From the NCBI GenBank assembly GCA_945919465.1, contig CAMEJG010000004.1, forward strand, positions 23,327 through 87,326: a stretch of DNA of 64,000 bases, in the 5' to 3' direction. This document shows, piece by piece, positions 1 to 64,000 of this stretch. The notes below the pieces were generated by a model. That model saw only the letters and a program-made list of their open reading frames with translations, made no database searches and had not been told where the DNA came from. Each line of letters begins with the position of its first letter. Position 1 is the first letter of the stretch. A program made the position numbers and the translations under genes. The DNA comes from an uncultured Anaeroplasma sp. (GTDB lineage: Bacteria > Bacillota_I > Bacilli_A > Acholeplasmatales > Anaeroplasmataceae).

Positions 1-198
1 TCCATTATAGATTTCATTGAAACTAATGTATATTTAACAAAATTATCATCACAAGCATAAAATATTGGAATTAAATTTTCCATAAAATAAATCTCCTTAA
101 AAGTTATTTTTTTGCAACAATAATATATTAAAAAAAACAAATTTAGTCAATAGATTAGGTATATACACATAATTCTAATAATTTTCTAGTTTAGGAAT

Positions 199-230
199 TT
201 GACTCTACTGGCAGTAGAATTTGATATATA
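199..230 (+). promoter_or_regulatory. Candidate promoter with dyad TCTACTGGCAGTAGA (204-218) between TTGACT (199-204) and TATATA (225-230)
   Basis: Perfect 15-nt dyad in an unusually long -35/-10 spacer (about 20 bp), upstream of the XRE gene at 271. Confidence 0.45.
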
Positions 231-270
231 GTGGCTTTTTTTCTTGGAAAAAGTATGATATAATTTAATT

Positions 271-858
271 ATGGATGATTTAAAACAAATAATTTCAAAA
301 AATTTAATAGAATTAAGGAAAAGAAAAAAATACACACAGCTTGATGTTGCTGATATGCTACAATACTCAGATAAGGCGATATCTAAATGGGAGAAAGGAG
401 ATTCATTACCTGATGTCGAGACATTATATAAGCTTTGTAATATATATGGTGTAACATTAGATTATCTTACTCATGAGGGCACTTATGAAGAAAAGAAGGA
501 ATTTATAAAAAATGATTCTAATAAAAAGAATAAATTAATTATCGCTATGTTATTTATTATGGCTTGTTGGGCTGTATTGATTGTTACATTTACAATTTTA
601 ATTAGTGGTTATGATTATAATTATTGGATATTATTAGTATGGGGTGTGCCTTTAACAGGTTTAGTATTATTAGGATTTAATAGTATTTGGGGTAAAAAGA
701 AATATATTATTTATCTTAATTCCTTTGCAATTTGGACCGCACTTACTGCTATATATTTTCAAATATTTTTTTCAACAGGGAATTTTAATATGTGGTATGT
801 ATTTTTAGTTGGAGTACCACTTCAAATTGCGGCTGTCTTGTGGAGTCAAATTAAATAG
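271..858 (+). CDS. XRE-family HTH regulator with C-terminal membrane segments
   Basis: N-terminal HTH_3 pattern (LIELRKRKKYTQLDVADMLQYSDKAISKWEKGDSLPDVETLYKLCNIYGVTLDYL) followed by hydrophobic segments. Confidence 0.85.
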   Translation: MDDLKQIISKNLIELRKRKKYTQLDVADMLQYSDKAISKWEKGDSLPDVETLYKLCNIYGVTLDYLTHEGTYEEKKEFIKNDSNKKNKLIIAMLFIMACWAVLIVTFTILISGYDYNYWILLVWGVPLTGLVLLGFNSIWGKKKYIIYLNSFAIWTALTAIYFQIFFSTGNFNMWYVFLVGVPLQIAAVLWSQIK

Positions 859-869
859 TAAATTATTTT

Positions 870-894
870 GCTAATCATATTGATTAGCTTTTTT
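870..894 (+). terminator. Rho-independent terminator
   Basis: GCTAATCA-TAT-TGATTAGC followed by TTTTTT. Confidence 0.8.
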
Positions 895-1125
895 AAGGAT
901 TTGACATTATCCTATTGATTGTCCATTCACTATTTCATTATTAGATAAGTTAGAATTAAGATTATTTAGAAGAATTACAATGACATTACTTGAGGCTAAA
1001 AGTGTAGAACCAGCTAAGGTAACATTAGATCCTAATTTAAAGTAGGTTTAATTAAACTTATGGATATAAGCTTATAATATTATTATGATTATAATTAAAT
1101 TAATTTAAAGAATAGAGGAAATATT

Positions 1126-1809
1126 ATGATTTTAATTACAGGTGATACTCATGGTACAATAGATTATAATAAAATAAATATAATTAATAATGCTAATATA
1201 TTATCTAAGGATGATTATTTAATAATTGCTGGAGATTTTGGGGGATTATTTTTTGAAAAAGAATTAGAGAAACAATTATCATATTATACTAAACTACCAT
1301 TTATGGTATTATTTGTAGATGGTAATCATGAAAATTTTGATCTAATCAATTCTTATCCTGTTTCTATATGGAATGGCGGAAAGGTACATATTATTAAAGA
1401 TAATATTATTCATCTAATGAGAGGTCAAATATTTACTATTGAAGGTAAAACTATATTTACTTTCGGGGGAGGCACATCTATTGATAAAATGTTTAGAAAA
1501 GAACATGTTTCTTGGTGGAAAGAAGAAATTCCAAGTGAAGAAGAAGTAGAAGAAGGAATTAATAATTTGAAAAAATATAATAATAAAGTAGATTATGTAA
1601 TAACTCATTCTATTGATTCAAATACATTAAATGATCCTAGATTATTTTTTGAAGGAAGAAAATGTGAAGTATTTGAGGATAATCTTATACTAGATAAATT
1701 TGAAAATATTATAGAATATAAGCATTGGTATTTTGGACATTATCATAAGGATGTAAAAATTAATGATAAAAAAACAGCTCTATATAATACAATATATGAG
1801 CTTATATAA
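1126..1809 (+). CDS. Metallophosphoesterase (calcineurin-like)
   Basis: GDTHG, GDFGG, GNHEN and GHYHKD metal-binding motifs. Confidence 0.85.
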   Translation: MILITGDTHGTIDYNKINIINNANILSKDDYLIIAGDFGGLFFEKELEKQLSYYTKLPFMVLFVDGNHENFDLINSYPVSIWNGGKVHIIKDNIIHLMRGQIFTIEGKTIFTFGGGTSIDKMFRKEHVSWWKEEIPSEEEVEEGINNLKKYNNKVDYVITHSIDSNTLNDPRLFFEGRKCEVFEDNLILDKFENIIEYKHWYFGHYHKDVKINDKKTALYNTIYELI

Positions 1810-1821
1810 AGGAGGTAAATT

Positions 1822-2616
1822 ATGTTAGGTGCAATTATTGGAGATATTGTTGGTTCTAGATTCGAAATGCAGAATAACAGATCGAAGGATTTTGAATTTT
1901 TTTCAGATAAATGTACATTTACTGATGATTCAGTAATGACTATAGCAGTAGCACATGCAGTTATTAAAAGCTTAACTGAAAATAGTGATTTGAAAGAAAA
2001 TGCTGTTTATTATCTTAAAGCCTATGGAAGACTGTATCCTGATAGAGGATATGGGATGAGATTTTTTGATTGGATTTTTTCATCTCAGAAAAAACCATAT
2101 AATAGCTTTGGTAATGGTGCAGCTATGAGAGTTAGTCCTTGTGGATTTTTAGCTGACTCTATAAATCAGGCTATTGAGTTTTCAAGAGCTGTAACAGAGG
2201 TTACTCATAATCATCCTGAAGGTATAAAGGGAGCAGAAGCAACAGCAGTATGTATTTATTTAGCTAAAACTAATCATACTATAGAGGAAATTAGAGAATA
2301 TGTGAATTCCCATTATTATAAAATTGATTTTAAACTTGATGATATAAGAGAATCTTATTTATTTAATGAAACATGTCAAGAAACTGTACCACAGGCGATA
2401 GAAGCATTTTTAGAGTCTACAAGTTTTGAAGATGCGATTAGGAATGCAATTTCTATTGGTGGTGATAGTGATACAATAGCTGCAATTACTGGTGGTATAG
2501 CAGAAGCTTTTTACGGGATTCCTGATGAATTTATTGAAAAAGCTTGTAGCTATTTGGATGTGAGATTAAGTAATGTTATTCATGCATTTTATAAACAATT
2601 GTCTTCAAAGAAATAA
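1822..2616 (+). CDS. ADP-ribosylglycohydrolase family protein
   Basis: MLGAIIGDIVGSRFE, FTDDSVMT, GNGAAMR and GGDSDTIAAITGGIAEA motifs; RBS aggagg. Confidence 0.9.
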   Translation: MLGAIIGDIVGSRFEMQNNRSKDFEFFSDKCTFTDDSVMTIAVAHAVIKSLTENSDLKENAVYYLKAYGRLYPDRGYGMRFFDWIFSSQKKPYNSFGNGAAMRVSPCGFLADSINQAIEFSRAVTEVTHNHPEGIKGAEATAVCIYLAKTNHTIEEIREYVNSHYYKIDFKLDDIRESYLFNETCQETVPQAIEAFLESTSFEDAIRNAISIGGDSDTIAAITGGIAEAFYGIPDEFIEKACSYLDVRLSNVIHAFYKQLSSKK

Positions 2617-2617
2617 A

Positions 2618-2649
2618 TGAAAAAGGCCTTCAACTAGAAGGCATTTTTC
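2618..2649. terminator. Bidirectional terminator between convergent genes
   Basis: GCCTTC-AACTA-GAAGGC (2626-2642) flanked by an A tract and a T tract; the stop codon of the minus-strand CDS lies in the loop. Confidence 0.75.
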
Positions 2650-3938
2650 AATAACATATTTAAAACGAATATTAGTATTATATTTATTGGATATAATACA
2701 ATGCTATACATGAATGTAGGAATTATTCCTATGATATTTTTAATTTTTTTAAATATTTCAAATTCAGGCTTAACAGTCTGATTTTTATTTTTATAATAGA
2801 TATTTTTATTAATATAATAAATATTAAATATAGTTTTATATAATCCATTTAATTCTTTATTTTTAGCAATATTTATTCCTTCAATAATTATTCTAAATGG
2901 ATATACAATAAATGTATATATTATTGATAATATAGAAAATAATATTGATACTATAATAACTAATATCGCTTGCAAAATGAATTTTAATACTTTATATATT
3001 ATTTTCATAAGCTTAATTAACTTATTGAATAACCATTTAATACCTAAATAGATACATTTAAATATATAATAGAATAATTTATAAATAGGCTTTAAGATAA
3101 ATTTATAAAATTTAATAAAAATCCATTTAATAATAAACCAAATTTTACTAAATAACCACTTAATACCTAAATAGATATATTTAAATATATAATAGAATAA
3201 TTTATAAATAGGCTTTAAGATAAATTTATAAAATTTAATAAAAATCCATTTAATAATAAACCAAATTTTACTAAATAACCACTTAATACCTAAATAGATA
3301 TATTTAAATATATAATAGAATAATTTATAAATAGGCTTTAAGATAAATTTATAAAATTTAATAAAAATCCATTTAATAATAAACCAAATTTTACTAAATA
3401 ACCATTCAATGCCTAAATAGATATATTTAAATATGTAATAGAATAATTTATAAATAGGCTTTAAGATGAATTTATAAAATTTAATAAAAATCCATTTAAT
3501 AATAAACCAAATTTTACTAAATAACCATTTAATAATAAACCAAATTTTACCAAATAACCATTTAATGCCTAAATAGATATATTTAAATATATAATAGAAA
3601 AATTTATAAATAGGCTTTAAGATTAATTTATAAAATAAAATAAATAATTTTTTTATTAATCTAAGAGGAGGCCTTATTACATATTTATAAATGATTTTGG
3701 ATATAAAAACTATTAAACTTCCTAAGGGTTTTACAAGCTTATTATATAAAAATATAATAGGTTTAATAATTATATATAAAAAGAAAAGCTTTATTATCTT
3801 CCAAATGAAAAGGATAAATGCTATTAATATATTAATTATAGGTTTAATAATTTTATTGAATATCGTTTTAAATAATGATTTTATATAAGAAAAGATTATT
3901 TTAAATATATCCTTTATTGACAAAATGAATTTTTTCAT
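2634..3938 (-). CDS. Repetitive hydrophobic/cationic aromatic-rich protein of unknown function
   Basis: 434-aa ORF with tandem 41-aa units (FYKFILKPIYKLFYYIFKYIYLGIKWLFSKIWFIIKWIFIK) directly after the GHKL kinase; no recognised domain. Confidence 0.7.
   Translation of the reverse strand: MKKFILSIKDIFKIIFSYIKSLFKTIFNKIIKPIINILIAFILFIWKIIKLFFLYIIIKPIIFLYNKLVKPLGSLIVFISKIIYKYVIRPPLRLIKKLFILFYKLILKPIYKFFYYIFKYIYLGIKWLFGKIWFIIKWLFSKIWFIIKWIFIKFYKFILKPIYKLFYYIFKYIYLGIEWLFSKIWFIIKWIFIKFYKFILKPIYKLFYYIFKYIYLGIKWLFSKIWFIIKWIFIKFYKFILKPIYKLFYYIFKYIYLGIKWLFSKIWFIIKWIFIKFYKFILKPIYKLFYYIFKCIYLGIKWLFNKLIKLMKIIYKVLKFILQAILVIIVSILFSILSIIYTFIVYPFRIIIEGINIAKNKELNGLYKTIFNIYYINKNIYYKNKNQTVKPEFEIFKKIKNIIGIIPTFMYSIVLYPINIILIFVLNMLLKNAF
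3040..3625 (-). repeat. Tandem 123-bp coding repeat with one 33-bp internal duplication
   Basis: 'ataggc' landmark at 3085, 3208, 3331, 3454, 3610: spacings 123, 123, 123, 156 (=123+33); near-identical 33-bp units at 3498-3530 and 3531-3563. Confidence 0.95.
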
Positions 3939-3950
3939 AATTCAACCTTA

Positions 3951-5246
3951 CTAAAATAATATTTTTATTGTGAAAGTTTCATCATTAATATCATAAGATA
4001 ATAGAAGTTTATTTTCTTCTGCAATTTTACGAATAGAAGAGGTACCTATACCATGACCAACTTCACTATTTGTGGGCGATCCATTTTCATCATATGAAAT
4101 ATTACCATCAAAGGTATTAGTTATTTTAAGGGCAAGTCTATTATCATTATTTAAAAATGTGAGATTTATTGTTCGATCAATAGTCATTTTTAATACTGCA
4201 TTGTATGCATTTTCTAAACAATTAGATAATAATATTGCAATCTTATAATTACTAATGTGAATAGCACTTTCTATATCATTTATTTTGATTTTTAGATTAA
4301 TATTATTTTCTTCACATTTTTTTGCATAATAATCAATTACTGAATTAATTATTGGGTCTTTACAATACTGCAATGTTGTATTATCCTCAATTATAGAAAT
4401 ATAATTATTTATAAAATCAATAGCTTCATCAAGCTTATTTGCTTTAATTAATGAATTTGTAGCAGTAAGAATATGCTTAATATCGTGTCGTATTATTTTT
4501 AATTCTTCATCTTTTTGCTCTCTAATATCATTCGCAACTTCGATTCTTCTACAATGTTGTTCTATAACATTATTATCAAATGATTGAATCATTATGCTTT
4601 TAAAATTTCTAAATATTAAGGAGAAAAACATTAAAGAAAATGTGTATGCAGAAATAATTGCAAAGGCAAACATATCTAATCTTAAAAGACCACTTGAGGT
4701 TATTTCTGAAATCATACTTCTATATAGACTAATTATTATAAAGATTATTAATGAATATGCACCAAATACTGGCAAATAATTTGGAGTATATTTTTCGATA
4801 TCATTATGAAGCTTTTTATAAAATAATCTCAAATATATTCCAATTAATATGAATAGAATAAAATATATAGCATATTCTATTATTTGATTATTGTATCTAC
4901 TACATAAAATATTTTTTACAACAAAAATTAAATATATATTAACATATATGTTCGTTGTAGCTACTGATAATGATATAAAGTGCAATTTACCCATTATTTG
5001 CATAAAAATACATTGAGGTGTTAATAATGTTAATATAAAGAATAAATTCATATTAAGATATTGTCCTAAAAAATAATATAAGAAATGATTAACAGCTAAT
5101 AATACACACATAAATATTACTGTGATTATTATTGATTTTATTAATTTGTGCTTATATTCTATTACTAATACTAATGCAATCATTGAAAATATTGCAAATA
5201 GCATAATGGGCAGTATCTTAATAAAAACATCAAACATTCTATTCAC
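3951..5246 (-). CDS. GHKL-domain sensor histidine kinase (AgrC-like)
   Basis: Multiple N-terminal TM segments, IIRHDIKHIL H-box, NCLENAYNAV N-box, GHGIGTSSIRKIAE G-box. Confidence 0.85.
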   Translation of the reverse strand: MNRMFDVFIKILPIMLFAIFSMIALVLVIEYKHKLIKSIIITVIFMCVLLAVNHFLYYFLGQYLNMNLFFILTLLTPQCIFMQIMGKLHFISLSVATTNIYVNIYLIFVVKNILCSRYNNQIIEYAIYFILFILIGIYLRLFYKKLHNDIEKYTPNYLPVFGAYSLIIFIIISLYRSMISEITSSGLLRLDMFAFAIISAYTFSLMFFSLIFRNFKSIMIQSFDNNVIEQHCRRIEVANDIREQKDEELKIIRHDIKHILTATNSLIKANKLDEAIDFINNYISIIEDNTTLQYCKDPIINSVIDYYAKKCEENNINLKIKINDIESAIHISNYKIAILLSNCLENAYNAVLKMTIDRTINLTFLNNDNRLALKITNTFDGNISYDENGSPTNSEVGHGIGTSSIRKIAEENKLLLSYDINDETFTIKILF

Positions 5247-5970
5247 CTAGAAGGTAATTAGCATATACCTTCTTAACATTTGCAAAGTATTTTTTTGATA
5301 TAGGAATAATATCATTATTTTTCATTACAAATGAAATCTCTGTTATACCTTTAATATAATTCATATTAACTATAAATGCAGAATGACAATTTAAAAAATT
5401 ATAATTATTATAATCAAAAGGAATAGAAGTTGAAAACTTAGTTCTTATAGAAACAGATCTAACAACCTCATTATTTGTCATATGATATAAAATTCTTCTT
5501 TCATTTGATTCAATATACATTATTTCATTAATATCAATTGTAACAAAATCTAATACATCATTTTTAACTGAAAATGTTGATTTTGCTTTAATATTTAAAT
5601 GTTCTATTAATCTATTTAGGCATAAACTCATTTTTTCCCTATCTAATGGCTTTACTAAATAATCAAATGCATGAACCTTGAAGGCATCAAGGGCATATTC
5701 TTTACTAGTTGTAGTAAAAATAATAGGAGCTTTTATATGCATCTGTCTAATTAGTTCAGCAAGCTCAATACCATTTTGCTTCATAATTATATCTAAAAAT
5801 ATAACATCAACCTCATTATTTTTAATATATTTTAGATTACTAACTAGTTCATTAGAACCAATATATTTTCTAATATTTACTTTTATGTTATTTTTCTTTG
5901 AATAATCACTAATTAGTTTAGAAGTGTTATCTAATTCTTTCTTTTCATCATCACATACTATAATGTTCAT
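5239..5970 (-). CDS. LytTR-family response regulator (AgrA-like)
   Basis: IIVCDDE, VIFLDIIM receiver motifs plus C-terminal LytTR; start at 5970 preferred because AAGGTGG precedes that ATG (ORF track starts at 5994). Confidence 0.85.
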   Translation of the reverse strand: MNIIVCDDEKKELDNTSKLISDYSKKNNIKVNIRKYIGSNELVSNLKYIKNNEVDVIFLDIIMKQNGIELAELIRQMHIKAPIIFTTTSKEYALDAFKVHAFDYLVKPLDREKMSLCLNRLIEHLNIKAKSTFSVKNDVLDFVTIDINEIMYIESNERRILYHMTNNEVVRSVSIRTKFSTSIPFDYNNYNFLNCHSAFIVNMNYIKGITEISFVMKNNDIIPISKKYFANVKKVYANYLLGE

Positions 5971-6388
5971 AAATACCACCTTCTTTATGTACATTTATAC
6001 CATAAAATATTTATAAATTCAATAAATTGAAATTTATTATTAATAAATGTGAATTTTTTATATAAAATAATTATTATAAATTTAATATATAAGATAAATG
6101 TAGTGATATTTTATCATTGTTAACTTTAATATATTAATTAACTATTATATCCTTTTATCAGGAGATTTAATTATGATAAAAATTGAGGTTTTGTAAAAAA
6201 TGATATTAAAATAGTATTTTTTTTATTATGATTATTAATTCCTTTATTGTTTATAATGGAATTTTACGGTTCTCATATTATTTATATATTTTTTTGAAAT
6301 TATATGAATTTATTTAAAAAATACTATGAAAATTTGATGAATTATTATATAATGAAAACATAGAAATTCGATTTGTGAGGTAAATATA

Positions 6389-7246
6389 ATGAAAATAGCT
6401 TTAGCTGGTGCCTTTGGCAATTTAGGTCTAGAGATTCTAAAGCAATTAGTATTAACAGAACATGATATTGTTGCTTTAGATTTGAAGGAAAAGAAAATTC
6501 CTGAATTAGAAGGAAAATATGAATTTAAGGAAATTGATGTTACAAAAGTTGATACCTTAAAAAATACTTTAAAGTATTGTGATGTTGTAATATCTACAGT
6601 AGGATTAACAGGAGCTAGTACTCAATTCAGTTGCTACGAAATTGATTATCAAGGAAATGTTAATCTATATAATGAAGCCATAAAGGCTCATGTAAGAAAA
6701 TTTATTTATATTTCTGTTATTGCTTGTGATTTAGAGGATGCAGAGGATGTGCCAATGTTAGAGGCAAAGAAAATGTTTGAAGATGTATTGAAAAATGGAA
6801 GTATGGAATATATTATTCATCGTCCTACTGGTTATTTTTATGATATTATAAAGGTATTTAGACCTTATGTCGAAAAGGGAAAAATGCAATTATTAAGTGG
6901 CTATAAGGATGTTAAAGCAAATGTAGTTGATTGCCCTGATTTTGCTAAATTTATAGTTGAAACTATGAATGAAACTAATAAAGTATATAATGTTGGTGGC
7001 AAGGAAACATATACTTATTATGAGATTTCTAAAATGTGTTTTGAGGCTGCTAATAAGCCATTAGTAATTAAATATGCTCCTAAATTTTTATTTTCAATTT
7101 TAGCAAGCTTACCTAAAATTAAAAAAGAAGGTAAAAGAGATATTATTTTATTTTCAAGATTTACATTATCTCATGATTTGGTAGGAGATACTATTGTTGG
7201 AGAAAATAGTTTTAAGGAATATATTTATAAAAGTTTTAAGGAGTAA
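6389..7246 (+). CDS. NAD(P)-binding Rossmann/NmrA-like epimerase family protein
   Basis: MKIALAGAFGNLGLEIL nucleotide-binding motif; ISVIACD. Confidence 0.8.
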   Translation: MKIALAGAFGNLGLEILKQLVLTEHDIVALDLKEKKIPELEGKYEFKEIDVTKVDTLKNTLKYCDVVISTVGLTGASTQFSCYEIDYQGNVNLYNEAIKAHVRKFIYISVIACDLEDAEDVPMLEAKKMFEDVLKNGSMEYIIHRPTGYFYDIIKVFRPYVEKGKMQLLSGYKDVKANVVDCPDFAKFIVETMNETNKVYNVGGKETYTYYEISKMCFEAANKPLVIKYAPKFLFSILASLPKIKKEGKRDIILFSRFTLSHDLVGDTIVGENSFKEYIYKSFKE

Positions 7247-7665
7247 TTTATTATATTGTATTTTTCTGCAACTGGTAATGGTGAATTTGTAGCTAAAAAT
7301 ATAGCTCATTTGAATAATGATTAAGTAATTAATTTATCTTTATATTTAAAAAAAATGAGGATTTTAATCTTACTAAGGTAGGCGCTATGCATAAAAGGAG
7401 TGGTAAGCCTGTTACTTGGTTATTTGATACATTTTTTATTAAACCTAAAAAGTTTTATACAACTGATGAATGCATTGGCTGTGACTTATGTGAGAAGTTA
7501 TGTCCTTTAAATAATATTAAACTATTAGATAAAAAGCCAACTTGGGGAAATAATTGTATTCATTGTACTGCATGTATTAATAGATGTCCTAAAGAAGCTA
7601 TTGAATATGGTAAAAAAACTCAAGGAAAGAATAGATATGTAGCTATAAAATATAAAGCTGAATAA
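7247..7665 (+). pseudogene. Degraded EFR1-type flavodoxin/ferredoxin protein
   Basis: IILYFSATGNGEFVAKNIAHLNND then stop at 7322-7324; downstream ORF 7387-7665 keeps two 4Fe-4S motifs (CIGCDLCEKLCP, CIHCTACINRCP). Confidence 0.7.
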
Positions 7666-7839
7666 TTTAATTATTTAGTTAATATTTTATATAAAAAAAT
7701 GAATTTTTTTAGAGAAATATGATTAATTATTTCTCTTTTTTTACAATGCAACCAGAAGTTTACATAAAGAAACTATAAATTTATTGATAAAGATTTAAAA
7801 TTAAAGTAATATTTAGTTGTAAATTATGGAGGTTTAAAA

Positions 7840-8637
7840 ATGAGCTTTGGTGAAAAATTATCAAAATTAAGAAAAGAGAATAATTATACTCAAGAACAAC
7901 TAGCCGATGTATTAAATGTTTCAAGACAATCTGTTAGTAAGTGGGAAAGTGATTTAGCTTATCCTGAAACTGAAAAGCTTATAAAAATAAGTGAGCTTTT
8001 TAATTCGTCATTAGATTATTTAATGAAAGATACTAATGAAAATGATACTAGTAAAAATGATACAAATAATATTAGATTATGTAATATCTTTAATCTAAAT
8101 ATTAAGGAAAGAAAAAGTGAAAAAATGATATTAGGATTACCTTTATATCATATTGGAAAAAATGCTAAAGGATTCTTCGCAATTGGTATTAATGCAAAAG
8201 GTGTAATTTCTATTGGCTTATTATCAAGAGGAATAATTTCCTTAGGATTATTATCCTTAGGAGTTATTTCATTAGGTATAATGTCATTAGGATTATTAGC
8301 ATTAGGTGTTTTGGTTTTAGGCTTGATTTCTTGTGGTTGTATTTCAGTAGGATTTTTAGCTATTGGTGCTATTTCTTTAGGAATTATTTCTATTGGAGGA
8401 ATATCAGTAGGAGATTTTGCAGTTGGGGGTTTTGCTATCGGAAAATATTTTGCTTATGGTGATACTGCTAATGCAATGGTTACTATAGGAATAACTGATT
8501 CTTATGGTGATGTAGTTTCTGTATATGATAAGTTATCAATAAATGATGCTATAAGTGTAAAAAATGCATTAGATCAGGTAGTACCTAGTTATTTTAGTTG
8601 GATAAAGGATATTATAAAATCATGTATTAAAGCTTAG
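7840..8637 (+). CDS. XRE-family HTH regulator fused to long glycine-pentad repeat domain
   Basis: HTH_3 (LRKENNYTQEQLADVLNVSRQSVSKWESDLAYPE) then uninterrupted G-x-x-[SA]-[LIV]-like pentads. Confidence 0.85.
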   Translation: MSFGEKLSKLRKENNYTQEQLADVLNVSRQSVSKWESDLAYPETEKLIKISELFNSSLDYLMKDTNENDTSKNDTNNIRLCNIFNLNIKERKSEKMILGLPLYHIGKNAKGFFAIGINAKGVISIGLLSRGIISLGLLSLGVISLGIMSLGLLALGVLVLGLISCGCISVGFLAIGAISLGIISIGGISVGDFAVGGFAIGKYFAYGDTANAMVTIGITDSYGDVVSVYDKLSINDAISVKNALDQVVPSYFSWIKDIIKSCIKA

Positions 8638-8646
8638 GAGTAATAT

Positions 8647-9228
8647 ATGGAATTAGAATTAGATAAACTTTTAAGAATAAAAACTAGTGGAAGAGATGAT
8701 TCAAACTCGGATCTAACAAATTTTCCATATGAACCAACTCCATATTCCGTATTAGAGCTATTAGCTAATAGTGGATATTTATCTAAAAATGATGTGGTAA
8801 TTGATTATGGTTCTGGTAAAGGAAGAGTTGATTTTTATTTAGCATATTATCTCAAATGTCATATGATAGGTGTTGAATATGATAATAGATTATTTCAAAG
8901 AGCAATTTCTAATCTTAAAGATGCTAAAAGTAAAAGTAGAGTAGAATTTGTTTTAAAAAATGCTAGTGAATATGAAATTCCTAATAATGCTAAAGCTTTA
9001 TATTTCTTTAATCCATTTAATATATCAGTTTTAATTGATGTTATTAATAATTTAAAGGAAAGTATAAAAAAAAATAAGAGAAATGTTTTATTAATCTTTT
9101 ATTATCCTTCTAAAAAATATTTAGAATATTTAAATAGCGAAAAAGATATAAAGCATATTGATGATTTAGATTGTAAAGAACTATTTAATAATGATAGTAG
9201 AGAAGTAATCTCTATTTACAAAATATAA
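8647..9228 (+). CDS. SAM-dependent methyltransferase-like protein
   Basis: VVIDYGSGKGRVDFYLA motif I, IGVEYDNRLFQRA motif II. Confidence 0.75.
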   Translation: MELELDKLLRIKTSGRDDSNSDLTNFPYEPTPYSVLELLANSGYLSKNDVVIDYGSGKGRVDFYLAYYLKCHMIGVEYDNRLFQRAISNLKDAKSKSRVEFVLKNASEYEIPNNAKALYFFNPFNISVLIDVINNLKESIKKNKRNVLLIFYYPSKKYLEYLNSEKDIKHIDDLDCKELFNNDSREVISIYKI

Positions 9229-9232
9229 AATA

Positions 9233-9264
9233 AATGCTCACAATATAGTGGGCATTATTTTTAT
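9233..9264 (+). terminator. Rho-independent terminator
   Basis: AATGCTCAC-AATATA-GTGGGCATT followed by a T-rich tract. Confidence 0.7.
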
Positions 9265-9438
9265 AAAATATACTAATTTAAACTGAAATTCATCATAAAT
9301 TTTAAAAAAATTAATTATTTTTTAATTTTTATTTTAATTTTTTATAAATTATGATATAATCGAGTCATAAAAAGTGATAATTATATGTAGTATATTACTT
9401 TTTATTCATTTTTAATAAAAATATAAAGGGATGATATT

Positions 9439-9564
9439 ATGAAGTACGTAGAATTATCAATTAAATATAAAAATTTTAATGATACTATATTAGATATTAT
9501 AGCTTCTAATCGTCAGAGAATGTTTTCTGATAGAATTAAAAATAAAAGAAGAAAAATAAGATGA
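9439..9564 (+). CDS. Small 41-aa ORF of unknown function overlapping the next start (ATGA)
   Basis: MKYVELSIKYKNFNDTILDIIASNRQRMFSDRIKNKRRKIR; aaaggg upstream at RBS distance; absent from the ORF track because of size. Confidence 0.5.
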   Translation: MKYVELSIKYKNFNDTILDIIASNRQRMFSDRIKNKRRKIR

Positions 9565-10217
9565 AAAAGCTTCTCTTTTTATTTGTAGTTTCATTATTTT
9601 TATTAGTAAGCTGTAATATAAATATATCTAATAATCGTAGCAGTAGTAGTAATATAAATACTACCACTAATACTAGTATCCCTAGCAGTAATAAATCATC
9701 AGTTACTTCACCTAAACCATCTGAAGATAATACAATAGATGTTTTAGTTGTATATTTTTCTCCACTAGGAGAAGAGAATAATATAGTTAATAAATTAGCT
9801 TCAAGCTATGATGCAGATACCTTTGAAATAAAACCATTATATCCATATAATAAGGCTGATCTAGATTTTAATAATCCTTCTAGTAGAGTTTCTATTGAAT
9901 ATAGCGACCCATATAGGCAGGTAGAGCTAATAACAATTTATGTTGAAAATTTTGAAAAGTATGACTATATATTCATTGGAGCTCCTATTTGGTATGGGAA
10001 ATTAAGCTGGGTAATTAATGATTTTATAATAAATAATGAATTTTATGATAAAACAATTATTCCTTTTGGTGTATCTGATATTTTTGATTTAGATGTTTCA
10101 AACATTAAGGAATTGGCTCCATATTCGAAAGTAGTTGATGGGAAAAAATTTTCTTCTAGAGCTTCAGAAAAAGATATTAATGATTGGATGAAGGAAGTAA
10201 GCTCTATTATAGATTAG
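9561..10217 (+). CDS. Flavodoxin-like lipoprotein
   Basis: Lipobox LVSC, Ser/Asn/Thr-rich linker, flavodoxin-like VVYFSPLGEENNIVNKLA and FIGAPIWYGKLSW. Confidence 0.8.
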   Translation: MKKLLFLFVVSLFLLVSCNINISNNRSSSSNINTTTNTSIPSSNKSSVTSPKPSEDNTIDVLVVYFSPLGEENNIVNKLASSYDADTFEIKPLYPYNKADLDFNNPSSRVSIEYSDPYRQVELITIYVENFEKYDYIFIGAPIWYGKLSWVINDFIINNEFYDKTIIPFGVSDIFDLDVSNIKELAPYSKVVDGKKFSSRASEKDINDWMKEVSSIID

Positions 10218-10263
10218 TTTTTCTATATTTAAAATCTTATTTAAATATTACATTAATTTCTAA

Positions 10264-10297
10264 AAATATATTAGCTTTTGCTAATATATTTTTTTTT
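10264..10297 (+). terminator. Rho-independent terminator
   Basis: ATATTAGC-TTTT-GCTAATAT followed by T run. Confidence 0.75.
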
Positions 10298-10362
10298 GAA
10301 ATGACTTGATTTTAAAAATATTTAATATATAATCTCAATATAATTAATTAAAGGAGATATTT

Positions 10363-11196
10363 ATGGAATATAGAATTTGTGCTGATTCATCAGCTGATGT
10401 TATAAATTTAAAGAAAGTACCTTTTGGTCTAGCTTCATTAACTATTAGAACAAAGGATAAAGAATTTAAGGATGATGAAAATTTAGATGTAGAGGAAATG
10501 GTAAATTATTTATCACATTACCATGAAAAATCATCTACTGCTTGTCCTAGTGCTCATGATTGGATCGTTGCCTTTGGGGGTGCTAAATATGTATTTGCAA
10601 TCTCAATAACCTCAGGTTTATCTGGAAGCTTTAATTCATTAGCATTAGCTAAAAAAATCTATGAAGAAGAAAATCCAGATTTTAAGGTTCATATTATTGA
10701 CTCATTAAGTACTGGTCCAAAAATGAAGCTTATGATAAATAAGCTTGAAGAACTAATATTAAATAATTTATCATTTGATGAAATAATAAATGAAATTGAA
10801 GCATATAAAAATTCTACTGATTTAATATTTATGCTAGAATCAATGAATAATTTAGCAAATAATGGTAGAGTAAATAAGCTTGTAGCTAAAGCGGTTGGCT
10901 TATTAGGAATTAAGGTTATTGGAAAAGCATCAAATGATGGTAGATTAGAGGTTACAGATAAAAAACGTGGCATAAATATGGCTATTAATTCTATAATGGA
11001 TAAGCTTTCTAAATTAAAATATAATGGTAAAAAGATTTTAATTGGTCATTGCTTGAATTTTGATTTAGCAAATCAAATAAAAAATAAAGTAATAGAAATA
11101 TATAAACAAGCAGAAGTAGAAATATATGCTTTAAGAGGATTATGTAGCTTTTATGCTGAAAAGGGTGGTTTAATTATTGGTTTTGAAACAGCATAA
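10363..11196 (+). CDS. DegV family protein
   Basis: ICADSSAD, STACPSAHDW, ISITSGLSGSFNSLALAKKI, IDSLSTGP motifs. Confidence 0.9.
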   Translation: MEYRICADSSADVINLKKVPFGLASLTIRTKDKEFKDDENLDVEEMVNYLSHYHEKSSTACPSAHDWIVAFGGAKYVFAISITSGLSGSFNSLALAKKIYEEENPDFKVHIIDSLSTGPKMKLMINKLEELILNNLSFDEIINEIEAYKNSTDLIFMLESMNNLANNGRVNKLVAKAVGLLGIKVIGKASNDGRLEVTDKKRGINMAINSIMDKLSKLKYNGKKILIGHCLNFDLANQIKNKVIEIYKQAEVEIYALRGLCSFYAEKGGLIIGFETA

Positions 11197-11203
11197 AATT
11201 AGT

Positions 11204-11231
11204 GGGATATCAGATGATATCCCTTTTTTTT
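11204..11231 (+). terminator. Rho-independent terminator
   Basis: GGGATATC-AGAT-GATATCCC then TTTTTTTT. Confidence 0.85.
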
Positions 11232-11334
11232 AAATATTATTTAAAAAAACCAAAAAAAATCTTATTTTATTCATTATTCGACATTTTTTTTAAGATAATA
11301 ATCATATACTTTTTTATGTTATTGGAGAGGTATT

Positions 11335-14016
11335 ATGAATAAGAGAATGTTGTATATTAAGGGTAATTTTAAAAATTTTATATGCTATATTGGAATTTCA
11401 TTATTAGCTTTAATTATAATTATTTCATCTACTATTATTTATAATAATAACGTTATTTCATCTGCAGATGGAGCTACTACCTCTTTAAATAGATTTTATC
11501 TTGAGGAAATTGCCAAAAAAAATGTTCATGAAATAACTACTGCATTAGATAATAATATAAAATATTCTAAAAGAGCTATAAATGAAATTAAAGAAAGTGA
11601 TTTAGAATCGAAAGAATCATTGAATTCATATCTAGCAATGATTGAAAAATTATATGATTTAGATTTTTTTGCAGTATACGATAATGAAGGGAAAATTTAT
11701 ACCTTAAATAATATTATATTTAATGTATCTGACGAGTATTATTCAAAAAAAATAAATGATAATTTAGAATTGTATATTACACAAACTTCAGAATCTAGAG
11801 CGTTAGTTTTAATAGTTTCTAAGATGAATGAGTTATCATTTCAAAATAAAAAGCTTGTAAGCTATATTTCAGGTATTGATATTGAAAACATAGTTTCATC
11901 ATTAGTATCATATAATGATAAAAATAAGGTGATATGCAGTCTATTTAATTCTAGTGATGGAACATGTATTGTTGAGACTGAGGGGAGTATTGAAGAAGGA
12001 AAAAGTTTATTTCAATTAATGGATGATGCATTTTTTTCTGATGAGTTCACAAAAGAAGAATTTCTTAATGATTGGAATAATTTTAATGAGGGCTATACCT
12101 ATTATAAGGGACCATTAGGCTATACTTATTTATATTATATGCCAGTACCAAATACTAATTGGATGTTTACTATTAGATTAAGAGAAAGTGTTATTAATGA
12201 ACAAATAACGGATTATAATAAAAACATGCTAATTTCTACTCAAATACAATTGAGTATTGTATTAGCTTGCATGGCTATCTTATTCATTTTAGCTATTATA
12301 CAAACCTTTAAAATACAAAAAGAAATATATAATAGAAAAAGTGAAAAAGAATTATTCGATCAAAAAACTCTAGCTCATTTAGAACAGCTTAAGCTTAAAG
12401 AAAAATTATTAGAAGAGGAAAAGAAAAATAATCGACAAGCATCGATATTACAAATATTAAGTAATGAATATTCCTCTGTATTTTATGTTGATATTATTGA
12501 TGATATAGCTATACCTATTAGATTATCTGAATTTTCAGTATTTAAAACAGGACTAGAAATAAATAAAACATATCCTTTTAAGGAATATTATGCTAAATAT
12601 ATTAATTCATTAGTTTATGAATCAGATATCGATAATGTATTAGTTTTTTCTGATATTAATTATTTAAGAAAAATATTGAAAGATACAAATATGTATACAT
12701 ATTTACATAAAATTAATCAAAATGGAAAAGAATTATATACTCATTTAAGAATAGCTAAGGTTGAAGATGATGAAAATTTTAGACATGTTATATTTGCCTT
12801 TGCTATAGTAGATGATTATATTAGGAAAGAACAAAAGAATCAATTAGCATTAGAAGATGCCTTAGAAAAGGCTAAAAATGCTAATTTAGCTAAGACTACA
12901 TTCCTTAATAATATGTCTCATGATATTAGAACACCGATTAATGCAATTATTGGTTTTACTAATTTAGCATTAAAAGAAGAGGTATCACTTGACATTAGAT
13001 ATTATTTAGAAAAAATAAGTAAAAGCTCTGATTATTTATTAACATTAATAAATGAGGTTTTAGATTTAAGTAGGATAGAAAGTGGTAAAGCTACTATAAA
13101 TTTAAATAAAACAAATTTAAATAATTTAGTAAATACTGTATCAGATATTATTACTGGTTATATATCTGAAAAGAATTTGAATTTTAATGTAAAAAAGATA
13201 AAAATTATTTATCCAATAGTATTAGCTGATGATTTAAAGATTAGAGATATATTAGTTAATATCTTAAGTAATGCAGTTAAGTATACTGATTCTTTAGGCT
13301 ATATTAATTTTACAATTGATACACAATTAATTAATGAAGGCTCTGAATTGGTAATTTTTAAAATTGAGGATAATGGTATTGGTATGAGTGAAGAATTTTT
13401 ATCTCATATTTTTGATGAATATTCTCAAGAGTATGCAGTAGTACAATCAAATTTCAAAAGTACTGGTTTAGGTATGTCAATTGCGAAAAGATATATAGAA
13501 CTTATGGGTGGGTCTATTGATGTATATAGTAAGAAAGGGATTGGTACTAAATTCACTGTAGCTATTCCTCTAAAGCTTGCTAATTTAGAAATAAATAATG
13601 ACAAGGTAATTTCATATAATAAAGATGATTTAAAGGGAATTAATATATTAATTGCTGAAGATAATGATTTGAATTATGAAATTATCATGCTTCAGTTAGA
13701 GGAATATGAATTAAATATTATTAGAGCAAAAGATGGAAATGAAGTTCTTGAAATATTTAAAAATAGTAATGAAGGTTATTTTGATATTATTTTAATGGAT
13801 GTAATGATGCCTAAAATTAATGGATATATGGCTACAAAGCTTATTAGAGAATTAAATAGAAAGGATTCAAAAGAAATACCTATTATTGCGATGACTGCAA
13901 ATGCATTTAAAGAAGATATAGAGGAAGCCTTAAAATCAGGTATGAATGCTCATATTTCTAAACCTTTAAAGATAGAAGAGGTTATTATTACTATTTTAAA
14001 ATGTATTAATAAATAA
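11335..14016 (+). CDS. Hybrid sensor histidine kinase/response regulator
   Basis: FLNNMSHDIRTPINAI H-box, NILSNAVKYT, DNGIGM, GLGMSIAK; C-terminal receiver (LIAEDND, IILMDVMMPKINGY). Confidence 0.93.
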   Translation: MNKRMLYIKGNFKNFICYIGISLLALIIIISSTIIYNNNVISSADGATTSLNRFYLEEIAKKNVHEITTALDNNIKYSKRAINEIKESDLESKESLNSYLAMIEKLYDLDFFAVYDNEGKIYTLNNIIFNVSDEYYSKKINDNLELYITQTSESRALVLIVSKMNELSFQNKKLVSYISGIDIENIVSSLVSYNDKNKVICSLFNSSDGTCIVETEGSIEEGKSLFQLMDDAFFSDEFTKEEFLNDWNNFNEGYTYYKGPLGYTYLYYMPVPNTNWMFTIRLRESVINEQITDYNKNMLISTQIQLSIVLACMAILFILAIIQTFKIQKEIYNRKSEKELFDQKTLAHLEQLKLKEKLLEEEKKNNRQASILQILSNEYSSVFYVDIIDDIAIPIRLSEFSVFKTGLEINKTYPFKEYYAKYINSLVYESDIDNVLVFSDINYLRKILKDTNMYTYLHKINQNGKELYTHLRIAKVEDDENFRHVIFAFAIVDDYIRKEQKNQLALEDALEKAKNANLAKTTFLNNMSHDIRTPINAIIGFTNLALKEEVSLDIRYYLEKISKSSDYLLTLINEVLDLSRIESGKATINLNKTNLNNLVNTVSDIITGYISEKNLNFNVKKIKIIYPIVLADDLKIRDILVNILSNAVKYTDSLGYINFTIDTQLINEGSELVIFKIEDNGIGMSEEFLSHIFDEYSQEYAVVQSNFKSTGLGMSIAKRYIELMGGSIDVYSKKGIGTKFTVAIPLKLANLEINNDKVISYNKDDLKGINILIAEDNDLNYEIIMLQLEEYELNIIRAKDGNEVLEIFKNSNEGYFDIILMDVMMPKINGYMATKLIRELNRKDSKEIPIIAMTANAFKEDIEEALKSGMNAHISKPLKIEEVIITILKCINK

Positions 14017-14066
14017 AATTATTATATAGTTTATTTATAAAAATAATGATATAATTACCTCAGGGA

Positions 14067-15017
14067 GTGATAAATATGAATAGAGGAAAGGTAGTTATTG
14101 TAGGTGCTGGTAGTGTAGGTACTGCTATTGCATATTCAATGGTGAATCAATGTATTTGTGAAGAAATTGTAATTATAGATTTAAATCATGCTAAGGCATA
14201 TGCAGAAAGTCTTGATATGATGCATTCAATGGAATTTATGAATACAAAAACTTTGGTTAGAGAAGGAGATTATAATGACTGTAGTGATGCTGACATTGTA
14301 GTTATTTCAGCTTCTATGCCTGTACCAAAGGAAAGTAACGATAGAATGAAATTTTTAGATGGAAGTAAAAAAATTGTAAAATCTATTGTTGCTAATGTAA
14401 TGGAAAATAATTTTAATGGTATATTTATTGTTGTTACGAATCCAGTAGATGTAATGAGCTATTATGTTTGGAAGCTATCAGGACTTTCAGCTAATAGAAT
14501 TATTGGTAGTGGTACTACTTTAGATACTGCAAGATTACATTATTATATAGCTAAAACTATAGATGTAGACCCTAGAAGTATTAATGCTTTTATTATTGGT
14601 GAGCATGGTGATACTGAGCTTGTTTCATGGTCTACTGCAACTATAGGTGGTAAGGATATTAAAAATGTATTTGATGACAATAAGAATCGTATAGGAGAAG
14701 ATCCTTATAATAATTTTTTAAAGCTTACCGCTCATGGAGGATGGGATATTTTCAATAAAAAGGGCAATACCTCCTTTGGTATAGCAGCATCTGTTACAGG
14801 TATAATTAAATCAATTTTATTTGATGAAAATAGAATTTATCCTGTTTCTGTATATTTAGATGGAGAATATGATATTTATGATGTATTTACTAGTGTTCCT
14901 ACAATAGTAAATAGAACTGGAGCAAAGGAAATAGTAGAATTAAATTTAACTGAAGAGGAATATAAGAATTTTAAATATTCTTGTGATACTCTTAAAGAAA
15001 AATGTAATAATTTATAG
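14067..15017 (+). CDS. Lactate/malate dehydrogenase family protein
   Basis: VVIVGAGSVGTAIAYSM, VVTNPVDVMSYYVWKLSG, IGSGTTLDTARL, IGEHGDTELVSWS. Confidence 0.88.
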   Translation: MINMNRGKVVIVGAGSVGTAIAYSMVNQCICEEIVIIDLNHAKAYAESLDMMHSMEFMNTKTLVREGDYNDCSDADIVVISASMPVPKESNDRMKFLDGSKKIVKSIVANVMENNFNGIFIVVTNPVDVMSYYVWKLSGLSANRIIGSGTTLDTARLHYYIAKTIDVDPRSINAFIIGEHGDTELVSWSTATIGGKDIKNVFDDNKNRIGEDPYNNFLKLTAHGGWDIFNKKGNTSFGIAASVTGIIKSILFDENRIYPVSVYLDGEYDIYDVFTSVPTIVNRTGAKEIVELNLTEEEYKNFKYSCDTLKEKCNNL

Positions 15018-15025
15018 GAGGGTAT

Positions 15026-15769
15026 ATGGCTTTTATTTGTTATGATCATACCTATAGTGTTTTTTTAAAGCTTAAAAAGGATCTAAAAAGATTTCAAAGA
15101 ATAGTTGATATTTTAGTTCAATTAATCTTTATAGCCTATAACGGATATTTATTATTTACTAATATAGATAGATTATTATATTGTATTATCTATTCAATTC
15201 TATTAGTCTTATGTATTGGTTATTTTCTATTTACTATTTATGCAATAAATAATAATACTAAAAAAATAAATAAAAATATTAAGCCTAGAGTAAAGCAAAT
15301 AGTAAATATATTAAAATATATTATTAAATTTACAATTATTACTCTTGCAGTAATTGAATTATGTACAACTGAATATACTACTATGAAGTTAGCATCAACA
15401 ATAGCTTCATCTGTTTCATTATTAGTTCAAATTACTATTAATTTAATTACTAGATTTGTTAATAATTATATTGATTTATTTATTGAATCATTAAAAATGG
15501 ATTATGAAAATAGTACTGCTTTAAAAGCATTGAAAAAGGGAGTAGGGGCTGCTTCTATATTTGCTGAAGGTGGTTTTAGTGCTGCAGCTGATTATTTTAA
15601 AGCAGATAGAAGTGAGGCAGAATTAACTAATAAGGAAAAAAAGCTTAGAGAAGAAATTGATAGACTTAGTGAACCACTAAGAGAAAAAAGAGAAAAAACT
15701 GAAGGTCCTAAAATTGATATTAAAGAAGAAATTAAAAAAGGAATAAAAAGCTTTTTAACAAAAAAATAA
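15026..15769 (+). CDS. Hypothetical membrane protein with charged C-terminus
   Basis: Intact ORF with RBS (aggaggg) and four predicted TM segments. Confidence 0.7.
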   Translation: MAFICYDHTYSVFLKLKKDLKRFQRIVDILVQLIFIAYNGYLLFTNIDRLLYCIIYSILLVLCIGYFLFTIYAINNNTKKINKNIKPRVKQIVNILKYIIKFTIITLAVIELCTTEYTTMKLASTIASSVSLLVQITINLITRFVNNYIDLFIESLKMDYENSTALKALKKGVGAASIFAEGGFSAAADYFKADRSEAELTNKEKKLREEIDRLSEPLREKREKTEGPKIDIKEEIKKGIKSFLTKK

Positions 15770-15790
15770 TATTTTTTAGCATTAAATATA

Positions 15791-15838
15791 TTGTATTTGA
15801 TGCTTTTTTTATGCTATAATTTTTATGAACATGTTCAT
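15791..15838 (+). promoter_or_regulatory. tetR promoter and candidate operator
   Basis: TTGTAT (15791) - 18 bp - TATAAT (15815-15820) followed by perfect palindrome ATGAACATGTTCAT (15825-15838). Confidence 0.65.
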
Positions 15839-15851
15839 AAAGGAGATTTAT

Positions 15852-16358
15852 ATGCCAAAGGTTATAAATGTTACTGAAGAAGAACTAATATCTATAACAA
15901 AAAAATTAATTGATAATAAAGAATATACCAATATAAATTGTAGATATATTTCTAATTTAGCTAATATAGGATTAGGTACTTTTTATAAATTCTTTGATTC
16001 TAAATATAGCTTAATCGCAAGAGTAATTTTAAATGATTGGATAATATTTAGAAAAGAAATAATTATTAATAATAATCTATTAGATTCTATTAAAAGTATA
16101 TATAATGCTTTATATTTATTTACTAAAAAATATTTTGATTTCTTTCAATATGAAAGTAATTCTTCATTAAATATGGTTCATGATAAGCATTCATTATTAT
16201 TTGAACAAATAAAAGAAGATATTATTAATTGCTATAATTTTAATAATAGGAATTATGATTTAGATATAATTAATTTCTTATCTAATATGATTATCTATTA
16301 TGCATCTAATTTATATGAATTTGATGTTTTAAATAAAATCTTAAATAAGCTAATATAG
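15852..16358 (+). CDS. TetR-family transcriptional regulator
   Basis: TetR-like N-terminal HTH (NIGLGTFYKFFDSKYSLI); start at 15852 preferred (aaaggaga upstream); the ORF-track start at 15825 lies in the palindrome. Confidence 0.8.
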   Translation: MPKVINVTEEELISITKKLIDNKEYTNINCRYISNLANIGLGTFYKFFDSKYSLIARVILNDWIIFRKEIIINNNLLDSIKSIYNALYLFTKKYFDFFQYESNSSLNMVHDKHSLLFEQIKEDIINCYNFNNRNYDLDIINFLSNMIIYYASNLYEFDVLNKILNKLI

Positions 16359-16368
16359 GAGGATAAAA

Positions 16369-17295
16369 ATGAAAAGCTTTAAGAATTTAAGAATAGTTGA
16401 TAATTTCTATCAAACATCATTATTTTTTCCAATGCCATTAACATTAATCGGTACTTTGGATGAAAAGGGAGAAACTACAAGCTTCGGTGCTTATTCACTA
16501 GTTTTCCCATACTACATTGCTGGTAAGGATTATTATGCAATGATATTAGAATGTAGAAATAGTTCTAATACTTGTTTAGGATTATTAAGACATGGTAAAT
16601 GTACTATTAATTTTTTACCATATAATAAGAAAATATTTAAATCTCATGTTGATTTAGGATTCCCAGGAGATACTCCTGAGGAGAAAATGAAGGATTTTAA
16701 ATTTCATTTAGAGGATTCATTATCTAGTGATGAGGATAAAGAGCATAAATACCCAAAGATTATTAGTGAAGCTTTACAGGTTATGGAATGTAGCTGGGTA
16801 AAGGAATTAGATAATGCCCAAGATGATCCTATTTTAGATGATTATGAAGGCTTTAATTATCATAATTTTAATGGTATTACTTCTAGATATGGTGCTCATT
16901 TTATTTTAAAGATAGATAGAATTTTAATGAAGGAAAAATATTATAATTCTATTATTAATGGAGTTACTGCATCTAATTTTATGCCTCTTGCATCTAACTG
17001 GGGCTATAGAGACTCAAAGAATTTCTGGTGCTCACCATATAGAAAACCACAAGCAGTAGGTATCCCTAATAGAGAGGTAGATTTAACTTCATTAAGATAT
17101 GCAGCAGAAAGAGCAGATGATAAGGTTAAATTTACTGATGATGCATTATTAACTATTGTTAAGGTACCAAGACCATTCTTAAAGCTTGTATTAAAGGGCT
17201 GTGTTGATTGGGCACATGAAAATAATGTTAGTGTTATTACAGAAAAAGAAATGAAAATAATCAATGATAAAAGATCAAAGGAAAAGAAAAAATAA
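16369..17295 (+). CDS. Flavin reductase-like (FMN-binding split barrel) protein
   Basis: Similarity by eye to flavoredoxin-type proteins (PMPLTLIGTLDEKGETTSFGAYSLVFP); follows tetR at 10 nt. Confidence 0.65.
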   Translation: MKSFKNLRIVDNFYQTSLFFPMPLTLIGTLDEKGETTSFGAYSLVFPYYIAGKDYYAMILECRNSSNTCLGLLRHGKCTINFLPYNKKIFKSHVDLGFPGDTPEEKMKDFKFHLEDSLSSDEDKEHKYPKIISEALQVMECSWVKELDNAQDDPILDDYEGFNYHNFNGITSRYGAHFILKIDRILMKEKYYNSIINGVTASNFMPLASNWGYRDSKNFWCSPYRKPQAVGIPNREVDLTSLRYAAERADDKVKFTDDALLTIVKVPRPFLKLVLKGCVDWAHENNVSVITEKEMKIINDKRSKEKKK

Positions 17296-17302
17296 ATAAT
17301 GT

Positions 17303-17345
17303 ATGACCATACTCATTTATTAAATAGATGAATATGGTTTTTTTG
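17303..17345 (+). terminator. Rho-independent terminator
   Basis: ACCATA..TCAT / ATGA..TATGGT arms followed by T tract. Confidence 0.65.
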
Positions 17346-17504
17346 TTTAAAAATAATAAATTAAATATTAATTTAGATATAATTATTTTCATGAAATGAT
17401 GATAAATAAAACAAAGAAATGATTTAATAGCACTTGTGAATTATTTTCCTGCGCAAATAAACAAAATATTTAATAAATAGTGGTGTTTTATATAATTTTA
17501 CATA

Positions 17505-17837
17505 ATGCTAAAGAAAATCAATTTAGTGATTAAGACAGAAAGTAGATATTATAATGTTTCAAAACATATGAAATGTTCTACAAAAACGATTGATAAATTG
17601 GCTATTGTAGAATACAATAATGATGAGGTGATGATTATTAAACTAATATATTCTATTTTAGAAGATGAAAGAAAAAGAAATGAGTATATGATAAAAAGAT
17701 ACGAAAAGGAATTGTCACTCTTACCCAAAGGAAAGATAACACCTAAAATTACAAAAGCAAACACATACTACTATTTGAAATACAGAGATGGTCAAAGGGT
17801 ATGTGCAAAATATATTGGTAATGTCATTATTTCATAG
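17505..17837 (+). CDS. Small DUF6788-like protein, C-terminally truncated or frameshifted
   Basis: RNEYMIKRYEKELSLLPKGKITPKITKANTYYYLKYRDGQRVCAKYIGN; ends abruptly before an out-of-frame coding-like remnant. Confidence 0.45.
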   Translation: MLKKINLVIKTESRYYNVSKHMKCSTKTIDKLAIVEYNNDEVMIIKLIYSILEDERKRNEYMIKRYEKELSLLPKGKITPKITKANTYYYLKYRDGQRVCAKYIGNVIIS

Positions 17838-17950
17838 ATCGGAACTATATAAGGCACATAAAAAAGAGGAAACGAAAGTGTGGCAGTATAGTTCCGAAAT
17901 GATAGTTGAATTATTCGATAAAGAAATGAATGGAAAATTGGAATTCCCGG
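17828..17950 (+). pseudogene. C-terminal remnant of an unidentified protein
   Basis: Startless open frame FHRSELYKAHKKEETKVWQYSSEMIVELFDKEMNGKLEFPEV*, in a different frame from the preceding ORF. Confidence 0.5.
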
Positions 17951-17959
17951 AGGTATAGT

Positions 17960-18172
17960 ATGAGTAAAACATTACAATTTAAAGCCTTTTGCTTTGAAAT
18001 GTATAAAGCAGAAAAAGGTATGACTGGTATTATGACCCAAGAGCTTTTTGAAAAATATAAAGTGTTTGACTACCTTGATACTTTTTACGAAGTATTACAC
18101 ACTACGGGACATAGATATATTATTGATGATATTGACTTATATATCGAAGCTCGTAAGAATATTACAGCTTAA
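17960..18172 (+). CDS. DUF3791-like small protein
   Basis: MSKTLQFKAFCFEMYKAEKGMTGIMTQELFEKYKVFDYLDTFYEVLHTTGHRYIIDDIDLYIEARK; start preferred at MSKTL with upstream ggagg. Confidence 0.6.
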   Translation: MSKTLQFKAFCFEMYKAEKGMTGIMTQELFEKYKVFDYLDTFYEVLHTTGHRYIIDDIDLYIEARKNITA

Positions 18173-18292
18173 CTAACCGAACGGTGATAAAATCTGTTAA
18201 TGTAGGACTTTGCATCATTCATTGTACCGATGGAGATATTACTAAATCTTAAATTTTCTATTTACTATTTCATAAATTTTGATAAATATTGT

Positions 18293-18330
18293 ATAATGGC
18301 CATCGAAAAGATGGTCATTATCTTTTTTTT
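18293..18330 (+). terminator. Rho-independent terminator
   Basis: ATAATGGCCATC-GAAAA-GATGGTCATTAT then T run. Confidence 0.75.
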
Positions 18331-18370
18331 ATAGTATAATATTTACGAATAATGTTTGGGAGGAATAATT

Positions 18371-19612
18371 ATGATAAAACAACCATTAAAGGGAATGAAT
18401 GATTTTATTCCAAAGGATGCTGCTATAAGAGATTATATGATTTCTAAAATAAGTGAGGTATATAGAAGCTTCGGCTATGAAAGAATCTATACCCCCGCAA
18501 TTGAAGATATTGAAAATATCGACAATAAAGAGGGTGGAGAAAATCAAAAGCTTATATTTAAAATATTAAAGCGTGGAGAAAAGCTAGATAAGGCTTTAGA
18601 AAATGATGAATTTAATAAATTAGCTGATATGGGATTAAGATATGATTTGACTTTACCATTAACTAGATTTTATGCTAATAATAGAGCTAATTTACCATTA
18701 ATAGGTAAATTCATTCAAATTGATAGAGTATATCGTGCTGAACGTCCTCAAAGAGGAAGAGATAGAGAATTCTATCAATGTGATATTGATGTTATTGGTA
18801 ATAAATCTATTAATGCAGAAATAGAGCTTATTACGGCAACAGGTAAAGCTTTACTTACTCTTCCTATAGGAGAATTTTCTATTAGAATTAATCATAGACA
18901 AATATTAAGAGCTTCATTACTTAAAATGGGCTTTAATGAAAATGATCTAGATGAGGTTTGCATTTCACTTGATAAGCTTGATAAGATTAATGCATCAGGA
19001 GTTAAGGAAGAATTATTAGCTAAAGGATATAATAATGATGCAATAAATAATTTAATTAATTTTATTTCTAGTGAGGTTACATTAGCTAAGGTTGAAGAAC
19101 TCTTAGGTGATAATAGTGATTTAGCTGATTTAAAATATGTAATTAATGGTGCGAGCGAGTTATCAGATAATAAATATAAGATTATTTATGATTTTACATT
19201 AGTTAGAGGACAAGGATATTATACTGGTTGTGTTTTTGAAATTGCTAGTATTAAATTTGGTGGTACTATTGGTGGTGGTGGCAGATATGATAATTTGATT
19301 GGTAAGTTTATTGGAGAGAATATACCTGCAGTAGGCTTTTCAATTGGATTTGAAAGAATCTATGCTATTTTAAAGGATAGTAATTTTAAAATACCTAATC
19401 AAAATAAATTAGCTATTATTTATAAGAATGATTATGTTACCGCAATGAAATTTGCTAATAATTATAGAAATGAATATCAAGTATCTTTATTTGAATTTCC
19501 TAAAAAGATGGGTAAATTATTAAATAGAATAGAGCTTGAGGGTTATAAAGCTTATATTATTTATGATGAGAATAATGAAACTAATGAATTACATGTAATT
19601 GAAGGAAATTAA
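18371..19612 (+). CDS. hisS: Histidine--tRNA ligase-like protein
   Basis: MIKQPLKGMNDFIPKDAAIRDYM, class II motif 2 (AERPQRGRDREFYQCDID), LVRGQGYYTGCVFE, GGGGRYDNLIG; ATG at 18371 with GGGAGGA RBS preferred over TTG at 18356. Confidence 0.85.
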   Translation: MIKQPLKGMNDFIPKDAAIRDYMISKISEVYRSFGYERIYTPAIEDIENIDNKEGGENQKLIFKILKRGEKLDKALENDEFNKLADMGLRYDLTLPLTRFYANNRANLPLIGKFIQIDRVYRAERPQRGRDREFYQCDIDVIGNKSINAEIELITATGKALLTLPIGEFSIRINHRQILRASLLKMGFNENDLDEVCISLDKLDKINASGVKEELLAKGYNNDAINNLINFISSEVTLAKVEELLGDNSDLADLKYVINGASELSDNKYKIIYDFTLVRGQGYYTGCVFEIASIKFGGTIGGGGRYDNLIGKFIGENIPAVGFSIGFERIYAILKDSNFKIPNQNKLAIIYKNDYVTAMKFANNYRNEYQVSLFEFPKKMGKLLNRIELEGYKAYIIYDENNETNELHVIEGN

Positions 19613-19613
19613 T

Positions 19614-20057
19614 ATGGAAAAGATTGAAAGCTTTAAGGTAGATCATTTAAAGCTATTACCAGGATTATATGTATCTAGATGTGATACAATGGATAATTTT
19701 AGCTTTACTACCTATGATTTAAGATTTACAAGACCTAATTTTGAACCAGTTATGAATACTGCTCCAATTCATACAATTGAGCATTTAGCTGCAACATATT
19801 TTAGAAATTATCATTCTGATAAGGTTATGTATTTTGGTCCTATGGGATGTAGAACAGGTTTTTATTTAATTTATAAAGGTATGCCTAATTTAGATGAAAC
19901 TAAAAAGGATGTTCTTGATTGCTTAAATTTTATTATCAATTTTAATGGAGATATTCCTGGTGCTTCTCCAATAGAATGTGGTAATTATTTAGATTTAAAT
20001 TTAGATATGGCAAAATATTATGCCAAAAGATATAAGGATATTTTAGAAAACAATTAA
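19614..20057 (+). CDS. luxS: S-ribosylhomocysteine lyase LuxS
   Basis: SFKVDHLKLLPGLYVSR, HTIEHLAATYFRN (HxxEH), GPMGCRTGFYLI. Confidence 0.95.
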   Translation: MEKIESFKVDHLKLLPGLYVSRCDTMDNFSFTTYDLRFTRPNFEPVMNTAPIHTIEHLAATYFRNYHSDKVMYFGPMGCRTGFYLIYKGMPNLDETKKDVLDCLNFIINFNGDIPGASPIECGNYLDLNLDMAKYYAKRYKDILENN

Positions 20058-20079
20058 TAAAATATTCTAGAGGTGGATT

Positions 20080-22428
20080 ATGACACTAGATAAATTAAAA
20101 GTAGGTTCTTCAGCTACTATTTTAGAAGTAGGAGCTACAGAGTCCTTACGTCAGCATTTACTCGATATGGGATTAATACCAGGTGCGGTTGTAACTGTAA
20201 CGAAATTTGCTCCTATGGGAGATCCTATGCAGGTATTAGTTCATGGATATGAATTAACATTGAGATTAAGTGATGCTGTAAATATAAAGATATCTGAAGC
20301 ATTTATTAAGGATAAAGAAGAAAATATAATAAATAAAAATATAAAAAAGCCTCATCCTGGTTTAGGTGAGGGTGGAAAATATCATGATTCAACTCATGAA
20401 AATCCTTTGAATAAGGATGAGATTTTATCATTCGCATTAGCAGGAAATCAAAATTGTGGAAAAACTACATTGTTTAATCAATTAACAGGTTCTAACCAGC
20501 ATGTAGGTAATTTTCCTGGAGTTACAGTAGATCAAAAAAGTGGTGTAATTAGAGGACATCAAAATACATTAGTTGTTGATTTACCTGGTATTTATTCATT
20601 ATCACCATATAGTGATGAGGAAATTGTATCTAGAAAATATATCTTAGAAAATGATCCTAAAGGTATTATTAATATAGTAGATGCAAATAACATTGAAAGA
20701 AATTTATATTTAACACTTCAATTAATGGAGCTTGAAAAGCCAATGACATTAGCCTTAAATATGATGGATGAGGTTAATAATAATGGTGGTTATATTAATG
20801 TAAATAGGATGGAGGAATTATTAGGTATTCCTGTTGTCCCTATTTCTGCAAAAAAGAATGAAGGAGTAGATGAATTAGTTAGTCATGCTATTCATGTTGC
20901 TTATTATCAAGAAAAACCAGCTGTTAATGATTTTTGTGATATAAATGATCATTGTGGTGCTGTTCATAGAGCTATACATGGTATTATGTATTTAATTGAG
21001 GATCATGCTAAATTTGCTAATATTCCTTTAAGATTTGCTGCTACAAAGGTTATTGAAAATGATAAATTGGTTATTGATGCATTAAAATTAACTCAAAATG
21101 AGCTTGAAATGATTGAACATATAGTAACCCAAATGGAGCTTGAAAGAGGATTAGATAGAAGTGCCGCAATAGCTGATATGAGATATTCATTTATTTCTCA
21201 GGTATGTAAAGAATGTGTTATTAAACCAAATGAATCAAAGGAACATATTAGAAGTCAAAAAATTGATAAGCTTTTAACAGGAAAATATACTGCAATACCA
21301 ATGTTTATTTTAATATTAGGATTAGTATTTTTTTTAACATTTAATGTTATTGGTGCTGCTTTACAGGATTTACTATCTTTAGGAATAGATTCATTGACAA
21401 ATTTATTAGATAATTTGTTTACCTCCTGGGGTGTTGAGCCTATTATACATTCTTTAGTAATTGATGGAATATTTTCTGGTATAGGAAGTGTAATATCATT
21501 TTTACCTATTATTATAGTATTATTTATCTTCTTATCACTTTTAGAAGATTCTGGTTATATGGCAAGAGTAGCATTTGTAATGGATAGACTATTAAGAAAA
21601 ATAGGATTATCCGGTAAATCAATAGTACCTATGCTTATAGGATTTGGTTGTACAGTACCTGGTGTAATGTCAACAAGAACTCTATCATCAGATAGAGACA
21701 GAAAAATGACTATTATTCTTACTCCATTTATGAGCTGTTCTGCAAAGCTTCCTATATATAGCTTTATTGCTTCATTATTCTTTGGAAATTTTGCTTGGCT
21801 TGTTATGTTATCTTTATATTTATTAGGAATTATTGTTGCGATAATAGTTGCCTTTATATCTAAAAGATTTATTTTTAAGGGTGAGGCAGTACCATTTATA
21901 ATGGAGCTTCCTAATTATCGTTTACCAGGAATTAAAAATGTTTCTCAGCTATTATGGGAAAAAACAAAGGATTTTTTAAGTAGAGCCTTTACAGTAATAT
22001 TAGTTGCTACAATTGTGATTTGGTTCTTACAAAGCTTTAGCTTTAAGTTTGAATTTGTATCTGATTCTAGTCAAAGTATGCTTGCTGTAATTGCAGGAGG
22101 TATTAGCGTCTTATTTAAGCCTTTAGGATTTGGTGATTATAGATTTATTACTTCATTAATATCAGGCTTTTTAGCAAAAGAAGGAGTAGTATCTAGCTTA
22201 ATGCTATTATTTGGTAGTAGTGATGCAATAGTACAATCTATTTCTACAGCTACTGCTTATACTTTCTTAGTATTTTCTTTATTATATACTCCTTGTGTTG
22301 CTGCTATGGCTGCTATTAGAAAGGAATTAGGAACTAAGTGGGCAGTATCTATTGGTATTTTCCATATTGTAGTAGCTTATTTAATAGCATTAGTATTTTC
22401 ATTAATATTCTTATTATGTGGGGTATAA
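20080..22428 (+). CDS. feoB: FeoA-FeoB fusion ferrous iron transporter
   Basis: N-terminal FeoA SH3-like domain (~75 aa), then GNQNCGKTTLFNQLTGSNQHVGNFPGVTVD G domain and GCTVPGVMSTRTL membrane region. Confidence 0.95.
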   Translation: MTLDKLKVGSSATILEVGATESLRQHLLDMGLIPGAVVTVTKFAPMGDPMQVLVHGYELTLRLSDAVNIKISEAFIKDKEENIINKNIKKPHPGLGEGGKYHDSTHENPLNKDEILSFALAGNQNCGKTTLFNQLTGSNQHVGNFPGVTVDQKSGVIRGHQNTLVVDLPGIYSLSPYSDEEIVSRKYILENDPKGIINIVDANNIERNLYLTLQLMELEKPMTLALNMMDEVNNNGGYINVNRMEELLGIPVVPISAKKNEGVDELVSHAIHVAYYQEKPAVNDFCDINDHCGAVHRAIHGIMYLIEDHAKFANIPLRFAATKVIENDKLVIDALKLTQNELEMIEHIVTQMELERGLDRSAAIADMRYSFISQVCKECVIKPNESKEHIRSQKIDKLLTGKYTAIPMFILILGLVFFLTFNVIGAALQDLLSLGIDSLTNLLDNLFTSWGVEPIIHSLVIDGIFSGIGSVISFLPIIIVLFIFLSLLEDSGYMARVAFVMDRLLRKIGLSGKSIVPMLIGFGCTVPGVMSTRTLSSDRDRKMTIILTPFMSCSAKLPIYSFIASLFFGNFAWLVMLSLYLLGIIVAIIVAFISKRFIFKGEAVPFIMELPNYRLPGIKNVSQLLWEKTKDFLSRAFTVILVATIVIWFLQSFSFKFEFVSDSSQSMLAVIAGGISVLFKPLGFGDYRFITSLISGFLAKEGVVSSLMLLFGSSDAIVQSISTATAYTFLVFSLLYTPCVAAMAAIRKELGTKWAVSIGIFHIVVAYLIALVFSLIFLLCGV

Positions 22429-22429
22429 T

Positions 22430-22558
22430 ATGAACCTTATTTCATGGATTATTTTAGGTATAATTATTATTATAGTTATAGGAATAATTATTTATCTAAT
22501 TAAAAATAGAAAAAAAGGTTGTGGCTGTTGTAATAAAGATTGTCCCTATAAAAAATAA
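22430..22558 (+). CDS. FeoB-associated Cys-rich membrane protein
   Basis: MNLISWIILGIIIIIVIGIIIYLIKNRKKGCGCCNKDCPYKK; one TM helix plus Cys-rich tail immediately after feoB; absent from the ORF track because of size. Confidence 0.85.
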   Translation: MNLISWIILGIIIIIVIGIIIYLIKNRKKGCGCCNKDCPYKK

Positions 22559-22584
22559 TGTACTAGTTTTCTAGTACATTTTTT
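22559..22584 (+). terminator. Rho-independent terminator
   Basis: TGTACTAG-TTTT-CTAGTACA then TTTTTT. Confidence 0.85.
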
Positions 22585-22603
22585 AAATGTAAGTGGAGGA
22601 AAT

Positions 22604-23797
22604 ATGAATAAAAATATAGAATTTGCTAAACTAGGATTAGGATTATTTGTTCATTATGGATTATTTAGTGTTTTAGGTAGTGGAGAATGGGCTAAATATA
22701 CTAACAATATTCCTGATATAAAATATGAGAAATTAGCTTATTTATTTAATCCTAAAAAGAATTTTTTAGATGATATATGTAGCTTTGCTAAAGATAATGG
22801 TTTTAATTATATTGTATTTACTGCTCGTCATCATGATGGATTTTCATTATATGATACAAAGGATTTAAATGATTATAATTCCTATCATTATATAAAAAGA
22901 GATCTTGTTCAAGAATTTATTTTATCATGTAAAAAATATAATTTATTACCAATTATATATCATACCTTAATAGATTGGAAAGAAGAAAAGAATTTTTATT
23001 CTTTTTCAGATTATTTATCATATTTAAGAAATAGTATTGATTTATTATGTAGTAATTATGGACAAATAGGTGGTTTTTGGTTTGACGGAGAGTGGAAATA
23101 TCCAAATTATGATTGGGAAGAAGAAAAATTATATAAAATGATTAATAGAAAACAGCCTAATGCATTAATAATTAATAATTCTGGATTATCTAAATTAGGA
23201 GAAAGAAACTCAGAATATATTAATGTTATCACCTTTGAAGGTAATAAAATAGCTAATTATGATTATCATAAAAGTATTAATCTATATGCAGCTGAGGCTT
23301 GTCAAACCTTAAATGATCATTGGGGATATGCTAAAAATGATATTAATTATAAATCAATAAAGGAAATACTATTAAATTTTTTAAATTGTAGAAGATATGG
23401 AGGTAACTATTTATTAAATATAGGTCCTAAAGAGGATGGTTCTATTAGAGAATATGAAAAAGAATTTGTTAATTTATTAGGTAATTGGATAAATTTAAAT
23501 AAAGAAGCATTATTTAATACTGTTCCTTATGAAATGAATTTACCTAGTAATTCTTTTACGTTAAGAAATGATAATAATATTTATATAATAATAGAAAATA
23601 TTCCTATGATTATTGATAATAATGTTGGAATATATAATAATAATCCAATTATAATTAATTTAGCTAATCTAAAATATAAGAAAATATATTGGCTAGATAA
23701 TAAGTCTTTAATTACTCCTGAATTTAATCAATATGTTGTAGAGCCATTTAATTATGGAAATTCAATGATTGCAAGAATATTAAAAATAGAATTATAA
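22604..23797 (+). CDS. GH29 alpha-L-fucosidase-like
   Basis: GLFVHYGLFSVLGSGEWAKY, FTARHHDGFSLYDTKDL, GGFWFDGEW. Confidence 0.88.
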   Translation: MNKNIEFAKLGLGLFVHYGLFSVLGSGEWAKYTNNIPDIKYEKLAYLFNPKKNFLDDICSFAKDNGFNYIVFTARHHDGFSLYDTKDLNDYNSYHYIKRDLVQEFILSCKKYNLLPIIYHTLIDWKEEKNFYSFSDYLSYLRNSIDLLCSNYGQIGGFWFDGEWKYPNYDWEEEKLYKMINRKQPNALIINNSGLSKLGERNSEYINVITFEGNKIANYDYHKSINLYAAEACQTLNDHWGYAKNDINYKSIKEILLNFLNCRRYGGNYLLNIGPKEDGSIREYEKEFVNLLGNWINLNKEALFNTVPYEMNLPSNSFTLRNDNNIYIIIENIPMIIDNNVGIYNNNPIIINLANLKYKKIYWLDNKSLITPEFNQYVVEPFNYGNSMIARILKIEL

Positions 23798-23805
23798 AAT
23801 CAATC

Positions 23806-23834
23806 TTGAAATATACCCCAATAGGGTATATAAT
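23806..23834 (+). promoter_or_regulatory. csoR-copA promoter with CsoR-type operator
   Basis: TTGAAA (23806-23811), 17-bp spacer, TATAAT (23829-23834); dyad TATACCCCAATAGGGTATA (23812-23830) fills the spacer. Confidence 0.8.
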
Positions 23835-23841
23835 ATAGGAC

Positions 23842-24162
23842 GTGGGAGGTATATATCAAATGACAAAAAATAATAATTGTTGTGAAATGAAATACACTAT
23901 AAGAGGTGAAGAGGAAAAGAAAAACATTCAAAGAAGAATGAATATTCTTATTGGACAAATGAACGGAATAAAAACAATGATAGATGAGGATAGATATTGT
24001 GAAGATGTTATTATGCAGCTATTAGCTATTGATAAAGGTATTCAAAGCTTATCTGATTCATTACTTGAAAGACATATTAAAACCTGTATAACTGAAGAGG
24101 TTAAAAAAGAAAATTATGATGCTTTAGATGAGGTTATAAGAATTATTAGGAGGTATCGATGA
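23842..24162 (+). CDS. csoR: CsoR-family metal-sensing repressor
   Basis: RRMNILIGQMNGIKTMIDEDRYCEDVIMQLLAIDKGIQSLSDSLLERHIKTC: conserved Cys/His/Cys arrangement. Confidence 0.9.
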   Translation: MGGIYQMTKNNNCCEMKYTIRGEEEKKNIQRRMNILIGQMNGIKTMIDEDRYCEDVIMQLLAIDKGIQSLSDSLLERHIKTCITEEVKKENYDALDEVIRIIRRYR

Positions 24163-26624
24163 AAAAAGAAAATTTTAATGTTTCTGGAATGACCTGTAGT
24201 AGCTGTCAAGCTCATGTTGAAAAAGCAGTAAATAAGCTTGAAGGTGTAAAATTATGTAATGTTAATTTGCTAAAAAATACAATGAGTGTTGAATTTGATG
24301 AGAATATAACCTCAATAGAAGAAATAGAAAATAGTGTAAGTGATGCAGGATATAGTGCCTCATTAGCCAATAAAAAGGAAGAAAATAAAATAATTGTAAA
24401 AAAAGATTATTCATTATTAAAATTAATTTGTTCTATTATTATCCTATTAATATTAATGTATTTTTCAATGGGAAATATGATGTGGGGATGGCCATCACCT
24501 AAAATATTTGATCATCATGAAAATCCTATGGGATTTGCATTAATACAATTTATTTTAGTATTACCAATTATATATATTTATAAAAATTATTTCATTTCTG
24601 GTTTTAAGCATCTAATTAATAAAGCTCCAAATATGGATACTTTAATTTCATTAGGTTCTTTGTTTTCTATTTTATATGGTATCTATGCTATGTTTATGAT
24701 CAGCTTAGGTAATATAGAGTATCATATGTATTTATATTTTGAATCAGCTGGAATGATATTAGTATTTGTTAGCATTGGAAAATATCTAGAAGGCTTATCT
24801 AAGAAAAAAACAACTAAAGCAATAGAAGGCTTAATGGAATTAGTACCTAAAAATGTAACTATTTTAAAAGATGGAAAAGAAATAATTGTAAAAGAAGAAA
24901 ATATTAAAGTAGATGATATTTTAATAATCAAAAAAGGTGAAAGAATTGCAGTAGATGGAATTATTATTGATGGTGCAGCCTCTATTGATGAATCTACTAT
25001 TACTGGAGAAGCAATTCCTGTTTATAAAAAAATAAATGATGAGGTAATTTCATCAACAATAATAGAATCAGGGTTTATTAAAGTAAAAGCTTTAAAGGTT
25101 GGAAGTGATACTACAATAGCCAATATTATTAGACTTGTTGATGAGGCATCTAATTCTAAAGCACCTATTTCTAAGCTTGCTGATAAAATATCTGGAATCT
25201 TTGTACCTATTATTTTAGCAATTTCAATATTAGTATTTATTGGTAACATTTTATATATTAATATTGCAAATCCTTCATATGTAAATAATACCTTTGAGGT
25301 AGCATTAAATTTTGCTATCACATGTATAGTTATTGCATGTCCATGTGCTTTAGGTCTTGCAACACCTGTTGCGATTATGGTTTCAACGGGAAAGGGTGCT
25401 ACAAATGGATTGTTGATAAAAAATGCAGAAATTTTAGAAAAAACTCATTTAATTAATACTATTGTCTTAGATAAAACAGGTACTATTACCGAAGGAAAGC
25501 CTAAGGTAGTTGATTATATTTCTTTAGATAATAATATTGATTTAAAAGGAATATTATACAGCTTTGAGGCTAAAAGTGAACATCCCCTATCAAAAGCTAT
25601 TTGTGAATATACTAATGGTAGTAAAATATATGAGGTAAATGATTATAAAAGTATTGAGGGAAAGGGTATTTCTGGATATATAGATAATGATTATTATCTA
25701 ATTGGAAATACAAGAATAATAGATAATATTAATAAAGATATTATTGGTAAGATAGATGAATTATCAAGTGATGGAAAAACTACTTTAATTGTTGTAAAAA
25801 ATGATAATGTTATAGGAATTATTGGAATTAAGGATGAAATCAAAAAGGATTCAAAAGAAGCTATATCAAAGCTTAGAAAAAAGAATATTGATGTAATTAT
25901 GCTTACAGGAGATAATAGCCTTGTAGCCAATAAAATAGCTAATGAATTAGGTATTAATAAAGTTTATAGTGAGGTATATCCAGAGGATAAAGCTAATATT
26001 ATTCAATCACTTAAGAAAAATGATAATATAGTAGCCATGGTTGGAGATGGAGTAAATGATGCGATTGCATTAACTACTGCTGATATTGGTATTGCGATTG
26101 GAGCTGGTAGTAATATTGCATTAGATTCAGCAGATATTATTTTAGCTAGAAATAGTTTATTGGATGTAATTAATGCAATTAAGCTAAGTAAAAGAACTAT
26201 TAATACAATTAAGCTAGGATTATTTTGGGCTTTCTTTTATAATTTAGTTTGTGTATTATTAGCTACAGGAATATTTTATTATATTTCAAATGGAACATTT
26301 AAAATAGAACCAATGTATGGAGCTATTGCTATGAGTATTTCTAGTGTTTCTGTAGTTTTAAATGCATTAACTATTAATTTATTTAATTTTAATAAAAAAG
26401 AAAAAAAGGAGAAAATAAAAATGAAAAAGATTATTATTGATGTAGATGGAATGATGTGTAAGCATTGTAAGGCACATGTTGAAGAGGCATGTATGAAGGT
26501 TTGTGGAGTTAATGAGGCAGTTGCTTCACTTGATGCTAAAAATGTTACTGTTTCATGTAATGACAATGTTACAAAAGAAGCATTAATTGATGCCATTAAT
26601 AATGCTGGTTATAGTGCAAAATAA
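24159..26624 (+). CDS. copA: Copper-translocating P-type ATPase with N-terminal and C-terminal HMA domains
   Basis: GMTCSSC N-terminal HMA, CPCALGLATP, DKTGTITEGKP, MVGDGVNDAIAL; C-terminal GMMCKHC HMA. Confidence 0.95.
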   Translation: MKKENFNVSGMTCSSCQAHVEKAVNKLEGVKLCNVNLLKNTMSVEFDENITSIEEIENSVSDAGYSASLANKKEENKIIVKKDYSLLKLICSIIILLILMYFSMGNMMWGWPSPKIFDHHENPMGFALIQFILVLPIIYIYKNYFISGFKHLINKAPNMDTLISLGSLFSILYGIYAMFMISLGNIEYHMYLYFESAGMILVFVSIGKYLEGLSKKKTTKAIEGLMELVPKNVTILKDGKEIIVKEENIKVDDILIIKKGERIAVDGIIIDGAASIDESTITGEAIPVYKKINDEVISSTIIESGFIKVKALKVGSDTTIANIIRLVDEASNSKAPISKLADKISGIFVPIILAISILVFIGNILYINIANPSYVNNTFEVALNFAITCIVIACPCALGLATPVAIMVSTGKGATNGLLIKNAEILEKTHLINTIVLDKTGTITEGKPKVVDYISLDNNIDLKGILYSFEAKSEHPLSKAICEYTNGSKIYEVNDYKSIEGKGISGYIDNDYYLIGNTRIIDNINKDIIGKIDELSSDGKTTLIVVKNDNVIGIIGIKDEIKKDSKEAISKLRKKNIDVIMLTGDNSLVANKIANELGINKVYSEVYPEDKANIIQSLKKNDNIVAMVGDGVNDAIALTTADIGIAIGAGSNIALDSADIILARNSLLDVINAIKLSKRTINTIKLGLFWAFFYNLVCVLLATGIFYYISNGTFKIEPMYGAIAMSISSVSVVLNALTINLFNFNKKEKKEKIKMKKIIIDVDGMMCKHCKAHVEEACMKVCGVNEAVASLDAKNVTVSCNDNVTKEALIDAINNAGYSAK
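26405..26624 (+). other. Candidate in-frame internal translation start for a 67-aa CopZ-like protein (ATG at 26421)
   Basis: AAAGGAG at 26405-26411, 9-nt spacing to ATG 26421; MKKIIIDVDGMMCKHCKAHVEEACMKVCGVNEAVASLDAKNVTVSCNDNVTKEALIDAINNAGYSAK. Confidence 0.55.
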
Positions 26625-26727
26625 AACAAAAAGTGATAAATTGTACAACAATAAAAAAAATCTTGATATATTATTGAAGAATTGATTATTTAATGATAAA
26701 ATACTCCTTGATTTTTAGGAGGAGAAT

Positions 26728-27624
26728 ATGTTGAATTTATTTACATTTTTAACAAGTGCAACAGGAACTACTGCAGCAGGTTCTGGGACTCAAAATGAAT
26801 TTACCACTATTGATTGGGGTGCATTATGGAATGCTATCTTAAATTGGTGTAAAACTACAGGTATTAGATTAATAATAGCTATTATTATTTTAATTGTTTC
26901 ATTTAAACTAATTAATTTTATATGTAAGAAGATTTCTAAAAAGCTTGAGAAGAAAAAAGTGGATCTTACTATTGCTAAAGTATCTGTAAGCTTTTTAAAG
27001 ATAGTTTTAAAGGTATTAATTATTGTACTTATTGTTGGTTATGTTGGATTTGAAACTGCATCATTATCAGCAGTAATTCTTTCTTTAGGTACTGGTATTT
27101 CTTTAGCAGTTCAGGGTACATTATCTAATTTTGCTGGTGGTGTAATAATTGTAATAATGAGACCATTTAAGATTGGAGATTTTATTACTTCAAATGGACA
27201 ATCTGGTACAGTTGAGGATATTAAATTATTCTATACTCATATTGTAACCCCTGATAATAAGGCTATAATGATTCCTAATGGTAGCTTAGCTAATAATGTT
27301 ATTGTTAATGTATCTGCTAAAGAAGATAGAAGATGTGATCTTGTTATGCCAGTTGCATATGGTACTGATACAGAGTTTGCATTAACTGTTATTAGAGGAG
27401 TAATTGCAAAAAATGAAAAGGTATTTAATACACCTGAACCATTTGTTAAGGTTGGTGAGCTTGCAGATTCATCAATTGATATTTATGTAAGAGTTTGGTG
27501 TAAGAATAGTGATTATTGGGATGTATATTTTAGCTTATTAAATAATATTAAAGATGCATTTGAGGAAAATCATATTGAAATTCCATTTAATCAATTAGAT
27601 GTAAATTTAAAGAATGCTGAATAA
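26728..27624 (+). CDS. Small-conductance mechanosensitive channel (MscS family)
   Basis: LGTGISLAVQGTLSNFAGGVIIVIMRPFKIGDFI signature. Confidence 0.92.
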   Translation: MLNLFTFLTSATGTTAAGSGTQNEFTTIDWGALWNAILNWCKTTGIRLIIAIIILIVSFKLINFICKKISKKLEKKKVDLTIAKVSVSFLKIVLKVLIIVLIVGYVGFETASLSAVILSLGTGISLAVQGTLSNFAGGVIIVIMRPFKIGDFITSNGQSGTVEDIKLFYTHIVTPDNKAIMIPNGSLANNVIVNVSAKEDRRCDLVMPVAYGTDTEFALTVIRGVIAKNEKVFNTPEPFVKVGELADSSIDIYVRVWCKNSDYWDVYFSLLNNIKDAFEENHIEIPFNQLDVNLKNAE

Positions 27625-27631
27625 TATTTTT

Positions 27632-27666
27632 GGATATTTTCTTTTTTAGAAGATATCCTTTTTTTT
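27632..27666 (+). terminator. Rho-independent terminator
   Basis: GGATATTTTC...GAAGATATCC then T run. Confidence 0.7.
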
Positions 27667-27742
27667 ATCATATTACATTGACATAATAATATTTTATTAA
27701 TATAATTTTTATAAATATATCGTTAAAAAAAGAGGTGCTAAT

Positions 27743-29224
27743 TTGAGTAAATATGTAATGACAATAGATCAGGGTACAACCTCATCAAGAGTTATTATTT
27801 TTGATGAAAGAGGTAATATAATTTGTAGAGTTTTAAAACCATTTAAACAAATATACCCTTTTGATGGTGCTATTGAGCATGATCCTATGGTTATATATGA
27901 GGATGTTGTTGAATTAATGCTTGAGGCATTAAAGCAAGTAAATATTGATTATAATGATTTAATTGGAGTAGGTATAACTAATCAAAGAGAAACTACTGTA
28001 TTATGGGATAAAAAAACAGGACTTCCAATTTATAATGCGATTGTGTGGCAATCAAATCAATCTAAGAATATTTGTGAAGAATTAATTAATAAAGGCTATA
28101 AAGATTTCATTAATGAAAAAACTGGATTATTGATTAATCCATATTTTAGTGCCTCTAAAATTAAATGGATTTTAGATAATGTTAAAGGTGCTAAAGAATT
28201 AATGAATGAAGGAAGACTGATGTTTGGTACTATTGATTCATGGTTAATTTATAAGCTAACTGGGAAGCATGTCACTGATTATACTAATGCTTCAAGAACA
28301 ATGCTATTTAATATTCATACTCTTAAATGGGATGAGGAGTTGTTAGATTTATTTGGAATTAATAATTCTATTTTACCTAAGGTTGTTGATTCAAATTATA
28401 ATGTTGGAGAAATTAAAGATAGTAGAATATCAGATATTGTAAAATTAAATATTTGTGCTATTTTAGGAGATCAGCAAGCTTCTCTTGTAGGACATGCATG
28501 TTTTAATCCTGGTAAATTAAAAATTACCTATGGTACAGGAAGCTTTATGCTTCTTAATACTGGTGATATACCTTTTAAAAGTAAAAATGGGTTATTAACT
28601 ACAATTGCTTATTCTATAAATGGTACTGTTAGTTATGCTTTAGAGGGTAGTGTTTTTGTTGCTGGTAGTGCCTTTCAATTTATTAGAGATAATTTAGAAA
28701 TAGTAAAATCCTTAGATGATGATGAATTTAATCAAGAAGATAGTAATGGAGTGATTTTCGTACCTGCACTAACAGGACTTGGTGCTCCATATTGGAATTC
28801 AAATACTAAGGGTGCTATTTATGGACTTACTCGTGCAACAACAAAAAAAGATATTGCCATTGCGACAATAGATGGAGTTGCATTAATGAATAATGATGTA
28901 CTTCAAACTATGAAGGATGATACTGGCATTGAATTTGCAACTATTTCTGTTGATGGTGGAGCATCATTAAATCCCTATTTAATGCAAAGAGAATCAGATT
29001 ATACTGGAAATAAAATTACTACTATTTCTACTAGTGAAGCTACCTCATTAGGAGTTTATTATTTAGTTATGCTAAATAATGGATTAATAAAATCTATAGA
29101 GGAAATAAATAATTTATATAAACCTATAAGATGCTATAGTCCATCTATGAATAAAAATAAAATAGAAAAAATTAAAGAAAATTGGAAAAAAGCAGTTAAT
29201 GCTACTATCGAATTTTCTAAATAA
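27743..29224 (+). CDS. glpK: Glycerol kinase
   Basis: TIDQGTTSSRVIIFDERG, GVGITNQRETTVLWDKKTGLPIYNAIVWQ, TYGTGSFMLLNTG; TTG start after agaggtg RBS. Confidence 0.93.
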   Translation: MSKYVMTIDQGTTSSRVIIFDERGNIICRVLKPFKQIYPFDGAIEHDPMVIYEDVVELMLEALKQVNIDYNDLIGVGITNQRETTVLWDKKTGLPIYNAIVWQSNQSKNICEELINKGYKDFINEKTGLLINPYFSASKIKWILDNVKGAKELMNEGRLMFGTIDSWLIYKLTGKHVTDYTNASRTMLFNIHTLKWDEELLDLFGINNSILPKVVDSNYNVGEIKDSRISDIVKLNICAILGDQQASLVGHACFNPGKLKITYGTGSFMLLNTGDIPFKSKNGLLTTIAYSINGTVSYALEGSVFVAGSAFQFIRDNLEIVKSLDDDEFNQEDSNGVIFVPALTGLGAPYWNSNTKGAIYGLTRATTKKDIAIATIDGVALMNNDVLQTMKDDTGIEFATISVDGGASLNPYLMQRESDYTGNKITTISTSEATSLGVYYLVMLNNGLIKSIEEINNLYKPIRCYSPSMNKNKIEKIKENWKKAVNATIEFSK

Positions 29225-29349
29225 ATGTAATATTATATAATATTAAACACTATTCTTATTGAAATACAATAATTTTAATATTATAATTAAGAAAGTAATA
29301 AAATTAATTTTTAATTAATATAGTCATAAATATAGGGAGGTAAATAATT

Positions 29350-30438
29350 ATGGCATTATTTAGTAAATTAAAAAAACAAATATTAAAGGTCATTGAATGG
29401 GAGGATAGTACTAAGGATACCTTAGTATATAAATACCCTTTAACTGATAGAGACGAAATTATGAATAGTTCAACCTTAGTAGTTCGTCCATCACAAGTAG
29501 CTTTATTTGTTCATAAGGGACAAGTTTGTGATATATTTGCTCCAGGAACTTATACATTATCTACAGAAAATATTCCAATTATCACTAAGCTATTAGCTTT
29601 ACCTACTGGTTTTGATAGTCCAGTTAAGGCTGAGGTATATTACATTAATACTAAGCAAATGCCTGGTATAAAATGGGGAACTGCTAATCCTATTATGATG
29701 CGTGATGCTGATTTTGGTACTGTACGAATTAGAGCGTTTGGTGTTTTTGCAATTAAAGTAGAAAATGCTAAGAAATTTATGGAAGAGCTATTTGGTACTA
29801 ATCCAATTTATAGAACTGGTGATGTTTGTGAATTTGCAAAACCAATGGTTATTCAAGCATTTACTGATGCGGTAGCTGAAAGTAAAATTTCAGCTCTTGA
29901 TTTAGCAGCAAATTATAAAGAATTTAGTCAAACTATTGTTGATACTAGCATTGAAGATTTTGAGAAATTTGGTTTAAAATTGTGTTCAATAGTTATTGAA
30001 AATATTTCATTACCACAAGAAGTAGAAAAAGCTCTAGACGAAAGATCTAAGCTTGGTATTTTAGATGATAAGATGGGTACTTATACTCAATACCAAGCAG
30101 CAAATGCAATGAGAGATGCAGCTAAAAATCCTAATGGAAATAATATGGCTGGAATGGGTGTTGGCTTATCTGCTGGTATGGCAGTAGGTGGTATGTTTGG
30201 TAATGCTATGGCAGGTGTTCAGCCTGCTCAAGATAAAAAAACTGGTTTATCAAAACCAGCTAGTGAGACAAGTAGTGAAACAAGAGAATGTGTTAGCTGC
30301 CATGCTAGTATCCTAAAGGGTGTGAAATTCTGCCCTGAATGTGGTGCTAAGCAGCCAACCGCAAAGTTCTGCCCTAATTGTGGTACAAAGGTAAATGATA
30401 CTTCTAAATTCTGTCCTGAATGTGGAGAAAAACTATGA
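29350..30438 (+). CDS. SPFH-domain protein with C-terminal zinc ribbons (YdjI-like)
   Basis: SPFH/virion-core-like domain and C-terminal zinc ribbons (CVSCHASILKGVKFCPECG, CPNCGTKVNDTSKFCPECG). Confidence 0.85.
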   Translation: MALFSKLKKQILKVIEWEDSTKDTLVYKYPLTDRDEIMNSSTLVVRPSQVALFVHKGQVCDIFAPGTYTLSTENIPIITKLLALPTGFDSPVKAEVYYINTKQMPGIKWGTANPIMMRDADFGTVRIRAFGVFAIKVENAKKFMEELFGTNPIYRTGDVCEFAKPMVIQAFTDAVAESKISALDLAANYKEFSQTIVDTSIEDFEKFGLKLCSIVIENISLPQEVEKALDERSKLGILDDKMGTYTQYQAANAMRDAAKNPNGNNMAGMGVGLSAGMAVGGMFGNAMAGVQPAQDKKTGLSKPASETSSETRECVSCHASILKGVKFCPECGAKQPTAKFCPNCGTKVNDTSKFCPECGEKL

Positions 30439-31520
30439 TGGAGAATGAAGAAGCTTTAGATAACGAAAAAAAAGTAGAAACTGAAACTACAATTTCACAA
30501 TGTCCAAGCTGTGGTAGTGGCTTATTTTATGATCCAAAATCAATGGGGTTAAAATGTAAAAGCTGTAATAGTATTTTTGATTTTGAAAAAAATAAAGATA
30601 ATTTAAAACTTGATTATTTAGATTCAAAAGTTGAAAATTATGATTGGTCATTAGAAACAAGAGTATTTCATTGTGATACCTGTGGTGCTGAAATACTTAT
30701 TACAGGCTATGATGTTACAACAGTATGTCCATATTGTGGTAGTGGTTATGTTTCTAAAACAGATAAGCTTCCAGGGTTGAAACCTAATAGAGTAGTTCCA
30801 TTTGCATTTAATGAAACAGATGCACAAGCATATTTTAAAAAAGGTGTTAGAAAATATTTTTTTGCTCCTAGAGCTATTAAAAAGAAAATACCTGAAAATA
30901 AAATTAGAGGTCTTTTAATTCCTTCATTTACTTTTGATTCTAATACATTTTCTAGTTATGATGGTGTTTTAGAGAAGGTTGAAAGCTATAGAGATTCTAA
31001 AGGCAATCTAAAAACAAAAACAAAAAGATTTAATATTAGTGGTTCTAAAGCAATTAATTATAGAGATTTAGTTATTGAATCAAGCTCAAAATTTGAACAA
31101 AAGCAAATTAATTCTTTATTACCATATGATATGAATGGTTCTTATCATTTTGATTATAATTTTTTAAGAGGCTATTCAGTAGAACATTATCAGGATTCTT
31201 TAGATCATTGTTATAGTAAAGCTAAAAATATAATGGATGAGGATATTAAAAGAAAAATATTATCAGGATATAATTACACTAGTGTAGTTAGACTTAATGT
31301 AAGTACTAATTATAATGATAGAATGTATTCATATATATTATTACCTATTTATACTTTTGAATATGAATATAGAAAGAAAAGATATGTTACCCTAATGAAT
31401 GGACAAACAGGTAAGATTAATAATAAATTACCTATTAGCCCAATTAAGGTTTCAATTCTTGTTTTACTAATTATTTTAGCAATAGTAGCAGTTGTATTAT
31501 TTATTATGCTATCAGAATAA
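30435..31520 (+). CDS. TFIIB-type zinc-ribbon protein with C-terminal TM helix
   Basis: CPSCGSGLFYDPKSMGLKCKSC, CDTCGAEILITGYDVTTVCPYCG; ATG at 30435 overlaps the upstream stop. Confidence 0.8.
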   Translation: MMENEEALDNEKKVETETTISQCPSCGSGLFYDPKSMGLKCKSCNSIFDFEKNKDNLKLDYLDSKVENYDWSLETRVFHCDTCGAEILITGYDVTTVCPYCGSGYVSKTDKLPGLKPNRVVPFAFNETDAQAYFKKGVRKYFFAPRAIKKKIPENKIRGLLIPSFTFDSNTFSSYDGVLEKVESYRDSKGNLKTKTKRFNISGSKAINYRDLVIESSSKFEQKQINSLLPYDMNGSYHFDYNFLRGYSVEHYQDSLDHCYSKAKNIMDEDIKRKILSGYNYTSVVRLNVSTNYNDRMYSYILLPIYTFEYEYRKKRYVTLMNGQTGKINNKLPISPIKVSILVLLIILAIVAVVLFIMLSE

Positions 31521-31537
31521 AAAAGGAGTGATATAAA

Positions 31538-31990
31538 ATGGCAAATAAAATTGAAAAGCAAAAGGGTGCTTTAAACGCCCTTGCAATTATCTTAATTGTA
31601 TTAAGTGTTTTAGGCTTAGTTGGTAGTGTCTTATTAGTAGTATTTGGTGCTCTTACAGTTGGTAGTGAAATTGTAGTAGGAATTTTACAAATTGTATTTG
31701 GTGGATTATTATTTATTCTTGCTGGTTTCTTATTAGTATTAGGCTTATATATGTTATTTATTGGATTATCTGTTAAGGCTACTCATGGTTCTATTAAACA
31801 AGATAACATTCCTCTTAATGGCACAGTAAATATGACTAAATGCAAAAATTGTGGTACAGAAGTATCTTCAGTTGATAAATTCTGTCCAAAATGTGGTGCT
31901 TCATTATTAGATAAAAAGGTATGTCCAAAATGTGGTGCTACTAATATGAGTGAAAATACAAAATGCTCAGCATGTGGTGCTGATTTATAG
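31538..31990 (+). CDS. Membrane protein with C-terminal zinc ribbons
   Basis: Two TM segments, then CKNCGTEVSSVDKFCPKCG and CPKCGATNMSENTKCSACG. Confidence 0.8.
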   Translation: MANKIEKQKGALNALAIILIVLSVLGLVGSVLLVVFGALTVGSEIVVGILQIVFGGLLFILAGFLLVLGLYMLFIGLSVKATHGSIKQDNIPLNGTVNMTKCKNCGTEVSSVDKFCPKCGASLLDKKVCPKCGATNMSENTKCSACGADL

Positions 31991-31998
31991 ACTCAAAT

Positions 31999-32028
31999 CT
32001 CAGGTATAGTAATATACCTGATTTTTTT
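31999..32028 (+). terminator. Rho-independent terminator
   Basis: TCAGGTAT-AGTA-ATACCTGA-type hairpin followed by T tract. Confidence 0.75.
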
Positions 32029-32102
32029 CTTAAATTTATCATTTATTTTCTATATTAATAATGATATAATCAATTGGAATTATTTAGAAAAATGGTGAAT
32101 AC

Positions 32103-33032
32103 ATGAGAAAAAACAATAATTTTGAGTCAAAGCTTCAAATAACTCAAATATTTAAGGTTCAAAGAAGTGATGTGCTATTAGAGTTTTTGCTAAAAAAAAT
32201 GAATACCTCAAGAAATAATGTTAAGCATATTTTAGCAAATCATCAAGTTCTAGTTAATGGAAATCCTATAACTCAATTTAATTATCCATTAGCTAAAGAT
32301 GATGAAATTAAAATATCAAAATATCCTGTAAAGGAAAATTCAATTAATAAAAATACAAAAGAAAGAAAAAAGCCTTTATCTTTATCTATAATATATGAAG
32401 ATAACGATTTTATTGCTATAAATAAGCCAAATGGATTATTATCAGTAGAAAATGATAAGGACAACGAATCAGCTTATTATTATGTTTCAGAGTACTTAAA
32501 GGCAAAAAATCCTAACCTAAGGCCATATGTATTACATAGAATAGATAAAGAAACCTCAGGCGTATTAGTGTTTACTAAAAACATTAAGCTTCATTCAATG
32601 TTAAGATTAAATTGGAATGATTATATAAAAACTAGAGAATATATGGCTATTGTAGAAGGAAAATTAGAGAAAAAGAGTGATAGATTAGTATCCTTCTTGA
32701 AAGAAAATGCTAATAATATGGTTTATATTTCTAATGATAGAAGTGGTCAAAAATCTATTACTAATTATGAGGTAATTAAAGAAAGTATTAATTATAGCTT
32801 ACTAAGAGTAGAAATTGAAACAGGAAGAAAAAATCAAATAAGAGTAGAAATGAATAATTTAGGTCATCCAATTATTGGTGATGATAAATATGGATGTAGT
32901 AAAAACCCATTAAAGAGATTAGGGCTTCATGCTTCAAAGCTTGAATTTATTCATCCAATAACTAATGAATTAATAAGAATTGAGGCAAAAACTCCTCAAA
33001 TATTTATAAGTTTATTTCAAAAAACAAAATAA
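32103..33032 (+). CDS. RluA-family pseudouridine synthase with S4 domain
   Basis: N-terminal S4-like region, LHRIDKETSGVLVFTKN, TGRKNQIRVEMNNLGHPIIGDDKYG. Confidence 0.93.
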   Translation: MRKNNNFESKLQITQIFKVQRSDVLLEFLLKKMNTSRNNVKHILANHQVLVNGNPITQFNYPLAKDDEIKISKYPVKENSINKNTKERKKPLSLSIIYEDNDFIAINKPNGLLSVENDKDNESAYYYVSEYLKAKNPNLRPYVLHRIDKETSGVLVFTKNIKLHSMLRLNWNDYIKTREYMAIVEGKLEKKSDRLVSFLKENANNMVYISNDRSGQKSITNYEVIKESINYSLLRVEIETGRKNQIRVEMNNLGHPIIGDDKYGCSKNPLKRLGLHASKLEFIHPITNELIRIEAKTPQIFISLFQKTK

Positions 33033-33115
33033 TTTAATTTTTTTCTTTAAATTTATATCTAAATTAGTTATAATTTATATAAATGTGTCTATAAGTAATT
33101 TTTTGGAGGTAAATA

Positions 33116-34615
33116 ATGTTAGATCAATATGAAAAGCTAAATAAAATTAGACGTAAGGTATATGTTGAGGTTGCTAAAATGGCTTATGAGGGTGGCGACT
33201 TCAAAAGAATTGAGGAATTACCTTATAAAATTTGTAATGAAGAGTTTGAGGATGAATCAATCTTTTTAGAAAGAGCTATTGTAGCTGAAAGATTAAGATT
33301 AGCAGTAGGCTTAAATCCTCATAAGGCAAGTGATAATAAACCTGTATCTGAAGGAATTTTAGATGCTGCAACAACAGATATTTATTATGAAGCACCACTT
33401 ATGAATGTAATTGACTTTGCATGTAATGCATGTCCAAAGGAATCATATTTTGTTACAAATGTATGTGAAGGTTGCCTAGCTAATCCTTGTAAAAATGTAT
33501 GTCCTAAGGGAGCTATTTCTATTGTCAATGGAAAAAGCCAAATCAATCAAGATTTATGTATTCATTGTGGAAAATGTGCAAGTGTATGTCCATATGGAGC
33601 TATAATTCATCGTCAAAGACCATGCGAAAAAGCATGTGGAATTAATGCGATTGAAAGTGATGAAAATGGTAAGGCAAAAATCAATTATGACAAGTGTGTT
33701 AGCTGTGGAATGTGTTCTGTAAATTGTCCTTTTGGTGCAATTCAAGATAAATCACAAATTTTTCAAACAATTTTAGCAATAAAAAGTGAAACTCCAGTAT
33801 ATGCAATTATCGCACCTGCATTTATCGGTCAATTTGGGCCAAAGCTAAATCTTAAGACAATTGATGATGCAATGTCACAATTAGGTTTTAGTGGCGTATA
33901 TGAGGTATCTATTGGTGCTGATTTATGTACAGTAGAAGAGGCTAAGGATTTCTTAGAGGAAGTACCATCTAAGCTTAAATTTATGGGTACTTCATGCTGT
34001 CCTGCATGGAGTAAAATGGCAAAACAACAATTTCCAGAATATAAATCTAATATTTCTATGGCATTAACTCCAATGGTTTTAACTGCTCGTTTAGTTAAAA
34101 AGGAACATCCAAACTCAAAGGTAGTATTTATTGGACCTTGTACAGCTAAAAAGCTTGAGGCTCAAAGAAAGAGCGTAAGAAGTGATGTTGATTTTGTATT
34201 AACATTTGAGGAGCTTTTAGGTATGTTTAAAGCAAAAGAAGTAGACTTTAATACCCTAAAGGAAAGCCCACTTCGTAATGAAACCTCAGCCGATGGTAGA
34301 GGCTTTGCGGTAGCTAATGGTGTTGCAGGGGCTGTAGTAAATGCAATTAAACGTTTAGAACCTACAAGAGATATTAAGATTGTTGGTGCTCAAGGTCTAG
34401 ATAATTGTAAAAAGATGTTAAAGGATGCTACATTAGGTAAATATGATGGATATTTACTCGAAGGTATGGCTTGTCCTTATGGATGTATTAGTGGTGCAGG
34501 TACTATTAATTCTCCAATTAAGACTAAGGCATTAATTGGATTATCACAAAAAGAAACTCCAATTAAGAATACTTTAGATTCTAAATATACTGATTTAGTT
34601 GGTAAGCTAGATTAA
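33116..34615 (+). CDS. [FeFe] hydrogenase with N-terminal ferredoxin domains
   Basis: 4Fe-4S motifs (CIHCGKCASVCP, CVSCGMCSVNCP); H-cluster motifs TSCCPAW, GPCTAKKLEA, EGMACPYGCISGAG. Confidence 0.92.
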   Translation: MLDQYEKLNKIRRKVYVEVAKMAYEGGDFKRIEELPYKICNEEFEDESIFLERAIVAERLRLAVGLNPHKASDNKPVSEGILDAATTDIYYEAPLMNVIDFACNACPKESYFVTNVCEGCLANPCKNVCPKGAISIVNGKSQINQDLCIHCGKCASVCPYGAIIHRQRPCEKACGINAIESDENGKAKINYDKCVSCGMCSVNCPFGAIQDKSQIFQTILAIKSETPVYAIIAPAFIGQFGPKLNLKTIDDAMSQLGFSGVYEVSIGADLCTVEEAKDFLEEVPSKLKFMGTSCCPAWSKMAKQQFPEYKSNISMALTPMVLTARLVKKEHPNSKVVFIGPCTAKKLEAQRKSVRSDVDFVLTFEELLGMFKAKEVDFNTLKESPLRNETSADGRGFAVANGVAGAVVNAIKRLEPTRDIKIVGAQGLDNCKKMLKDATLGKYDGYLLEGMACPYGCISGAGTINSPIKTKALIGLSQKETPIKNTLDSKYTDLVGKLD

Positions 34616-34636
34616 TGTAAACAATGATTATGGTAT

Positions 34637-34673
34637 GGCATATTATATATAGGAGGTTTAATTATAATATGTC
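34637..34673 (+). promoter_or_regulatory. Possible translation-control hairpin over the RBS/start of the LuxR-type gene
   Basis: GGCATATTATA (34637-34647) pairs with TATAATATGTC (34663-34673) with one G-U; loop holds AGGAGG; start ATG 34669 is in the 3' arm. Confidence 0.45.
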
Positions 34674-34878
34674 ATGCCATTTTTTAACTCCTAGAGAGCT
34701 TGAGATATTCAACTTACTTGTACATGACGAAACTACTAAATCAATTGCCGAAAAGTTTAATATCAGTCAAAAAACTGTAAGAAATCATATTAGTAATACT
34801 ATTCAAAAGCTAGGAGTTACTAGTAGAACTCAAGCTATTATAATTTTGATAAAGAACGGATTAATCAAAATAGATTAA
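34669..34878 (+). CDS. Stand-alone LuxR/GerE-type HTH protein
   Basis: FLTPRELEIFNLLVHDETTKSIAEKFNISQKTVRNHISNTIQKLGVTSRTQAIIILIKNGLI; AGGAGG upstream of ATG 34669. Confidence 0.85.
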   Translation: MSCHFLTPRELEIFNLLVHDETTKSIAEKFNISQKTVRNHISNTIQKLGVTSRTQAIIILIKNGLIKID

Positions 34879-34998
34879 TTCTTTTTTTGTTATAAAAATG
34901 TAATATCATAAAATTACTTTTTATTGATTATAGAATTTAATTATTATATAATTAAGTTAATAAAAATCTATTTAATTTAATAGCTAATAATGTAGAGG

Positions 34999-37311
34999 AT
35001 GGTAAAAATGAGAAATATTTATATTAACTATGATTGGTATTATAAGGAAAATTATGAAGAAAAAGATTTATCTTTAGGTAATTTTTCTAATTTTATTTTA
35101 GTTGATTTACCTCATACTAATAAAGAGGTACCTTTAAATAATTTTGATTCAACTATTTCAAATTTTATTTCTATTTATAAAAAAATAATTAAGATTGAAT
35201 CATTAGAAAATGATAATATTTTAGTATTTGAAGGAGTAGGACATAAAAGTGATGTTTATGTTAATGGAAATTTAGTCTATACCCATAGATGTGGCTATAC
35301 TCAATTTAAAGTAAATTTAAATGATTTTGCAAATATAGGCGAAAATGAAATAGCAGTAGTTGTTGATTCAAATGAGATAAATCAACCTCCATTTGGATTT
35401 GTAATTGATTATTTATGCTTTGGTGGCATTTATCGTGATGTTTATTTAGATATTTTAAATAAGAAGCATTTAATTAATTATTATTTTCATCATGATCATG
35501 ATAATATTTTTATTGATTATGAATTATCTACTAATGACAATGTTATGGTAGAAGCAATAATAAAAGATGAAAATCAATTATTAAAATTTAGTACCACAAA
35601 TGGTAATAAATTATCTACAAAAATGATTGATGTTAATCTATGGGATGTAGATAACCCTCATTTATATGATTTAACAATAAATATTATTGAAAATAATGAA
35701 ATTATTGATTCAGTAAATGATAAAATTGGATTTAGATTTATTGAATTTAAGGAAAATGGATTTTTCTTAAATGGAAAGCATTTAAAAATAAGGGGCTTAA
35801 ATCGTCATCAATCCTATCCATATCAAGGTTATGCAATGCCTAAAAGTGCTCAAGTAGAAGATGCTTATATCTTGAAAAATACATTATGTGTTAATGCAGT
35901 AAGAACCTCACATTATCCTCAGAGTCCAGACTTTTTAAGAGCCTGTGATGAGCTAGGCTTATTAGTATTTGAAGAAATACCAGGTTGGCAAAATGTTGGT
36001 GATTTAAATTGGCAAGATATTGCAGTAAATAATGTAAAGGAAATGATCTTAAGAGATAGAAATCATCCATCTATTATTTTATGGGGTGTAAGAATTAATG
36101 AATCAGGTGATTATCATGATTTTTATACTAGAACAAATGATTTAGCTCATAAACTAGATAAATATCGTTTAACTGGTGGAGTAAGATGTATAATGCATTC
36201 TGAATTATTAGAAGATGTTTATACTTATAATGATTTTATATGTACTAACAAAGGTATTACTCTTAGAAAAAAGAATGAAGTTACTGATTCCCATAAGCCA
36301 TATTTAGTATCAGAATATGGTGGGCATATGATGCCTACAAAATCCTATGATACTGAATTAAGAAGAACAGAATGTGCTCTTTTACATGCAAGTGTATTAA
36401 AACAAGCCTCTATAGATGATGAGATTTCTGGTTCTTTTGGTTGGTGCTTTAGTGATTATAACACACATAGAGATTTTGGTAGTGGTGATTTAATATGTCA
36501 TCATGGAGTTATGGATATTTTTAGAAATCCTAAATATTCAGCCTATCCTTATATGACTAAATCTAATAAGCCATTCCTAGAGGTTACATCTAATTTTAAT
36601 ATTGGTGAATATAATGGTGGTTATTTAAGAGAATTTGCGATTATGACTAATTGTGATAAAGTAGATATTTATCATAATGATATATTAATTAATTCCTTTG
36701 AAAACTTAAAAGGTGATTTTAATGGCTGTATAAAAGTTGATGATTTATTAGGAAATCAATTAATTGTTTTTGAAGGAAAAACATTAGAAGAATCTAATCT
36801 ATTTAAAGAAGTATTAAAAGAATTATTAAAATGGGATGGAATTTATAGAAAAGAAATCGAAGCTAAATATGATAAAAAATTAGTTGATGAATGCTGGAAA
36901 TATTTTGGAAAGTATGTAGCAAATTGGGGATCTCATCCTACTCCTTATTATTTTAAAGGCTATAAGGATAATGAACTTGTTTGTGAGGTAGTTAAAGGAC
37001 CTCAAGCAATAGATTATATTGATGTAAAAGCAGCTTCAAATACCCTATATACTAAACGTTCATATGATACTACAAGAGTAACCTTAGAGGCTATTGGTAC
37101 TTTAGGTAATAGAGTTGATTTTTCTTTTGATAGTTTTTTAATTGAAACTAATGAAGCATTAGAAGTAATAGGAGATAATATTATTTCTTTAAATGCAGGT
37201 ATTAGGTCATTTTATGTTAGAAGTAAGGTTAAATCTGGTATTGGAATAATTAATATTAAATCAAAAAGATTTGGAAATATTGAGCTTAAGCTTAATATTA
37301 TTGAGGTGTAA
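34999..37311 (+). CDS. Glycoside hydrolase family 2 protein (beta-galactosidase-like)
   Basis: GLNRHQSYPYQGYAMP, VRTSHYPQSPDFLRACDELGLLVFEEIPGW, RDRNHPSIILWGVRINES; true start may be 35008. Confidence 0.9.
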   Translation: MVKMRNIYINYDWYYKENYEEKDLSLGNFSNFILVDLPHTNKEVPLNNFDSTISNFISIYKKIIKIESLENDNILVFEGVGHKSDVYVNGNLVYTHRCGYTQFKVNLNDFANIGENEIAVVVDSNEINQPPFGFVIDYLCFGGIYRDVYLDILNKKHLINYYFHHDHDNIFIDYELSTNDNVMVEAIIKDENQLLKFSTTNGNKLSTKMIDVNLWDVDNPHLYDLTINIIENNEIIDSVNDKIGFRFIEFKENGFFLNGKHLKIRGLNRHQSYPYQGYAMPKSAQVEDAYILKNTLCVNAVRTSHYPQSPDFLRACDELGLLVFEEIPGWQNVGDLNWQDIAVNNVKEMILRDRNHPSIILWGVRINESGDYHDFYTRTNDLAHKLDKYRLTGGVRCIMHSELLEDVYTYNDFICTNKGITLRKKNEVTDSHKPYLVSEYGGHMMPTKSYDTELRRTECALLHASVLKQASIDDEISGSFGWCFSDYNTHRDFGSGDLICHHGVMDIFRNPKYSAYPYMTKSNKPFLEVTSNFNIGEYNGGYLREFAIMTNCDKVDIYHNDILINSFENLKGDFNGCIKVDDLLGNQLIVFEGKTLEESNLFKEVLKELLKWDGIYRKEIEAKYDKKLVDECWKYFGKYVANWGSHPTPYYFKGYKDNELVCEVVKGPQAIDYIDVKAASNTLYTKRSYDTTRVTLEAIGTLGNRVDFSFDSFLIETNEALEVIGDNIISLNAGIRSFYVRSKVKSGIGIINIKSKRFGNIELKLNIIEV

Positions 37312-37313
37312 AT

Positions 37314-38906
37314 ATGAAAAAGAGAATAATACTTGTTTTATCATTACTATCTATTTTTACATTATCTTCATGTAAAAATGAATATTCTATTAATGAGGAA
37401 AGCTTGAAAATCGATTCTAGTGCTACTAAAGCTAATCAAACCTTCTATGAAGTATTTGTAGGTGGCTTTTCAGATTCTAATGGTGATGGAATTGGTGATT
37501 TAAGGGGATTAATTAATAGATTAGATTATTTAAATGATGGAGACCCTAATTCAGGTAGAAGCTTAGGTGTAACTGGTTTATGGTTAATGCCTATATTTAA
37601 ATCACCTTCATATCATAAATATGATGTTATAGATTATTATTCAGTTGATAGTAGTTATGGAACTAATGATGATTTAAAGGAATTAGCAACTGAATGTCAT
37701 AAAAGAGGAATTACCTTAATAGTTGATTTACCTATTAATCATACCTCGAGTTCAAGCCAATGGTTTATAAATTTTAGGACAGCACTAAGAAATGGTGATT
37801 TTTCTAATCAATATGCAGAATATTATAGTTATTGTGATGAAGGCTCTGGTTTAGCAGGAAGAACTACTGCCCCATTGACTGGTACTGCCTATAAATATGA
37901 ATGTAATTTTTCTACTTCAATGCCTGAATTAAATTTTGATAGTGATTTAGTAAGAGAGGAAACTCTAAATATTGCTAAATATTGGATGAATTTGGGAATT
38001 GATGGATTTAGATTTGATGCTGCAAAATATATTTATTTTGAATCTAGTGAAAAAAGTGTTTCATTTTGGAATTGGTATATGAGTGAGCTAAAAAAAGTAA
38101 ATCCTGATGTTTATTGTGTTGCTGAGGTTTGGGATAATCCTCAAGTTATTCAGCAATATTATAGTGCCTTTACTTGTTTTGATTTTGCATTTTCTCAAGC
38201 TGATGGCTATATTGCAAAGGCTGCTAAGGGTGGTAATGTTAATAGTTATATTAATCAATTGATAAATTATTATAATAATTGTTCTAAAGTCACTGAAAAT
38301 CCAATTTTAGCACCATTTATTGCTAATCATGATACAGATAGAGCAGCTGGATATTTACCAGTATCTACTGGAGATGCCTATTCAGCAGCGGGATTATTGT
38401 TGATGACTCCGGGAACTCCATTTATCTATTATGGTGAAGAAATAGGTATGAAGGGTTCAAGAGGTGGTGCTAATACAGATGCTAATAGAAGACTTGCTAT
38501 GTTATGGGGAGATGATGATACTGTTAAGGATCCTGTAGGGGCGACTTATTCTATTGATAATCAAAAAAATGGTACTGTAGCATCCCAAATTTCGGATAAA
38601 AATAGTTTATATAATCATTATAAAAAGCTTATTATGATGCGTAATGCAAATAAAGAAATTACAAATGGAAAATATACTGCAGTTACTTTAGGTAATAATA
38701 ATTCAGTAGGTGGTTTTATTGCTACATTGAATAATCATTCATGTCTTGTAATCCATAATACTAGTAGTGAGGCTATAGAAATTGATTTATCAAATTATGC
38801 TGATTACAAAGTTATTAATTCATTTAGTGGTTTAGGAGAAGTAAGTTTAAAAAATAATATGCTTACTATTGGTCACAAAACAGTAACAATTTTAAGAAAG
38901 GATTAA
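37314..38906 (+). CDS. GH13 alpha-amylase family lipoprotein
   Basis: Lipobox LSSC; VDLPINHTS, GIDGFRFDAAK, AEVWDN, FIANHDTDRAAGY. Confidence 0.92.
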   Translation: MKKRIILVLSLLSIFTLSSCKNEYSINEESLKIDSSATKANQTFYEVFVGGFSDSNGDGIGDLRGLINRLDYLNDGDPNSGRSLGVTGLWLMPIFKSPSYHKYDVIDYYSVDSSYGTNDDLKELATECHKRGITLIVDLPINHTSSSSQWFINFRTALRNGDFSNQYAEYYSYCDEGSGLAGRTTAPLTGTAYKYECNFSTSMPELNFDSDLVREETLNIAKYWMNLGIDGFRFDAAKYIYFESSEKSVSFWNWYMSELKKVNPDVYCVAEVWDNPQVIQQYYSAFTCFDFAFSQADGYIAKAAKGGNVNSYINQLINYYNNCSKVTENPILAPFIANHDTDRAAGYLPVSTGDAYSAAGLLLMTPGTPFIYYGEEIGMKGSRGGANTDANRRLAMLWGDDDTVKDPVGATYSIDNQKNGTVASQISDKNSLYNHYKKLIMMRNANKEITNGKYTAVTLGNNNSVGGFIATLNNHSCLVIHNTSSEAIEIDLSNYADYKVINSFSGLGEVSLKNNMLTIGHKTVTILRKD

Positions 38907-38911
38907 AATGT

Positions 38912-40873
38912 ATGAAACTAAAAAATTTTATCATTGGAGGATTATTATTTTTAAGTACTTTTGGATTAGCTTCATGTAATACGAGCAATTATCATCCTTT
39001 AGAAAATGTAGAATCATCATTATATGTAAAAAAGGTAGATAACTATAAAAATGATTTAATTCAAGGAATGGATGTTTCTCAAGTAATAAGCCTTGAGAAT
39101 AGTGGTGTTAAATATTATAATTTTGATGGTGAAGAAGAGGATGTTCTCAAAGTATTTGCTGATTATGGTTTAAATTATATTAGAGTTAGAGTATGGAATA
39201 ATCCATATGATAATGATGGTAATGGATATGGTGGAGGAAATTGTAATATTGATACTGCTGTTGAACTAGGAAAAAGAGCTTCTTCATATGGAGTTAAGAT
39301 GCTAGTTGATTTCCATTATTCTGATTTTTGGGCTGATCCCGCTAAGCAAATGTGCCCTCGTGCTTGGCTTGGAATGACTATTGAAGAAAAAAGTAAAGCA
39401 TTATATGAGTATACTAAAGAGTCTTTAAATAAACTTAAAGCTAATAATGTTGATGTTGGTATGGTACAACTTGGAAATGAGATAAATAATGGTCTTGCGG
39501 GAGAAACTACGTGGTTTAATAGAGCTTTATTAATGATAGAAGGAAGTAAGGCTATAAGAGAAGTTTTTCCTAAAGCTAAAATTGTTGTTCATTTTGCTAA
39601 TCCAGAAAAAACTGGGAACTATGAAAATTATGCAAGCAAACTAGATTATTATAATGTTGATTATGATGTATTTGCTTCAAGTTATTATCCTTATTGGCAT
39701 GGAACATTAGAAAATTTAGAAAATACATTAAATAATATTTCTGATAAATATGATAAAGATGTAATGGTTGCAGAAACTAGTTATGCTTATACAAGTGAAG
39801 ATTCAGATTATTTTGGAAATACTATTTCTGATGGTGGTTCTGTAACAAAAACATATCCTTATACGGTACAAGGTCAATCCTCTCAAATTAGAGATGTAGT
39901 ACAAGCTGTATGTAATATGAAACGTGGTATTGGTGTTTTCTATTGGGAAGGAGCATGGATTTCTGTAAATAAAGGTTCATATGAGGAAAATTTAGAGCTT
40001 TGGGAAAAATATGGATCTGGATGGGCAAGTTCATATTCTGTAGTTTATGATCCAGCAGATGCAGGAAAATATTTTGGCGGTTGTGCTGTAGATAATCAAG
40101 CTTTCTTTGATAGAACTGGTCATCCATTAGAATCATTAAAAACTTGGTTATTATTTAAAAATGGTAATTTTGTTGAGAAGAAGGTTGATGCCTTAGAGGA
40201 TGTCAATTTAATATTTGATTTAAATGGAGAAATTAACCTTCCTACAACTGTAAATGCAGTTATGAATGATGGAAGTAAAGAAGCAGTAGCAGTTGATTGG
40301 GGTATAGTAGATTATGATGCATTAAAAAATGGTGGAGTAAATAAATACACAATTAATGGAGTTGCCGGAGGTATGACTGCAACTGCATATATATCTATGG
40401 TAGAATACAACTTTATCAATAATTATAGCTTTGAGGATGGAGATAACTATTGGACTATAACTGATATTTCTAAAAAGAATGAGGAATTATATGTTGAGGA
40501 TAAACCTACAGACTCTTTAACAGGTACTAAGCATATACATTATTGGAGTTCAGGTACTAATAATGTTGAATTTAGTGTTGAACAACAAGTAAATAATCTT
40601 CCTACAGGCTTATATAAATTTACAATTTCTATAATGGGTGGAGATTGTGGTAATACTGATATATATCTTTATGTAAAAATAAATGATGAAATCGTACAGA
40701 AGAAGAGTTTATCTATAAATGGTTATGGAAATTGGGATACTCAGGTATCTGAAAATTTTGAATATACTAAAGGTGATAAGATAGTAGTTGGCATTTATGT
40801 CAAGTGTGCTGGTGAAGGTAATGGTGCTTGGGGTAAAATAGATGACGCCTTATTAAATTCTGTCACAAAATAA
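38912..40873 (+). CDS. GH53 endo-beta-1,4-galactanase lipoprotein with C-terminal carbohydrate-binding-like module
   Basis: Lipobox LASC; QGMDVSQV, DYGLNYIRVRVWNNPYD, VDFHYSDFWADPAKQ, VQLGNEINNGL, VMVAETSYAYT. Confidence 0.9.
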   Translation: MKLKNFIIGGLLFLSTFGLASCNTSNYHPLENVESSLYVKKVDNYKNDLIQGMDVSQVISLENSGVKYYNFDGEEEDVLKVFADYGLNYIRVRVWNNPYDNDGNGYGGGNCNIDTAVELGKRASSYGVKMLVDFHYSDFWADPAKQMCPRAWLGMTIEEKSKALYEYTKESLNKLKANNVDVGMVQLGNEINNGLAGETTWFNRALLMIEGSKAIREVFPKAKIVVHFANPEKTGNYENYASKLDYYNVDYDVFASSYYPYWHGTLENLENTLNNISDKYDKDVMVAETSYAYTSEDSDYFGNTISDGGSVTKTYPYTVQGQSSQIRDVVQAVCNMKRGIGVFYWEGAWISVNKGSYEENLELWEKYGSGWASSYSVVYDPADAGKYFGGCAVDNQAFFDRTGHPLESLKTWLLFKNGNFVEKKVDALEDVNLIFDLNGEINLPTTVNAVMNDGSKEAVAVDWGIVDYDALKNGGVNKYTINGVAGGMTATAYISMVEYNFINNYSFEDGDNYWTITDISKKNEELYVEDKPTDSLTGTKHIHYWSSGTNNVEFSVEQQVNNLPTGLYKFTISIMGGDCGNTDIYLYVKINDEIVQKKSLSINGYGNWDTQVSENFEYTKGDKIVVGIYVKCAGEGNGAWGKIDDALLNSVTK

Positions 40874-40882
40874 ATAATAAAG

Positions 40883-40912
40883 AAAATGGTACTAGGAATA
40901 GTACCATTTTTT
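40883..40912 (+). terminator. Rho-independent terminator
   Basis: AAAATGGTAC-TAGGAAT-AGTACCATTTTTT. Confidence 0.85.
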
Positions 40913-40915
40913 AAG

Positions 40916-41970
40916 GTGTGCCGGGCATGGCACTAATCTTACTGGTGAAAGTCCAGTCACGGGTAAATACCTAAAAGTGTAGCAAACCCCAATCCGTTAA
41001 CAGTAATGTTATGGGTGAAGAGAGAGGCTAGCAAAATTCTTTAGCCTACGCATAGAAACTTGATGAGGCAAAACGGTGGATAAGGTTCTTTTAAAACTAA
41101 AGTCCAAAAGGTAAACGTAAAACCAAGATAGTAAATCAAGATGTTTTAAAACGGAATTACCCCGGGAGGCCATAACGCGTAAAATACGTACAATAAAAAG
41201 CAAATAGTTAGAAAGTCAGCTGAGGTCGTAGTATGTGATGTGCCACTCACAAAAGGACCTAATGTTTATATAGTACGAATCACTATAAGCAATGTTTGAA
41301 AAGTCCGTAAGATGGGATAGTCTAGAACAATTTGGCTAGAAAGAAAGTTATTTCTTAAGGTTTTTGCAACAAAAACTAAAATTGTAAGACTAACCAATAG
41401 TAATTTCTTAGGCTTTACATTTTGGAAAAATAGTGATGTATGGAAATGCAAACCCGGTACGGACCGAAAGATTAAACTTTATGATGAGGTTAAAAAGATA
41501 CTTAATATCAACTCCACTAGCAATAAAATTTACTAAAATAAATCAAATTATTCGAGGCTGGATAAACTGCTTTCGTATAGGAAGTATGAAAGGTTTTATC
41601 GAAAGCTTTGAACAATGGTTAAGACATGGGGTAAGAGTAATAATTATGAAACAATGGAAGTAACCTATGAGAATATACTTTAATCTCCAAAGATTTAATA
41701 AAGCATTCAAATGCAATTTTGAAAATGAAGATATATTCAAAGTATCAAATTCTAGATTAGGCTGGTATAGAAGGTGCAAAATGTATGTAGTGAATTACAT
41801 ATTAAGTCCTAAAGTTTTAGCACTAGCTAAAGAAAAAGGGAAGACCGGGACTGGGCTATCCTTTAGTGTATTACCATAAGTAGTTTCCGTTCAATATAAA
41901 TGTAGCGCCGTATAAAAGACCCGTACGTACGGTAGATGGGAGGGCAAAGAATTATTTTCTTTTTTCTAAC
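40916..41970 (+). mobile_element. Group II intron (class C-like) with largely deleted maturase ORF
   Basis: 5' GTGTGCCGGGCATGGCAC...GGTGAAAGTCC, homologous to the 62.5-kb copy; domain V-like AGCGCCGTATAAAAGACCCGTACGTACGGT (41904-41933); domain VI-like helix ending near 41970 (3' end approximate). Confidence 0.85.
41321..41879 (+). pseudogene. Remnant of group II intron-encoded RT/maturase
   Basis: SRTIWLERKLFLKVFATKTKIVRLTNSNFLGFTFWKN...* then, in another frame, INQIIRGWINCFRIGSMKGFIESFEQWLRHGVRVIIMKQWK; no RT0-RT5/YADD region. Confidence 0.85.
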
Positions 41971-42045
41971 ATATTCGTATGATTTCGAATTTTTTTCGAA
42001 AATTTACTTAAATTTTTGATATTTTTCAAAAATAAAAAAAATTAG

Positions 42046-42073
42046 TTGACTTTATATTTTTTAATTATATAAT
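42046..42073 (+). promoter_or_regulatory. Candidate promoter of the maltodextrin operon
   Basis: TTGACT (42046) - 16 bp - TATAAT (42068). Confidence 0.5.
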
Positions 42074-42178
42074 TAAATTAACAAGATGCGAAAACTAATA
42101 AATACTTGAATAAAAAATATTGTTTGTTTTATTTGATGAATTTTTAGATTAACAATAACCCAACATTAAATAAAAGTA

Positions 42179-42231
42179 ACAATGCTATTGTAAAGGCAAC
42201 AATACTATTGTAATGGTAACAATACTATTGT
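42179..42231 (+). repeat. Three 13-bp inverted repeats ACAAT(G/A)CTATTGT at exact 20-bp spacing
   Basis: Copies at 42179-42191, 42199-42211 and 42219-42231. Confidence 0.9.
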
Positions 42232-42313
42232 TTAAAATGACAAATAATATATTTTATTTTAATTGTTTGTAAGAGTTTGCATTTCAAAAAAAACAAAAAA
42301 GGAGAATTTTAAA

Positions 42314-43852
42314 ATGAAGATGAAGAAAATTTTATTAGGATCTTCTGTATTATTAGGACTTGCTACTTTAGCATCATGTGGTTCAAATTCTAATAATGCT
42401 GAAAAGGTCACAATTTGGGTTTCTGAGGTTAAAGGTGTTGTTGATTTAACAAAACAACAAGTAGAAAAATTTAACCAAGAAAATCCTGATTTAGCAGTAG
42501 AGGCTGATATCCAAGGTATATCAGAATCAGATTCTGCAACAAAAATGGTTACAGACGTTGAAACAGGAGCAGATATTTTCTGTTTCGCACAAGACCAATT
42601 GAATAGACTAGTAGAGGCTGGTGCATTAAGCCAATTAGGTAAAGCAGCTTCTGAGTTTGTATCAACTAATAATAATAAATATTCAGTTGATGCAACTAAA
42701 GTAAATGGTCAAATTTATGCTTACCCTATTACTGCTGATAATGGTTATTTTATGATATATAATAAGTCTGTTATTAGCCAAGAAAATATTGGTAGCTTAG
42801 AGGCTATTGTAGCTGAATGTGAAGCTAAGGGTTATAACTTCTCAATGGAAAATGAAACTTCTGCTTGGTATTTAGCTTCTTGGTTCTTTGGCGCAGGATG
42901 CCATTCAACTTGGACTGCAAATACTGATGGTTCTTTCGCTTCAGTAGATGATGATTTTAATTCTGATAATGGTTTAATTGCTATGAAGGGTATGCAACAT
43001 TTAGTTAAATCTGCAAATTACGTATCTTCTTCTCAAGCATCAGATTTAGGTGCAGCAGTTCCTTCAGCAGTAGTAATTACTGGTACTTGGGGAGTAAGTA
43101 CAGCTAAGAGTATCTTAAAAGAAAATTTTGCTGCAGCACCATTACCTAAGTATACTGTTGATGGTAATTCTTATCAAATGAGTTCTTATTCTGGATTTAA
43201 ATTAATGGGTGTTAAGCCTTCTACAAATGCAGAAAGATCTGCAAAATTACATAAGCTTGCTCAATATTTGTCAAATGAAGCATGCCAACTTGAAAGATTC
43301 AATAATTTTGGTTGGGGTCCATCTAATATTGCTGCTGCAGGTACAGATGCTGTTAAGAATGATGATGCATTAAGCGCATTAGCTCTACAACAACAATATG
43401 CTGTAACTCAAGGTCAAATTCATGGTTCTTGGTGGGATTTAGCTAAGACTTTAGGTACAGTTGCTAAAAATTCTACAACAGATGATGAATTAAAGGCTGG
43501 TCTTAAAACTTATCAAGATGCTATCGATGCATTATTTTCTATGTCAGAAGAAGAATTAAAAGCATTTACTATAATTGGTGGTTTAAATAATACAAATTGG
43601 ACTACAGATTTTAAGATGACTGAAACTTCAACTGGTGTATGGATTTCTGATGATACATTTACAATTACTCAAGATGATATCGATAATGGCCGAAATGAAT
43701 ACAAAGTACGTCAAGGAAAGTCTTGGACTGTTAATTATGGTGCTAATGGTGTATTAAATGGTGATAACGCTAAAATAACTACTCCTGGTTCATATAAGAT
43801 TAAGTTAACAATTGCTGACTCTGGCGTTACTTTAGAAGCAATTGCTCAATAA
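42314..43852 (+). CDS. Maltose/maltodextrin-type ABC transporter substrate-binding lipoprotein with C-terminal starch-binding-like domain
   Basis: Lipobox LASC, SBP fold motifs (YAYPITADNGYFMIYNKS); C-terminal TNWTTDFKMTETSTGVWISDDTFTI...EYKVRQGKSWTVNYGANG; start 42314 has AAAAGGAG upstream. Confidence 0.88.
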   Translation: MKMKKILLGSSVLLGLATLASCGSNSNNAEKVTIWVSEVKGVVDLTKQQVEKFNQENPDLAVEADIQGISESDSATKMVTDVETGADIFCFAQDQLNRLVEAGALSQLGKAASEFVSTNNNKYSVDATKVNGQIYAYPITADNGYFMIYNKSVISQENIGSLEAIVAECEAKGYNFSMENETSAWYLASWFFGAGCHSTWTANTDGSFASVDDDFNSDNGLIAMKGMQHLVKSANYVSSSQASDLGAAVPSAVVITGTWGVSTAKSILKENFAAAPLPKYTVDGNSYQMSSYSGFKLMGVKPSTNAERSAKLHKLAQYLSNEACQLERFNNFGWGPSNIAAAGTDAVKNDDALSALALQQQYAVTQGQIHGSWWDLAKTLGTVAKNSTTDDELKAGLKTYQDAIDALFSMSEEELKAFTIIGGLNNTNWTTDFKMTETSTGVWISDDTFTITQDDIDNGRNEYKVRQGKSWTVNYGANGVLNGDNAKITTPGSYKIKLTIADSGVTLEAIAQ

Positions 43853-43886
43853 TTTGATATTATAACTTAATTATATCTTACTTAAG

Positions 43887-43920
43887 GTAGGTTGTAGAGT
43901 AATCTACAGCCTACTTTTTT
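43887..43920 (+). terminator. Intercistronic stem-loop/terminator
   Basis: GTAGG-T-TGTAGA-GTAA-TCTACA-G-CCTAC then TTTTTT, between SBP and permease genes. Confidence 0.7.
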
Positions 43921-43941
43921 CTAAAGAAAGGAGTAAATTCG

Positions 43942-45468
43942 ATGGATTATTTACATATATCGGATCTTGAATATCTAAAACTTGATAAATGGCATAAATT
44001 TATTTATAAGTTTATAATGTTTTTTATTGGCATTGGAAGATTTTTTAAGAGATTAGGAATAAAAATATGGAAAGGCTGTAAATCAATTGTTTTTAAAATA
44101 ATTGATGAGGCTAAATACATATTTAATACATTCAAAAATGGCTCATGGAAGACAAGAGTATCTTATTTTGTTTTTGGTTTTGCTAATTTTGCAAGAGGTC
44201 AATGGGTTAAAGGCTTATTATTTTCATTGTTTGAAGTAGTTTTTATATTCTATATGATTTTTGCTGGTGGACATTGGATTTCTAAATGGGCTTCATTAGG
44301 TACAGAAGTACCAGGAAAAGTATATGATGAGGTTCTTGATCAATGGGTATTTGTTCAAGGTGATGATTCATTTAAATGTTTATTATATGGTTTATTAACT
44401 ATATTATTTATAATTGCTGTAATTGCTACTTGGATTATGAATATTCATCAAGCAGGTATAATGGATGAAATTGAAAGAGAAGGAAAAAAGGTTAAAAGTA
44501 ATAAGGAAGATTTAAGATCTATGGTTGATGATCAATTCCATAAGACATTACTTGCTTTACCTGTATTAGGAATATTCTTTTTTACAGTAATGCCAATTAT
44601 ATTTATGATATTAGTAGCGTTTACTAATTATGACTCAAAACATGATGGATATAATAATCTATTTACATGGGTTGGATTTGATAATTTTAATACATTATTT
44701 AATTTTACTAATGGAAGTTCAAACTTTGCTGTAACATTTGGTGAGGTTTTATCTTGGACTTTAATTTGGGCATTCTTTGCGACATTTACCAATTATTTCT
44801 TGGGAATGATGGTAGCAATGATGATAAATAAAAAAGGAATAAAATTTAAAAAGCTATGGAGAGGTATTTTAGTATTAACTATAGCTGTTCCTCAATTTAT
44901 TTCATTACTTTATGTTTCAAAAATGTTCTCATTAAACGGTCTAGTTAATGGAATTATTGTTGGTTGTGGTGGTCAAGCAGTTGACTTTTGGGGTACTACA
45001 TGGCTTGCTAGAATTATGGTAATACTTATTAATATTTGGATTGGTATTCCATATTTAATGCTTGTAAGTACTGGTGTCTTAATGAATATACCTCAAGATT
45101 TATATGAATCTGCAAGAATTGATGGTGCAAATGCGTTCCAACAATATACAAAGATTACCCTACCTTATATGTTGTTTGTTACTGGTCCTTATTTATTAAC
45201 ACAATTTACTGGTAACTTAAATAACTTTAATGTTATCTTCCTATTGACAGGTGGTAAACCAGATAAGGTTAATGGTCTTGTTAGTGGTACTGCTACAGGT
45301 GACACAGACTTATTAATTACTTGGTTATATAGAATGGTTACAGGTGCTGAGCCTAGTTATTATGTAGCATCAATTATTGGTATTATGATTTTCTTAGTAG
45401 TTTCTATCTTATCATTGATTGTATATAATGCAATGCCATCAAATAAGAATGAGGAGGACTTCCAATAA
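43942..45468 (+). CDS. Sugar ABC transporter permease (MalF-like)
   Basis: Multi-TM, EAA-type loop ESARIDGANAFQQYTKITLPYM. Confidence 0.92.
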   Translation: MDYLHISDLEYLKLDKWHKFIYKFIMFFIGIGRFFKRLGIKIWKGCKSIVFKIIDEAKYIFNTFKNGSWKTRVSYFVFGFANFARGQWVKGLLFSLFEVVFIFYMIFAGGHWISKWASLGTEVPGKVYDEVLDQWVFVQGDDSFKCLLYGLLTILFIIAVIATWIMNIHQAGIMDEIEREGKKVKSNKEDLRSMVDDQFHKTLLALPVLGIFFFTVMPIIFMILVAFTNYDSKHDGYNNLFTWVGFDNFNTLFNFTNGSSNFAVTFGEVLSWTLIWAFFATFTNYFLGMMVAMMINKKGIKFKKLWRGILVLTIAVPQFISLLYVSKMFSLNGLVNGIIVGCGGQAVDFWGTTWLARIMVILINIWIGIPYLMLVSTGVLMNIPQDLYESARIDGANAFQQYTKITLPYMLFVTGPYLLTQFTGNLNNFNVIFLLTGGKPDKVNGLVSGTATGDTDLLITWLYRMVTGAEPSYYVASIIGIMIFLVVSILSLIVYNAMPSNKNEEDFQ

Positions 45469-46406
45469 TGACAATGTCTGAAAATAAAAAATTAAGAAAA
45501 CTTGTTAATGAAGCAAAAATGAATAAAAATGGAAATACTCCAAAAGAAAAACACCATTTGGGTCAAAAAACATCAAGAAGAATATCAAACACTATCATTT
45601 ATATACTTTTAATTTTAATGTCAGTTATTTGGCTTGTTCCATTTATATGCATTTTTCTAGAGTCTTTTAGAGTTGAAGCTACATATCAAGTAGGATATGT
45701 AATTCCAAAACAATGGGGCTTTGATAATTATATTAATTTATTTACAAAAACTAATTTTCCAAAGTGGTTATTAAATACATTTATTATTGCATTATTTGTA
45801 GCAATATTCCAAACATTATTTGTTCTTGCAATGAGCTATGGCCTTTCAAGATTAAGATTTAAGGGTCGTAAGTTTTTAATGAATTTTATGCTAGTATTAG
45901 GAATGTTCCCTGGCTTCTTAACATTGATTCTTCTTTATAAGCTTTTAGCCAGCTGGAATATGACTGGTACTAATTCATTATTTGGTTTAATTTTAGTTTA
46001 TGTTGCAAGTAGTGGTATGGGATATTATGTATCAAAAGGGTTCTTTGATACAGTACCAAAGTCACTTGATGAAGCTGCTAGAGTTGATGGTGCATCAAGA
46101 TTACAAATTTTCTACAAAGTAATTATGCCACTTTCTAAACCAATTGTTATTTATACAATTTTAACAGCTTTTATGGCTCCATGGGGAGATTTCGTATTAG
46201 CATCATATATTGCTCATGCTGATACAAATGGTATGAACGTTGCTGTTGGTTTACAAAATTTAATTTCAACACCATCTAGCTTAGCATCTAATTATACAAT
46301 GTTCTGTGCTGGTGGTATTATTGTTGCATTGCCAGTTACTATCCTATTCATGTGTCTACAAAAGTACTATGTTGAAGGTGTAACAGGTGGAGCAGTAAAA
46401 GGATAG
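45468..46406 (+). CDS. Sugar ABC transporter permease (MalG-like)
   Basis: EAA loop DEAARVDGASRLQIFYKVIMPLSKP. Confidence 0.92.
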   Translation: MTMSENKKLRKLVNEAKMNKNGNTPKEKHHLGQKTSRRISNTIIYILLILMSVIWLVPFICIFLESFRVEATYQVGYVIPKQWGFDNYINLFTKTNFPKWLLNTFIIALFVAIFQTLFVLAMSYGLSRLRFKGRKFLMNFMLVLGMFPGFLTLILLYKLLASWNMTGTNSLFGLILVYVASSGMGYYVSKGFFDTVPKSLDEAARVDGASRLQIFYKVIMPLSKPIVIYTILTAFMAPWGDFVLASYIAHADTNGMNVAVGLQNLISTPSSLASNYTMFCAGGIIVALPVTILFMCLQKYYVEGVTGGAVKG

Positions 46407-46415
46407 GAGAATATT

Positions 46416-47555
46416 ATGGCTAATGTAAAATTAACAAATGTAAAAAAAGTTTATGACGGTGGTGTTGTTGCCGTTAATGATTTTAATCTAGAAATTCAAG
46501 ATAAAGAATTTATTGTTTTTGTTGGTCCTTCTGGATGTGGAAAATCTACTACATTAAGAATGGTTGCTGGACTAGAGGATATCAGTGGCGGTACAGTTGA
46601 AATAGATGGTGAGGTTGTAAATGATTTACAACCAAAAGATCGTAATGTAGCAATGGTCTTCCAAAATTATGCATTATATCCTCATTTAACAGTATTTGAA
46701 AACATGGCTTTTGCCTTAAGATTAAAAAGACCAAAAATTTCTAATGATGAGATATATAATCGTGTAACTGAAGCAGCAGAAGTATTAGGTATTACAGACT
46801 TACTTCTTCGTAAGCCTAGAGCTTTATCAGGTGGACAAAGACAAAGAGTTGCGATTGGTCGTGCTATGGTTCGTGATTCTAAAGTGTTCCTTATGGATGA
46901 ACCATTATCAAATCTAGATGCAAAATTACGTAATCAAATGCGTGCTGAGATAATTTTATTACGTAAAAAAATTGATACTACTTTTATTTATGTTACTCAT
47001 GATCAAACCGAGGCTATGACATTGGGTGATAGAATCGTTATCATGAAGGGGGGCTATATTCAACAGGTTGGTACTCCTACAGAAGTATTTGAAATGCCTA
47101 AAAACTTATTCGTTGCTGAATTTATAGGTGCTCCAAAAATGAATATTTTTAAAACAAAATTAATATATGAAAATGGTAAGTATTATGTAACACCATTAGG
47201 ATCAAAGATAGAAGTTGATGGTGAAAAAGCACAAATGCTTGCAAGTAAAAATATTCAATCTAGAGATATTTTGCTAGGAGTTCGTCCAGAACATATAGTT
47301 TTATCTTTAGAGACTGGTGAAAACTCAATTCCAGTTACACTTCAAGTAAATGAAATGATGGGTTCTGAATTTCATCTTCACGTAATTCCTAATGAGGGAG
47401 AGAAGATTATTGTTCGTGTTCCTACATTAAATTTAACAAATGAAGTAAAACAAAGTCTTGTTATTGGAAAAGAATTAAATATTACATTTAGTGGAAATGT
47501 AATGCATTTCTTTGATCCAGAAACTACAAATAATCTATTAGTAGATACAGATTAA
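46416..47555 (+). CDS. Sugar ABC transporter ATP-binding protein (MsmK/UgpC-like)
   Basis: GPSGCGKST Walker A, LSGGQRQRVAIGRAMVR, FLMDEPLSNLD, C-terminal TOBE-like region. Confidence 0.95.
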   Translation: MANVKLTNVKKVYDGGVVAVNDFNLEIQDKEFIVFVGPSGCGKSTTLRMVAGLEDISGGTVEIDGEVVNDLQPKDRNVAMVFQNYALYPHLTVFENMAFALRLKRPKISNDEIYNRVTEAAEVLGITDLLLRKPRALSGGQRQRVAIGRAMVRDSKVFLMDEPLSNLDAKLRNQMRAEIILLRKKIDTTFIYVTHDQTEAMTLGDRIVIMKGGYIQQVGTPTEVFEMPKNLFVAEFIGAPKMNIFKTKLIYENGKYYVTPLGSKIEVDGEKAQMLASKNIQSRDILLGVRPEHIVLSLETGENSIPVTLQVNEMMGSEFHLHVIPNEGEKIIVRVPTLNLTNEVKQSLVIGKELNITFSGNVMHFFDPETTNNLLVDTD

Positions 47556-47596
47556 TCATACTAAAAGTTCTTTTGATATTTTATTCAAAAAATAGG

Positions 47597-47626
47597 ATAA
47601 GGCGCCTTTGGGTTTCTTATCCTTTT
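47597..47626 (+). terminator. Possible terminator
   Basis: GGATAAG...CTTATCC followed by TTTTTT. Confidence 0.55.
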
Positions 47627-47645
47627 TTAAAAGATGGAGGATTTT

Positions 47646-50276
47646 ATGAAAAAGATTTTTGCAAGTTTATTGTTTTTAATTAGTTTTCTTTCATTATCCG
47701 CATGTAATAATGATAATAATGTCAACGGTAATTATAATGAACCAATTGGATTTAGTTTTCATTATTATAGATCAGATTTAAATTATGATGATTATAATAT
47801 GTGGATATGGGAGAATAATCAAAATGGAGCAGACTATTCATTTGATGGAGTGGATGATTATGGAGCTTATATGTATTTTGTTTGGAGTGATTGGACTAGT
47901 GATGTCAAAACAAACGGAATTAATTTTATTGTAAAAGAGGCAAAACCATGGAGTGAAGGTCCTATAAAGGATGTTGAAGCTGATAGAAGTGTTTTATTTA
48001 CTAATATGTCATTTTCTTCAATTGATGGTTATTATCATATATATTTAAAAAGTGGAGATCCTACAATCTATGGAGAAAAGCTTGAAATTGGCGATGAAAT
48101 TGTTACAAAAGAATTTTATTCTGATTATCAAACAAAAGAAATAAGATTAAAAATTGAAACCAATAAGGAATATTCGGATTTAGAATTAAAAAAAGATGGA
48201 GAAACATTGTTTACAATAGAATCTTTAGATTCTTCAAAAATAATATCACAGGATGAAACATTATTTATATATAATTTTATAAATGATTTACCTGATTTCT
48301 CATCTAGTTATATAATCAATGTCACTTTCAAAGAATCAGGTAAAACTATTTCTTCGAAAGTAGATTTATCAAAATTATATACTAGTAAAGCTTTTGATGA
48401 AAAATATACATATGATAAAGAGCTTGGAGCTATTTATGATAAGCAAGGAACAACTTTTAAGGTTTGGTCACCTGTTTCATCAAAAATTGAACTTAGAATA
48501 TATGAATCGGGAACTCCTAAGTCATTAAGTTCTAATGGAAGCGACGAATATAAATCCTATGAAATGATTAAAGAAGACAAAGGAGTTTTTTCTTGCCGTG
48601 TTACTGGAGATTTAAATGGGAAGTATTATACTTATGTAGTTACAAATTCATTATATAAAAATCAAGAAATTGTAGACCCTTATGCAAAATCTTCAGGTAT
48701 AAATGGTTTAAGGGGTATGATATTAGATTTAAATGAAACAAATCCAGAAAATTGGGATGATATAGAGGTACATAATTATAATTCTCAAAGTTTGACAGTA
48801 TATGAATGTCATATTGCAGATCTAACTAGCTCAACAACATGGAATGGTACTCCTTCAAATGCTAAAACCTATAATGGCTTTTATGAAGAAAACACTACAT
48901 ATACTGAAAACAATATTACAGTAAAAACTGGATTTGATCATATTAAGGAGCTAGGTGTAAATGCTGTCCAATTATTACCTATTTTTGATCAAGCAAATGA
49001 TGAAAGAGAAGAATATAAAAGCTTTAATTGGGGCTATAATCCCTTAAATTATAATGTTTTAGAAGGTAGCTATTCATCAAATCCATATGATGGAAGTGTT
49101 CGTGTTAAGGAATTTAAAAACTTAGTAATGGCATATAATAAGGCTGGAATAAATATAATTATGGATGTTGTATATAATCACGTTAATAATCATAATAAAT
49201 CAAATTTTGATGTTTTAATGCCAAAATATTATTTCAGATATTCAAATGGTAATATTTCTAATGGTTCAGGATGTGGTAATGAAACTGCATCAGAAATGCC
49301 TATGTTTAGAAAATTTATGATTGATTCTACAGAATTTTTAGCAAGAGAATACAAGTTATCTGGATTTAGATTTGATTTAATGGGATTACATGATTATAAT
49401 ACAATGAATTTATTAACTGAAAATCTTCATAAAAATGTAAATGAAGCAATTACAGTTTATGGAGAACCATGGACTGGTGGTACTACACCGCTTCAATCTA
49501 ATCATCAAGCAATTCAAACAAATATAAATAAATTTGAAGGATTTGGTTGTTTTAATGATAAAATGCGTGATGCATTAATTAAAGGTGGTTTAAGTGCTAA
49601 AACTGAAAAAGGATGGGTCACAGATACCTTAAATGGTACTAATGTTATTTCTATAATTCAAGGTTTACTAGGAAATCAAAGTAGTATTTCGAATGAACCA
49701 TATAAAACAGTGAACTATGTAACTTGTCATGATAATTATACATTATATGATAGAATAAAAGCTTGTGGAATTACAGATGAGGATTCAATTAAAAAAATGG
49801 CTGTTTTAGCAAATTCAGTAGTTTTCACCTCTCAAGGTATTACCTTTATGTTATCTGGTGAAGAATTCTTAAGAACAAAGGGTGGTAATTCTAATTCTTA
49901 TAATTCAAGCTATAAGGTTAATGAACTTGATTATTCTTTAAAAATAAAGAATTTTGATGTATTTCAAAATTATCAAAAGCTAATAGAATTAAAACATAAT
50001 TCTAATTTATTTGCGAAAACAAAAGAAGAATGTAAATTAATTGAAATACATACAAATTCAAATAAAACATTGATATATTTCGACTTGGTAGATACAGTTA
50101 ATAATTTACAATATCGCATCGCTATTAAAAATGGTACAAAATCAAATGAAAATATAGTTGATTTTGATGGTTATACCTTATATCTAGATACCTTAAATAG
50201 AGCTGATCTAGAATTGGATAGTCAAACAATTTTAGAGGATTTTGAAACAATTATTGCATATAAATCAATCAAATAA
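47646..50276 (+). CDS. pulA: Type I pullulanase-like GH13 lipoprotein
   Basis: Lipobox LSAC; CBM41-like N-terminus; VYECHIADLTSS, GWGYNPLNYNVLEGSYSSNPYDGSVRVKEFK, MDVVYNHVNN, GFRFDLMGLHD, VTCHDNYTLYDR. Confidence 0.92.
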   Translation: MKKIFASLLFLISFLSLSACNNDNNVNGNYNEPIGFSFHYYRSDLNYDDYNMWIWENNQNGADYSFDGVDDYGAYMYFVWSDWTSDVKTNGINFIVKEAKPWSEGPIKDVEADRSVLFTNMSFSSIDGYYHIYLKSGDPTIYGEKLEIGDEIVTKEFYSDYQTKEIRLKIETNKEYSDLELKKDGETLFTIESLDSSKIISQDETLFIYNFINDLPDFSSSYIINVTFKESGKTISSKVDLSKLYTSKAFDEKYTYDKELGAIYDKQGTTFKVWSPVSSKIELRIYESGTPKSLSSNGSDEYKSYEMIKEDKGVFSCRVTGDLNGKYYTYVVTNSLYKNQEIVDPYAKSSGINGLRGMILDLNETNPENWDDIEVHNYNSQSLTVYECHIADLTSSTTWNGTPSNAKTYNGFYEENTTYTENNITVKTGFDHIKELGVNAVQLLPIFDQANDEREEYKSFNWGYNPLNYNVLEGSYSSNPYDGSVRVKEFKNLVMAYNKAGINIIMDVVYNHVNNHNKSNFDVLMPKYYFRYSNGNISNGSGCGNETASEMPMFRKFMIDSTEFLAREYKLSGFRFDLMGLHDYNTMNLLTENLHKNVNEAITVYGEPWTGGTTPLQSNHQAIQTNINKFEGFGCFNDKMRDALIKGGLSAKTEKGWVTDTLNGTNVISIIQGLLGNQSSISNEPYKTVNYVTCHDNYTLYDRIKACGITDEDSIKKMAVLANSVVFTSQGITFMLSGEEFLRTKGGNSNSYNSSYKVNELDYSLKIKNFDVFQNYQKLIELKHNSNLFAKTKEECKLIEIHTNSNKTLIYFDLVDTVNNLQYRIAIKNGTKSNENIVDFDGYTLYLDTLNRADLELDSQTILEDFETIIAYKSIK

Positions 50277-50290
50277 ATGGAGAAAATTAT

Positions 50291-51781
50291 ATGAGTCTTA
50301 ATCTTTTAGCAAAAAAATTGGCCTATTATGCTTATAAGCATTTAGGTATTGATGAGCTAGATATGATATATTTAGAAAATATATTACTAGGTGAGTTTGG
50401 AATATCTACACCCTCAAAAGAGGAATTTAATAAAGAAGAAATAGATAATATGCTTGTTCCTGATAAATTAATAGAGGAATTAAATTCATTAACTAATTAT
50501 GAAAATAAAACTATTTTCTCAACAAAAATAATGGGTTTACTAACTCCAAGGCCTTCCTCTATTAATAATAAATTTTGGGAATTAAGAAAAAAGGGATTAA
50601 ATAAAGAATCCTTAGATTATCTTTATAATTTATCAATAAAAAATAATTATATTCAAAAAACTGCAATTGATAGAAATATTAAATGGAAATATGAGATTGA
50701 TGAATCATTTATTGAAATTACAATTAATCTATCTAAACCAGAAAAGAATAATAAGGATATAGCTAAAGCTTTACTACAACCTCAAACTGAAAAATATCCA
50801 AAATGTTTATTATGTAAAGAAAATTTAGGATTTTATGGTACTAATAACCATCCTTCAAGACAAAATATTCGTATTATACCATTAAAGCTTAATAATGAAG
50901 CATTCTTTATGCAATATTCCCCTTACTCATATTATCCTCATCATGTAATAATAATTAATGATTTACATACTCCTATGAGTATATGTAGAGAAACTTTTAT
51001 TAGACATGCTGATTTCGTTGATACTATTCCTGAATATTTTATTGGTTCAAATGCGGATTTGCCTATTGTGGGTGGTTCAATATTATCTCATGAGCATTAT
51101 CAAGGTGGAGGCTATTTAATGCCTTTAATGTATTCAAAGGATAGATTTATTATTGAAACTTCAAATCCTGAATTAAAACTAAGCTATCTAGACTGGTTTA
51201 ATTCTTGTATTTGTATTAAGACAAAAAATAAAGAATTATTAATTGATTCTTTAGATAAACTAAGAATCAAATGGTCAAGCTATGATGATTTAGAATGTGA
51301 TATTATATCTCATACTAATAATATTAGACATAATACAATTACTCCAATATTACGAAAAGTAAATGATGAATATATAGCATATGTTATTCTTAGAAATAAT
51401 CGTACAAATGAAAAATATCCTGATGGTATTTTTCATGCTCATCCTGAATATCATAACATTAAAAGTGAGGGAATCGGTCTAATAGAGGCAATGGGATTAT
51501 TCATTCTTCCAGGAAGATTAGATAGACAATGTAAGGAAATGGAAAGAATATTATCTCAAAAAATAGATTTAACTAGCTATTTTGATGAAAATCCTGATAT
51601 GCTAATTCATAAAAATATGATAGAATATTTAATGAAACAAAATTCTACTAATTATCAAATAATGATTAAAGAATATATCAATGAGGTATGTATGCATATT
51701 TTAGAAAATACTGCTGTATTTAAAAATACTGAAATTGGTAATAATCATGCTAAAAAATTTATAGAATCTATTAATTTATAG
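50291..51781 (+). CDS. galT: UDP-glucose--hexose-1-phosphate uridylyltransferase (Firmicutes type)
   Basis: CLLCKENLGFYG, PYSYYPHHVIIINDLHTPM, LPIVGGSILSHEHYQGG. Confidence 0.92.
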   Translation: MSLNLLAKKLAYYAYKHLGIDELDMIYLENILLGEFGISTPSKEEFNKEEIDNMLVPDKLIEELNSLTNYENKTIFSTKIMGLLTPRPSSINNKFWELRKKGLNKESLDYLYNLSIKNNYIQKTAIDRNIKWKYEIDESFIEITINLSKPEKNNKDIAKALLQPQTEKYPKCLLCKENLGFYGTNNHPSRQNIRIIPLKLNNEAFFMQYSPYSYYPHHVIIINDLHTPMSICRETFIRHADFVDTIPEYFIGSNADLPIVGGSILSHEHYQGGGYLMPLMYSKDRFIIETSNPELKLSYLDWFNSCICIKTKNKELLIDSLDKLRIKWSSYDDLECDIISHTNNIRHNTITPILRKVNDEYIAYVILRNNRTNEKYPDGIFHAHPEYHNIKSEGIGLIEAMGLFILPGRLDRQCKEMERILSQKIDLTSYFDENPDMLIHKNMIEYLMKQNSTNYQIMIKEYINEVCMHILENTAVFKNTEIGNNHAKKFIESINL

Positions 51782-51790
51782 GGGTAATAT

Positions 51791-52963
51791 ATGAGAGAAG
51801 AAAAACTTGTAGATAATTTTATTAATTATTTTAATGATAAACCATCTGATATTTTTTCGTCATCTGGAAGAATTGAATTATTAGGTAATCATACAGATCA
51901 TAATCATGGTGTTGTATTAGTAGGTGCTGTTAATCTTGATTTACTTGCAGCAGTAAGGGAAACTTCTGATGATACTATTACAGTATATTCCGAAGGATAT
52001 ACTGAATCAAAGATTAATATCAATGATTTAACTAAAAATGAAAGTGAATATGGAAATAATATAGCTATTTTAAAGGGTGTAGTATATAAGATGAAGGAAT
52101 TAGGATATAATGTAGGTGGTTTTAAGGCCTATATTAATTCTATATTACCAGCTGGGTCTGGAATTTCATCTTCTGCAGCTTATGAATGCTTAATTATTGA
52201 AATATTAAATTATTATTTTAATAATGATAAAATGGATCGCTTTGATATCGCAAGAATTGGACAATTTGCTGAAAGTGAATATTTTGGAAAACCTTGTGGG
52301 CTATTAGATCAATGTGGAGTAGCTTTTGGTGGTATTAATAGAATAGATTTTAGTGATATTAAAAATCCTAAGGTGACTCATATTGAATATAGCTTCAATG
52401 ATTATAGTCTTGTATTAGTAAATACGGGTGGTTCTCATAGTAATCTTACAGCTGAATATAAGGCTATTCCTGATGAAATGAGAGAGGTTGCAAATTATTT
52501 TAATAAAAATTATCTTAATGATGTAGATGAATTATTATTTTTAAATAATATTAAGGAGTTAAGAACAAAGGTATCTGATAGAGCAATTCTTAGAGCTATT
52601 CATTTTTATAATGAAAATAGGATAGTTGATAAAGGCTTCAATTCATTAGTAAATAATGATATAAAAGGATTCTTAGATTCTATAACAGCTTCTGGCAATT
52701 CATCATATAAGTATTTACAAAACACTTATGTAAGAACATCAAATACTCAAAACATTAATATTGGTTTAGCCCTTGCTGAAAGATATATTAATGATGGAGC
52801 TTGCCGTGTTCATGGAGGAGGCTTCGAGGGTACTATTTTGTGTTTTATAAATAATGCTGAAGTAACTGAATTTATTAATAAAATGAGCTTAGTATTTGGT
52901 AATAACAATGTTCATAAAATAGGAGTTAGAAATGAAGGCTCCTATCATGTAAAAAAATTATAA
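51791..52963 (+). CDS. galK: Galactokinase
   Basis: SSGRIELLGNHTDHNHG, LPAGSGISSSAAYE, CRVHGGGFEGTIL. Confidence 0.95.
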   Translation: MREEKLVDNFINYFNDKPSDIFSSSGRIELLGNHTDHNHGVVLVGAVNLDLLAAVRETSDDTITVYSEGYTESKININDLTKNESEYGNNIAILKGVVYKMKELGYNVGGFKAYINSILPAGSGISSSAAYECLIIEILNYYFNNDKMDRFDIARIGQFAESEYFGKPCGLLDQCGVAFGGINRIDFSDIKNPKVTHIEYSFNDYSLVLVNTGGSHSNLTAEYKAIPDEMREVANYFNKNYLNDVDELLFLNNIKELRTKVSDRAILRAIHFYNENRIVDKGFNSLVNNDIKGFLDSITASGNSSYKYLQNTYVRTSNTQNINIGLALAERYINDGACRVHGGGFEGTILCFINNAEVTEFINKMSLVFGNNNVHKIGVRNEGSYHVKKL

Positions 52964-52971
52964 TAACTAAT

Positions 52972-53009
52972 AAAGATATCAATATAGAAATGTATTGATA
53001 TCTTTTTTT
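52972..53009 (+). terminator. Rho-independent terminator
   Basis: AAAGATATCAATA...TATTGATATCTTTTTTT. Confidence 0.8.
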
Positions 53010-53099
53010 ATAAATTATGTGAAAAATAAAATAAAATAATAAAATTCTCTTTTTTTATTTAATTAAAAGTGATAAAATTAAATTTATAGAAAGAAGGGG

Positions 53100-54260
53100 A
53101 TGATTGGTATGAAAGGCATCATATATTTTCTTAAAAAATATGGTAATACCTCATTTGATGAGCTTCCATTTAATGAAATTGATATATTAATATTAGCACA
53201 AATTTCATATTTAAATGTTGATGTTTATGCTAATAATCCTAATGAAAAAACCTATGTAAAGGATGTAATTAAAAAAGAATATAGAGCTCGTTTAGTTGAT
53301 AAAACAATGGTTCATAAGATGAATGAGAAGCTTGTAAATGTATTTCCTGATACTACAAGATATAATAATGTATATTTTAAGCATTGGACTAATGATATAA
53401 GATTTGATATTGCTAAAAAGAGTAGTGATGCAAAACAATTTTTTGCGATGACATTTTTTTTGAATGATTTTATGGTGATTGCCTATAGAGGTACAGATTT
53501 AACATTAGTAGGATGGGAAGAGGATTTTAATTTAACCTATGAAGAAGAAGTACCTAGTCAAACTGAGGCAGTAAAATATTTAAATAATATATATGATTTA
53601 TATAAAATTCCTATGTATGTATGTGGACATTCAAAGGGTGGAAACCTTGCAAGTTATGCAGCAGCATTTTGTAATCCTTTAGCTTTAGATAAAATAATAA
53701 GTATTTATAGTTTTGATGGACCAGGATTTTCTAATAATAATATTTTAAATAGCCCCCAATTTACAAAAATGAGAGAAAAACTTCACACTCTTTCAGCTCA
53801 TATTTCTTTTGTAGCATTATTATTATATCATGTTGATGATATTGAATTTATTGATAGTAAAGGATTCTTATTTATGCAGCATGCTGCCTTTAATTGGAAA
53901 ATTGATGGAAATAATAAGCTATTAAGAATTAAAGAAAATTCTATTGAATCAAAGATATTTGATGAAATAGTAATTGAAATAGGTAAGAATATTACTTTAA
54001 CGGAAAGAAAAAAATTTGGAGAAATATTATTTCTTTTAGCAAAGGAAAATCCGGAAAGTAATTTAGTTGATATTGTTCATAGACCTATATCATATTTATA
54101 TGGTATAATTAAAAGAAGAAAAACTCTATCTAAGTCTAAACTAGTTTTTTTTAAGTATATCTTAAGAAAAATTAGACGTTCTATTAAAACAGTATTAGCT
54201 AGAAGAGTCGGATTTAAGGGTCATAGAATGAAAACATTGAAAAAGGATTTTAGAATTTAA
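53100..54260 (+). CDS. DUF2974/Mbeg1-like alpha/beta hydrolase
   Basis: VIAYRGTDLTLVGWEEDFNL and YVCGHSKGGNLASYAA (GHSKGG nucleophile elbow). Confidence 0.8.
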   Translation: MIGMKGIIYFLKKYGNTSFDELPFNEIDILILAQISYLNVDVYANNPNEKTYVKDVIKKEYRARLVDKTMVHKMNEKLVNVFPDTTRYNNVYFKHWTNDIRFDIAKKSSDAKQFFAMTFFLNDFMVIAYRGTDLTLVGWEEDFNLTYEEEVPSQTEAVKYLNNIYDLYKIPMYVCGHSKGGNLASYAAAFCNPLALDKIISIYSFDGPGFSNNNILNSPQFTKMREKLHTLSAHISFVALLLYHVDDIEFIDSKGFLFMQHAAFNWKIDGNNKLLRIKENSIESKIFDEIVIEIGKNITLTERKKFGEILFLLAKENPESNLVDIVHRPISYLYGIIKRRKTLSKSKLVFFKYILRKIRRSIKTVLARRVGFKGHRMKTLKKDFRI

Positions 54261-54262
54261 TT

Positions 54263-54994
54263 ATGGATATTTTAGTTGTAAATGATGATGGATTTGATTC
54301 TATAGGTATTAGAATTCTTGCTAAAAAATTAAAAAAATATGGCAATGTAACTATTATTGCACCTAATTCTTGCCGAAGTGCTTCTTCACATGCGATTGAG
54401 GTTAAAAATCCTATTACAGTAAAAAAAGAAGCTAATTACGAAGGAATTGAGGTTTATTCTCAATCAGGTTATCCTGCTGATTCAGTTAGAATTAGTGATA
54501 CAATATGTAATAAAAAATTTGATATTTGTTTTAGTGGCGTTAATGATGGTTTGAATTTAGGTACAGATATTTTTTATTCTGGTACTAGTGCTTCTGCTAG
54601 AGAGGCTCATATAGAAAAAATGTATTCTGTAGCTATTTCATGTGATAAAAATTCTTTTGATATTGTAGAAAAAGAATTAGATATGGTTTTAGAATATATA
54701 TTCAATAATAATTTATTTAGCTATCTATATACCTTAAATATTAATTTTCCTATAGGAAAATATAATAAAAGTAAAGGTATAAAATTTGCTCATCAGGGCT
54801 ATAAGCTATTTAAAACAGGATTTATTAAAATAGATGATAATAGCTATATTGAACATGGTCATTATATTGAAGAGGATAAAAATACTGAATCTGATGTATA
54901 TTTAGCTAATGAGGGATATATTACAATAGTACCAATTAGCTTAGATCAAACTAATTATGATTCTTTAGATAAATTGAAGAATAAATTTAATTAA
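54263..54994 (+). CDS. surE: 5'/3'-nucleotidase SurE
   Basis: MDILVVNDDGFDSIGIRILAKKL, SGVNDGLNLGTDIFYSGTSASAREA. Confidence 0.93.
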   Translation: MDILVVNDDGFDSIGIRILAKKLKKYGNVTIIAPNSCRSASSHAIEVKNPITVKKEANYEGIEVYSQSGYPADSVRISDTICNKKFDICFSGVNDGLNLGTDIFYSGTSASAREAHIEKMYSVAISCDKNSFDIVEKELDMVLEYIFNNNLFSYLYTLNINFPIGKYNKSKGIKFAHQGYKLFKTGFIKIDDNSYIEHGHYIEEDKNTESDVYLANEGYITIVPISLDQTNYDSLDKLKNKFN

Positions 54995-55007
54995 AGGAAG
55001 TGAAAAA

Positions 55008-55433
55008 ATGTTATTTGAGGATTTACAAAAGGATAATATTACTGCATTAAAAAATCATGATAAAATTGCAAGAAGTATTTTATCAATTGTTTATGGTAAA
55101 TGTAAAAATGAATCAATTGAACAAGGATTAAATGCTAAAAGCTTATCTGATGAGGATACATTAAGAATTATCCAAAAGACAATTAAAGAGCTTGAGGAAG
55201 AAAAGAAAAGCTTTTTAATAGCTAAAAGAGAAGAAAAGGTTGAAGAGCTTGAAGCTCAAATAAAGGTAATTGAAAAATATTTACCAAAACAATTATCAGA
55301 AGCTGAAATTAAAGATATAATTTCAACTTTAGAGGATAAAAAAATACCTTCTATTATGAAATTCTTTAAAGCAAATTATTCTGGTAAATGTGATATGGGA
55401 TTAGTGTCAAAAATTGCCAAAGAATTTCAGTAA
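55008..55433 (+). CDS. GatB/YqeY domain protein
   Basis: MLFEDLQKDNITALKNHDKIARSILSIVYG; LEAQIKVIEKYLPKQLSEAEI. Confidence 0.88.
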   Translation: MLFEDLQKDNITALKNHDKIARSILSIVYGKCKNESIEQGLNAKSLSDEDTLRIIQKTIKELEEEKKSFLIAKREEKVEELEAQIKVIEKYLPKQLSEAEIKDIISTLEDKKIPSIMKFFKANYSGKCDMGLVSKIAKEFQ

Positions 55434-55454
55434 AACTATGTAAAAAAATGTGAA

Positions 55455-55487
55455 AGTAGTGGTTCGTATTGAATCACTATTTTTTTA
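55455..55487 (+). terminator. Terminator overlapping the next promoter
   Basis: AGTGGTTC-GTATT-GAATCACT then T run. Confidence 0.7.
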
Positions 55488-55511
55488 TGCTAAAATGACT
55501 AACTGAGTTAG
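55469..55511 (+). promoter_or_regulatory. marR promoter/operator
   Basis: TTGAAT (55469) - 16 bp - TAAAAT (55491), inverted repeat CTAAC-TGA-GTTAG (55499-55511) at the predicted start site. Confidence 0.55.
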
Positions 55512-55528
55512 GATTTTAGGAGGTAGCT

Positions 55529-55948
55529 ATGACTTTAGAACAATTCAATTATTATTTTAATAAAATGATTGAGGTTAAGCCTCGAAAAATAAAAGTACTA
55601 GAACCACAAAATGGCGAACAATTTTTAATTTTATATTTAGGTCATAATTCTAATAGAGAAATTATTGCAAAAAATCTTAGTGATGAATTAGATTGCTCGA
55701 CTGCAAGAATTGCTGTACTTTTGAATCGCTTAGAAAAAAAGAAAATCATTAAAAAGGTTCAAGCAAGTGATAAAAGAAAAGTAATTGTTTCACTGACGGA
55801 ATTAGGATATGACATATATAATAGAAAATTACTTTTTTTAAAAGACTATATTGCAAGAATATTAACAACAATAGGTAATGATGAATTAGATAGATTCTTT
55901 GATACACTAAAAAAAATTACACAGATTGGAGAAGAGATTAATGATTAA
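55529..55948 (+). CDS. MarR-family transcriptional regulator
   Basis: LDCSTARIAVLLNRLEKKKIIKKVQASDKRKVIVSLTELG winged HTH. Confidence 0.9.
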   Translation: MTLEQFNYYFNKMIEVKPRKIKVLEPQNGEQFLILYLGHNSNREIIAKNLSDELDCSTARIAVLLNRLEKKKIIKKVQASDKRKVIVSLTELGYDIYNRKLLFLKDYIARILTTIGNDELDRFFDTLKKITQIGEEIND

Positions 55949-57704
55949 GTTATTAAAAAATTTAAAATTAAAGGATTATTTATATATTTTATTATTAATA
56001 ATATTTATTGTTGGACAAGTATGGTTAGATTTAACATTACCTGATTATACTAAGGAATTAACACTTGCAATTTCAACTGAAACTGCAACAATGGATATCA
56101 TTCTAACTAATGGTGGGATGATGATTCTATGTGCTGTAGGATCAATGCTATTTGCGATGGCTAGTGTATTTTGCTGTAGTCAAATAGCAGCAAGCTTCGC
56201 AAAAAATATTCGAACTAAGCTATTTGATCAGGTAATGAATTTTTCAAATTTAGAAATGAATGAATTTTCTACTCCTTCATTAATTACACGAACTACTAAT
56301 GATGTTGTACAAATTCAAAATTTTATGGCTATGGGCTTACAAATGATAATAAAAGCTCCAATAATGGCAATTTGGGCAATTTGTAAAATCTCTACAACTA
56401 GAATTGAATGGACTTTAGCTGCAATTATTTCTGTAGCTATTATAATAACAGTAGTTGTAATATTAGTAGCATTATGCTTACCAAAATTTAGATTAATTCA
56501 AAAGCTTACAGATAAATTAAATGATACTACAAGAGAAAATATTACTGGTGTTAGAGTAGTTAGAGCCTATAATTCAATGGATTATCAGGAAAATAAATTT
56601 AAGAAAGCTAATGATGAGATTACTAAAACTAATTTATTTACCTCAAGAGCTATGGGCTTATTAAATCCAGTTATGACAATTTGTATGAATGGACTAACCT
56701 TATCTATTTATTTAATAGGTGCTATTTTAATTAATCAGGTTAATATGACAAATATTACAGCTGGTATGATTGAAAGAGGAGAATTATTTGCAAATATGAG
56801 TATTTTTACTCAATATGCAATGCAAGTAATTATGGCATTCATGATGTTAATAATGATATTTATTATACTTCCTAGAACTATGGTTTCAGCAAAAAGAATT
56901 AATGAAGTATTAGATAAAAAAATATCTATTAAAGATGGTACATTAGCTAATGGGAATGATTCTGGATTAATTGAATTTAAAAATGTTTCTTTTAGCTATC
57001 AAGGTGATGATTATTATGCTTTATCTGATTTGAATTTTTCAATTAATAAAGGAGAAACTGTAGCCTTTATCGGAAGAACAGGCTCAGGTAAATCAACAAT
57101 AATTAACTTATTAAATAGATTTTATGATGTTACTAAGGGTGAAATCATTATTGATGGAGAAAATATAAAGAATTATAAGGAAGAAGCATTAAGAAATAAA
57201 ATAGCTACTGTAGCACAAAAAGCAGTTTTATTTCAAGGTGATGTAAAGGAAAATATATTATATGGATGTAATGATACAAAAGATGATGATCCTAAAATAA
57301 ATAAGGCTATTCAAATAGCTCATGCTGATTTTATCTATAATTTAGAAAATGGTATTCATCATCATGTAGCTCAAGGAGGCAGTAATTTTTCGGGTGGACA
57401 AAAACAAAGAATATCTATTGCTAGGGCTATATATAAGGATTCTAGTATTATTATATTTGATGATTCATTTAGTGCTCTTGATTATAAAACTGATTATTTA
57501 GTAAGAAAATCAATAAAAGAAGAATTAAAGGATAGAACTATTATAATAGTAGCTCAAAGAATAGGTACTATAAAAAATGCTGATAAAATTATTGTATTAG
57601 ATGATGGAAAGATTTCTGGAATAGGTACTCATGAGGAATTATTGAATAACAATGAGATTTATAAAGAAATTGCCTTATCTCAATTATCAAAGGAGGAATT
57701 ATAA
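55941..57704 (+). CDS. ABC transporter ATP-binding/permease (exporter half)
   Basis: TM domain plus GRTGSGKST, SGGQKQRISIARAIYKDSSIIIFDDSFSALD; ATG 55941 overlaps the marR stop. Confidence 0.93.
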   Translation: MIKLLKNLKLKDYLYILLLIIFIVGQVWLDLTLPDYTKELTLAISTETATMDIILTNGGMMILCAVGSMLFAMASVFCCSQIAASFAKNIRTKLFDQVMNFSNLEMNEFSTPSLITRTTNDVVQIQNFMAMGLQMIIKAPIMAIWAICKISTTRIEWTLAAIISVAIIITVVVILVALCLPKFRLIQKLTDKLNDTTRENITGVRVVRAYNSMDYQENKFKKANDEITKTNLFTSRAMGLLNPVMTICMNGLTLSIYLIGAILINQVNMTNITAGMIERGELFANMSIFTQYAMQVIMAFMMLIMIFIILPRTMVSAKRINEVLDKKISIKDGTLANGNDSGLIEFKNVSFSYQGDDYYALSDLNFSINKGETVAFIGRTGSGKSTIINLLNRFYDVTKGEIIIDGENIKNYKEEALRNKIATVAQKAVLFQGDVKENILYGCNDTKDDDPKINKAIQIAHADFIYNLENGIHHHVAQGGSNFSGGQKQRISIARAIYKDSSIIIFDDSFSALDYKTDYLVRKSIKEELKDRTIIIVAQRIGTIKNADKIIVLDDGKISGIGTHEELLNNNEIYKEIALSQLSKEEL

Positions 57705-57705
57705 A

Positions 57706-59499
57706 ATGCCACCAATGAATAGACATTTACCAAAAGAAAAAGGAGATTTTAAATCTCTAAAAAAGCTTTTAGTTTATACTAAAAAATATCATGTAGCGAT
57801 AATTATTGCGTTTATTTGTGCAATAATTGCAGCTATAGCTACAATAATTGGACCAAGTGTAATGTCAGATTTAACTGATATTATTCAAAAGGGATTATTA
57901 TCACCAAATGAAATTGATATTACTAGTGTTATTAAAACATCATTAATATTAATATCAATATATGCTTGTGGGGCAATTATTTCATATATTCAACAATATA
58001 TTATGGCAACAGTAACTCAAAAAACAGCTAATTCCTTAAGAGGTGATATCAATAAAAAAATAAATAAATTACCTTTATCATATTTTGATACCTCATCTAC
58101 AGGAGATATGCTATCAATAGTAACAAATGATATTGATATTATTAGCCAAACAATATCATCAAGTATAGCAAATTTTGTTAGTGCCATTGTTTTACTTTTT
58201 GGTGTTATCATAATGATGTTTGTTAAAAACTGGATTTTAGCATTAACAGTTATAATTTGTTCACTATTAGGCTTTATTCTAATGGGTTTAATTTTATCTA
58301 AATCTCAAAAATATTTCAATCATAAACAAGAATATTTAGGTAAAATGAATGGACATATTGAAGAAATTTATACTAATCATAATGTTGTAAAATCCTATAA
58401 TGCAATAGCTAAAGAAAAAGAAGAATTTCAAAAATTTAATGAAGGATTATATGAAAATAACTGGAAAAGTCAATTCCTTTCAGGATTAATGCATCCATTA
58501 ATGGGATTTATTGGTAACTTTAGTTATGTAATGATTTTCATTGTAGGAGTTGCAATTTCAATTTCAGGAAGTAGCTTCTTATCCTTTGGAATAATCTTAG
58601 CATTTACAATGTATGCTAGATTATTTAATCAACCATTAAATACTATTGCTCAATCAATGACAAATTTACAACAAGCAAGTGCAGCATCAAAAAGAGTATT
58701 TAATTTACTTGAACATGAAGAAATGGAAAAAGAGGATAATAAAATTAAATCTATTTCTAATGTATTAGGTAATATTGAATTTAAAAATGTTAATTTTAGA
58801 TATGTAGAGGATAAACCAATTATTGATAATTTTTCAGTTAGTATCAAAGCTGGCCAAAAGGTCGCAATAGTTGGACCTACAGGAGCTGGAAAAACAACAA
58901 TTGTAAATTTATTAATGAGATTTTATGAGGTTTCATCAGGAGATATTATTATTGATGGAATATCAACAAAAAATATGACTAGAGAATGTGTTCATGATAT
59001 GTTTGATATGATACTACAGGATACTTGGCTATTTAATGGTACTATTAGAGAAAACCTAGTATATAATAAAGAAAATGTATCTGATGAAAAAATAATTGAG
59101 GTATGTAAATCTGTAGGCCTATCTCATTTAATTGAATCATTACCTCATGGTTTAGATACAATTATCGATGAAAAGGCGAATTTATCAGAAGGACAAAAAC
59201 AACAATTAACTATCGCAAGAGCGATGCTTAAGGATTCTCCTCTTTTAATTTTAGATGAGGCAACTAGTAATGTTGATACAAGAACTGAGCTAATAATCCA
59301 AAATGCAATGGATAATTTGACTTTAAATAGAACTAGCTTTGTCATAGCTCATAGATTATCTACTATTAAAAATGCTGATATTATTTTAGTAATAAATAAT
59401 GGTAATATAATAGAAAAGGGAAATCATAAGGAGTTATTAGCAAAGAAGGGCTTTTATGCAGATTTATATAATAGCCAATTTCAAACAATTCTAGAATAA
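57706..59499 (+). CDS. ABC transporter ATP-binding/permease (exporter half)
   Basis: GPTGAGKTT, LSEGQKQQLTIARAMLKDSPLLILDEATSNVD; start 57706 after AAAGGAGG. Confidence 0.93.
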   Translation: MPPMNRHLPKEKGDFKSLKKLLVYTKKYHVAIIIAFICAIIAAIATIIGPSVMSDLTDIIQKGLLSPNEIDITSVIKTSLILISIYACGAIISYIQQYIMATVTQKTANSLRGDINKKINKLPLSYFDTSSTGDMLSIVTNDIDIISQTISSSIANFVSAIVLLFGVIIMMFVKNWILALTVIICSLLGFILMGLILSKSQKYFNHKQEYLGKMNGHIEEIYTNHNVVKSYNAIAKEKEEFQKFNEGLYENNWKSQFLSGLMHPLMGFIGNFSYVMIFIVGVAISISGSSFLSFGIILAFTMYARLFNQPLNTIAQSMTNLQQASAASKRVFNLLEHEEMEKEDNKIKSISNVLGNIEFKNVNFRYVEDKPIIDNFSVSIKAGQKVAIVGPTGAGKTTIVNLLMRFYEVSSGDIIIDGISTKNMTRECVHDMFDMILQDTWLFNGTIRENLVYNKENVSDEKIIEVCKSVGLSHLIESLPHGLDTIIDEKANLSEGQKQQLTIARAMLKDSPLLILDEATSNVDTRTELIIQNAMDNLTLNRTSFVIAHRLSTIKNADIILVINNGNIIEKGNHKELLAKKGFYADLYNSQFQTILE

Positions 59500-59575
59500 G
59501 ATTGTATTTTTCATTATCTATTGGTATAATTATTTTAGAATTATTCACAATCAATACATATGAAAGGTTGATAAT

Positions 59576-60451
59576 ATGGAAGAAATAAAAATAAAAGCCT
59601 ATGATTCCTTTGATTTATATGCAATATATAGTGAAGCAAAAGAACCTAAAGGAATGGTTCAAATTATACATGGTATGTCAGAACATAAGGAAAGATATAT
59701 TCCTTTTATTCAAAGATTAAATGATAATGGCTATACAGTAATAATTAGTGATAATAGAGGTCATGGTAAAAGTGTTTCAAAGGAATATCCATATGGTCAC
59801 ATAGAATCCTATGATGTTATGGTTAGTGATCAATATATGGTTACTAAATGGATAAAGGAAAAAAATCCTAAATTAGATTTATATATGTTTGCCCATTCTA
59901 TGGGTAGTGTTATCGCAAGAAATTACTTAATGACTCATGATAATGAAATTAAAACCTTAATATTATCAGGTACTGTTTTTTGTCCTTTGGGTATTAGTAT
60001 TCCTTGTATTTTAGGCGATTTATTATCAATTGGAAAGAATAAATATAAAACAAGTAATATCTTATTTTATTTTGCAAATAATTTTTCTATTAAAGAAGAT
60101 AATTCTTGGTTAACAGTAGATAAAGAAAATGTAGAGGATTATAATAATGATCCTTTATGTGGCTTTAAATTTACTAACTATGGATATAAAAATCTCTTTA
60201 AAATGGTAAAGAATCTAAAAATATTTAGAAAATATAATGTAAAAAATCCAACACTAAGAATTGTTTCACTTTCTGGTAAATTAGATAGAACTACAGGAGG
60301 TACAAAGAATTTAAAGAAATCTATTAAGCTTTTAAATAGAATTGGTTATAGAAATACAAGCTTTATAGAATATGATAATATGAGGCATGAAATCTTATTT
60401 GAAAAGGATAATAATGCTATTTATTTAGATATCTTTGAATTCTTAAGATAA
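59576..60451 (+). CDS. Alpha/beta hydrolase (monoacylglycerol lipase-like)
   Basis: GMVQIIHGMSEHKERY, DNRGHGKS, FAHSMGSVIARNY. Confidence 0.88.
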   Translation: MEEIKIKAYDSFDLYAIYSEAKEPKGMVQIIHGMSEHKERYIPFIQRLNDNGYTVIISDNRGHGKSVSKEYPYGHIESYDVMVSDQYMVTKWIKEKNPKLDLYMFAHSMGSVIARNYLMTHDNEIKTLILSGTVFCPLGISIPCILGDLLSIGKNKYKTSNILFYFANNFSIKEDNSWLTVDKENVEDYNNDPLCGFKFTNYGYKNLFKMVKNLKIFRKYNVKNPTLRIVSLSGKLDRTTGGTKNLKKSIKLLNRIGYRNTSFIEYDNMRHEILFEKDNNAIYLDIFEFLR

Positions 60452-60452
60452 T

Positions 60453-60941
60453 ATGTTTGATTATTGTTATGAATGTGGCACTAAATTAGAAATAAAAGAA
60501 TTAGAACATGAAGGATTAATTCCCTTTTGTCCTAAATGCAAGGAATTTAGATTTCCAATATTTTCATCTGCAGTGAATGTTGTAATTCTAAATAAAGAAC
60601 AAACTAAAACTTTATTTGTTAAACAATATGGTATTGATAATTATAGATTAGTTGCTGGATATATTAATAAGGGTGAAAATGCAGAAGAAGCATTAATTAG
60701 AGAGCTTAATGAGGAGCTTGGTGTTTCTCCTATAGAATTTCATTTCCAAAGAACTATCTATTTTGAAAAGAGCAATACTTTAATGATTAATTATTATGCT
60801 TTATTAGATAATGAAGAGGTATATCCTAATTATGAGATAGATTCTTATAAATGGTTTGATCTTGATGAAGGAATTGAAGCAATTAAAAAGGCTTCACTTG
60901 CTTCAATTTGTTATAATTATTATTTAGAGCATAGAAAATAA
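60453..60941 (+). CDS. NUDIX hydrolase with N-terminal zinc ribbon
   Basis: CYECGTKLE...FCPKCKEFRFP; Nudix box GYINKGENAEEALIRELNEELGV. Confidence 0.9.
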   Translation: MFDYCYECGTKLEIKELEHEGLIPFCPKCKEFRFPIFSSAVNVVILNKEQTKTLFVKQYGIDNYRLVAGYINKGENAEEALIRELNEELGVSPIEFHFQRTIYFEKSNTLMINYYALLDNEEVYPNYEIDSYKWFDLDEGIEAIKKASLASICYNYYLEHRK

Positions 60942-60953
60942 TATGGTGATTAT

Positions 60954-61646
60954 ATGATATTAAAAAAAGAACATATTCCTAATATTGGAAGAATAGAGGA
61001 TAATTCCTTTTTAACTAAAGAGGAAAAGGAATTTGTTACAAGTTTCATATTAAAAGAACAAGAATATCGTTATGCATTAAGAAAAATGTCAGCTAAATTA
61101 GAAAATTTAGATGATTATTGTGAAATGCATTTTGATCATAATCCTATTCATCATATAGAATCTAGAATTAAAACAGCATCTAGCCTTGTTGAAAAGATTC
61201 ATAGAAGAGGTTTGAATTTATCTTTAGATGTATTAGGAAATGGAATATATGATGTTGCAGGAATTAGAGTTGTATGTAATTATATAAATGATATTTATAA
61301 GATTGAACAATTATTATTAACTGAAAATGATATTGAGGTATTATTAAGAAAGGATTATATCTTAAATCCTAAAGATACTGGATATAGAAGCTTACATGAT
61401 ATTTATTTATTATCAATAAATATTGATGGAGAAGAAAAGAAAATTCCAATTGAAATACAATTTCGTACTATCGCAATGGATATGTGGGCTTCTTTAGAAC
61501 ATGAATTAAGATATAAAAGTTCTAATAATCTAGATGAAAAAGATATATTTAAATTAAAGACCTATTCAGATATGCTTTATGATATAGATTTAAACATGCA
61601 AAGATTATATATTAAAACTGTTACAGGAGATAGTGATAATGATTGA
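60954..61646 (+). CDS. Small alarmone synthetase (RelA/SpoT domain, RelQ-like)
   Basis: RIKTASSLVEKIHRRG, DVAGIRVVCNYINDIY, PKDTGYRSLHDIY, PIEIQFRTIAMDMWASLEHELRYK. Confidence 0.92.
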   Translation: MILKKEHIPNIGRIEDNSFLTKEEKEFVTSFILKEQEYRYALRKMSAKLENLDDYCEMHFDHNPIHHIESRIKTASSLVEKIHRRGLNLSLDVLGNGIYDVAGIRVVCNYINDIYKIEQLLLTENDIEVLLRKDYILNPKDTGYRSLHDIYLLSINIDGEEKKIPIEIQFRTIAMDMWASLEHELRYKSSNNLDEKDIFKLKTYSDMLYDIDLNMQRLYIKTVTGDSDND

Positions 61647-62448
61647 TTTTGATAATTTAGTTAAGACCTATAATAAAAAGGGTATCGCAACTCCTAAAAA
61701 AGAAATGATAAAAACTAAAGAACAAATTGAGGGTATTAAAAAAGCTGGAATAATAAATACAATGGTATTAGATTATGTAAGTGAAAATATTCATGTTGGA
61801 ATGACAACAGAAGATATTAATACTCTTGTTCATACTAAAACCTTAGAGCTTGGAGGAACTCCAGCTCCATTAAATTATCAAGGCTTTCCTAAAAGTGTAT
61901 GTACCTCAATAAACGATCAAGTATGCCATGGTATTCCATCAAGTGATGTTATTCTAAAGGATGGAGATATTATTAATGTTGATTGTACAACCATTGTAGA
62001 TGGATATTATGCTGATGCTTCTCGTATGTTTTTAATAGGTAATGTTAGTGAAAAACATAAAAGGCTTGTTAATGTTACAAAGGAATGCTTAGATTTAGCA
62101 GTGGCTTCTTTGAAGCCCTTTGGAAGACTTGGAGATATTGGCTATGCAATAGAAACTCATGCCAAGAAGAATGGTTATTCAGTAGTTAGAAATATAGGAG
62201 GACATGGAGTTGGAATTGAATTCCATGAGGATCCATTTATATATCATTTTGGAAAGAAAAATACTGGAATGGTTTTATTTCCCGGAATGATATTTACTAT
62301 CGAGCCAATGATAAATGAAGGTACTTCAAAGGTATTTTTAGATGCTCAAAATGAATGGACTATTTATACTTGGGATGGTGGTTATAGTGCTCAGTATGAA
62401 TATACAGTATTAATTACAGAAGATGGAGTAGAAATATTAACTCATTAA
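61639..62448 (+). CDS. map: Methionine aminopeptidase type I
   Basis: NYQGFPKSVCTSINDQVCHGIP, DGDIINVDCTTIVDGYYADASRMF, GGHGVGIEFHEDP, FTIEPMINEG. Confidence 0.95.
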   Translation: MIDFDNLVKTYNKKGIATPKKEMIKTKEQIEGIKKAGIINTMVLDYVSENIHVGMTTEDINTLVHTKTLELGGTPAPLNYQGFPKSVCTSINDQVCHGIPSSDVILKDGDIINVDCTTIVDGYYADASRMFLIGNVSEKHKRLVNVTKECLDLAVASLKPFGRLGDIGYAIETHAKKNGYSVVRNIGGHGVGIEFHEDPFIYHFGKKNTGMVLFPGMIFTIEPMINEGTSKVFLDAQNEWTIYTWDGGYSAQYEYTVLITEDGVEILTH

Positions 62449-62473
62449 TTCCCATTTAGGTGGGAATTTTTTT
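62447..62473 (+). terminator. Rho-independent terminator
   Basis: ATTCCCA-TTTAGG-TGGGAAT then TTTTTTT. Confidence 0.8.
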
Positions 62474-62477
62474 ATGA

Positions 62478-64000
62478 GTATGACGGGCATGTCATAAATC
62501 TAGGGTGAAAGTCCCAAGAGGCGTAGTTGTCGCGAACTCGATAGCAACTTGCAAAGCGTAAACCAGTAATGGAGCGTGAAAAGAAGCAATAGCGAAATCG
62601 TGGCCCTATGAACAAAAACTTGATATTAAGGCCTTTTAGGTGGATAAGGTTACTCAACAAACTAAAGTCCAAAGGACAAACGTAAGCCTAAGTAGGTAAA
62701 TCAAGAGGGTAAACGAGGAAAGAGTTATGACTTATCCCGTGAGGTCCTATAAGCGGTATAGTAGTAACAACGAATTATAGGAAGTCAGCCGAGGTCATAG
62801 TAGGTAGAAATACTGAAGGACTGAACAATTTATAAGACTGCTAAAGTCTTGAAATCTCTAGCAACAAATCAGAACGTAATAAGGGTGAGAGGTTGAGCGT
62901 ATCTCAATGGGTAATCTAAAAGATAATGTTGCAAGATAACGAAAAGAAAGGAAGTAGACAAGCTATGAGCGAAGATATTATTACGAAAATACTTGACCGA
63001 AACAATTTAAACGAAGCATTTAAGAATGTTAAAGCTAATAAGGGCGCAAGTGGAATAGACGAATTATCTATAGAGGAAACTGCTCAATACATTAGAGAAA
63101 ACAAGAAAACAATTGTTTGGCAATTATATAATCGTAAGTATCAACCTCAACCTGTGCGTAGGGTAGAAATACCAAAGCCAAATGGTGGAGTAAGAAAATT
63201 AGGAATACCTACTGTACTAGATAGGGTCATTCAACAAGCAATGGTGCAAGTATTATCGCCAATGTTTGAGCCATATTTTAGTGAATATAGTTATGGCTTT
63301 AGACCAATGAGAAGTTGTGAGATGGCTATAGTTAAGGCATTAGAATATATGAATGATGGATATGAATGGATAGTGGATATTGACCTAGAGAAATTTTTCG
63401 ATAATGTACCGCACGATAGATTATTACGTTTGGTAAGTGATGTAGTGAAAGATGGAAATGTAGTATCACTTGTTAACAAGTTTCTTAAAGCAGGCGTAAT
63501 GGTAAATGGTAATTTGGAAGAGAGTAATGTAGGTACACCTCAGGATGGACCTTTATCGCCTTTATTATCAAACATTATGTTAAACCTACTAGACAAGGAA
63601 CTTGAGGCAAGAGGATTACATTTTACTAGATACGCTGATGACACAATTATATTAGTTAAAAGTGAAAAAGCAGCGAATAGAGTAATGATATCTATCACAG
63701 ATTTTATCGAAAGAAAACTAGGTTTAAAGGTTAACGCTACTAAAACAAAGGTATGTAAGCCTAATGATTTGAAATATTTAGGTTTTGGCTTTTACAAATC
63801 TTCAAAGTGGGAATGTATTCCTCATCGAGATAGCAAAATGAAATTTCAAAGAACGCTAAAGAGCCTAACAAAACGTAGTGAAAGCATTTCTTTAGACACG
63901 CGCTTTGAAAGATTAAACTGGACTATCCGTGGTTGGGTTAACTACTTGTTAATCAGCATTTTATTTACTAATTATATTAATATAAATAATCAAAATAAAA
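62478..64000 (+). mobile_element. Group II intron (class C-like), 5' end and IEP; runs to the window edge
   Basis: GTATGACGGGCATGTCAT...GGTGAAAGTCCC plus shared blocks (AACTAAAGTCCAAA.GG, GAAGTCAGC.GAGGTC.TAGTA) with the intron at 40.9 kb; IEP downstream. Confidence 0.88.
62965..64000 (+). CDS. ltrA: Group II intron reverse transcriptase/maturase, partial
   Basis: Open frame to the window end: MSEDIITKILDRNNLNEAFKNVKANKGASGIDE...VRRVEIPKPNGGVRKLGIPTVLDRVIQQA...YGFRP...VDIDLEKFFDNVPHD...PQDGPLSPLLSNIML...RYADDTIILV...LKVNATKTKV. Confidence 0.9.
   Translation, partial: MSEDIITKILDRNNLNEAFKNVKANKGASGIDELSIEETAQYIRENKKTIVWQLYNRKYQPQPVRRVEIPKPNGGVRKLGIPTVLDRVIQQAMVQVLSPMFEPYFSEYSYGFRPMRSCEMAIVKALEYMNDGYEWIVDIDLEKFFDNVPHDRLLRLVSDVVKDGNVVSLVNKFLKAGVMVNGNLEESNVGTPQDGPLSPLLSNIMLNLLDKELEARGLHFTRYADDTIILVKSEKAANRVMISITDFIERKLGLKVNATKTKVCKPNDLKYLGFGFYKSSKWECIPHRDSKMKFQRTLKSLTKRSESISLDTRFERLNWTIRGWVNYLLISILFTNYININNQNK

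Follow-up and report, generated by a model that had tools for sequence, protein, structure and literature searches.

The window analysed in this study comprises 64,000 nucleotides of contig CAMEJG010000004.1 from an uncultured Anaeroplasma sp. and carries on its minus strand (2634..3938) an ORF for an unnamed protein of 434 aa, which is built of repeats, has the pattern of a long amphipathic helix and matches no family. Directly upstream of this helix gene, behind a gap of 12 bp, lies the gene of a GHKL-domain sensor histidine kinase (3951..5246, minus strand; PF14501, 7e-14), which overlaps by 8 bp with the gene of a response regulator containing a LytTR DNA-binding domain (5239..5994, minus strand; PF00072, PF04397). 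The common strand, the 12-bp gap and the overlapping genes suggest that all three form an operon. In the congeners G026 and G021 the helix gene is missing beside the paired genes of kinase (35-36% identical) and regulator, and it was therefore either added to the operon or lost from it. The two-component pair is tied to the helix gene in the window genome only; among the relatives described below, an ABC-F ATPase gene precedes the helix gene in G043 and G048, and feoB lies beside it in G149, G153 and G151.

For the window protein no match was obtained in Pfam, NCBIfam, PHROGs, PADLOC, the PDB sequences or plasmids, and no homologue of known function was found. As no Pfam family was reported at E<=1, the protein does not belong to the perilipin family by sequence. 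Phage-borne relatives were not seen either, as neither a PHROGs family nor, in a search of IMG/VR with the alignment of the short-type relatives, any related protein was obtained, and no description of the family was found in the open literature. The protein consists of 16% Lys, 25% Ile, 13% Phe and 10% Tyr with almost no acidic residues (net charge +68), and hydrophobic and aromatic residues make up 71% of the first 300 positions. The GC content of the gene is 15.1%, compared to 26.8% for the window, and since AT-rich DNA favours such residues, the composition alone is no proof.

With this composition the Lys-, Trp- and aromatic-rich helices could be taken for an array of membrane-active peptides, that is for a bacteriocin-like or lytic toxin under the control of a quorum-type two-component system. 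The residue make-up is like that of leaderless bacteriocins, for example aureocin A53, and the LytTR/GHKL pair is located upstream. However, the protein is 434 aa long with a C-terminal hydrophobic pair, there is no bacteriocin, PADLOC or PHROGs match, and beside the relatives' genes neither a two-component system nor an immunity-like gene is prominent; we therefore regard a toxin as very unlikely.

The repeats were first recognized at the DNA level. The landmark ATAGGC is found in the window at 3085, 3208, 3331, 3454 and 3610, and the spacing of 123, 123, 123 and 156 bp given in the preliminary description is exactly right. Tandem Repeats Finder reports an array with a period of 123 at 3028-3534 (4.1 copies, 97% match, score 965) and a second one with a period of 33 at 3476-3566, and the repeat array is far above chance expectation. 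The 123-bp repeats had been called exact; the tandem array is real, but exactness applies to one neighbouring pair only, adjacent units differing by 2, 0 and 5 mismatches. In the next 123-bp register (3397-3519 versus 3520-3642) there are 58 mismatches, which are due to the 33-bp insertion. The proposed near-identical duplicate of 33 bp (3498-3530 versus 3531-3563) could be verified, with one base different, as could the coding nature of the repeats, the whole array being in frame within the minus-strand ORF.

At the protein level (all coordinates on the minus strand) repeat unit 1 (3465..3620, residues 107-158) comprises 52 aa, which equals 41 + 11. It contains the 11-aa duplication IWFIIKWLFSK / IWFIIKWIFIK (3480..3545, residues 132-142 and 143-153), which is the 33-bp duplication in another register. 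The 41-aa unit LKPIYKLFYYIFKYIYLGIKWLFSKIWFIIKWIFIKFYKFI occupies units 2 (3342..3464, residues 159-199), 3 (3219..3341, residues 200-240) and 4 (3096..3218, residues 241-281), and a partial unit 5 follows (3027..3095, residues 282-304). Units 3 and 4 are identical in DNA, codon for codon; unit 2 differs from this pair by two synonymous codons and one non-synonymous codon.

A DNA-level tandem repeat is absent from the helix gene in all relatives' loci that were scanned, and the window array is thus of recent origin. Together with the two DNA-identical units this supports the earlier suggestion of a recent expansion or homogenisation. The genome is a draft of 89 contigs, which makes the count of identical units uncertain, and the copy number in such an assembly may be too low. 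The contigs of four relatives (G153, G149, G159 and G058; loci L020, L021, L046 and L022, respectively) stop inside the helix gene, which is the usual behaviour of repetitive genes in short-read assemblies; the two of these truncated pieces that were scanned show no repeat at the DNA level.

Two further repeats of other kinds were noticed in the window. An HTH protein is encoded at 7840-8637 on the plus strand, the C-terminal half of which consists of hydrophobic five-residue repeats (..GIISLGLLSLGVISLGIMSLG..; Tandem Repeats Finder 8206-8412), so that a pentapeptide-like repeat adjoins an Xre-type domain. A 20-bp tandem repeat (42178-42231; 2.7 copies, 91% match) lies just upstream of the gene for a sugar ABC transporter binding protein.

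The region with the pattern of an amphipathic helix extends over 2985..3935 (minus strand), that is residues ~2-318, and its phase is steadiest at residues 56-290, where the drift stays within ~35 deg. The hydrophobic periodicity of residues 1-330 is 96.5 deg per residue or ~3.73 residues per turn (z 14.9 versus shuffles). The same test gives z values of 11.2, 17.0, 15.9 and 16.1 for the diverged relatives G032, G043, G058 and G051, respectively, and the periods across the proteins are 3.67-3.75 residues per turn. In residues 56-300 all charge is confined to one face; the widest charge-free arc measures 204 deg, compared to a maximum of 90 in shuffles and to 165-213 deg in four relatives, and on the helical wheel of residues 56-318 five of the 12 sectors of 30 deg are without a charged residue. 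To allow for the AT-rich composition, the window protein was compared with all ORFs of >=200 aa in the window: of these 41 its 200-residue hydrophobic moment is the highest and exceeds the others by 8.6 SD. With 3.73 residues in each turn, the 41-aa unit makes 11.0 turns and the 11-aa unit 2.95. As both are near-whole turns, a change in copy number keeps the hydrophobic face in register. Besides the reading frame, which had been noticed before, both repeat lengths thus preserve the helical phase, which had been missed.

Relatives were sought in whole genomes and in GTDB contigs, and every hit lies within the order of the window, the Acholeplasmatales. A GTDB scan with the window protein alone found nothing, and with a four-row alignment it returned only three already known relatives. 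The family is sparse and comprises two types, a short one in the Anaeroplasmataceae, to which the window protein belongs, and a long one in two other families of the Acholeplasmatales. Within the window genus the distribution is patchy, since only one of the 28 genomes searched, the window genome itself, carries the gene.

Besides the window protein the short type includes an intact protein of 470 aa in another genus (G032), two proteins truncated by contig ends (G149 and G153) and an 84-aa remnant (G151). Its members agree in the N-terminal end, in the helix and in a conserved piece at the C-terminus, and the intact relative has both ends and the architecture in common with the window protein. 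The C-terminal segment YPFR / IF.QIKN / YP.N, which follows the helix, aligns in the window protein, G032, G149 and G153 and is present as a remnant in G151. The ORF of this remnant is located next to feoB (L031:6012-6266) and keeps the IFIQIKN / FYPVN end with the repeats gone, which amounts to a natural deletion of the helix.

The long type comprises G043 (1006 aa), G048 (888), G051 (1102), G069 (841), G070 (793), G050 (790) and the partial G058 and G159. It adds ~450 aa at the C-terminus with a weak resemblance to aBig_2 (PF20578; best E 0.095, below the Pfam cut-off). This domain is absent from the window protein, which ends after its second hydrophobic segment. G069 has, within a few kb of the full-length gene, an additional stretch of 46 residues (C1:853353-853493) that duplicates the C-terminal end of the long type. 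Two hits turned out to be spurious: the first hit in G050 (L006) is a permease, and the one in G006 (L055) runs antisense within a threonine-synthase-like ORF. Through the helix the two types match with a BLAST value of 2e-17, while a reversed-sequence control reaches no better than 3e-4. Their C-terminal parts do not align, so that common ancestry is probable and unproven; homology of the two hydrophobic segments between the types found no statistical support. The architecture is the same in all eight members checked, from both types: after an amphipathic N-part come two hydrophobic segments without charge, at a distance of 52-73 residues from each other. The helix length of the family is variable. 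The expectation of a length-variable protein is thus supported between species, the N-part before the first segment measuring 229-541 aa in the long type (remainder 525-572 aa) and the protein at the feoB-side locus measuring >=216 aa in G153 versus 84 aa in G151.

The low GC content and the occurrence in a single genome of the genus would also suit a compositional artefact or a decaying gene, in which drift at 15% GC to Phe, Tyr, Ile, Asn and Lys codons and slippage of repeats had produced a functionless ORF. Such a gene is hard to reconcile with a charge segregation and a phase that exceed both the composition-preserving shuffles and the 40 other window ORFs, or with the relative in another genus that is still intact at both ends and in its architecture. 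We consider this explanation highly improbable.

C-terminal to the repeats are two uncharged hydrophobic segments, which are candidate membrane anchors, one of residues 320-348 (2895..2981, minus strand) and one of residues 401-430 (2649..2738, minus strand). They form charge-free runs of 29 and 30 aa, compared to a maximum of 10 aa within residues 56-318. The loop between them is Lys-rich as well, and their topology is therefore ambiguous. The share of hydrophobic and aromatic residues in the first 300 positions would also be compatible with a polytopic integral membrane protein such as a channel or transporter, the repeats being short transmembrane helices with snorkelling lysines and the prolines possibly marking turns. 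However, the repeat region lacks any uncharged hydrophobic stretch of transmembrane length as found in polytopic transporters and channels, its longest uncharged run of 10 aa contrasting with the C-terminal segments, and separate transmembrane helices connected by loops would not need a phase that is fixed over more than 230 residues. A polytopic protein is in our opinion unlikely.

From an input of four sequences (the window protein and three relatives) AlphaFold2 predicts an essentially continuous helix for the window protein, residues 2-236 and 242-359, with a pLDDT of 85-88 over most repeats and a pTM of 0.41. The break at 237-241, inside a repeat that is otherwise identical, is probably arbitrary. 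The model of the diverged G032 is nearly all helix as well, at low confidence (mean pLDDT 57). A Foldseek search of the model against the PDB gave a single, non-significant match, ApoB100 (E=6).

Prolines within one continuous helix are unusual, and the repeat region could be made up of several helices. In nine proteins the proline-to-proline spacings are 11, 18, 19, 26, 30, 37, 41, 48, 52, 82 and others; the lengths vary and the phase is kept. The spacings fall preferentially on multiples of 3.70-3.72 residues, with an R of 0.62 that none of 2000 random sets reached. Relative to the hydrophobic moment the prolines are concentrated on one flank at -72 deg (R=0.79), 33 of the 49 falling in one 45-degree bin, and control prolines from other window proteins (R=0.12, n=91) prefer no flank. 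As many prolines descend from one repeat, these statistics overstate independence.

Right-handed coiled coils show periodicities of 11/3 and 15/4, and the 3.67-3.75 residues per turn observed here fit such hendecad and pentadecad coils. The helix might thus self-assemble into a filament or bundle instead of lying in lipid, and the AlphaFold2 monomer models are compatible with oligomers. Against this speaks the hydrophobic arc of near 200 deg, which is far wider than a two- or three-stranded core, next to a polar face rich in Trp, Tyr and Phe, and also the presence of membrane-like segments at the C-terminus. A coiled coil or fibre appears improbable to us.

Helices on the membrane surface are recognized by a lysine stripe that is bordered by Trp and Tyr, in combination with a broad hydrophobic face. 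The reading that we favour, and hold to be somewhat more probable than improbable, is that of a cationic membrane scaffold whose helix lies in the membrane plane, whose length is set by the repeats and which ends in a C-terminal pair of hydrophobic anchors. An amphipathic alpha-helix of ~315 residues, which at 1.5 A per residue would extend over roughly 47 nm when straight, would immerse its hydrophobic face in the bilayer, with the Lys-rich stripe and the Trp and Tyr residues at the headgroups. Given the strong positive charge, the cytoplasmic leaflet would be the most likely side. The two C-terminal segments would anchor the end of the helix. Tandem duplication would lengthen it by near-whole turns (11 for 41 aa, 3 for 11 aa) without rotating the membrane-facing side. 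With the prolines on one flank their kinks may add up and bend the helix in one direction, so that the protein might act as a membrane scaffold or belt tuned in length by the number of repeats. Its gene may be co-expressed with the LytTR/GHKL two-component system.

Penicillin-binding transpeptidase genes were detected in 21 of the 56 genomes of the family and in six of the 28 of the window genus, one of the six being the window genome. All carriers of the short type possess them and all tested carriers of the long type do not, which weakens the idea of a scaffold specific to wall-less cells. A search for MreB yielded only ORFs of the size of DnaK (about 617 aa), which presumably are DnaK and are uninformative with respect to the cytoskeleton.

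We tentatively go one step further, to a proposal that we regard as rather doubtful: the family might represent a new class of bacterial membrane-shaping proteins, with an in-plane helix of tens of nm that is bent one way by prolines and whose reach and arc are tuned by phase-preserving gain and loss of repeats. Other giant amphipathic helices built of repeats have been described in eukaryotic lipid-droplet proteins. An unannotated bacterial family that follows a similar logic with very different chemistry, and whose repeats respect the helical phase in addition to the reading frame, would provide a clean natural experiment on the lengthening and curving of membrane helices, in an order to which wall-less bacteria belong. 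The resulting rule would be that permitted indels are multiples of ~3.7 residues.

Among known systems, reticulon- and caveolin-type membrane-shaping proteins contain an amphipathic helix in combination with hydrophobic segments that resemble hairpins. The window protein resembles them in this combination and differs in the order and sizes of the elements and in sequence. The atrophied bacterial Ig domain aBig_2 (PF20578) is weakly similar to the C-terminal end of the long type only and has no counterpart in the window protein. Alpha-synuclein, CCT-alpha and the apolipoproteins are comparable in that 11-residue repeats form a lipid-surface helix of ~3.67 residues per turn; however, their helices are much shorter or far less hydrophobic, and no homology to them was detected. 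The closest analogue appears to be perilipin 4 (Plin4), which covers lipid droplets with a giant 3-11 helix made up of 29 tandem 33-mers and in which longer helices bind better (PMC5889406). In Plin4 (PMC5889406), and by prediction also in the window protein, near-identical tandem repeats make up a very long amphipathic helix, and no insertion breaks its phase. No sequence relation between the two was found, and the likeness would be one of shared principle, not of membership or homology. The predicted geometry of the window helix, at 96.5 deg per residue with units of 41 and 11 aa, is similar to that of Plin4, whose 33-mer equals 3 x 11 residues, but the length of the main unit and the residues are unlike. 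Plin4 is a weakly hydrophobic coat of eukaryotic lipid droplets with few bulky residues; the window protein, in contrast, is bacterial, strongly hydrophobic, aromatic and Lys-rich, with regularly placed prolines and two terminal hydrophobic segments.
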